From: a virus
DNA: 27,059 nt
Direction: 5' to 3' (one strand)
Virus record (IMG/VR): IMGVR_UViG_3300025732_000223
Span: 1 to 27,059 of that record
Of the stretch, positions 1-27,059 are shown piece by piece. A model generated the notes under the pieces. That model was not told the origin of the DNA. It worked only from the letters and a program-made list of their open reading frames with translations, and made no database searches. The position numbers and the translations under genes were made by a program. Each line of letters begins with the position of its first letter. Within the stretch, counting starts at the first letter, position 1.

Positions 1-28
1 AAAAAAATAGCCCCGACCAGCGGGGCTA
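1..28 (-). terminator. Rho-independent terminator ending the late operon
   Basis: On the minus strand a perfect 8-bp stem (TAGCCCCG / CGGGGCTA) closes a 5-nt loop (CTGGT) and is followed directly by seven T residues at the window edge. It lies about 55 nt downstream of the endolysin stop codon. This is a textbook intrinsic terminator and marks the end of the leftward transcription unit. The interval between it and the endolysin gene holds nothing else I can identify. Confidence 0.9.
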
Positions 29-82
29 AAAGCTCAGAGGAAGAAGTCCGCAAGGGGAGACGGACGGTTAAAGTGTAGCAGA

Positions 83-526
83 TTATGACAAATATAGGGC
101 GCGCTCGGTATTACGACGCGTAACCAGCCCTTTAAGCACTTTGCCGCCAGCCTTTGTGTATAGCAAAAATGCGTTTGCCGCGCCCTCAAAATCGCCGCGA
201 TTGTGCCGCATACGGATGCTGGAGCGTTGAAGCGTGCCTAGCCCAAAATTGAAGCTAATGCTAACCAATGCGTCAAACCGCCCTTGAGTAAGGCCAGTAG
301 GGCACATTCGAGCCACACCGCGCTCAAAGCGATCAAGATCGGCGCTAAGTATTTCATCTACTTCTTTCATTGTTAAAACACGATTCCAAGCGTCAGGCAG
401 CGTTTTACCGTCACCGATTAAATGCCCAACACCCACCGTCCACAAACCAATTGCGTCCTGGTAGGGCTTAGTTCTTACGCCTTCGTGGTGCTTGATTGCG
501 TCAAGCGCACGTTGACTAACTTTCAC
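83..526 (-). CDS. Endolysin, T4-type lysozyme (GH24)
   Basis: This 147-aa protein is a glycoside hydrolase family 24 muramidase that cleaves the MurNAc-GlcNAc bond of peptidoglycan at lysis. The catalytic triad is visible with T4-lysozyme spacing: Glu15 in HHEG, Asp24 in PYQDAIG and Thr30 in WTVGVGH. The family signatures FNFG (about residue 92) and GLVTRRNTERALYL (C-terminus) are present. There is no signal peptide or N-terminal anchor, so export should depend on a holin. It starts within an ATGA overlap with the upstream holin candidate, which indicates translational coupling. The length is close to that of short phage lysozymes (145-165 aa). Confidence 0.95.
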   Translation of the reverse strand: MKVSQRALDAIKHHEGVRTKPYQDAIGLWTVGVGHLIGDGKTLPDAWNRVLTMKEVDEILSADLDRFERGVARMCPTGLTQGRFDALVSISFNFGLGTLQRSSIRMRHNRGDFEGAANAFLLYTKAGGKVLKGLVTRRNTERALYLS

Positions 527-1026
527 TTTTTGAAAGCCTGACCGCCAAAATAGAATGAAATGATGGATGCAAACACAATCTGAGAATCATCATCCCATAA
601 CTGGTCTAAAGCGATGTCAAACGCTACGCCTGTTTTCCAAGCATAATAAAAACCAAACGCGTCCACAAAAACAAGCAATAAAAACATGCCATAAGTGATG
701 CCCGGTCGCACCATTGCGCGCGCATTAACAACCCATTGACTAGCACCGCGCGCGGTTTCGATGTCATGGTTGTATAAAGCCTGTCGTTCCTGCACAGCAG
801 TTTGTGCATTAGTTACATCAGCGTTAATTTGAATTTGTTCGGTTTGGATGTGGGCAATGCGTTCCTCAATCTCAAGTCCTGCTTTCTTTAGTTCTAACTC
901 GCGCTGAATTTGCAATTGCGCCATTTCAAGTTCGTGTTTTTTGTCGGCACGATCTTGGAAGAAATTCAAAATATTAGGCAAACCGCCCATTAAAAAGGAA
1001 ACAACTGTAGAGACTAGAGATAGCAT
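523..1026 (-). CDS. Probable holin, three-TM type (GTA_holin_3TM-like)
   Basis: A 167-aa membrane protein. It has a hydrophobic N-terminal segment (residues about 2-20), a long charged helical middle rich in Glu, Gln and Lys (about 25-95), and two more hydrophobic segments (about 105-125 and 145-162). It ends in FYFGGQAFKK after a VRPGITYGMF motif. That layout (RP-start TM, then a final FG-type TM and basic tail) resembles the three-TM holin family first described in gene transfer agents. It lies directly upstream of the endolysin with a 4-nt overlap. I chose the ATG at 1026, which overlaps the upstream TGA by one base and has GAGGTG five bases upstream. A GTG at 1029 is the alternative. Function is inferred from topology and position. 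Confidence 0.7.
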   Translation of the reverse strand: MLSLVSTVVSFLMGGLPNILNFFQDRADKKHELEMAQLQIQRELELKKAGLEIEERIAHIQTEQIQINADVTNAQTAVQERQALYNHDIETARGASQWVVNARAMVRPGITYGMFLLLVFVDAFGFYYAWKTGVAFDIALDQLWDDDSQIVFASIISFYFGGQAFKK

Positions 1027-1559
1027 CACATCACCTCAATTAAGAACCACAAAATCGCACCCATTGCGACCATCAAAAAGAACACAACCGTCGCTAATTC
1101 GATGGCCTCTTGCTTTTCTTTAGCCCTACGTTCGGCAATGTCTTTTTCTAATCGAGCCTGACGAATTGCTTCACGACGCGCGTCATCTTCAACACCAATA
1201 ATTCGCTGGCGTTCTGCACATAGTTCTTGGTAGAGCGCCAACTCGCCCTTCATCGTGAACATATCTTTGAGTTCACGCTCCATGTCGCGCATTTGTTTGC
1301 GCTGCATGACGATGTTAAACGCTTGCTCAAGCGCAGTTTGGTGCGCTTTTGCGCCTTCAGGATCATCCGGTGCTGGTTTGTTCTTAGCCGCTTCTGCTTC
1401 AGCAGCGGCTTTTTCAATCTGACCTTGCGCGGTAAAAAACTGACTTAGTTCGTTGTAGCAATCCTTGATCTCATGCCCAAGATTGATCGCTTCTTTAACG
1501 TAGGCTACACCAGTTTTTGCCGCTGCAAACGCAACGCCAATGGTGATCGGATCAATCAT
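1026..1559 (-). CDS. Hypothetical coiled-coil protein with C-terminal TM, lysis region
   Basis: A 177-aa protein of unknown function. The N-terminus (MIDPITIGVAFAAAKTGV) is mildly hydrophobic. The middle is highly charged and predicted helical, with Ala/Glu/Lys runs and repeated RQ/ER segments (about 60-150). A strong hydrophobic segment sits at about 153-174 next to the C-terminus. I recall similar MIDPxT-starting proteins in tailed phages, near the end of the structural/lysis block, without a known role. The start ATG overlaps the upstream stop as ATGA. An in-frame start 13 codons earlier would overlap the neighbour more and is less likely. A tail-anchored membrane protein is what can be seen; spanin, holin accessory or virion protein are all possible. 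Confidence 0.75.
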   Translation of the reverse strand: MIDPITIGVAFAAAKTGVAYVKEAINLGHEIKDCYNELSQFFTAQGQIEKAAAEAEAAKNKPAPDDPEGAKAHQTALEQAFNIVMQRKQMRDMERELKDMFTMKGELALYQELCAERQRIIGVEDDARREAIRQARLEKDIAERRAKEKQEAIELATVVFFLMVAMGAILWFLIEVM

Positions 1560-1771
1560 TTCAAGAAATTGAGCAACGTCATCATTAAAGTGATACAAAA
1601 GCCAGCCATGCTGACAATAACCGCACCGGCGCAGGCAATCATAATTTGTTCTAACCGTTTAAGCCGCGCGTTGACAGCGCGCATTTGCGTTTCAATGCCC
1701 TCATAACGCACAGAACACAAGTCCTCATGCGCGTCGATTTGCTTTTTAACGGCTATAACGGTGACAGCCAT
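1556..1771 (-). CDS. Small coiled-coil/TM protein, haemolysin XhlA-like topology
   Basis: A 71-aa protein with a charged N-terminal helix (about residues 8-42, heptad-like RYEGIETQMRAVNARLKRLE) and one C-terminal transmembrane segment (about 44-67). This topology resembles the XhlA family and other small phage lysis accessory proteins, although the primary sequence is too short to assign. It overlaps the upstream gene by one base (TAATG) and the downstream gene by four (ATGA), so translation is probably coupled. Its place between the tail-fibre genes and the holin/endolysin pair supports a lysis-related role. This is inference. Confidence 0.65.
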   Translation of the reverse strand: MAVTVIAVKKQIDAHEDLCSVRYEGIETQMRAVNARLKRLEQIMIACAGAVIVSMAGFCITLMMTLLNFLK

Positions 1772-2253
1772 TATGCGGCAACGTAGTTAGGGTCGTGAGG
1801 CCAATCCACCACAATAGCGGCTTGCAGCGCAGGAACATCCGCAGCAGCATTGATGGCGGTCACAGTGTTTGCAGCAGTTGTACGCACAGCAGCGCGCCAA
1901 GCAGACCAATTGACAGGAATGGCGGTTTGCGTCTCAAACGCTTTTGTGACCATCCAATCTGTCGGCAATAGCAGGCTGTACGCAGCGGCGTTAATGCTTG
2001 CAGCCCACTGCGTTTTTAATCCTGCAAGGTCTTTTGGCGTGTTGGTATAGGTACGCACCGCGCCGTTTAATGCGCTACTCACCCAATAGAAACGATCATC
2101 TTCGGGTGCGTTAGCGTCGGTGACTTCTTCAAGTCCAAGCGCCGCTTTTTCTTCGGGCGTGGACAGGTTGAGCCAATTGGCAGGGTATTGCGTTCCATTG
2201 ATCTCAAACGCGTTACCTTCAGTGATGTATTGATTCGGTGCTTTATAAAACAT
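1771..2253 (-). CDS. Probable tail-fibre assembly/chaperone-type protein
   Basis: A 160-aa soluble protein. The N-terminal part (residues about 1-60) contains FYKAPNQYI and the segment NGTQYPANWLNLSTPEEKAA, which is typical of phage proteins that describe a short beta domain followed by a 'pseudo-assembly' helix. The C-terminal part has LLPTDWMVTKAFE and IPVNWSAWRAAVR, the pattern seen in tail-fibre assembly and DUF4376-type proteins encoded next to tail fibres. It lies 2 nt downstream of the 814-aa fibre gene, with AGG about 7 nt before its ATG. The role (folding or attachment of the fibre) is inferred from motif and position. Confidence 0.65.
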   Translation of the reverse strand: MFYKAPNQYITEGNAFEINGTQYPANWLNLSTPEEKAALGLEEVTDANAPEDDRFYWVSSALNGAVRTYTNTPKDLAGLKTQWAASINAAAYSLLLPTDWMVTKAFETQTAIPVNWSAWRAAVRTTAANTVTAINAAADVPALQAAIVVDWPHDPNYVAA

Positions 2254-2255
2254 AA

Positions 2256-4700
2256 TTACCTCGCAAGAGCGTACTTAAAAGGGTTTTCAGCAAAGGCGGC
2301 GTAGATGTAAGTTCTTGTTCCAAACGAAACTTCGCCAGCGGCTGGGTTGGTTGTGTAGATTTTAAAACCGTTTGATAACAAATCGATTGTCGCTGTTGTT
2401 GCGCCGTTAGCGCCTTCCGCAGAAGTATCATTCGGCACAAGCCAAGATGTAGCTGGCGCTGCTACGTTATAAGTTTGGCGAGAACTATCAAAAATAAACC
2501 ATCTTTCTACGTTATCTGAGTTTTTCAGTATGATTAAACGTGGCCTAAAACCAAGATAGGTAAATGTTCCGTTCGTTGAATTGTTGTTCGTCCACGTACC
2601 AAACGCGCTGTAGCCAGCGATTGGGGCGAAGCAGTAAGCAACAATGTTGTCATTGTTTGTATACGCTGCTGTTGTCATTGAAAACACGGTGCTTGTCGGT
2701 GCAGCTGCAAAATATCCTGCCGCCGCCGCTGCAGTGCTGTTCAAAATCAATCGCTGCGTGTAGCCTAACGAAACGTGATACACGTCCCAATTAAATGCGG
2801 AAGAACGGTCTTTTACAATAATAAAACTTGGTGCAACACCTAAACCGTGACCAATAGTGTTGTTTGCTGATGTTGAAAAAGTCCAAGTAACAACACTAAA
2901 TCCAGCAGTGGAATTGACGCTAACGGTAGACGTTCTATTGCCGTCGGTGTTGGATGACGATGAGCCAGCACCAGCAAGCCATTGCCAACCGACATAAGTA
3001 GCCGCATTGGTGTTCATTTGAGCCAGCGCACCAACAGTAAAGCCCGTGCTACCAAACGCAGTTAAGCCTGTTGTCTCTGTTGTCTCTGCTGTTGTTGTGT
3101 TGCTCTCTAACTGTTTTTGCACACCACGAACAGAGTCATATAGCGCATGGTCTGTTGCACCACTTCTGCCTTTTACCCAAACAAAGTCAGGATAAAAAGA
3201 TGCGCTACCAACAGTGTTTGCAATGGTTAAAGAAGCTCCGGTTCCAGTGTATGTTGTAGCCGCCATATACCCCGCACCATTCGCAATCGTCGGCGTTGAC
3301 AGGTTTTGAGTGCAAAGTGCTTTGAAGCCTGATGGGGCGGTGTAGCTAAATGCGCGTTGACCGAAGTTAAAATCAAATGCTCCGTTTGAGTTATAAAAAG
3401 ACACTGCTGGCATCATTGTCGTTGCTGTGCCTGACAGCGTACCTGTTGGTGACGTGCCAGCAGCAGGGTCACCTTGTACCCATGAACCTGATGTATTCCT
3501 AAACCAAATTTTTCCTGCGTCGGCATCGTAAGCAATTCCAATAGTACCGTTAGCAAGAGCAGGAGCCGTTCCAGAAACCGTAAAATTGCTTGAGTAAAAA
3601 TTACCTAACGTGGTTGTATACCCCCAACCAATCGCATTACCACTACTTGCTAAAGAAGTTCCATCAGCAAAACCAATGTAGCTTTGTATGCCAACAATAT
3701 TTACTGTTGATGTTGTTGGATTATTTACAGCAACTTCCCAATACCATTTGCCAGTAGTCATTGGAAATGTGCCGTAAATTATTTGATGGTTTGCTGTGTT
3801 ATCTCCGGATACTTGAAGATTCCCTGTGATAGCAGAAACCCTGCTATTTTTAGCGACAGGGTTCATAACACAATAATTCCCACGCACCGTACCACCAGCG
3901 CCAGTGTCAGTGCCATACGGTGTCGGCGTGTCAACCATTGAATCGTAAGTTGCGCCAGCAGTAACGCTAATGTTGTTAGGTGTCCAGTTGTTTCCGTTGC
4001 CGGAATAGTCCTTGCCGATAGTTGCAGCAGTGTTGTTGCTGTTATCGCTGAAATTCAGATAAAAGCCGTTCGTTCCGTAAGTGCCAGTGTATCTCGCTGG
4101 CCCCCACACGCCAGTTGTCGTGTTGATTGCGCCGAAGCTAGATGGCGTTAGTTGCTGACCGTCGATGAAGTTGACTTCGGTAAGGTAGCCGTCAAAGTAG
4201 TTTTGTGATGCTGGAACTCCATAAGCACCTAATGCATGAGAAACAGCAGAGTTAATATAGGTACTAGAATTTTGAGTAGGATAAGTTATAGTGCCACTAA
4301 AAGATGTAATCTGAGTTCCATTTACATAGAACTTTACTCTGTTTGTGTTTGTTGCTTGTGTCGTATCAACCGCAATAACTAAGTGATACCAAGCAGACGG
4401 GTCACGAAAAACTTGGGTTGTGTGATATTCCCCATTTGACCCCGCATTGATATACAGAGCAAGGCTATCCCCTGTTTCAAAAAATATATTATCCGTCCCT
4501 GTTGCAAAAAATAGTCGCTGTGTAACGCTAAGTGTTCCACGCTTTATCCATGCACTCCATGTCCAAATCTTGTTGTTTGTCGGTGTTGTCAGCGTCCGAT
4601 TGAAATACGCACTTGCAGCCGAGCGCAGACGCACACTGCGGCTGATTTGATAGCCGGTAGCGCCGCCTTTACCTAAAAATATGTCTTTTGAACTAAACAT
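2256..4700 (-). CDS. Tail fibre / receptor-binding protein with LamG- and SPRY-like domains
   Basis: An 814-aa beta-rich protein. Residues about 25-185 look like a concanavalin/LamG fold (WTWSAWIKRG, FYVNGTQI, GYLTEVNFIDGQQL). Residues about 285-460 look like an SPRY/B30.2 domain (GKWYWEVAV, IGFADG, IGIAYDADAGKIWFRN). The C-terminal third contains three diverged copies of one beta module, each opening with (F/L)(V/I)xVKxR-like strands and a D-S-R/V element (FVWVKGRSGA, FIIVKDRSSA, LIILKNSDNV) and ending in an aromatic strand (YVGWQWLAG, NIVAYCFAP, YIYAAFAENP). This matches a fibre-tip module I associate with DUF7483. It starts in a TAATG overlap with the upstream fibre gene. It is probably the host-recognition protein; the ligand is unknown. 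Confidence 0.8.
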   Translation of the reverse strand: MFSSKDIFLGKGGATGYQISRSVRLRSAASAYFNRTLTTPTNNKIWTWSAWIKRGTLSVTQRLFFATGTDNIFFETGDSLALYINAGSNGEYHTTQVFRDPSAWYHLVIAVDTTQATNTNRVKFYVNGTQITSFSGTITYPTQNSSTYINSAVSHALGAYGVPASQNYFDGYLTEVNFIDGQQLTPSSFGAINTTTGVWGPARYTGTYGTNGFYLNFSDNSNNTAATIGKDYSGNGNNWTPNNISVTAGATYDSMVDTPTPYGTDTGAGGTVRGNYCVMNPVAKNSRVSAITGNLQVSGDNTANHQIIYGTFPMTTGKWYWEVAVNNPTTSTVNIVGIQSYIGFADGTSLASSGNAIGWGYTTTLGNFYSSNFTVSGTAPALANGTIGIAYDADAGKIWFRNTSGSWVQGDPAAGTSPTGTLSGTATTMMPAVSFYNSNGAFDFNFGQRAFSYTAPSGFKALCTQNLSTPTIANGAGYMAATTYTGTGASLTIANTVGSASFYPDFVWVKGRSGATDHALYDSVRGVQKQLESNTTTAETTETTGLTAFGSTGFTVGALAQMNTNAATYVGWQWLAGAGSSSSNTDGNRTSTVSVNSTAGFSVVTWTFSTSANNTIGHGLGVAPSFIIVKDRSSAFNWDVYHVSLGYTQRLILNSTAAAAAGYFAAAPTSTVFSMTTAAYTNNDNIVAYCFAPIAGYSAFGTWTNNNSTNGTFTYLGFRPRLIILKNSDNVERWFIFDSSRQTYNVAAPATSWLVPNDTSAEGANGATTATIDLLSNGFKIYTTNPAAGEVSFGTRTYIYAAFAENPFKYALAR

Positions 4701-5704
4701 TATTGGTATGCCTGTTGGAATGCGCCGTACCAGTTAGTGCCATCGGCAACAAAGGTCAGAATATCCCAGCGGCTCGCGGTGGTCGTGATCGTGGGCGCGG
4801 TGTTGCTAGGCCATTTTACGCTAGTAAACGTGGCTGTAAACGATCCTGCACCTGTGCTTAAGATCAAAATAAATGACTTACCTGCGGTGGCGGTCGGCAT
4901 GGTAAACGTGCAGTTGCCGGTCAGCGTGCAAGTTTGCACCGTGCCGCTAGTCAACGACAGGGTTTGCGATGTGCTGCTGTTGCCGATTGCGACCACGCTT
5001 TCAACGTAGTTGGTCACGGTCGGGTTGGTCAGCACAGGCGTGGCGATGGTCGGCGTGGTGTCTAACACCATCTTGCCAGTGCCAGTCACGGCGTTGGTCA
5101 GCGTTACGCCACCATACGTTAGCGCCGCCGATAATGTGGTCGCGCCAGTTACGCCAAGCGTGCCCGAAACATTTAGGTTGGTAAACGAATTAGCATCTAG
5201 CAACTGAAAGCGCGTTCCGTCGTACGCAATTAACGCCACTTGGTTAGCGACCATATCGCCAGCCACAAGCGCCGTTGAACCAGTGCGCGTGATTGACTTA
5301 GCGCCCAATCCATCAATGTTGATGGTCACTGCGCCAGTGTTGGTATTTGCCACCACAAACGAAAACATATTGCCTGCCGCATACGCAGTCAGCGCAGGCG
5401 ATGCCGTCGCGGTCAATGTATCTGTACCAGTAACCGTCAGCAATTTGTCAGCATTGCTTTGCAATTGTCCGTAACGCACAGCGTCGGTGGACAGCGTAGC
5501 AGCACCCAAATTGGTGATCTTAAAATTACCCATGCCGATGTTAGCGGTCGGCGTGCTTTGACCGTCTTTTGTTAACGCGGTGGTCAAACCGTTGGCTAGG
5601 TCGGCAGTCAGCGCGTTAAACGCAGTCGAAGAAATGACTGTGCCCGAAACAACTGGTTGTCCAGTGGTGTTGATGTTAAATGTGCCGCTTCCGTTGTAGC
5701 TCAT
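4700..5704 (-). CDS. Tail appendage/fibre protein
   Basis: A 334-aa Thr/Ala/Gly-rich protein with low charge and almost entirely beta character. The N-terminus carries the phage-fibre pattern GQPVVSGTVISSTAFNAL ... LTKDGQSTPTANIGMG ... ITNLGAAT (residues about 15-70), which in many tailed phages precedes the fibre shaft. The middle has repeated TGxTTLSAAL / LTNPTVTN strands. The C-terminus (CTFTMPTATAGKSFIL ... DGTNWYGAF) resembles a small beta-sandwich module found at fibre ends. SD AGGAG lies 8-12 nt upstream of the ATG. It probably trimerises and either links the 814-aa fibre to the tail hub or forms a separate spike. Confidence 0.75.
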   Translation of the reverse strand: MSYNGSGTFNINTTGQPVVSGTVISSTAFNALTADLANGLTTALTKDGQSTPTANIGMGNFKITNLGAATLSTDAVRYGQLQSNADKLLTVTGTDTLTATASPALTAYAAGNMFSFVVANTNTGAVTINIDGLGAKSITRTGSTALVAGDMVANQVALIAYDGTRFQLLDANSFTNLNVSGTLGVTGATTLSAALTYGGVTLTNAVTGTGKMVLDTTPTIATPVLTNPTVTNYVESVVAIGNSSTSQTLSLTSGTVQTCTLTGNCTFTMPTATAGKSFILILSTGAGSFTATFTSVKWPSNTAPTITTTASRWDILTFVADGTNWYGAFQQAYQ

Positions 5705-5722
5705 TTCAAATGCTCCTAATAA

Positions 5723-7369
5723 TTACCGAAGTATATTTCTAAGTTCTTGGTTTGTAGGTTCTTGAACGCGACCTAATTGATATGCCAATTCTCTAGCGAC
5801 TCTAGGATTGATTTTATCCATTCCGGGATAATTTCTTAAAGCATCAACTAAACCAGCACCACGTCCAGCCATTGCAGCGCTTTCGCCAACAATTCTTGGT
5901 GATGTCAAACCAAGCAATGGCAAAAGCAATGGATTGCTCAATGCGCTAGAACCTGCCGTTATAGCAGAACCAATACCTTGTAAACCGCGTGGGGTAATAG
6001 CACTTAAAGATTGTCCAGCAAGTTGTGGAAATAAGTTATCAGCAGCACCAGTTTTCTCTAATTCACGACCTAATTCAACACGCCGACCATAATTTGTATT
6101 AGCGTTATTACGCAAAATTGATTGCAATTTACGAACAGTAGTATCTATGTTTGCATTTGGGCTAATTGATAACGACTTTTCCATTTCTCTAAGCAATTTG
6201 CTTGCTTCTTCATAGTCTTCCATAACTTTGCCATAAGCAGGCGCTTGGTCAACTATTTGCTTTTTGACTGCTTGATAAACGTTATCTGCAACATTTTGTG
6301 CTGGTGTATTGGGTTGCGTAGAATCACGAATATCGCTAATTGCTTTTTTGAGCGCATCTAATCCTTCAGGCGTATGAAATTCTGATGGGTTTAAAGACTT
6401 CCAAGTATTTACTTTTTCATTGATTTTTTGCCATGTTTCTGCGGCACTTTCATCAATTACTTGACCTTTAAACGTACCGCGAGACTTAATTTCACCAATA
6501 GAATCTTCAATTGGTTTAAAGTCTAAAACGGTTTTGTCTTGTGTAACTCCTTGTTGCCCAAACATTCCTTCACGATAAGCCTTTGCGCGATCTTGACGCA
6601 TTTTTTCTACTGCGTCTTTTGCCGATTTTACAGGCGCATTGGATGATTCGGTGCCACGCATTTGACCAAGCAAATTTGCTAATCTCTCATTACCTGAACG
6701 ACCTGCTTGGAATGCTTCATTGATAGATGTGGGGCCTGCGCCAGTAGAAAACCCCAAAACGTTAGGCACTGCTTTTCCAGCCGCAACAACAGGCGTAAGT
6801 GGGTCTACCAATCGCCCCGCCGAAGCGGTCAAACTTCCTGCTTTGCCGATCATGCCCGGCGCTTTAGCCGCTAATGTACCGCCACCTGTCAAAATTGCTG
6901 CGGCATCAGAAGCAAACCCAACTGGATCAGTGGCAATGGTATTTTTTAGATTTTCAATACCGCCATATCGTTTGACAAAAAAATCACCAACTGCATTTGC
7001 AGCAGCAGTATCCATTGCTGGTGCGCTGCCACGCGCTTCAGGTGGGGATAATTCTCTAACTTTTTGAATGACACCTTTACCTATATCTACAATGCTTGTG
7101 GCTGTATCAATAGGATGAATAAATGGCTGCACAATATCTTGTGCAAATTGCATGGCACTTTTGGGCGTATTGAGAAGTGCTTGTTTTGCCACTTCACCAT
7201 AAGACAAAGGTTTTGGTGCTGCAATTGGTTGGGGTTGCCCAACAGTTGCCCACGGATTTGGAACATCTTGTTGCACAACCGATGATGGCATTGCCTGAAC
7301 TGGTGCAACACTAGGAACTTGTTGACCAATCGGCGTTATTGACATGACTTTCCAAGCATCTTCAGCCAT
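5723..7369 (-). CDS. Internal virion / DNA-ejection protein candidate
   Basis: A 548-aa protein. The N-terminal 60 residues are rich in Pro, Gln and Val. Residues about 145-215 are Ala/Gly-rich and semi-hydrophobic (AAAILTGGGTLAAKAPGMIG). Residues about 225-420 are charged and helical with long heptad-like stretches (AKDAVEKMRQDRAKAYREG; YEEASKLLREMEKS). A second Ala/Gly/Leu-rich hydrophobic region follows (about 450-515). This alternation of amphipathic helix and Ala/Gly-rich segments is typical of podoviral ejection proteins, which form a channel across the envelope. It is the last of a run of four such genes between the tail hub and the fibres and begins immediately after the upstream stop. 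No enzymatic domain is visible. Confidence 0.65.
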   Translation of the reverse strand: MAEDAWKVMSITPIGQQVPSVAPVQAMPSSVVQQDVPNPWATVGQPQPIAAPKPLSYGEVAKQALLNTPKSAMQFAQDIVQPFIHPIDTATSIVDIGKGVIQKVRELSPPEARGSAPAMDTAAANAVGDFFVKRYGGIENLKNTIATDPVGFASDAAAILTGGGTLAAKAPGMIGKAGSLTASAGRLVDPLTPVVAAGKAVPNVLGFSTGAGPTSINEAFQAGRSGNERLANLLGQMRGTESSNAPVKSAKDAVEKMRQDRAKAYREGMFGQQGVTQDKTVLDFKPIEDSIGEIKSRGTFKGQVIDESAAETWQKINEKVNTWKSLNPSEFHTPEGLDALKKAISDIRDSTQPNTPAQNVADNVYQAVKKQIVDQAPAYGKVMEDYEEASKLLREMEKSLSISPNANIDTTVRKLQSILRNNANTNYGRRVELGRELEKTGAADNLFPQLAGQSLSAITPRGLQGIGSAITAGSSALSNPLLLPLLGLTSPRIVGESAAMAGRGAGLVDALRNYPGMDKINPRVARELAYQLGRVQEPTNQELRNILR

Positions 7370-8905
7370 TTATTTCACCTGTACCGGTTTGCCATTTTTC
7401 AAAGTCCACACTTGACCGTTTTCAAAAGCAGTTTCGTGTCCTTCTTTCAATGCTGACATTGGCGGTAATGCAGTGCCCGCTGGAGACGTGTAATCTGTAA
7501 TAACGTTTCTAGGATCTAAATTCATCCTTTTTGCTATATCGGTGTAATTTTGTTGAATACGTTTAGCGCCATCTAATTGTGCTTTGTATAAATTATCTGC
7601 TTCACGCAAAAAGTCGTTTCTTAAATCAGGCGGCAAACGTTGACCGCTAATAACTCTTTGCATAGCGCCTTGCACGCGTTCACCAAAAGAGCCTGAAGCG
7701 GCAGCAGTAGCAAATTCTGATTCTCTAACAACAGAACCCGGATCAAGCAATTTGACATAGCTATAAAGCAATGACATATCACCAGCGCCAGTATTAGCAA
7801 CACCACGAATTTTGGTGTGTGCATCTTGCACAGTTCTAAAATCTTTTGTTAAAGCATTAAATTCATCACGCAAAGTATTTTCACGTTCAGGCGCATTTTT
7901 TAACGCTTCAGCCATCATTCTTGGCGATTGCAACACTCTTGCGTTTGCAGATGGCCCACTTGCTGGTTGCGTAACATTAACAGAAGGATTTGGCACAGCC
8001 GATGCAGGTTGCGGTGCGCCACCAAACGCAGCGCCTCTTGGTTGTACTAACCCTAATCTTACGCCAGTATCATAATAAAGTTGTTCAGCGCTAATTCCAA
8101 TACGAGCAGCTTCATTTTGTAATTGTCTACGTTGATTTTCAGACAATTGATTAAATGCTCTATCAGAAAGATCTCTTTCTTGTTTAAGTCTTGCTTCAGT
8201 GTCTGCAGAAACAGCTGGTTTTGCACCGCCTGTTTCAATAACTTTTCTGTTTCCTTCTTTGTTATAAGCAACCGTGACAATTGTGCCATCTGCCAATTGT
8301 TCACGAATTGGCTGTCCATAATCAGCTTTTTCTGGCGCGGTAAATTTGGGTTGCAAAGTGTTCGGATCAAGCAAGATGTCGCCAGCACCAACTTTAATTG
8401 GCGCTTTTGTTGCTGATTGCGAAAGATATTTCTGAAAAGCCAAATTACGCATTTCGGGCGTTTTCAACACATCTTGACCAAATATTGCTGAATCAAATAT
8501 GTCAGCAGGTTTACCTGCAACTGCTGGTTGTATAGCAAGGCCGCCTTCACCGCCAGCGCCAACTTCGCCACCCGGTATTACTTCTGCTGGTTTACTTTCT
8601 CTTGGTTTCAATGCTTCAATCAACGTTTGCATATCGCTTGCCTGATCCGCACGATAACGCTCACCTAACGCTTGTTCTTCTTTACGCGCATCGCTTTGCA
8701 TTTTTGCAGCAGCAAATCCTTGCAACGCTTTTGCCAGTCCTGTAAGTGGCGATGTGCGTGCTTCAATGCCTTTGTAGCTAAAGCGTTCCGGTGCTTGCAT
8801 AGATTGCTGTTGTAGCAACTGTGCAAGTTGTCTTTGTTCTTGAATTTTTGCCAAATCGGATTGATATGGATTTGGCGCAGTAAAACTGACAATTTGATTT
8901 TGCAT
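7370..8905 (-). CDS. Internal virion / DNA-ejection protein candidate
   Basis: A 511-aa Gln/Ala-rich helical protein. The N-terminus (QIVSFTAPNPYQ ... QLAQLLQQQ) is shared with the 87-aa protein encoded just upstream. Residues about 330-450 form a helical region with LLYSYVKLLDPGSVVRESEF, a pattern I recognise from phage ejection/internal proteins. The far C-terminus is a small domain (VWTLKNGKPVQV). No hydrophobic anchor is evident. The ATG follows the upstream TAA without a gap. The DPGSVVRE motif and the gene position support an internal virion protein; the exact function is inferred. Confidence 0.7.
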   Translation of the reverse strand: MQNQIVSFTAPNPYQSDLAKIQEQRQLAQLLQQQSMQAPERFSYKGIEARTSPLTGLAKALQGFAAAKMQSDARKEEQALGERYRADQASDMQTLIEALKPRESKPAEVIPGGEVGAGGEGGLAIQPAVAGKPADIFDSAIFGQDVLKTPEMRNLAFQKYLSQSATKAPIKVGAGDILLDPNTLQPKFTAPEKADYGQPIREQLADGTIVTVAYNKEGNRKVIETGGAKPAVSADTEARLKQERDLSDRAFNQLSENQRRQLQNEAARIGISAEQLYYDTGVRLGLVQPRGAAFGGAPQPASAVPNPSVNVTQPASGPSANARVLQSPRMMAEALKNAPERENTLRDEFNALTKDFRTVQDAHTKIRGVANTGAGDMSLLYSYVKLLDPGSVVRESEFATAAASGSFGERVQGAMQRVISGQRLPPDLRNDFLREADNLYKAQLDGAKRIQQNYTDIAKRMNLDPRNVITDYTSPAGTALPPMSALKEGHETAFENGQVWTLKNGKPVQVK

Positions 8906-9169
8906 TTAAGCACCCATTGGGCGGTTAAAGTCGTAAGATTTCGGCCCAGTAAAAAGATTTTTCATAAGATCGTTGGCGTACAAACCAGCCATTCCACCTG
9001 TCATGGCAGGCGTGCCGCCCATCATTTGACGATAGCGTTGTATTCCTGACATATTTTGAGGCATGCCACCTTGTGCGTTTTGTTGCTGCTGTAACGCTTG
9101 CGCCAAACGCATATTGTCACTGTTTAACGATGGGTTTGTGAATGAAACCATTTGATTAGTGAATGGCAT
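8906..9169 (-). CDS. Small virion-associated protein candidate, partial paralogue of its neighbour
   Basis: An 87-aa Met/Gln/Asn/Gly-rich protein of unknown function. Residues about 6-30 (QMVSFTNP ... RLAQALQQQQ) closely resemble the N-terminus of the 511-aa protein encoded downstream (QIVSFTAPNP ... QLAQLLQQQ). The C-terminal half is Gly/Met-rich (MMGGTPAMTGGMAGLY). It lies between two ejection-type genes, with a 2-nt gap upstream and no gap downstream, so it is probably co-translated with them. It may be a small internal virion protein; this is inference. Confidence 0.65.
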   Translation of the reverse strand: MPFTNQMVSFTNPSLNSDNMRLAQALQQQQNAQGGMPQNMSGIQRYRQMMGGTPAMTGGMAGLYANDLMKNLFTGPKSYDFNRPMGA

Positions 9170-9171
9170 GA

Positions 9172-10080
9172 TTAAATCAATCCGAAGTATTTAGCACCTA
9201 TCATCCCGCCGGTGCCTGCTAAATTGTAAAGTCCCGCATTACCTGCATTGTAATTTGCAGATTGAATACCGTATTGATCCATTGCCGCTTGGTTTTGAGC
9301 CAGCGCACCTTGCATAATTGGTGGTGGCGCAATTTGCGTTGGTTGATATCCTTGAAATGATGGCATCATAATTTGCGAGCCTGACATCAAACCAGTGATT
9401 TCGTTTAATGGTTGTTGACGCAAATATGCTTGACGTTGCAATTCTTGTTGTGAAGCAGCATTTTCTGCTGCTACTCTTGCTGCTTCTTCATTAAATCCTT
9501 GTGCGCGAATACCTGTTCCTAAATTGATGCCTTGCAATGCGGCTTGCGTCAGCAAATCGTTTTGTGCTTTTGCTTCATCCAATTTGGCATTGCGGTATGC
9601 TTCGCCGCCAACAGTCAAGCCTTGATTGGCTAATGTTTGTTCAAGTTGATTAGAACGACGCGTTAAAGTGGGTTCTAAACGCGACATGATTGCTTCTTGC
9701 GCGGTTGTATCTGCATTGACAGGCAACGGCGGCAAATTGGATGTATCAAATTTTGTTTGCAATGCACCGACTGTTGGTTTAAATCCTTGCCCCAACACAT
9801 TTTCCGCAGTGCTAACACCTTTTTCACCTAAAATAGCTAACGCCTTTTGAACGCGTTGCTGTGCTTCAAATGTTTTTTGCGCTTCAGGTGTTAAACTTTG
9901 CGTAATCGTGGGTTGATTGTTAGCGCCAAACGTAACTGTTTGAGAACCAGTTGGCCCATATACATTAGGATTGTTTAAGTAACCTTGTAATTTGGCAGTA
10001 GCTTCATTTGCTGCGCCTTGTGCTTGTGCTGCGCCTGCGTAGTCCGGTGCTGGTGGCGCTGCTGGTGCGCTTTTACCCAT
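9172..10080 (-). CDS. Internal virion / ejection-type protein
   Basis: A 302-aa Ala/Gln/Asn-rich protein. The N-terminus is Pro/Ala-rich (SAPAAPPAPDYAGAAQAQG), then YGPTGSQTVTF and a long helical region (residues about 70-230) with heptad-like Leu/Ala spacing. It ends in Gly/Ala-rich residues (NAGNAGLYNLAGTGGMIG) that could insert into membranes. The NVYGPTGSQT(V) element followed by LTPEAQ is a recurrent pattern in podovirus genes located between the tail hub and the large ejection proteins. It overlaps the upstream acetyltransferase gene by 8 nt, with GGAG ahead of the ATG. A role in DNA ejection is inferred. Confidence 0.7.
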   Translation of the reverse strand: MGKSAPAAPPAPDYAGAAQAQGAANEATAKLQGYLNNPNVYGPTGSQTVTFGANNQPTITQSLTPEAQKTFEAQQRVQKALAILGEKGVSTAENVLGQGFKPTVGALQTKFDTSNLPPLPVNADTTAQEAIMSRLEPTLTRRSNQLEQTLANQGLTVGGEAYRNAKLDEAKAQNDLLTQAALQGINLGTGIRAQGFNEEAARVAAENAASQQELQRQAYLRQQPLNEITGLMSGSQIMMPSFQGYQPTQIAPPPIMQGALAQNQAAMDQYGIQSANYNAGNAGLYNLAGTGGMIGAKYFGLI

Positions 10081-10513
10081 GATGTCGTGCTCCTATTTTG
10101 CTTCTGTATTTGTCAGTTAAAAATCGGCACTCATCATGTGCCATCGTATAGAAAACAATGTCACCTTCAGGTCGACCATCTTTAATTTTGCTTTCTTCGG
10201 TGAAACCCATCTTTTTCACTAGGCGCGTACTTTCTTCATTGTCGCTGCCAACAGGCACAATAATTTTATCAACTTGCGCGGTGTTATAGGGATAATCAAA
10301 GATAACGGCAAGAAAACGCGGTGTCATGCGCCCTTCAACGGCAATATGACACCAAATCGATTTCTTGTTCCAGTTTTCGTAGATTACGCCTGCCACAATC
10401 TCGCCGTCCTTTTTTAGTCCAATTGCCTGCGAACGATTAGCGTCGTAGCCACCTTGCACACGCTTGGCAACCCATTCGCCAATGTCCGTGCCGTACACTA
10501 TATGCCAGCCCAT
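10073..10513 (-). CDS. GNAT-family acetyltransferase-like protein
   Basis: A 146-aa protein with the GNAT pattern: a conserved early strand (AIGLKKDGEIVAGVIYENW, residues about 30-49), a central strand-helix (MTPRFLAVIFDYPYNTAQ) and VDKIIVPVGSDNEESTRLVKKMGFTEESK near residues 82-110, which fits the acetyl-CoA-binding region and the 'N..S..L..K.GF' signature. Related GNAT-like genes occur in podoviral structural operons, where they may modify a virion protein or have lost activity. It overlaps the tail-hub gene by 16 nt and the next gene by 8 nt. The substrate is unknown. Confidence 0.8.
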   Translation of the reverse strand: MGWHIVYGTDIGEWVAKRVQGGYDANRSQAIGLKKDGEIVAGVIYENWNKKSIWCHIAVEGRMTPRFLAVIFDYPYNTAQVDKIIVPVGSDNEESTRLVKKMGFTEESKIKDGRPEGDIVFYTMAHDECRFLTDKYRSKIGARHHG

Positions 10514-12045
10514 CCGGTCTGATACACAATGTCAGTTGATGCCCATTCCACTTGGATGCCACTGCTGCTGGTCTTTAACTGTGTTGCACCGCAATAGCCA
10601 ATACCTGTAATTCCCTGCCAGTTGTTTGTAATGGTCAAGCCCGAACCCCAAACGCCGGTATCCCACAACGCAGAATCCCACAATGCGTAGGGATTGGGCG
10701 CAAACGACAACGCAGCGGTTGTGTCGGCAATTTGGAAATCGACGTTCATGCCGACAAATGTGGATGGCACACCATCGGTAAATAGCGATGGGCGTGCGCG
10801 TGTAAAGTATTTCTTTACGCCGCGAGAACCGTAGTAATTGAACGCTTGCAGCGCGTTGGCGTTAATGTTGCTGGTGTTATCAATGTAATTATCATCCCAC
10901 GCCAACCCAACAAAACCATTGCCGCCAAAATAGGGTTCGTCGTTGTAGATTGTCCAACAGTTAGCGTTCCAGCCTGTAAAGTTGCACCATGCCTTTGTGA
11001 TGGTGTTCATCACAAATTGCTGTTGCTGACCGACCGCGATGGGGACGTTGATAAATAACGCGTTGCGCTTGGCATAATAAAGAATTTGCCAGCCGAAATT
11101 GTTTTGGTAGGTGCTTGTGACTTCTGTAATCGCGCCTTGAATCTTGTCTGATAGCGCCACGCGCGGATCAAGGCGAGAGGATTGGAGTGCCTGTGCAAGT
11201 GGCAGTAAACCATCAAGCGACAGAATGAGGATGTCACCGCCCCATTTAAGGATGCAGCGGTGTCCAACTGGCGCGCCTAGCTGCCACACGCCAATCAACG
11301 CCCACGTTGAGGCGCTAGATGGATCAGTGCCGCGATAAACGATGATCTCGCCGTTAGACGTAACAAACACTAGGTTATCGTCCACACCGTAGCCAGCGTC
11401 AATTGTCCACGCGCCAAACGACGTAATGCTGCCGCCTAGCTTGGCAATCGACGTTAGATCAAACGCTTCTGCTGCGCCGCCAATGCTATTGACAGGCAAA
11501 TACCATGCTTTGAGCGAATTGTGCTGCACAAACCACAAACGGTTCTTAAACAGCGTCACATTGTCAAAATCAGCGGAACTAACGCCAGTAATGCTTGGAT
11601 TTGACCAAGTTGTACCGTTATAAAGCAGGGCAGAATCTACGCCATTAACAGCCATTAAATAACTGCCGCCTGCGGTTGTGATGTTGACATATTCCCATTT
11701 GGAATTAGTCAAACCGGTGACAACAGCCGCACCAACCGCACCGCCTGCCGTGACGTTGTAAATTGAACCGTTGGCGATAGCGAATAACTTATTGGATGAG
11801 CCGCTAGAATAGGTCATCAGCGTTTCGACTTGCCCCGAAATGCCAGTGGCAAATTGGCTGTAACCGCCGCGCAAATTGACGCTAGAAACGCTTGGAAACC
11901 AGTTTTCAAGCGTTACCGCATCGGTCGCTTCCATGTTGGCAAGCGAATCTCGCGCGTTCCAGCCGCCAACAGGTGCGGGCAGCGAAGCGACGTTTGCCGC
12001 CATGCCTTGCACCAGTGCGCGTTGGGCGCTAGTTCGACGCGCCAT
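10498..12045 (-). CDS. Tail hub/nozzle protein, P22 gp10-like beta-propeller candidate
   Basis: A 515-aa beta-rich protein beginning PAPVGGWNARDSLANM and AVTLENWFPS, the N-terminal signature of phage 'stabilisation'/tail-nozzle proteins that close the portal in P22-like virions. Repeated propeller-like strands follow (LFAIANGSIYNV, YLMAVNG, RLWFVQHNSLKAWYLP, DNLVFVTSNGEIIVYRG). The length exceeds P22 gp10 (about 470 aa). Near the C-terminus is a Trp-rich stretch, WDSALWDTGVW, that recurs in another virion-region protein here. I chose the ATG at 12045; a GTG two codons upstream is possible. The gene overlaps the adaptor gene by 17 nt, consistent with neighbouring positions in the virion. Confidence 0.75.
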   Translation of the reverse strand: MARRTSAQRALVQGMAANVASLPAPVGGWNARDSLANMEATDAVTLENWFPSVSSVNLRGGYSQFATGISGQVETLMTYSSGSSNKLFAIANGSIYNVTAGGAVGAAVVTGLTNSKWEYVNITTAGGSYLMAVNGVDSALLYNGTTWSNPSITGVSSADFDNVTLFKNRLWFVQHNSLKAWYLPVNSIGGAAEAFDLTSIAKLGGSITSFGAWTIDAGYGVDDNLVFVTSNGEIIVYRGTDPSSASTWALIGVWQLGAPVGHRCILKWGGDILILSLDGLLPLAQALQSSRLDPRVALSDKIQGAITEVTSTYQNNFGWQILYYAKRNALFINVPIAVGQQQQFVMNTITKAWCNFTGWNANCWTIYNDEPYFGGNGFVGLAWDDNYIDNTSNINANALQAFNYYGSRGVKKYFTRARPSLFTDGVPSTFVGMNVDFQIADTTAALSFAPNPYALWDSALWDTGVWGSGLTITNNWQGITGIGYCGATQLKTSSSGIQVEWASTDIVYQTGWAGI

Positions 12046-12946
12046 AACCACTATCCGGTATGTTGTCGTAACCGATCAGCACGGTGCCCGGACGCGGCGC
12101 AAACGACAAGTTAGCAGAAGACATATCCAGCGATTTTGCAGCCTCAAGTTCCATAATGTAGTTGCGATACATCGCGGTGGTGTCAAAGCCCTTTGCCTCA
12201 AAGTATTTGAGTTTTGTGCCGTTGACCATCAAGCGGTCGGGATAAATGCAGGTGTCGGTGTCGGCAGTAAAACTATTTTTAGCTGTGCCTGTGGAACTTG
12301 CAGCCCACGCCTTGCTGCGGTATTCAAAGCCAAGATATTCGGGGGTGCTGTTGCCGGGCCAAATTTGGAAATACGCCCCCAACAAGCGCCAACGAATACG
12401 CGGGCCAGTTGAGATATACCCCGATAACAGCCATTCCCATTGCTGTGCATCTTCGGGGCCAAGCATTTCCCAATGCTTTGACTTATCCCACATGGTGCGC
12501 GGCACCAAGCTCTCATAGTCGCTTGGCAATGAATACTTCATCTTTTGGAAGTAAACAGTGGCGTTGCTGCCACCCGCAGATGCAAAGTCCTGCGATAACG
12601 TCACTTGCGTTCCCGAATCAACCGACACGATAAACGTGTTTTGGTTGATACCTGTGCCGACCGCTTGATAAGTGGTATCTAATCCAGCGGTGCTTGGGAT
12701 GCCGGTAATGGTACGCGCTGCGGTTGTCCAGTTGCCGGTAGTGGTTAAATATTCGGTATAAAAAGCGTGTTGCTTGGTAAGTTCTCTCCACTGACTACGA
12801 CGCAAGAGTTCGTAACCTAAAGCATTCATCAAAGCCAAAATCTGTATTACGTCTTGGTTTGTGTTGCCTGCTACGGTTGAGGGCGTTGAAACCCCCAACT
12901 CATTCGTAACTTGCTGGACTAGCTCCAGCATCGTAGTTGTGGACAT
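12029..12946 (-). CDS. Head-tail adaptor protein
   Basis: A 305-aa protein. The N-terminal helix region (LELVQQVTNELGVSTPSTV ... ILALMNALGYELLRR) and the following WRELTKQHAF are the hallmark of the SU10-type phage adaptor family, which forms the ring below the portal. A central beta insertion (about residues 70-135), a segment around YSLPSDYESLVPRTMWD and a C-terminal helical part (about 260-290) complete the usual layout. The order adaptor then hub fits neck assembly. SD GAGG lies upstream of the ATG, 3 nt after the preceding gene. It is functionally equivalent to P22 gp4-type adaptors, without implying close homology. Confidence 0.75.
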   Translation of the reverse strand: MSTTTMLELVQQVTNELGVSTPSTVAGNTNQDVIQILALMNALGYELLRRSQWRELTKQHAFYTEYLTTTGNWTTAARTITGIPSTAGLDTTYQAVGTGINQNTFIVSVDSGTQVTLSQDFASAGGSNATVYFQKMKYSLPSDYESLVPRTMWDKSKHWEMLGPEDAQQWEWLLSGYISTGPRIRWRLLGAYFQIWPGNSTPEYLGFEYRSKAWAASSTGTAKNSFTADTDTCIYPDRLMVNGTKLKYFEAKGFDTTAMYRNYIMELEAAKSLDMSSANLSFAPRPGTVLIGYDNIPDSGYGASN

Positions 12947-12949
12947 TTT

Positions 12950-13510
12950 CTAACTTGCCTCGACTAAATCTGCGGTTTTTTTCGGTCGTCCGGGCGCACG
13001 CTTTTGCGGTTCTTGACCTTCAAGCAACATAGCCATTTTAGCTTCCAAATCGGCTAACTTTTGCTTGGTTTCTTCAAGTTCTGATGCGCTATCCGAACGG
13101 TTTTTGTTGTTCAAGTAAACGCGGGCGCGCTCGCGCAGTCCTGCTCCACCCATGCCAATACGCTGCATTTGGCTGTCGGATGCGAGTGCTACTTGTTCAA
13201 CGGTTTGAAACTTGAGAATCTGCAATTCTTCCAATTGATTGTAAGTAAGATCGGCAGGTGCATTTTCGTGCCACGAACGTAATGGCGTGCCAATCATGGC
13301 GCTTTTGCCTTCTTCGTGCTTCATTTGAAAATACAGCCATTGACGCGGGAAACGCTCTTTGTGATCCTCACGCACGCGTTGTTCAACAATGCTGGTTTTA
13401 TCGCCGGGGATCATAATCCGAACAAACGGTTCGCCCTTGTAAGGTTCATCCTTGAAATGATAAAACTCAACGTGTAATTGTGAATCTGCGTTCTGAATAT
13501 CACTGTCCAT
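12950..13510 (-). CDS. Probable DNA-binding (helix-hairpin-helix-like) protein in virion operon
   Basis: A 186-aa protein. Residues about 12-60 form a small beta-rich domain (VEFYHFKDEPYKGEPFVRI). Residues about 86-135 have the spacing of a helix-hairpin-helix/RpoA-CTD-like fold (LEELQILKFQTVEQVALASD then MGGAGLRERARVYL). Residues about 141-165 are a likely coiled coil, and an AT-hook-like GRPKK is at 174-178. The start is the ATG at 13510 because AGGAG sits 8-12 nt upstream and it clears the preceding gene by 23 nt; a longer in-frame form would run deep into that gene. I recall similar proteins in podoviral structural modules, with no established role. DNA binding is an inference from the motifs. 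Confidence 0.7.
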   Translation of the reverse strand: MDSDIQNADSQLHVEFYHFKDEPYKGEPFVRIMIPGDKTSIVEQRVREDHKERFPRQWLYFQMKHEEGKSAMIGTPLRSWHENAPADLTYNQLEELQILKFQTVEQVALASDSQMQRIGMGGAGLRERARVYLNNKNRSDSASELEETKQKLADLEAKMAMLLEGQEPQKRAPGRPKKTADLVEAS

Positions 13511-13533
13511 TGCTTTTTCTCCTGTGGGGATAC

Positions 13534-14361
13534 TTAAATGTTGTTCACTTGCGTTACGGTCAAAATGACCGATGGAATTGCTGGTACTGGTGAAGATGCT
13601 GATGCAGCCAAAATTTGGCAACGTGTGTCATCGGTTGACCACATCAATTGAAAATACTGCCCTGCCGTAAGACTTGTTACAAAATTCCATGCTGCAATTG
13701 TTTCTGCTGATGAGCCTTGTATTGCTATTTTACTTGCCGAATTTGCTACATCTGAACCATTCAATCTCAACCAAATATAAATATTTCCTACTGCTCCTGC
13801 TGTTTTGTGCAACTGTGCAGAAAATTGGATATTGTAAATGCCCAAATTATCAACAAGAATGCGCGACGTTGGGCTACTGCGTGAAACACCATTTGATGAA
13901 TCCGTTGTATTAAACGTCATCGCATAAGCGGTATTAGTTGCTGCCGCTGTTTGCGTTGTTGTGTCGTAAAACGAACCGTAATGCAAAATCGGCATTGAAC
14001 CGTTGTATCCCTGCACGCACTCCCAAACCGTCTTTGTTACGGCATCAAAAATGCCGGTGCAACTGATTGGGATGCTGACAGAACTAGCGCCAGCTATTGT
14101 TGAAGTTGATTCGTAGGGATACACCGTAAGCGTGCTCGCGCCGCTATTGGTGATCCAAATCGTTTCTCCTTCTTCAGTTGGCGGTAACTTAACGCCTGTG
14201 CCTGATGAAACCGTGCCGACGTTGTTGTAAACTTTGACTAACTGTAATGCGTCCGTGCGCGTTGTTCCCGATGCGGTTAAAGCGGTCGAACCGTCTCCGC
14301 AAATGGAGACGGTTGCTAACTGAGATGAACCCGAACCTAGAACCCGCGACGGGATCGGCAT
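13534..14361 (-). CDS. Beta-rich virion/appendage protein with C1q-like C-terminus
   Basis: A 275-aa protein. Residues 1-120 are clearly homologous to the whole 119-aa product of the gene immediately upstream: both start M(P/A)IPSRVLGxG and share SICGDG, TDALQL and TGVKLPPTE. Residues about 125-275 form an added beta domain (YGSFYDTTTQTAA, AYAMTFNTTDSSNG, GIYNIQFSAQLHK) that resembles C1q/TNF-like jelly rolls found on phage fibres and decoration proteins. One nucleotide separates it from the upstream gene. Probably displayed on the virion surface; the exact location is unknown. Confidence 0.65.
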   Translation of the reverse strand: MPIPSRVLGSGSSQLATVSICGDGSTALTASGTTRTDALQLVKVYNNVGTVSSGTGVKLPPTEEGETIWITNSGASTLTVYPYESTSTIAGASSVSIPISCTGIFDAVTKTVWECVQGYNGSMPILHYGSFYDTTTQTAAATNTAYAMTFNTTDSSNGVSRSSPTSRILVDNLGIYNIQFSAQLHKTAGAVGNIYIWLRLNGSDVANSASKIAIQGSSAETIAAWNFVTSLTAGQYFQLMWSTDDTRCQILAASASSPVPAIPSVILTVTQVNNI

Positions 14362-14362
14362 A

Positions 14363-14722
14363 TTAGGCAGTCGTTACCGATACCCAAGTCGTTGCGCTAG
14401 TGGCGAAGAACAAAACGCCCTTGCCGTTGGCGATGTTAACGCTTGAAGCGGCGGCGTTGATTGTTGAGCCTGTTGGTGGGTAGGCAACGATTGTTTGACC
14501 GGAACCATTAAACACGCCAACCATTGCGCCGACTTCGGTCGGTGGCAACTTAACGCCGGTCGAAGCCGACGATGTGGTGATGGCGTTGAACACCGCCGAC
14601 AATTGCAACGCGTCGGTCGCGGTCGAGCCAGTGGCTACCAAACCAGTTGCGCCATCGCCGCAAATGGATAAAGCCGAAAGAGGGGAGTTGCCTGCGCCTA
14701 AAACGCGTGAGGGGATTGCCAT
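14363..14722 (-). CDS. Small beta-rich structural protein
   Basis: A 119-aa Ser/Thr/Ala-rich protein with the same pattern as the N-terminal domain of its downstream neighbour (IPSRVLGAGNSPL, SICGDGATGL, TDALQL, TGVKLPPTEVG, then YPPTGSTINAAASSVNIANG). The composition and the lack of catalytic motifs point to a virion component. Its strong SD (AAGGAG about 8 nt before the ATG) suggests high expression, as for coat and decoration genes. The function is not known. Confidence 0.7.
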   Translation of the reverse strand: MAIPSRVLGAGNSPLSALSICGDGATGLVATGSTATDALQLSAVFNAITTSSASTGVKLPPTEVGAMVGVFNGSGQTIVAYPPTGSTINAAASSVNIANGKGVLFFATSATTWVSVTTA

Positions 14723-14734
14723 TTAATGCTCCTT

Positions 14735-15382
14735 TTAAGTAAGTTGAAAGCCACGATGTGCTTTTTTCTGCTCTCTGTGCCAGTGATAAGCCATCGGAGC
14801 ATTTTGGTAGTGCCGAAAACCCGGTATTCCTTGCGTCCAGTGCAAAATCTTTGCTTCTTCATTTGTGCCGTACTCATCGCACAGCCAATTCCATTCGGCA
14901 GGCAACTCGCCGACTTCTTCGTCGTTTAGCCAATAAAACTGGTGTGACACGACAGAGTTGACAAGTTCTATTTTATTTGATTTGTGTCCACAATTCCACA
15001 ACATTACGCTAGACCAGTTTTTGCGTGGGTAGTCGAGGTTGGGCGATTCCATGTCGGTGCCGATATACTTAACCGTGCCATTCGTTTTGTAGTCATTTTT
15101 GACCACTTGAACGGCAAATTTTTCATCGCGCATCGCCCACAGTTTGGCTATGTCATCCAAGCAAACCATGTCCGAACCATCGGCAAAGATCGCCCAACCG
15201 TCGTAATTACAGATTTTGGGAATAGCAAAGCGGCTATAAGTAAAAGCGTTAGAGCCGGTGGATTGCGGCCCATGCAGCGGCAGGATGGCGATTGGCTCGG
15301 ATGCGCGCGAGACAATTGAGTTCACAAACACGCCAAGCCCTGCGGCTTCGCGCTCATCCCAACCGCAGAAAAGCCGAATCAT
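14735..15382 (-). CDS. GT8-like glycosyltransferase
   Basis: A 215-aa protein. IRLFCGWDERE at the N-terminus, FTYSRFAIP at about 47-55 and WAIFADGSDMVCLDDIAKLW at 63-82 match the nucleotide-sugar-binding region of GT-A enzymes, with DGSD (68-71) in the place of the metal-binding DxD. Downstream NWSSVMLWNCGH and ILHWTQGIPGFRHY fit the acceptor/metal His region. It overlaps the methyltransferase gene by 4 nt (ATGA) and is the last gene of a four-gene transferase cassette. It would transfer a sugar from a nucleotide donor; the acceptor is unknown. Confidence 0.8.
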   Translation of the reverse strand: MIRLFCGWDEREAAGLGVFVNSIVSRASEPIAILPLHGPQSTGSNAFTYSRFAIPKICNYDGWAIFADGSDMVCLDDIAKLWAMRDEKFAVQVVKNDYKTNGTVKYIGTDMESPNLDYPRKNWSSVMLWNCGHKSNKIELVNSVVSHQFYWLNDEEVGELPAEWNWLCDEYGTNEEAKILHWTQGIPGFRHYQNAPMAYHWHREQKKAHRGFQLT

Positions 15383-15855
15383 TTATACCCCACAACGCGC
15401 ATATCTCGATTGGGAACGTGGAACAGCGCGTCGGTTACTTCCACATCCCTAAAACCTGCCGTTTTTAATAAATCAGCAATTTCATCCTTTGAATAACACC
15501 ACTTGTGCTGCATTGCGGCAGGTTCAGACATACCAAATAGGGCGCGTCCAATCATCCCTTCGCTGCGGTGTCCGTGATTCCACAAGCCGATAATTTTATC
15601 CAAACAAGGCATCTCAAGCGTTAGTTTGCCATTATCGCGTAAGACGCGATGCCATTCGCGCAACGTGTTTTCCACGTCACCGCGCTCAAGGTGTTCAAAC
15701 AAATGAATGGCGGCGATCTCATCGACCGAGCCGTTATCCATCTCTAAACGGCGCACGTCTGACAAGATGTCAGGTTCGCCAGCGATGTCCACGCTAGTCC
15801 AAGTAGGCCAGTGGCGATCACCAGCACCTAGATGGAGTCGAATACGCTCGCCCAT
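15379..15855 (-). CDS. SAM-dependent methyltransferase, class I
   Basis: A 158-aa Rossmann-fold methyltransferase. Motif I LHLGAG is at 7-12, the acidic end of strand 2 is at Asp23 (SVDI), SDVRRLEMDNGSVDEI holds motif II, and AAIHLFEHL at 48-56 plus LREWHRVLRDNGKLTLEMP give motifs III/IV. This is the Methyltransf_11-type pattern. There is no obvious target-recognition domain, so a small-molecule or sugar substrate is more likely than DNA. It starts 28 nt inside the upstream glycosyltransferase gene and ends in an ATGA overlap. In this context it may methylate a glycan made by its neighbours; that is inference. Confidence 0.85.
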   Translation of the reverse strand: MGERIRLHLGAGDRHWPTWTSVDIAGEPDILSDVRRLEMDNGSVDEIAAIHLFEHLERGDVENTLREWHRVLRDNGKLTLEMPCLDKIIGLWNHGHRSEGMIGRALFGMSEPAAMQHKWCYSKDEIADLLKTAGFRDVEVTDALFHVPNRDMRVVGYK

Positions 15856-16679
15856 GCCGCGCCGATCCTTTCGGGTGAATACTTGGATGCAATGTAATCT
15901 TGCGCTCGAATCGTCAATTCATTGAGTTCGTGGCTAAATGCTTGCGTGTATTGCATACCGCCTTTGAGCGAACCCAAATAAATGTAGTCGCGAAAATCCC
16001 TGTAATTTAGGCTATTTTCTGCGACAACAAAGCATCCAGCCATTACCGCGCTAATCAAGCGATTTGCGCTTTTGTAAGTGTTTGGATCAGAAACAGGCAA
16101 AATAACCACGTTAGCACGCGCAAATTCGGCTTTTAACGCATCTTCTGACCACGGTACATAGGTGGGTAGCACGTTGTTATTTCCGGTGCATAGGCGCAGT
16201 TTTACGCCCTTTAGCATGGGTAAATACTTGTAGATTTCCTTAATGTTGGATTCATGCCCAAACCACAGGAAATTATCGCCATTGGCGTGCACTGGCGCTT
16301 CGTGCTCCCAAGTGTCGGGCACAACCTGCGCGTCAATTTTGGTGTGCGTATAGATGCGGCGCGCCATTTCTTCGGTCGCGCAGGTCACGCGATCCGCTAA
16401 TTTGGCGCATTTTGTGTAGATTTCGCCCCAAATGGGCTTGTCAAAATGATCGTCGCACAAATCCACAACGGATTTTGCGCCCGAATCGCGTACTTTTTGG
16501 ATGATTTCCACGTCATCAGCGTGCGGTTTGGAGAAAACCACAATATCCGCGTCACCTTCGTTGATAAACGACCGATAACCGTGTTTTTTGATCTCAGATG
16601 CAGGAATCGCCACGCGCAGGCGATAGGATGCCATGCGTGGCCCGCCTCTGTGGATGAAACTTACGCCGCGAGTTTCCAT
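15828..16679 (-). CDS. Glycosyltransferase, GT4/GT-B-like
   Basis: A 283-aa protein. The N-terminal half opens with FIHRGGPRMASYRLR and contains a Rossmann-like half (DADIVVFSKPHADD, KSVVDLCDDHFD). The C-terminal half has FLWFGHESNIKEIYKYLP (about 137-154), LRLCTGNN and FARANVVILPVSDPNTYKSANR ... AVMAGCFVVAENSLNYRDF (about 186-229). The last stretch matches the nucleotide-sugar-binding 'E.(M)..G.PVV' region of GT4-type enzymes. It overlaps the neighbouring genes by 19 and 28 nt. It is probably a sugar transferase acting with the other cassette members. Confidence 0.75.
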   Translation of the reverse strand: METRGVSFIHRGGPRMASYRLRVAIPASEIKKHGYRSFINEGDADIVVFSKPHADDVEIIQKVRDSGAKSVVDLCDDHFDKPIWGEIYTKCAKLADRVTCATEEMARRIYTHTKIDAQVVPDTWEHEAPVHANGDNFLWFGHESNIKEIYKYLPMLKGVKLRLCTGNNNVLPTYVPWSEDALKAEFARANVVILPVSDPNTYKSANRLISAVMAGCFVVAENSLNYRDFRDYIYLGSLKGGMQYTQAFSHELNELTIRAQDYIASKYSPERIGAAWASVFDSI

Positions 16680-17437
16680 TCGCGCCTAACTTTCATAATT
16701 TCAGCAATTAAACCATCGCCTCTGACATCCAATGTGATGTCAGGCATGACAGTATAAACCAACTGAAACTCATTAGCCTGTTGCGCCATTGCCATGTTAC
16801 ATAAAAATTTACGCTTGTGCGGCGGTTCGCCCACCATCACTTCAACTGTGCGGCCTGCTTTCTCACCCGAAAAGCGTTTTGTGCCATCTTCTTTGATGCA
16901 CGAATCGTAACCGTACAGAATGAATTTACGGAATCCCAACAAATAGCCTAGATTGATTGCGCGCAACCCACTGGTTGTGCCGCCACCAACTGCTAGGCGT
17001 GTGCCAATTTCTTTCATTTCATCATCGCTCGACCAGCTATTCCACAGCAGTATCTTTTTATCTGCCAAGTGGTCAAACATCACCGGATCGCAGCGCGATG
17101 CTAATAAATAGGTGGTGTGATCGTTTTTGCGCTGCACACCATTGCGCTTGTCACGCGGATCAAGATCAACCCACAAGTCGGGTTCTAATCCGTTTTCGCA
17201 CAACCAATCGTGCGTGCCCTTGATTGAACAAATAGGCTTGCCCTGCTCTTTGTGCGCTTTTATTTCGTCAAAATACTCTGTCACTGAAGGCCCACTCCCC
17301 ACCAGCACGATAGTTCCATCGTGCGGGCAGGGGGCAGGGGTAAACTCCGGTAAACCACGATCCAACGCCGCGCGGATATTTTGAGCGAGTTCCGCAGGCT
17401 CGCCTGCGGCTTGAACCGAGATTTCCAGTTTTTGCAT
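16661..17437 (-). CDS. DUF115 / MptE-like protein
   Basis: A 258-aa protein with a DUF115-type core: IVLVGSGPS at about 43-51, ICSIKGTHDWLCENGLEPDLWVDLDPRD spanning about 69-96, then GGGTTSGLRAINLGYLLGFRKFILYGYD. This fold occurs in 6-hydroxymethylpterin pyrophosphokinase MptE and in flagellin glycosylation (Maf) proteins, so it binds a nucleotide or nucleotide-sugar. I chose the ATG at 17437, one base after the upstream stop; a TTG five codons earlier also exists. It leads the cassette directly behind the capsid decoration gene. Function (sugar transfer rather than pterin synthesis) is inferred from context. Confidence 0.75.
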   Translation of the reverse strand: MQKLEISVQAAGEPAELAQNIRAALDRGLPEFTPAPCPHDGTIVLVGSGPSVTEYFDEIKAHKEQGKPICSIKGTHDWLCENGLEPDLWVDLDPRDKRNGVQRKNDHTTYLLASRCDPVMFDHLADKKILLWNSWSSDDEMKEIGTRLAVGGGTTSGLRAINLGYLLGFRKFILYGYDSCIKEDGTKRFSGEKAGRTVEVMVGEPPHKRKFLCNMAMAQQANEFQLVYTVMPDITLDVRGDGLIAEIMKVRREWKLAA

Positions 17438-17438
17438 C

Positions 17439-17918
17439 TTAAGTGCCAGCAATACCCGAAGCGATATGCGGGTAACCTGCGATACAGGTCACAGCAGTCG
17501 CGTTGGAGATTGATGTCGTGGCTACCAAGCCGAACACGGCACCGCCTGACACCACAGCGTCATCAAGCACGCCCGATGTTGCAGTGGTGTAAAGAGGCAC
17601 GTTAGGGGCAGCATTAGCAGCAAGGTTAACCAAAACCTTACCACCCATTTGCACCCAACCGTAATAGCCCGAAGCGATGGATGTTTGCGCGAAGCCGATA
17701 CGCTTGCAAGTTGCTGCGAGCGTGGTGGTCATCATCTGCGCCTTTTGCGTGTCATAAATTGCGACAGCAGCGTAGGTGCTGATTTCCGACAGGGCTTGCA
17801 CATAAATGGCTTGACCACCATCCGACAAATTGACAACAGTACCCGTAGTGAACTGCGAGGTGCTGTCAACGTTGGTAAGGGTTACGCCAGCGGTGTTGCT
17901 AACTGAAAAAGTAGGCAT
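17439..17918 (-). CDS. Capsid decoration/head-stabilising protein candidate
   Basis: A 159-aa protein rich in Ala, Thr, Val and Gly with a beta-rich pattern (TTGTVVNLSDGGQAIYVQ, YYGWVQMGGKVLVNLAANAA, VPLYTTATSGVLDD). Such genes directly behind the coat gene in phages usually encode small beta-barrel decoration or cement proteins. AGGAG lies 8-12 nt before the ATG, similar to the SD of the capsid gene, fitting high expression. No signal or membrane segment is visible. Assignment rests on position and composition. Confidence 0.7.
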   Translation of the reverse strand: MPTFSVSNTAGVTLTNVDSTSQFTTGTVVNLSDGGQAIYVQALSEISTYAAVAIYDTQKAQMMTTTLAATCKRIGFAQTSIASGYYGWVQMGGKVLVNLAANAAPNVPLYTTATSGVLDDAVVSGGAVFGLVATTSISNATAVTCIAGYPHIASGIAGT

Positions 17919-17934
17919 TTTCTATGATCTCCTA

Positions 17935-19168
17935 TTAAGCAATCAGCACGCCGCAGAACTGCGGGCCGCTGCTTGTGAGGTTACCGGCCCAACCAATTAG
18001 CTTCACGATAGCGTCTTGGTTGACCGCTTGGCGTTCGCCACCGATTGGCACGAAATTACGATCCGCATGGGGACGGAACATCATGTATTTCGTGTTGAGG
18101 AACCACATGTGGTTAGCAGTAGCGGCTGAACCGATACCACCGTCGAGCACAACGTCGGATGCCATACCAGCGCCGAAATACTTCAGCGAGGCAAAGCCCG
18201 CGCCAGCCATTGACGAACCACTGTCGGTAATACGCTGAATCGACTGCAACGATTGCAGGTACAAGCGATAGTAGTTGTTGTCGGCAACGATCAGGTCAGG
18301 TTTGTCCGTACCGCGAATCAGTTGCACAGCGACCGAATCCATGTACTGCTGGATGTTGGACGCAGTGACAGCCGCACCGCCGTTGGTCACGCCCGAATAC
18401 GACACGGAACGCCAAAACGTCCACGCGGAGCGATCAATACCACCGTATGTGCCGGTCACAGGCGAATCAGGCACAGCAGCGCCCAAACCGGTGATGTTTT
18501 TGCCAGCGTTGCCGGTTCCATCCAAATAGATGTCCGAACCGATACGGTTAGCCAATTGCGCTTCGGCAACATTCATACGACCGTCAAGCAGGTCAATGAT
18601 CGCCTCTTTGCCGCTGTTCTGAATCATTTCCAAACCGCTGATCGACACTGCCGACGCGTATTGGGTAATTGAGAACTGAGCAGCCGAGATCGGGCTGTTT
18701 TGCGACACATTCAACACTTCGTAGCCGGAATAGCTATTGGTGTTGTTCGTTGTGCTGTCGTTGTACATAATTTCCTGGCAAGGTTGTTACGAGCTACAAC
18801 TGCTCGGCGTGGTCATTTCTGCCACACTCTCGAACTTAAATGACTTCAAGTTATATTCGAGTTCAGACTATCGCTTCACCTTTGCAGGTGTTCTCTCGCT
18901 TAGTCGTTCACGGTGCTTTCGCTTCCGCCTTGTTGTCCCCTTCGGGAGTTCCAAGTCAATCAGAGAGAATTCTCACATCTGCGTTTCAATGCAGAGTGAC
19001 CCCAACATTAAGGATTACGTTACCACCGGAAAACGGCTTAACGTTGCCGCGCTCTTTCAAACGACGCAGTAAAGCGTTGTTGTTTGTTACGTTATCAGCT
19101 AACTCACCGCTACGCGATTGGATGTTAGTCGCGATGATGTCGCTGATTGAACTATTGGCGAATGCCAT
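17935..19168 (-). CDS. Major capsid protein, gene split by a group I intron (exons 19168-19011 and 18778-17935)
   Basis: Exon 1 (19168-19011) gives codons 1-52 plus two bases; exon 2 (18778-17935) completes codon 53 and runs to the stop. Joined they make 1002 nt and a 333-aa protein. The junction reads GGNVIL-QEIMYNDS, the continuity I expect for this coat family, which also shows NSPISAAQFSITQYA, DIYLDGTGN, KPDLIVADNNYYRLYL and VNQDAIVKLIGWAGNLT. It should be an HK97-fold shell subunit working with the upstream scaffold and portal. SD AGGAG lies upstream of the ATG. Without splicing, translation stops at TGA 18988-18986 after 60 aa. A downstream ATG at 18768 begins a 277-aa frame that would lack the N-terminal arm; automated callers may report it as the whole gene. 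Confidence 0.9.
18779..19010 (-). ncRNA. ORF-less group I self-splicing intron in the major capsid gene
   Basis: The 232-nt intron runs from U 19010 to G 18779 on the minus strand. P1 pairs exon AUCCU (19015-19011) with intron GGGGU (19003-18999), with U.G at the splice site. P2: UCUGC 18995-18991 / GCAGA 18982-18978, extended by CAC/GUG. P3: UUCUCUC 18969-18963 / GAGAGAA 18897-18891. P4: CUUG 18955-18952 / CAAG 18932-18929. P5: UCCC/GGGA. P6: GCGG 18928-18925 / CCGU 18913-18910 with a GAAA-capped P6a. P7: GACUA 18905-18901 / UAGUC 18870-18866. P8: CACCU 18890-18886 / AGGUG 18881-18877. J8/7 is AAGCGA. P9 CUCGAA/UUCGAG, P9.1 GUGUGG/CCACGC and P9.2 CGAGC/GCUCG follow. P3 and P7 have the required interlocked order. 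P10 is not evident. Subgroup is not assigned; compact size resembles the Azoarcus and Anabaena tRNA introns. Confidence 0.92.
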
Positions 19169-19191
19169 TTTTCAATCTCCTAGTTAGTAAA

Positions 19192-20235
19192 TCAAAGTCG
19201 GCTTGTTATGCCATCAAACTGCTCGGCTAACAACGTCCGTCGGTCTTGTGCTTTAGTGGCGGGGGGCGCTCCGGGTGCGGAACTACGCACGCTCACTGCT
19301 GCTGCTCGCGCCGTTTTTGCCGCTTTATCAGCGACAGCCCTTTTCTGCGCGTCTAGCTTGGCTTGTGTGCTTGCTTGAACGCTTTCAAAAAGCTCCGGAT
19401 CGAGACGAATTGCTTTTTCATATGCATCATCTAACGTCTGCGCGACACCACTCTGTAGGAGTTGGATCATCGTGGGACGTGCTGCTTCAAAATGCTCTGC
19501 CTTTTGTGAAAAATGGTTAATTTCCGTCAAAAGTTGAGCATTCTTTTCTTGCTCCTGCTGTTCCCGCCAACTCATCACCTCGCCACGAATTCTGTTCAAT
19601 TCGTGCTGAAGCGCCGAAACATTGGGATCGGCAGGCATTTGTTGCTGCTGAATTTCTGTTACGCCCGACAAATCTACGCCATATTGCTGTGCAAGTCGAG
19701 CGAACAACGCGCGTTTTTGGTTGGGGTCGCTGTAGCGCAACGCATGGTCGGCTTCCATTAACGCCTTGACCGCCTGCGGCGCGTCAATACCCAAGCCTTG
19801 AATCGTCTGCATATATGGCTGCACGACTTCTTGAATCTGATCGGCAAATTTAGCCTTTTCTAGCAATGGCTGAACGCCAGCCTTCATTTGTTCTTCGCGC
19901 TGCCATGCGTATTCTTGCAGGCGCGGATCGGCGCTTGACCATGCTTCGTGATAGTCCTTTTTCCACGACGCAGGTGGACGCTTCCACACTGGCGGTTCTT
20001 CCACTTCCTCAACCGCAGGTTCTTCGGCGGGCTGCGCGTTCTTTGATACAAACTTGCCTGATTCGTCGCGCACGCGCGCACTGGGCTTTGTCTCGGCTGC
20101 GGGCGCTTCTTCTACCGCCTCTGCCTTTGCAGGCGCAGGCGCGGGTTCTGCGGATGCTTCGTTTTCAATTAACTCAAACTGCTCGGTCAAAAGGTCGCGG
20201 CGTGTTTCAGAATCGGCTTGTGTGATCTCAGACAT
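19192..20235 (-). CDS. Capsid scaffolding protein candidate
   Basis: A 347-aa acidic, Ala/Glu/Gln-rich helical protein. Residues about 1-85 are low-complexity (Ala, Pro, Glu). About 125-290 are helical and coiled-coil-prone (LQHELNRIRGEVMSWREQQ), and the C-terminus is basic/Ala-rich, then RRTLLAEQFDGITSRL. The last piece echoes the N-terminal RRDLLTEQFELIE, a short duplicated motif at both ends. Position directly before the coat gene, length near P22 scaffold (303 aa) and composition all support a scaffold that guides shell assembly and leaves. SD AGGGAG lies about 6 nt before the ATG. Confidence 0.8.
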   Translation of the reverse strand: MSEITQADSETRRDLLTEQFELIENEASAEPAPAPAKAEAVEEAPAAETKPSARVRDESGKFVSKNAQPAEEPAVEEVEEPPVWKRPPASWKKDYHEAWSSADPRLQEYAWQREEQMKAGVQPLLEKAKFADQIQEVVQPYMQTIQGLGIDAPQAVKALMEADHALRYSDPNQKRALFARLAQQYGVDLSGVTEIQQQQMPADPNVSALQHELNRIRGEVMSWREQQEQEKNAQLLTEINHFSQKAEHFEAARPTMIQLLQSGVAQTLDDAYEKAIRLDPELFESVQASTQAKLDAQKRAVADKAAKTARAAAVSVRSSAPGAPPATKAQDRRTLLAEQFDGITSRL

Positions 20236-20255
20236 TTGTTGCTCCCTGTGGGGGT

Positions 20256-20591
20256 TTAACGGCGGGTAAAACGCGCATCATCGCGCAATTTGCTCAGAAT
20301 TCTGTTTGCCTCTTTGTGCGTCATGTTGCCTACCTGCTGGCGCAAAATGTCGCGCCGTTGACTCTCAACAGGCGCGGGCGCACTGTTTTGCATCTTTTCG
20401 TTGCCAACTTCAATACAGCCATGTGCCTGCAAATGCTCGCGGTGACGGCTGCGGCTTGTAATCATCGAACCGTCAATCATGGATTGGTACGGTTGAATGT
20501 CGTTCATTACATAGTGCGCGGCTGGCTCGGCATCGTATTCGCCTTTCTCAATCGCCTCACCGTTGATATAAACCCAAGATCGTCTAGTCAT
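20256..20591 (-). CDS. Conserved phage protein between portal and scaffold
   Basis: A 111-aa protein with the conserved block RRSWVYINGEAIEKG, followed by YVMNDIQPYQSMIDGSMITS and SRSRHREHLQAHGCIEVGNE (residues about 28-64). I recognise this pattern from podoviral head modules, always near portal and scaffold genes, without a known function. The rest is charged and helical (RRDILRQQVGN). It overlaps the upstream gene by 4 nt (ATGA). Involvement in head assembly is inferred from location only. Confidence 0.75.
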   Translation of the reverse strand: MTRRSWVYINGEAIEKGEYDAEPAAHYVMNDIQPYQSMIDGSMITSRSRHREHLQAHGCIEVGNEKMQNSAPAPVESQRRDILRQQVGNMTHKEANRILSKLRDDARFTRR

Positions 20592-20947
20592 AGCAGTAAA
20601 AGTACGTCCTCGTCATCGGCTTCAATGTGTTTATCCCATACCTGCTGTGCTGCGTGCAGTTGCGAGATGATTGCGTCATAGTCAAACGTGGTGCCTGTAA
20701 GGATTTCGGCTTTGCTAGTGATGCCGTGTTCGCGCAACGGCTCGACGATTTCGGGCACATCTTCTTTGCCTTCAACAATGCGTTCGTAAACGGCAATAAG
20801 CTCGCGGCGCTTCGCTTCGCGGTTTTCGGCTTCCCGCTTAAAGCGGTCGCGTAGCTTGTCACCATCGTGCGTGTCAAGATCGATAAGCGTGGGAACGTAA
20901 TCCCACGTTGCCGAATCCCAAGTGCCTGTATCCCATCCACCATTCAT
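20588..20947 (-). CDS. Small head-module protein with Trp-Asp repeat N-terminus
   Basis: A 119-aa protein of unknown function. Residues 1-20 hold a Trp repeat (GGWDTGTWDSATWDYVP); about 25-65 are charged and helical (DRFKREAENREAKRRELIAV), and the C-terminus is acidic (DDEDVLLLL). It starts in a TAATG overlap with the portal stop and ends in an ATGA overlap with the next gene, so it is tightly coupled. A parallel frame gives a 119-aa shadow, but that lacks this pattern and coupling. The WDxGxW motif recurs in the tail hub protein. Confidence 0.7.
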   Translation of the reverse strand: MNGGWDTGTWDSATWDYVPTLIDLDTHDGDKLRDRFKREAENREAKRRELIAVYERIVEGKEDVPEIVEPLREHGITSKAEILTGTTFDYDAIISQLHAAQQVWDKHIEADDEDVLLLL

Positions 20948-23238
20948 TATTGGGTCTGTATTTCAACACCGATTGCTTTGCCATCAGGCCCACGAATAAT
21001 CCGTTTCGGCGCTGACATCACCTGCATCATCGTTTCCATTTTCTGCGCGGTATCAGCCATGCCTCTATGAAGCATTTCCACGCCTTCTAGCGCACTCTGC
21101 ACGCCCGCACCAAGCTCCTGTGTCATGCGCTCGGCGCTTGCGGTAGCGGCCTCGACAAGCGGTATATCCACGCCCGGATTCGACGAAATCCGCGCCACCG
21201 TGACCTTTGTCGCGGCTTCGAGTTCCGTTTTCCAACGCTGGAATTCTTCTTCGCGTGCAAGTTTTTCCGCTGCCATCTGCGCTTCGAACTGTTGCTTTTG
21301 CGCTTCTAACCGCGCCTCTGCGTCCAATTCCATTTGCTTCATCGCAGCATCGGCCTGCATCTTTGCTTGTGCCAGTTGCGCTTCCATTTGCGCTTTTGCC
21401 TGTGCTGCTTGCACATCTGCCTGCACGCGCATCTGATCGGATTGCTGCTGCGCCTGTAGCTTCATCATTTCCGGATCGGGTTTGGGTTGCGGGTTCATCG
21501 CGGCTTGCTGTTGCTTTTCCTTCAACTGATCGAGCGCCGCGTCTAACGCGCCTTCAATCGGTTTGGATTGCTTGAACGCGGTTACGCCAAACTTCATCAC
21601 TTCAATCAGCATCGGCGTAATTTCGGGCGATGCTTGTGCCACTGGCAGCGCTTCACGCAAGAACCCGCCAAACGCGGTGATGAACTCAACGCGATCCTGC
21701 TTCATTTGCGCTTCATCCAACTGCACCAAACTATCGGCAGCAACGTCAATTCGGAAGTTACGCAACGGACGGTCTTTGATTAGCTCAAGCGCCTGCGGGA
21801 TCATTTGCTGATCTTGCGGCACCATCTGCGCCGCAGCTGCGTAAGACAGAATCGTTTGCGGCTGAAACTTGGTGCAAATGATTTGCGCCTTGAGACGTAG
21901 CAATTCGGTCGCAAATAGCGCCACATCCTCTTGCATGGCCTTTAGACGCAGCGACGCAAACTGCCCTTTGATTTGCTGTGCGGTTGCGGTTTCAGAGGCA
22001 AATGACGCACCGCGCAAGATGTCCGATAGTCCTGTGATTTCGTAGATTTGGTTTTTGATATCTGCGCGCGCTTGGTAGCACTGATTGAGCGTGGAAGCCA
22101 GCATGTCAATTGGCAGCAAATCAATCGCGCCCTTTAGCCCGCCCTTTTCACCAAACGCCATCCAGTTATCCACAGGAATAAGCGCATTGTTTTCGCCTTC
22201 GGTCAACAATCGCTGCAATGCTGGCTGACTAGCATCGTAAACGCCGCGCACGCGCAATGCCTTGACCAAACCATCAATGCGGTCAGACAGGATGTCAAGT
22301 TCGACCGCCTGATCTTGATACAGCACAAAATCGGGCACAGGCACTAGCGTGTCGCTTGTCATCGTGGCATACAGCGGTTTAGCGCATGGGAAAAAGCCCT
22401 CAAGCCCCAACGGATCATCGCGCACGTCAATGTATTGCGGAGCGTTCTTGCTTAACCAATACACCTTGCCCGATTCTTTATCCCACAGTTCGCAAATCAT
22501 TGCGCGCGTGTGTTCTTTTGTCGATTGACCGTATTGCTTGAGCGTGTCGGGCGCGGAATCAAGCGGGATAGTTTTAGCTTTTTCTTCGCCGAATCGCTCG
22601 ATCAGCGCGTCCTTCGTCATATAAACCCAACGCCACACGCACGTCACTTCTTCCCATGTGCGTGCGATGGAATGACCGAAATCCTTCCAATGCACATAAT
22701 CAACCGGCGCGCATTCGTATTCGATTTCCTCTGCCATTTGCGGCATACCTGCGCTGCCATCTTCTGATTCAGCGTGCGGCTCGGTGTCCACATCTTCGGT
22801 AATCTCTAACCCATCTTCGGGAATGCCCACCGCGCGAACGTGCGGCTCATACCTCGCCCATGCCACGCCGCGACCACCAAGAAACCGATCTTCGACGCAT
22901 TGACGCATCGTGGCGCGGAAATCGGGGTAATGCTCAATCTCAAAGTCCAGCGCGCGCTCAACTAGCTGCGAGGCCACGCGACCGATTGGGTCATTGTCAC
23001 CGAAGCGACGCGACACATCGGCTTTTGGTAGGCGTGCGTAAACGGCGGGGATCAACGTCTGCACGTTTGACCACAGGATGTTGAACTTTGCCGTTTCGTT
23101 AGTGTTTTGGGAACGATTATCATCGCGGTAACGCTTGATGATTTTTTGTGTACGCGCTTCCCATTTCTTGAACTCACCGTCGTACTGAGCGATGACGTTC
23201 ATCCACTTTTGCACGCCTGTGCTTTGTTGTTCCATCAT
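20947..23238 (-). CDS. Portal protein, P22 gp1-like
   Basis: A 763-aa portal that forms the dodecameric DNA channel at one head vertex and docks the terminase. The N-terminus has WEARTQKIIKRYRDDN and FNILWSNVQTLIPAVYARLPK, hallmark portal sequences; the central domain has GRGVAWARYEP, YVHWKDFGHSIARTWEEV, DSDRIDGLVKALRVRGVYD-like helices and LYEITGLSDILRGAS-type segment near the stem. From about residue 590 on it is a long Gln/Ala/Glu-rich coiled coil (QAQQQSDQMRVQADVQAAQ), equivalent to a portal barrel. Length is close to P22 gp1 (725 aa). The ATG overlaps the upstream stop (ATGA), with AGGAA before it. Confidence 0.9.
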   Translation of the reverse strand: MMEQQSTGVQKWMNVIAQYDGEFKKWEARTQKIIKRYRDDNRSQNTNETAKFNILWSNVQTLIPAVYARLPKADVSRRFGDNDPIGRVASQLVERALDFEIEHYPDFRATMRQCVEDRFLGGRGVAWARYEPHVRAVGIPEDGLEITEDVDTEPHAESEDGSAGMPQMAEEIEYECAPVDYVHWKDFGHSIARTWEEVTCVWRWVYMTKDALIERFGEEKAKTIPLDSAPDTLKQYGQSTKEHTRAMICELWDKESGKVYWLSKNAPQYIDVRDDPLGLEGFFPCAKPLYATMTSDTLVPVPDFVLYQDQAVELDILSDRIDGLVKALRVRGVYDASQPALQRLLTEGENNALIPVDNWMAFGEKGGLKGAIDLLPIDMLASTLNQCYQARADIKNQIYEITGLSDILRGASFASETATAQQIKGQFASLRLKAMQEDVALFATELLRLKAQIICTKFQPQTILSYAAAAQMVPQDQQMIPQALELIKDRPLRNFRIDVAADSLVQLDEAQMKQDRVEFITAFGGFLREALPVAQASPEITPMLIEVMKFGVTAFKQSKPIEGALDAALDQLKEKQQQAAMNPQPKPDPEMMKLQAQQQSDQMRVQADVQAAQAKAQMEAQLAQAKMQADAAMKQMELDAEARLEAQKQQFEAQMAAEKLAREEEFQRWKTELEAATKVTVARISSNPGVDIPLVEAATASAERMTQELGAGVQSALEGVEMLHRGMADTAQKMETMMQVMSAPKRIIRGPDGKAIGVEIQTQ

Positions 23239-23522
23239 TTATTCCTTGCAGAAATAGCTTTAGCTTTTGCTCGCGCATCTTCTTTGCTTGACGCGCCCCA
23301 AGCACGCAGTGCAAGTGCAAGGCGAGTGGGTTCACCGTTCTTTTCCATCGGCCCCGACATGTTGCCCATCCGAGCCAAGAACGACGCACGGCGTGGGTTG
23401 TCACCCGACTTCACTGGCGGTTTCAATGTGCCACCAGTTTCGCGGTGATAGGACGCGCGCCCTTCGGCGTTTAAACCGCCGCTTGGGTTCTTGCCTTCAC
23501 TGCGTGTCCATGCTGCTGTCAT
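23235..23522 (-). CDS. Conserved hypothetical protein (DUF6321-like)
   Basis: A 95-aa basic protein: WTRSEGKNPSGGLNAEGRAS at residues 5-24, then LKPPVKSGDNPRRASFLARMG, GPMEKNGEPTRLALALRAWG at about 56-75 and a Lys/Arg-rich tail. The three blocks recur in small phage-encoded proteins near terminase and portal genes; I think they match DUF6321, but am not certain. No function is known. It overlaps neighbours by 4 nt on both sides, so it belongs to the same translational unit as terminase and portal. Confidence 0.75.
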   Translation of the reverse strand: MTAAWTRSEGKNPSGGLNAEGRASYHRETGGTLKPPVKSGDNPRRASFLARMGNMSGPMEKNGEPTRLALALRAWGASSKEDARAKAKAISARNK

Positions 23523-23680
23523 TTCTTGTTTTCCGGTTTAACTGTCTTAGCTGATTCACGGAACGCTTTTGCGGTCGGTGCGCCCGGTTCGCCGGGCTTA
23601 CGCATACGTTCGCCCGAACCGTGTTTGATCCGCTCCTGCTTGGCTAAGATATTGGCGTATAGCCCCGGCTTATTCATCAT
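23519..23680 (-). CDS. Small basic conserved phage protein
   Basis: A 53-aa basic protein (MMNKPGLYANILAKQERIK then GSGERMRKPGEPGAPTAKAF). The pattern GLYANIxAKxxRIxxGSGExMRxPGxxGAPT is one I recognise as a short phage/bacterial protein family without known function, usually near portal or terminase genes. I chose ATG 23680, which overlaps the upstream TGA (ATGA); ATG 23677 is equally possible. A longer frame starting at 23737 would run inside the upstream gene and is unlikely. Confidence 0.7.
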   Translation of the reverse strand: MMNKPGLYANILAKQERIKHGSGERMRKPGEPGAPTAKAFRESAKTVKPENKK

Positions 23681-23982
23681 GCCGAGAAGATGCCCACGCC
23701 GATAACCGATACACCTGCGCCTGTCGTGACTTTCCACGCACCGGTAGCCGAGCGCATGTTTAGCTCAATGCTATAAACGCCAATCGTTGTGCTAGCAGGC
23801 ACAACAGCAATAGATGTTGAGCCATCCAAGATGGTGACAGTGCCAGTTAGCGCGGTGCTAACCGTCACAACGATGCGATGCAAGTAATCGCCGACTGCAC
23901 CTGTGCCGCCCAAGACCTGCGCGGTCTGTGATGCTGCAACGGTTTCGTATGCATAAGCATAGGGATAAGATACGCCGCTCAT
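23677..23982 (-). CDS. Small beta-rich conserved phage protein
   Basis: A 101-aa protein with YETVAASQTAQVLGGTGAVG (residues 12-31), DYLHRIVVTVSTALTGTVTI, and NMRSATGAWKVTTGAGVSVIG near the C-terminus. It looks like a compact beta sandwich. Similar small proteins occur next to terminase genes in phages; whether they enter the virion is not known. It overlaps the terminase stop by 4 nt (ATGA). No catalytic motif or membrane segment is visible. Confidence 0.75.
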   Translation of the reverse strand: MSGVSYPYAYAYETVAASQTAQVLGGTGAVGDYLHRIVVTVSTALTGTVTILDGSTSIAVVPASTTIGVYSIELNMRSATGAWKVTTGAGVSVIGVGIFSA

Positions 23983-25319
23983 ATTCTGCTACTCCTTTGT
24001 GATTTGGTGGTTGCCCACATATCGTTTAGTGTGACCGTATTCTGCGGCCCGACGATCAGCGGGCGAATTGTATCGGGTGCTTTAACTTTTGGTTCGGCAC
24101 GCCACGCGATTGCGAGCATCCTGAAAGCGTCTGCTGGGTGAGATGTCCAATCGTGGCGTGGCGTTTGTCTAAATGCTTTTTTATCCTCATCGTACTCGCG
24201 CTGGTATTGACGCAGCGCCTCAATGCCTTCGTGACAGTTGTCGGCATCAAACCACACGCGCGGTAACATCTGCCGCACGGCTTGAATACCGTCTTGCACT
24301 GACAGGTCGGGCACGATCTTGAGCGATGAGATGCCAAGATGCTCGGCAAGTTGTTCGATGATGGATTTGCCTTGTGCTGCCAACGTCTTTGCTTTTGCGT
24401 CGTGCGGCAAATAGTGCTTGCCATACTTATAGGGTTTTGACTTGATGACATCGGCAAGTTCGGCGATGTTTGCGCCTGATACTGCGAAATAGTCAATGAC
24501 GTGGATTTCGCCTGCGATGACTTGATAGAACCAAATCGCCGTGTCATCGCGGTAGCCCAAATCCCATGCGGTGTGCACTGGTAGCTCGAACTGATATTCG
24601 ACTGTAGTGATGCGACCTTCGTCATCTGCCTCGCGCAATTCCTTGCCGTAGAACGCGCCAAGAATCGCCGCCTCAAATGAGCATTCGTATTCTTGCAGAT
24701 ATTGATCTTCGGATAGCTGTGCGCGCGCGGCTGCCAATTCGCTATCGGGTAGCAGTCCTGACTTGCTGGCGGGCAGTGTCAGATGAAACCATTCGCCCTT
24801 GCTGCGTTGTGCGGTTGAGTAGATCGACCAAAACTGATTCTTGCCTTTCGGCGTACCGCCAAACACGCACCAGCCCTGCTTATCGGATAGCGCTGGTCGG
24901 ATAACGTTACCAAACACGCTTGGTTTGAAATCACCGTATTCATCCAAGTAAACGCCCGAAAAGCCTAACCCGCGAATGCCGTCTGCATTGTCAGCACCAA
25001 ACAAACGAATTTTTGCGCCGTTGACCAGCGTGACGGTCAGTTCCGCTTCGTTGCTGTCAGCCATGATGGGCTGTGCGTAATGCTTGAGATAATCCCAAAC
25101 AACGGATTTTGCTTGCGAGCGATACGGAGCAACGTAACCGAACAACGGCATTTTGTCTTTGCTCATAATCGCTGCTCGGATGATGTCGTTGATTGCAGCG
25201 ACGGTTTTGCCTGCGCGACGATGCGCGACCAAACACGCCCAGCGTTCGGTACGGTTATGGAATGGCATGAACGCGTAGCGTGGCGCATAGGGCAGGACTA
25301 TTTTGTTGGTTCCGACCAT
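23979..25319 (-). CDS. terL: Terminase large subunit
   Basis: A 446-aa packaging ATPase/nuclease. Walker A is VAHRRAGKTV with Lys38-Thr39; Walker B is SGVYLDEYGD with Asp126-Glu127; motif III is FGGTPKGKNQFW at about 153-164. The C-terminal RNase H-like nuclease shows HTAWDLGYRDDTAIW (Asp253), YLPHDAKAKT (Asp307) and SHPADAFRMLAIAW for the final acidic residue. It converts ATP energy into DNA packaging through the portal and cuts the concatemer. The short size fits the compact terminases of podoviruses. It overlaps the small-subunit candidate by 22 nt. Confidence 0.95.
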   Translation of the reverse strand: MVGTNKIVLPYAPRYAFMPFHNRTERWACLVAHRRAGKTVAAINDIIRAAIMSKDKMPLFGYVAPYRSQAKSVVWDYLKHYAQPIMADSNEAELTVTLVNGAKIRLFGADNADGIRGLGFSGVYLDEYGDFKPSVFGNVIRPALSDKQGWCVFGGTPKGKNQFWSIYSTAQRSKGEWFHLTLPASKSGLLPDSELAAARAQLSEDQYLQEYECSFEAAILGAFYGKELREADDEGRITTVEYQFELPVHTAWDLGYRDDTAIWFYQVIAGEIHVIDYFAVSGANIAELADVIKSKPYKYGKHYLPHDAKAKTLAAQGKSIIEQLAEHLGISSLKIVPDLSVQDGIQAVRQMLPRVWFDADNCHEGIEALRQYQREYDEDKKAFRQTPRHDWTSHPADAFRMLAIAWRAEPKVKAPDTIRPLIVGPQNTVTLNDMWATTKSQRSSRI

Positions 25320-25576
25320 GTGATGTGCATTGCCTGTGGTGCTCCGTCAGGCCCACTCATCTCAGTGCGCGCCAATTTAGGGATGTGATACTCGATTGCT
25401 TTCAAATACAGATCAGCCGCTTTTGCGGGGTCTTGTTCAGCGACTTGGTTAATCCAGCCCTCAAAACGCTCTACATTGCGTTGTGCGATAAGTGCAATGG
25501 CTGCCCTTACATCCTGCGTAGCTTTGTTAGGAATGCCTTGTCGTGATCCACCGCCGGTCTTTATTCCTTTTGCCAT
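25298..25576 (-). CDS. terS: Terminase small subunit candidate (DUF5681-like N-terminus)
   Basis: A 92-aa protein. The N-terminus GGGSRQGIPNKATQDVRA matches the 'G.PKG..NK.T' opening of small-terminase-like/DUF5681 proteins. A helical middle follows (AIALIAQRNVERFEGWINQV, DPAKAADLYLKAIEYHIPK), then SGPDGAPQAMHITW at the C-terminus. Position directly before and overlapping terL is standard for terS, which binds packaging sites on the genome. No classical helix-turn-helix is obvious, so the assignment is moderate. Confidence 0.65.
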   Translation of the reverse strand: MAKGIKTGGGSRQGIPNKATQDVRAAIALIAQRNVERFEGWINQVAEQDPAKAADLYLKAIEYHIPKLARTEMSGPDGAPQAMHITWSEPTK

Positions 25577-25598
25577 CGTTTTGTGTCGCTCTTTATCT

Positions 25599-25766
25599 CT
25601 ATTTGCGATAAGACATCTTTTTCATGGCTTCAGCCAATCGTTTGCCTTTGTCCGCTTGATTAAACTCTTTCGCAACGGCAACTGGCACGCCCACTTTCTT
25701 TGCGAATTCGGGGTTGTGCGCTGCCGCAGCCATCATTCGTGCTTGTGCCGGTGAGTGTGATGGCAT
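25599..25766 (-). CDS. Small basic phage protein (SPAQARMMAAAAHN type)
   Basis: A 55-aa basic protein: PSHSPAQARMMAAAAHNPEF, then AKKVGVPVAVAKEFNQADK and a Lys/Arg-rich end (GKRLAEAMKKMSYRK). The S-P-A-Q-A-R-x-M-A-A-x-A-H-N-P pattern with VGVPxxVAKEFxxADK is a recurrent short phage protein found near terminase genes; its function is unknown. It starts two nucleotides after the upstream TAA and ends 22 nt before the terS-like gene. Confidence 0.8.
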   Translation of the reverse strand: MPSHSPAQARMMAAAAHNPEFAKKVGVPVAVAKEFNQADKGKRLAEAMKKMSYRK

Positions 25767-25768
25767 GG

Positions 25769-26137
25769 TTATTCTCTTGGTAATGGATAACGCAATTCGT
25801 TAGGTTGTGCAAATGGGTTCATACCTTTGCCGATTCTGCTTGCTGCGTGTTCTGTAGCTTTTTTGTAAATAGATTCTGTTGGTTCGTTGCCTGCCAATAA
25901 ATGCTCAATTTCGCTTGCGCTAAGTGTTGGCACAATCAATGGGTGTTCTACGTTTTTGCCGTTGATGTCGCTTTCCGCAGAAATCTCAGTAGATACGCCG
26001 CCTTCTTTGTGTGGCAAAGCGCCAAAATAGCCTTTGCCTTTTACGCCCTCACCGCTGTGCCGCAAACCAAAAGGATCAATTCCTTGTTGAGTTGAATAAA
26101 ACTGTAATGCTGCGGCAAGTTTTGTGGGGTCTGCCAT
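25769..26137 (-). CDS. Conserved phage hypothetical protein
   Basis: A 122-aa protein with KGKGYFGALPHKEGGVSTEI (residues about 33-52), HPLIVPTLSASEIEHLLAG and IYKKATEHAASRIGKGMNPF. The combination of G-K/x-G-Y/F-F-G, an STE(I/L)S strand and PxLVPTL is one I recognise from small phage proteins and from segments of larger internal virion proteins; no function is established. It begins in a TAATG overlap with the upstream gene and ends 2 nt before the next. Confidence 0.7.
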   Translation of the reverse strand: MADPTKLAAALQFYSTQQGIDPFGLRHSGEGVKGKGYFGALPHKEGGVSTEISAESDINGKNVEHPLIVPTLSASEIEHLLAGNEPTESIYKKATEHAASRIGKGMNPFAQPNELRYPLPRE

Positions 26138-26496
26138 TATTTAAGATATTTAAGTTTGTAAATTGTTGTGTCCAAAAGTTCTTGAATGTTGTCTACAAGT
26201 TGGTTGAGTTCGGAATCTTGCGGTAGTTTGCCGCGCACATCACCGACAAATTTGTTAACTGAGACAAGGTAACGCACAGGGTCATCGTGTTGGTGATATT
26301 CGGACGGAAACTTTTTTAGTTGTCCGTACTTGCCCATGTAGGCTTCGGCGTATGCGTCCACCAAGTCGATAATGGAATCATAATATGTGCCGAGCGCAAC
26401 GTGCTTGGCGTAGCTATCAGTTGCCCAGTGCATGAGATGCGTATTGGTGCCGCTATGCAATAACGCCAAAAGAAAGTTTGTAACGTATTTTTCCAA
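26137..26496 (-). CDS. DUF5856-like helical protein
   Basis: A 119-aa mostly helical protein. FLLALLHSGTNTHLMHWATD followed by SYAKHVALGTYYDSIIDLVD and YAEAYMGKYGQL resembles the DUF5856 family, whose HxxH-like and acidic positions recall ferritin-like or Dps-like four-helix bundles. The start is a TTG at 26496: AAGGA lies about 8 nt upstream, and the next in-frame ATG would remove the first conserved helix. Function is unknown. Confidence 0.7.
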   Translation of the reverse strand: MEKYVTNFLLALLHSGTNTHLMHWATDSYAKHVALGTYYDSIIDLVDAYAEAYMGKYGQLKKFPSEYHQHDDPVRYLVSVNKFVGDVRGKLPQDSELNQLVDNIQELLDTTIYKLKYLK

Positions 26497-26542
26497 GATT
26501 TTTCCTTGTTTTTAAGGAAATGCAATCGAATTCTGAACCTTT

Positions 26543-26842
26543 TTATGTTTTTGTCAATGACATTGATTGCGCGAGCATTGATTGCACGACGTGTTCAACG
26601 CCGACCTGATCGGTGACGATGGCGTGGCATCCTGTCCAGCCGGTTAGAAACCGCGTTTGGTCGTCGGTCAATTTACCTTTAGGCATTTTGACTTCCACCA
26701 ACCACGTCACACCGCCAAACGAAATTAGCAAGTCGGGTACGCCTTTGCCAATTGCGGCGAGCGACAACACAGAGCAACCAGCATTCCTAAACCCCTGCAC
26801 TATTTGAGAATGATTCCCATCTACCTTTGCTGCTCGGCGCAT
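26543..26842 (-). CDS. VRR-NUC-type nuclease (PD-(D/E)XK fold)
   Basis: A 99-aa protein with the compact VRR-NUC catalytic core: GKGVPDLLISFGG with Asp37, LVEVKMPKGKLTDDQ with Glu50 and Lys52, and Gln62. Such stand-alone phage nucleases act on branched or flapped DNA and resemble Holliday-junction resolvases. AAGGA lies 7 nt before the ATG. It is the first gene of the leftward run after the control region, although a 46-nt gap separates it from the next gene. The precise substrate is unknown. Confidence 0.85.
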   Translation of the reverse strand: MRRAAKVDGNHSQIVQGFRNAGCSVLSLAAIGKGVPDLLISFGGVTWLVEVKMPKGKLTDDQTRFLTGWTGCHAIVTDQVGVEHVVQSMLAQSMSLTKT

Positions 26843-26876
26843 ATCAATCCTTTCAATCGTTCAATTTCCGACCATC

Positions 26877-26905
26877 AAAAACGGCGCGCAAACACGCCGT
26901 TTTTT
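26877..26905. terminator. Bidirectional terminator-like hairpin
   Basis: A 6-bp GC-rich stem (ACGGCG 26881-26886 / CGCCGT 26895-26900) with loop CGCAAACA is flanked by A residues on the left and T residues on the right, so it extends into an A/T stem and provides a U tract on either strand. It lies about 35 nt upstream of the nuclease gene start. On the minus strand it falls in the leader of the late operon, where it could act as a terminator subject to antitermination. Function is inferred from structure. Confidence 0.65.
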
Positions 26906-26913
26906 GGTCAACT

Positions 26914-26996
26914 GTATCGTGATACGTATCCCTTAAGAAAGACCATAAAATACAAAATCTTGTATTTTTTTGTCCAAAAAGATGTGATACGTATCA
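26914..26996. promoter_or_regulatory. Control region: two GATACGTATC palindromes around an AT-rich hairpin
   Basis: The perfect palindrome GATACGTATC occurs at 26921-26930 and again, as the 12-mer TGATACGTATCA, at 26985-26996; centres are 65 bp apart. At the left copy an extra GTATC half-site (26914-26918) precedes it. Between them a 9-bp stem (AAAATACAA 26947-26955 / TTGTATTTT 26960-26968) forms an AT-rich hairpin. On the minus strand TTGGAC (26977-26972) and TATTTT (26952-26947) could be -35 and -10 elements, but their 19-bp spacing is poor. The pattern suggests operators for a dimeric regulator controlling the leftward operon; the regulator is not in the window. Confidence 0.5.
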
Positions 26997-27001
26997 AATA
27001 C

Positions 27002-27026
27002 AAAAACGCGCTAACTGCGTGTTTTT
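27002..27026. terminator. Bidirectional terminator-like hairpin at the right edge
   Basis: A 10-bp stem with one G.T pair (AAAAACGCGC 27002-27011 / GCGTGTTTTT 27017-27026) and loop TAACT. The A/T ends give a U tract in both directions. It probably insulates the control region from whatever lies to the right; if a leftward gene ends beyond 27059, this would be its terminator. The last 33 bases of the window hold nothing else I can identify. Confidence 0.6.
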
Positions 27027-27059
27027 ATGTATGTTTTCCAACAAAAACCCCCAAAACAT

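Follow-up and report, generated by a model that had tools for sequence, protein, structure and literature searches.

Four overlapping genes in the head-tail module of an uncultured phage form a conserved cassette whose probable function is to glycosylate a virion protein. The cassette lies in the IMG/VR virus record IMGVR_UViG_3300025732_000223, of which the 27,059-base stretch analysed here is called the window. It encodes a DUF115/MptE-like protein, two putative glycosyltransferases (GT4-like and GT8-like) and a methyltransferase. Genes of these families recur in the same position in related phages, where they are reordered or fused, with DUF115 as the constant element and varying partners.

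Organisation and integrity of the cassette

The long open reading frames (ORFs) of the head-tail module all lie on the minus strand of the window, and read 5' to 3' on that strand their order is capsid, putative decoration gene, DUF115, GT4-like, methyltransferase, GT8-like, b1, b2, p13 and tail genes. The cassette itself consists of four intact ORFs spanning 14735-17437. The features are as follows.

17935..18768, minus strand: major capsid protein (MCP), C-terminal part (phrog_9953 major head protein, 7.9e-88)
17439..17918, minus strand: putative capsid decoration protein, the favoured candidate acceptor (phrog_29386, position)
16661..17437, minus strand: DUF115/MptE-like protein with a Maf-core fold, proposed initiating protein glycosyltransferase (258 aa; Pfam, AlphaFold2 model)
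15828..16679, minus strand: tentative GT-B, GT4-like glycosyltransferase (283 aa; sub-threshold matches of relatives)
15379..15855, minus strand: class I SAM-dependent methyltransferase (158 aa; Pfam, PHROG)
14735..15382, minus strand: GT8-like GT-A glycosyltransferase (215 aa; near-cut-off Pfam match, PHROG)
14363..14722, minus strand: small beta-rich virion gene b1 (N-terminus common with b2; AGGAG ribosome site)
13534..14361, minus strand: beta-rich virion gene b2 with a BclA/C1q-like C-terminus (BclA_C 4.6e-4, below cut-off)
12950..13621, minus strand: conserved gene p13, which marks the tail-side boundary of the slot (phrog_20268, 3.6e-14)

A sequence-only reading of the window had described four genes overlapping by 4-28 nt between a capsid decoration gene and small beta-rich virion genes, and this layout was borne out. 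The measured overlaps are 19 nt (DUF115/GT4), 28 nt (GT4/methyltransferase) and 4 nt (methyltransferase/GT8); a gap of 1 nt separates the decoration gene from DUF115 and one of 12 nt separates the GT8-like gene from b1, giving successive spacings of +1, -19, -28, -4 and +12 between the decoration gene and b1. The decoration label is itself putative, being suggested by a match to phrog_29386 (“virion structural protein”, head and packaging, 2.5e-7) and by the place of the gene after the major capsid gene. The decoration protein has a Ser/Thr content of 23%, and b1 and b2 are likewise Ser/Thr-rich (26-27%). No significant family match was found for b1 in Pfam or PHROG. As listed, the p13 ORF overlaps b2, and its true start is probably near 13510; in relatives p13 is found on the opposite side of complete slots from the capsid gene.

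The 19-, 28- and 4-nt overlaps are identical in every row that holds the genes concerned (30 rows for DUF115 with GT4, 29 for GT4 with the methyltransferase and 12 for the methyltransferase with GT8, counts in which the window and repeat copies of four contigs figure and from which the start filter removed L027 and L032). Since up to about half of the residues differ among the GT4-like proteins in these rows, the overlaps are not due to chance. Across eight pairs of relatives, dN/dS was 0.02-0.16 for all four genes, with the one exception of 0.33 for GT4 in a very close pair (dS 0.03), and these low values indicate working genes. Read by eye, the starts of the enzyme genes carry no clear Shine-Dalgarno sequence and the flanking structural genes carry AGGAG; this pattern fits synthesis of the enzymes at low-level, catalytic amounts through translational coupling. 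No membrane-spanning segment is evident in the cassette proteins.

Identity of the encoded proteins

The DUF115 protein matches Pfam PF01973 (MptE-like) well above the curated cut-off (59.8 bits against 34.6, E 3.7e-16). The structure prediction and homology search proposed with the sequence-only reading were carried out: an AlphaFold2 model built from a 23-sequence alignment (mean pLDDT 75.9, pTM 0.79) has as its best structural match the Maf protein of Magnetospirillum, 5mu5 (Foldseek 5.8e-9; VIA Z 18.8), with model residues 13-251 placed on residues 244-504 of the chain, the Maf central domain (VIA, 218 aligned, 3.0 A). The second-best match is archaeal MptE, a 6-hydroxymethylpterin diphosphokinase (8sd5_B, VIA Z 16.0, 195 residues, 3.1 A), followed by SteA (Z 13.8) and the sialyltransferase CstII (Z 10.2). 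In a sequence profile search of the PDB, Maf was the sole match, at a weak E of 0.025. The available text of PMC11339370 describes Maf as a three-domain O-glycosyltransferase of flagellin Ser/Thr, with N- and C-terminal domains flanking a central domain (pfam01973) that is its CstII-like part. The 258-aa phage protein corresponds to that central domain only. The earlier argument that Maf likeness makes protein modification plausible is thus upheld at the level of fold, and does not extend to full-length homology. The fold is also common to a pterin pyrophosphokinase, an observation that counts against the glycosyltransferase reading. No relatives of DUF115 were found in the genome contigs database searched, and neither DUF115 nor the decoration protein had a match among 50,697 phage records.

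The methyltransferase is assigned by Methyltransf_23 (1.9e-8, 34.7 bits against a cut-off of 27), Methyltransf_11 (3.6e-7, 31.2 bits against 21.2) and phrog_6636 (methyltransferase, 7.9e-10). The GT8-like protein matches phrog_28018 (4.1e-24) and carries conserved DxD/DxxD, KNWSS and HxTxGxP stretches; its match to Glyco_transf_8 (PF01501, 5.7e-5, 23.3 bits) falls one bit short of the cut-off of 24.3, and we therefore keep to the label “GT8-like”, noting that a homologue in locus L146 lies above that cut-off (27.0 bits). Pfam gave no usable match for the GT4-like protein of the window, whose AlphaFold2 model is poor (pLDDT 57.5). Its tentative name comes from weak matches of relatives, namely L012 (Glyco_transf_4 E 1.9e-4 and Glyco_trans_1_4 0.023, both below cut-off) and L209, which is likewise sub-threshold. 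PDB profile searches with the GT4-like and GT8-like proteins returned nothing useful.

A recurrent slot in related phages

Comparison of gene neighbourhoods, also suggested by the sequence-only reading, places the cassette genes in the same slot in related phages. A DUF115-baited scan gave 303 encoding stretches; among the best 80 of these 303, GT4 was in the slot in 27 and GT8 in 7. The slot held no GT4 in 53 of the same best 80 of 303, some of whose contigs end there, and this counts against the proposed role of the cassette. A GT4-baited scan gave 55 loci. The divergent phages L144 and L146-L148 have the order DUF115-GT8-GT4-methyltransferase, L146 carrying a sugar C-methyltransferase (Methyltransf_13/23/14) before GT4, L150 has DUF115-GT4-methyltransferase-GT8, and the fragment L149 has GT8-GT4-methyltransferase. 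Other partners occur beside DUF115, including an FkbM methyltransferase in L233 and hexapeptide acyltransferases in L195 and L199.

An MCP-baited scan of 80 loci was done to avoid bait bias. Among its 69 complete capsid-p13 slots, 26 contain DUF115 and 43 lack it; GT4 is present in seven, all of them with DUF115. Slot length is 362-2048 nt without DUF115 and 1319-3676 nt with it. We had considered that the cassette grew by stepwise accretion, with GT4 and the methyltransferase and then GT8 added to DUF115. This was dropped because L144, L146-L150 and the tail12 tree fit gain or loss alike; on that tree (115 rows) all cassette states together take 12 changes, and the “empty” state takes 10, at least 6 of them forced by starred branches.

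That DUF115 is found fused, within this one slot, to every kind of partner is the strongest evidence that the enzymes serve one common product. DUF115 and GT4 form a single ORF in 10 loci (L209-L211, L215-L218, L220, L221 and L225), and a C-terminal methyltransferase is fused to DUF115 in L169, L196 and L177. L234 resembles the latter fusions by eye. Fifteen loci have DUF115 with an N-terminal extension of more than 200 residues (stop-to-stop ORFs), and the eight extensions that were aligned match glycogenin (E 0.0035); by profile comparison, this extension gave no alignment with the window GT8 profile (probability 0.3%).

Co-occurrence was counted in 39 long records, hand-chosen and many of them kin. 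DUF115 is present in 26; GT4 and the methyltransferase are found in the same 14 records, and GT8 in nine (away from the slot in seven of these), all DUF115-positive. The 13 DUF115-negative records hold none of the three. The corresponding Fisher values (0.018, 0.0009 and 0.009, for the long records) are a guide only and overstate independence, because the records are related. Sixteen of the 26 DUF115-positive records carry GT4 or GT8; the other ten comprise eight from loci with the N-terminal extension, L177 with its fused methyltransferase, and the 30-kb record G041/L160, in which no GT4, methyltransferase or GT8 homologue was found. GT8 is absent from all seven long records of the GT4-methyltransferase clade, and is therefore dispensable. 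The suggestion of a DUF115 that works by itself in the sister clade was weakened, as both of its long records (G002 and G009) carry a GT8-like gene elsewhere, and one of them also a methyltransferase. The earlier proposal that the cassette genes act together is thus well supported, by gene fusions and unchanging overlaps as well as by joint occurrence and repeated residence in a single slot, and their functional linkage is stronger than could be known from the window.

Proposed mechanism and alternatives

We propose that late in expression the cassette would act in the cytoplasm of the host to modify a phage structural protein. Sharing its fold with the central catalytic domain of Maf, DUF115 would attach the first sugar to Ser/Thr residues of a virion protein, for which the neighbouring decoration protein, itself rich in Ser/Thr, is the likeliest candidate. 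The donor would be a nucleotide-activated sugar made by the host; no sugar-nucleotide synthesis gene was seen by eye in 13.5 kb of the close relative L236. The GT4- and GT8-like enzymes would then lengthen the glycan and the methyltransferase would cap or edit it, and the finished glycan may shield or tune the virion surface.

That the decoration protein is the acceptor is a possibility that we hold tentatively. Divergence of decoration protein and DUF115 covaries across 34 loci (partial r 0.68 allowing for tail genes; 0.95 and 0.80 within two clades), largely through one swap of decoration and DUF115 genes (the L121 type), without which the value is 0.32, against 0.41 for DUF115 and p13. Compared with L002, a relative of the window, the L121 type has 95% identity in MCP, 66% in the decoration protein and 51% in DUF115. 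The MCP-decoration pair, equally adjacent, shows no such covariation (0.10 overall; 0.08 and -0.23 in the two clades). We take the covariation as a lead to the acceptor and not as proof. It is rather doubtful that the glycan is carried instead by another virion protein, such as the MCP, b1/b2 or a tail fibre. Their Ser/Thr-rich composition and position directly downstream of the cassette would suit b1 and b2, and according to the available text of PMC11256854 major capsid proteins are acceptors in glycosylated mycobacteriophages. However, no b1 or b2 homologue turned up in L144, L146-L148 or L150, although these retain the complete enzyme set, a result that sets back b1/b2 as obligate acceptors, and between the MCP and DUF115 there is no covariation (-0.09).

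The sequence-only reading had offered glycosylation of a virion protein alongside remodelling of host surface sugars; the former is the best reading, as a putative function, and the latter is unlikely. Late remodelling of LPS or capsule could aid progeny release or block re-adsorption, and it would draw on glycosyltransferase and methyltransferase families that are frequent in surface-polysaccharide pathways (textbook background); it is also consistent with the GT8 genes lying outside the slot in the DUF115-only records G002 and G009, in G002 among early recombination genes as read by eye. Against it stand the repeated residence of the genes exactly between the decoration gene and p13, inside the morphogenesis operon, the fold that DUF115 has in common with a protein glycosyltransferase, and a cassette that contains neither a membrane segment nor a flippase. 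Tyrosine integrase is found in 0 of the 26 DUF115-positive records versus 4 of the 13 negative ones, and serine resolvase in 0 of all 39; since neither of the integrase families searched occurs in the DUF115-positive records, lysogenic conversion does not fit. It is very unlikely that DUF115 acts as an MptE-like enzyme on a pterin, a nucleotide or a component of phage DNA, with its neighbours in small-molecule or DNA modification. The rank of MptE as second-best fold match and the name of the Pfam family, taken from MptE, speak for such a role, but the fused and linked partners of DUF115 are glycosyl- and methyltransferases and the cassette sits in a late morphogenesis operon.

Relation to known systems

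Glycosylation of a virion protein remains the favoured role, and virion glycosylation by phage enzymes is itself known. Mycobacteriophages such as Che8 encode it (Freeman et al. 2023, cited in PMC13313380 and PMC11256854), and, as far as the available text of these sources goes, their phage-encoded glycosyltransferases, joined in some phages by a methyltransferase, have been shown, or are proposed, to accompany glycosylated capsid proteins; the phage described in PMC11256854 has its glycosyltransferase genes close to the 3' genome end. The present system, known from genes alone, differs in its DUF115-centred cassette and fixed slot beside the decoration gene. Maf flagellin O-glycosyltransferases (5mu5), enzymes that transfer nonulosonic acid to flagellin Ser/Thr, share the central-domain fold and GSGPS, PD and GF-GxD stretches with DUF115, whereas the phage protein is without the Maf N- and C-terminal domains and is encoded in a phage head operon.

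Podovirus ctDrO704 (MW202512.1) has a GT8-like gene (39.5% identity over 95%) and a methyltransferase between its capsid and tail genes, but no DUF115 was found in its slot, which holds a TPR protein instead. An FlmG-like reading of that TPR protein was discarded; its C-terminal 305 aa have no Pfam family match and nothing meaningful in the PDB. The Mx8-like phages Bradyrhizobium ppBjS10J-1, Stenotrophomonas BUCT555 and ctMlz233 share the gene order, with related MCP, p13 and tail genes (the window MCP is related to Mx8-like MCP, with 52.5% to the best record), but their slot lacks all four cassette genes. In the literature searched, whose coverage left out most subscription papers, no paper was recognised as treating DUF115/MptE/Maf genes within head operons of phages, and a variable cassette next to a decoration gene in which a Maf-core DUF115 is the constant component thus appears to be new.

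Sugar coats on phage heads are, to our knowledge, known from few cultured phages. One broader interpretation, which we offer as speculative, is that a Maf-core O-glycosyltransferase, co-inherited with the decoration protein and combined with swappable glycosyl-, methyl- and acyltransferases, makes up a fixed-slot glycan locus that diversifies the head sugar coat of virulent aquatic phages, in a manner comparable to O-antigen diversification in bacteria. Through a mobile locus that can be recognised and encodes a conserved enzyme for the putative initiation step, glycosylated virions could be predicted from metagenomes; the same locus would be a source of small, soluble enzymes that glycosylate proteins, together with a candidate acceptor. 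The role of a head glycan in lytic environmental phages, in stability, clearance or adsorption to particles, would thereby become testable.

Gene content of the slot

In L155, a different podovirus (ctDrO704), the slot between the capsid/decoration genes and the tail-side gene p13, which in the window carries the DUF115-GT4-methyltransferase-GT8 cassette, is occupied as follows:

L155 (MW202512.1), 5254-8687: TPR protein, HNH-like gene, methyltransferase, GT8-like gene

The TPR protein combines TPR with a C-terminus lacking a family assignment, reminiscent of the FlmG architecture; an FlmG-like reading was not confirmed. An additional stand-alone DUF115 (MptE-like) gene follows the DUF115-GT4 fusion and methyltransferase in L209 (9272-10000), and likewise in L211, L215, L216, L218, L220 and L225.

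Tail fibre, acyltransferase and beta-rich genes

Window, 2256-4700: tail fibre-like protein, 814 aa, with Laminin_G_3, SPRY and DUF7483 domains
Window, 10073-10513: GNAT-like acyltransferase within the tail operon (phrog_4470, 2.8e-32)

The tail fibre-like protein is possibly a sugar-binding fibre. Acyl- or acetyltransferases are annotated at a roughly equivalent position to the GNAT-like gene in ctDrO704 and the Mx8-like phages ppBjS10J-1, BUCT555 and ctMlz233. The beta-rich genes b1 and b2 (13534-14722) share an N-terminal part, beyond which b2 carries an extra BclA/C1q-like domain; their matches in relatives vary in identity, and some relatives have a single copy only. In this, b1 and b2 look as if they were a modular head appendage.

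Introns and a possible intron at capsid genes

The window's major capsid gene is split by a 232-nt insert (18781-19012). The relative L004, which is 99% identical, lacks this insert, and its capsid frame reads through the site uninterrupted. The insert contains GACTA...TAGTC stretches like those of a small group I intron, but in Rfam it matched no family, even with the threshold relaxed to E 1. An Rfam scan that covered eight sources found RF00028 in two relatives:

L009, 6486-6707: group I catalytic intron at the capsid gene (RF00028, 60.8 bits)
L014, 6488-6707: group I catalytic intron at the capsid gene (RF00028, 62.5 bits)

Other relatives have gaps in the capsid gene at different positions, so introns seem to have targeted the capsid genes of this phage group repeatedly.

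Follow-up and report, generated by a model that had tools for sequence, protein, structure and literature searches.

A small group I intron lacking an endonuclease frame in a phage major capsid gene whose relatives carry introns at about ten sites

The interrupted capsid gene

The window, i.e. the whole 27,059-nucleotide stretch analysed, comes from a virus contig of the IMG/VR kind. Profile matches and open reading frames revealed, in this order on the minus strand, the large terminase subunit (23979-25319), the portal protein (20947-23238), a frame without any profile match (19192-20235) and the major capsid gene. Glycosyltransferase-8-like, methyltransferase and MptE-like frames, possibly a surface-modification cassette, occurred amid the virion genes (14735-17452, minus strand). 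The capsid frame opens at 19168 on the minus strand and halts after 60 codons, and a second capsid frame opens at 18768 in the ORF list, on the same strand. Both pieces matched adjoining parts of one profile, PHROG 9953 (major head protein), at E 5e-11 for the first and E 8e-88 for the second. The features of the interrupted gene are as follows.

19011..19168, minus strand: exon 1, codons 1-52 plus CT of Leu53; PHROG 9953 positions 4-54; 100% identical in L002
19011..19015, minus strand: exon side of P1, AUCCU, with U19011 as 5' splice-site U; partner GGGGU at 18999-19003, the helix closing with U.G
18779..19010, minus strand: ORF-less group I intron, site "codon 53", 232 nt; from family covariance model, covariation and frame restoration
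18999..19003, minus strand: internal guide sequence GGGGU, intron side of P1; GGGGU shared by sites 53, 151 and 280 and by L090 (site 285)
18779..18779, minus strand: terminal G of the intron; G238 of alignment A1, invariant there; also from the joins
17935..18778, minus strand: exon 2, C of Leu53 to stop; PHROG 9953 positions 63-328; dN/dS (below)

Excision of 18779-19010 restores a capsid protein of 333 aa (...GGNVIL|QEIMYN...) with neither a gap nor an added residue, the join falling at L53|Q54. This exact restoration of the 333-codon frame, together with the match of PHROG 9953 to both pieces, bears out the original prediction of an ORF-less insert at this position of the major capsid gene. 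No endonuclease-sized frame is contained in 18779-19010 according to the ORF list. By its profile match, the spliced protein belongs to the Mx8-like capsids of PHROG 9953; the nearest named phages are Bradyrhizobium phage ppBjS10J-1, Stenotrophomonas phage BUCT555 and Myxococcus phage Mx8, with 51-53% protein identity (51% for the Mx8 capsid).

Among 80 close capsid loci, approximately 70 uninterrupted relatives displayed VILQE[I/V]MYN unbroken over the join. Alignment of the spliced protein to these homologues thus upheld both splice sites and the GGNVIL-QEIMYN junction that had been predicted from the frame. An identical 232-nt insert was present in two of the 80 loci; its position was the same in L002/L087 and in L003/L142, which are independent contigs, and L084 had a near-identical insert. 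The window being a metagenome-derived virus contig, an assembly or sequencing artefact had to be considered. Since two further contigs, from different samples, contain the identical insert and additional ones contain near-identical copies, an assembly error is ruled out and an artefact of either kind has a negligible probability.

Some 20 contigs likewise gave exact splice joins for the sites at codons 53, 151 and 280, and further contigs gave them for codons 28, 62, 72, 83 and 310. As reconstructed, the introns at codons 53, 151 and 280 follow exon ends in CCT and leave joined proteins that are collinear with their relatives. Because only joins with a G as the last intron base were sought, the joins are not independent evidence for the terminal G; in alignment A1 this G is invariant. 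At codon 53, AUCCU was found in every occupied gene, as P1 requires it, against 19 of 90 intron-less genes, a contrast that bears no probability because the sequences are related and many were fetched by a pattern including the intron start. A search by eye for P10, between the 3' exon and the guide region, yielded nothing convincing.

Exon 2 is under strong purifying selection and kept as protein, dN being far below dS in comparisons of the window with the intron-less L004 (dN 0.008, dS 0.138) and with L224 (dN 0.089, dS 2.2). This bears on the alternative that the insert is retained, under which a degenerate intron would have disrupted the gene, with ATG57 as a separate start for exon 2 and a capsid protein that is truncated or in two pieces. 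AGGAAATTATG indeed resembles a ribosome site, with an in-frame ATG just past the junction and AGGA four bases upstream of it, and the mechanical ORF list opens exon 2 at ATG57. Yet the intron core is undamaged and shows no change at the positions that group I introns keep constant, the same insert accompanies this selected exon 2 in several contigs, and intron-less relatives encode an unbroken protein. Retention of the insert is very improbable.

Core fold and covariance models

The fold was examined in an alignment of 34 capsid introns from five sites, on a structure written by hand from one of them. All core helices (P3, P4, P5, P6, P7 and P8) were present in this comparison, with P3 and P7 interlocked. 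In the window they are located as follows.

18963..18969, minus strand: P3 5' strand UUCUCUC, partner GAGAGAA at 18891-18897; 99% of cells paired, three pairs double-changed
18929..18955, minus strand: P4 (CUUG/CAAG) around P5 (UCCC/GGGA); both 100% paired
18910..18928, minus strand: P6 GCGG/CCGU with P6a; homologues alternate GCGG/CCGU and GGGC/GCCU
18901..18905, minus strand: P7 5' strand GACUA, partner UAGUC at 18866-18870; invariant in 34/34 introns
18878..18889, minus strand: P8 ACCU/AGGU, then J8/7 GAAGCGA; P8 100% paired, three pairs double-changed; J8/7 aligned to RF00028
18829..18861, minus strand: P9 CUCGA/UCGAG with an inner helix; pairing 100%, with as many as six pair types at a single position

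Over the 34 introns, 91.0% of cells pair, compared with 77.7% when shuffled and 36-45% when slid. Double-changed cells numbered 260 against 77 in shuffles, and 34 of the 62 pairs displayed double changes. Compensatory changes affect P3, P5, P6, P8 and P9, one P5 pair occurring as C-G, G-C, A-U and U-A, while P4 is nearly invariant and P7, by homology the putative guanosine-binding helix, entirely so. Because the structure was written from one aligned sequence, changes that cannot be built in by this procedure were used as added evidence: the flip in P6, and the covariation of exon and guide in P1 at codon 62, where guide GCGG accompanies exon CCGU, and guide GUGG accompanies exon CCAU. Single-sequence folding (z -3.2) misses the P3/P7 pseudoknot and was given no weight. 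The U.G-terminated P1, P3/P7, P4-P6, P8 and terminal G that had been proposed from the window are all sustained by covariation and invariance in the 34 introns. As far as sequence can tell, the insert 18779-19010 is confirmed as a group I intron by its conserved core, its U.G-ended P1, its terminal G and the frame restoration.

The general model for such introns performed poorly. At its gathering threshold, Rfam found no match in the insert, to which RF00028 (Intron_gpI) gave 17.5 bits, under a cut-off of 50 that is a curation threshold rather than a structural feature. The alignment of this small and divergent insert nevertheless spans the whole model, with P3, P4-P6, P7, P8 and J8/7 in register. 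A dedicated model, R1, built from 31 related introns outside this capsid gene, matched the window at 18829-18970 with 135.6 bits (E 8e-33), the next best match having 7.7 bits. The original prediction had set the RF00028 search as a refuting test; in view of the R1 score, a refutation on that basis would be mistaken. Among 29 whole records, 17 had matches to R1, these matches comprising 16 strong (86-138 bits) and six weak (17-21 bits); those whose positions were compared agreed with capsid insertions.

These features suggest how the intron would leave the capsid transcript. The exon end AUCCU would pair with the guide GGGGU as P1, a guanosine held in P7 would attack after U19011, and the freed U would then attack after G18779, so that the exons would be joined as VIL-QEIM and a full-length capsid protein be made.

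Intron sites within one gene and movement or exchange between them

The frequency of insertions was estimated from an intron-blind sample, a scan in two versions for the codons of KEAIIDLLDGRM. Among the matches listed, 36 of 179 complete capsid genes carried an insertion longer than 60 nt (two insertions in 2 of the 36). Grouped at 95% DNA identity, the genes formed 137 clusters, of which 28 contained an insertion, six of them together with empty genes, again among the matches listed. In this phage group, about a fifth of the capsid genes contain a single intron or a pair of them, the sites numbering about ten (in window codon numbers: 28, 53, 62, 72, 83, about 147, 151, 280, 285 and 310). 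The earlier interpretation therefore stands for the presence of an ORF-less group I intron in the capsid gene, but not for its being exceptional in this type of phage.

Two core families were distinguished. Family GATTGACTTGG... occupies sites 53, 62, 151, 280, 285 and 310, its introns in the capsid gene measuring 231-254 nt (231-245 nt at codon 53) without an endonuclease ORF. Family GAATTCGGTG... occupies sites 28, 72, 83 and 147, and its codon-28 intron, about 700 nt long, contains a GIY-YIG ORF (PF01541, E 1e-5). Sites 147 and 285 were each recorded in one locus (L103 and L090, respectively), the intron of L090 being cut by the contig end. Two introns per capsid gene were found in L103, L212, L216, L218, L219, L224, L225, L226, L227, L415 and L426. 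Both core patterns together occurred 43 times in 2.18 Mb around 238 such genes, in loci that are centred on the capsid gene and reach up to 15 kb; 40 of these occurrences lay inside it. The other three (L090, L356 and L421) came from loci in which a contig end truncates the capsid gene; the one in L090, when checked, proved to be the codon-285 intron, and those in L356 and L421 are taken to be introns of the cut gene.

The larger intron-like insertion with the GIY-YIG ORF (~700 nt, capsid codon 28) was observed in L009 (1630-2492), L012, L024, L026, L033, L035 and L063. RF00028 detected nothing in the codon-28 insertions of the four records tested.

Introns at sites 53, 151, 280 and 285 have a common guide, GGGG(T), and all follow exon CCT; beyond this CCT, no similarity was evident between the flanks of these four sites. 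Their 5' parts (~200 nt) cross site boundaries: identity there is 99% between L103, at site 53, and L172, at site 151, and L219 (site 151) is 97% identical to the window (site 53) but 92-93% to other introns of site 151. One clade per site was rejected by the AU test for site 151 (p 2.7e-13) and, with the two outlying rows L357 and L439 left out, for site 53 (p 2.9e-6). As this 5' region does not sort by site, introns have moved or were exchanged between sites. The last ~60 nt, in contrast, are 90-96% alike within site 151 and at most 78% alike between sites 53 and 151. Shared 5' parts combined with site-specific 3' ends indicate either repeated transposition followed by adaptation of the 3' end, or conversion of the 5' part between older copies.

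Two simpler scenarios were weakened by these comparisons. Plain transposition of whole introns accounts less well for the site-specific last ~60 nt than conversion between older copies. A very recent duplication within L224, which has copies at 53 and 280, is at odds with compensatory differences in P5 and P6 over 113 nt; its codon-280 copy matches L213.

According to a review, reverse splicing requires a guide pairing of 4-6 nt (PMC3984707), and shared guides with different flanks are what this requires. New sites were apparently picked by the short guide, which would fit RNA-level reverse splicing of an ORF-less intron, with recombination between phages assisting its spread. Guide-directed reverse splicing to new sites, with conversion afterwards, is the reading we favour, tentatively and at an even chance or somewhat less. 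The model in that review concerns eukaryotic rRNA, whereas a phage protein gene is concerned here; the proposal is otherwise alike, and in neither case was the pathway directly observed in nature. The scan of window proteins, which covered part of the ORFs, detected no reverse transcriptase.

The main rival to guide-directed reverse splicing concerns the mobility only and invokes homing at the DNA level. Intron-borne or free endonucleases would have cut capsid genes and the endonuclease would later have been lost, exchange between sites being recombination of similar introns during co-infection. The GIY-YIG ORF at codon 28 shows that the second core family in this gene does carry an endonuclease, and relatives of the window family in other phages adjoin HNH endonuclease frames. 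Likewise, the window and L004 agree throughout the first 120 nt of the gene and differ at eight positions between nt 120 and 179, the insertion lying at 158, a pattern expected from co-conversion, although other patches of differences exist; the site-specific 3' ends also fit partial conversion. However, the CCU shared by the flanks at 53, 151, 280 and 285 is too little for a homing endonuclease, and no endonuclease ORF is present in the first-family introns of the capsid gene, which measure 231-254 nt. Homing is a serious possibility that falls somewhat short of even.

Taken as a small endonuclease-free group I ribozyme that splices from the capsid transcript and is one copy of a mobile lineage, the window intron is very probably explained correctly; that lineage would have colonised about ten sites in the capsid gene across the phage group. 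The gene may even act as an intron trap, an idea put forward with some reserve, in which guide-directed reverse splicing repeatedly brings one ORF-less lineage into further sites of a single, highly expressed mRNA while the copies at different sites swap the catalytic 5' part. If so, natural populations hold occupied, empty and doubly occupied alleles for studying the transposition of ORF-less introns. Such mixed alleles make the spread of ORF-less group I introns to new sites testable.

Related introns in other virion genes

The P7-P8-J8/7-P7 core pattern (GACTAA...GAAGNGATAGTCTGA) was found in at least 120 stretches of viral contigs, where a rough estimate predicts about two by chance; the window intron therefore belongs to a large family. 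No similar intron was found in the plasmids searched. Frames flanking the related introns matched a second major head family (PHROG 1357, 17/87), tape-measure proteins, portal proteins and major tail proteins, in tallies that count neighbours of introns and not proven exons. Exact interruptions were nevertheless recorded. A tape-measure gene is split in a Bacillus pumilus contig (L466), PHROG 4211 matching up to 772 before and from 772 after the intron, and the tape-measure intron representatives scanned gave PHROG 58 up to 466 before and from 466 after. In MW202674 (Podoviridae sp. ctn9Y15; L204), a P22-type coat gene is interrupted in the same manner (PHROG 283 up to 87 and from 89, i.e. 1-87 and 89-382). 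Related introns thus interrupt other capsid and tape-measure genes. That of MW202674 is 80.7% identical over 133 nt to the window intron and also lies exactly in a major capsid gene, but of another capsid family and at another site.

In the GenBank record of the latter (MW202674.1, 13879-20011), two "P22 coat protein" CDSs are annotated with a hypothetical ORF between them (about 2984-3213 of L204); the arrangement suggests a single coat gene into which a related group I intron is inserted.

Introns in virion genes are not new, and the supposed unusualness of this location could not be maintained: capsid and tail introns were demonstrated in 2013 in Cluster J mycobacteriophages (PMC3706429), and the wider family described above occupies other capsid and tape-measure genes. 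LittleE has an 820 bp intron in its major capsid gene, proven to splice by RT-PCR and shown at the RNA and protein levels, and BAKA and Optimus have an intron in a tail gene, that of BAKA being 265 bp long, without endonuclease and likewise proven by RT-PCR (PMC3706429). The authors called the type of the LittleE intron unclear, most likely group I, and cited a further capsid-gene intron in lactococcal phage Tuc2009 (PMC3706429). The likeness to the present case lies in the following: major capsid and tail genes are the hosts, the LittleE and BAKA introns have a U before and a G at their end, and a 156-bp segment is common, at 98%, to the capsid and tail insertion sites (PMC3706429). The LittleE intron, however, has a LAGLIDADG-like ORF and is confined to a single capsid site, in one phage out of six (PMC3706429), whereas ORF-less introns occupy many sites of one capsid gene here.

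Neither introns in this capsid family nor a capsid gene with about ten sites were found reported in the open-licence literature. The kind of intron is already known, and the invasion of many sites in one gene appears undescribed. Phage group I introns seem to prefer genes of nucleotide synthesis and DNA metabolism, for unknown reasons, according to a 2025 paper on phage group II introns (PMC12350094). The group I family described here is large and occupies virion genes, and the introns detected in one phage group lie in its capsid gene. Such introns escape generic models and gene callers, as the subthreshold Rfam score and the two coat genes that GenBank displays for MW202674 illustrate, so that capsid-based phage surveys split or lose the genes concerned.

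Several other occurrences were observed. Compact related introns were present in tape-measure genes of L098, L102, L105, L140, L146, L150, L161, L194, L195 and L198. In Roseobacter phage CRP-118 (OR420741.1, L205, about 2973-3372), a related core lies between the ribonucleotide reductase CDSs gp44 and gp45, which are ~400 nt apart and probably form one intron-split gene. Bacterial genomes contained related introns in prophage-like tape-measure genes of Bacillus pumilus (L466) and Paenibacillus barcinonensis (L468), the latter with an HNH endonuclease frame after the intron.
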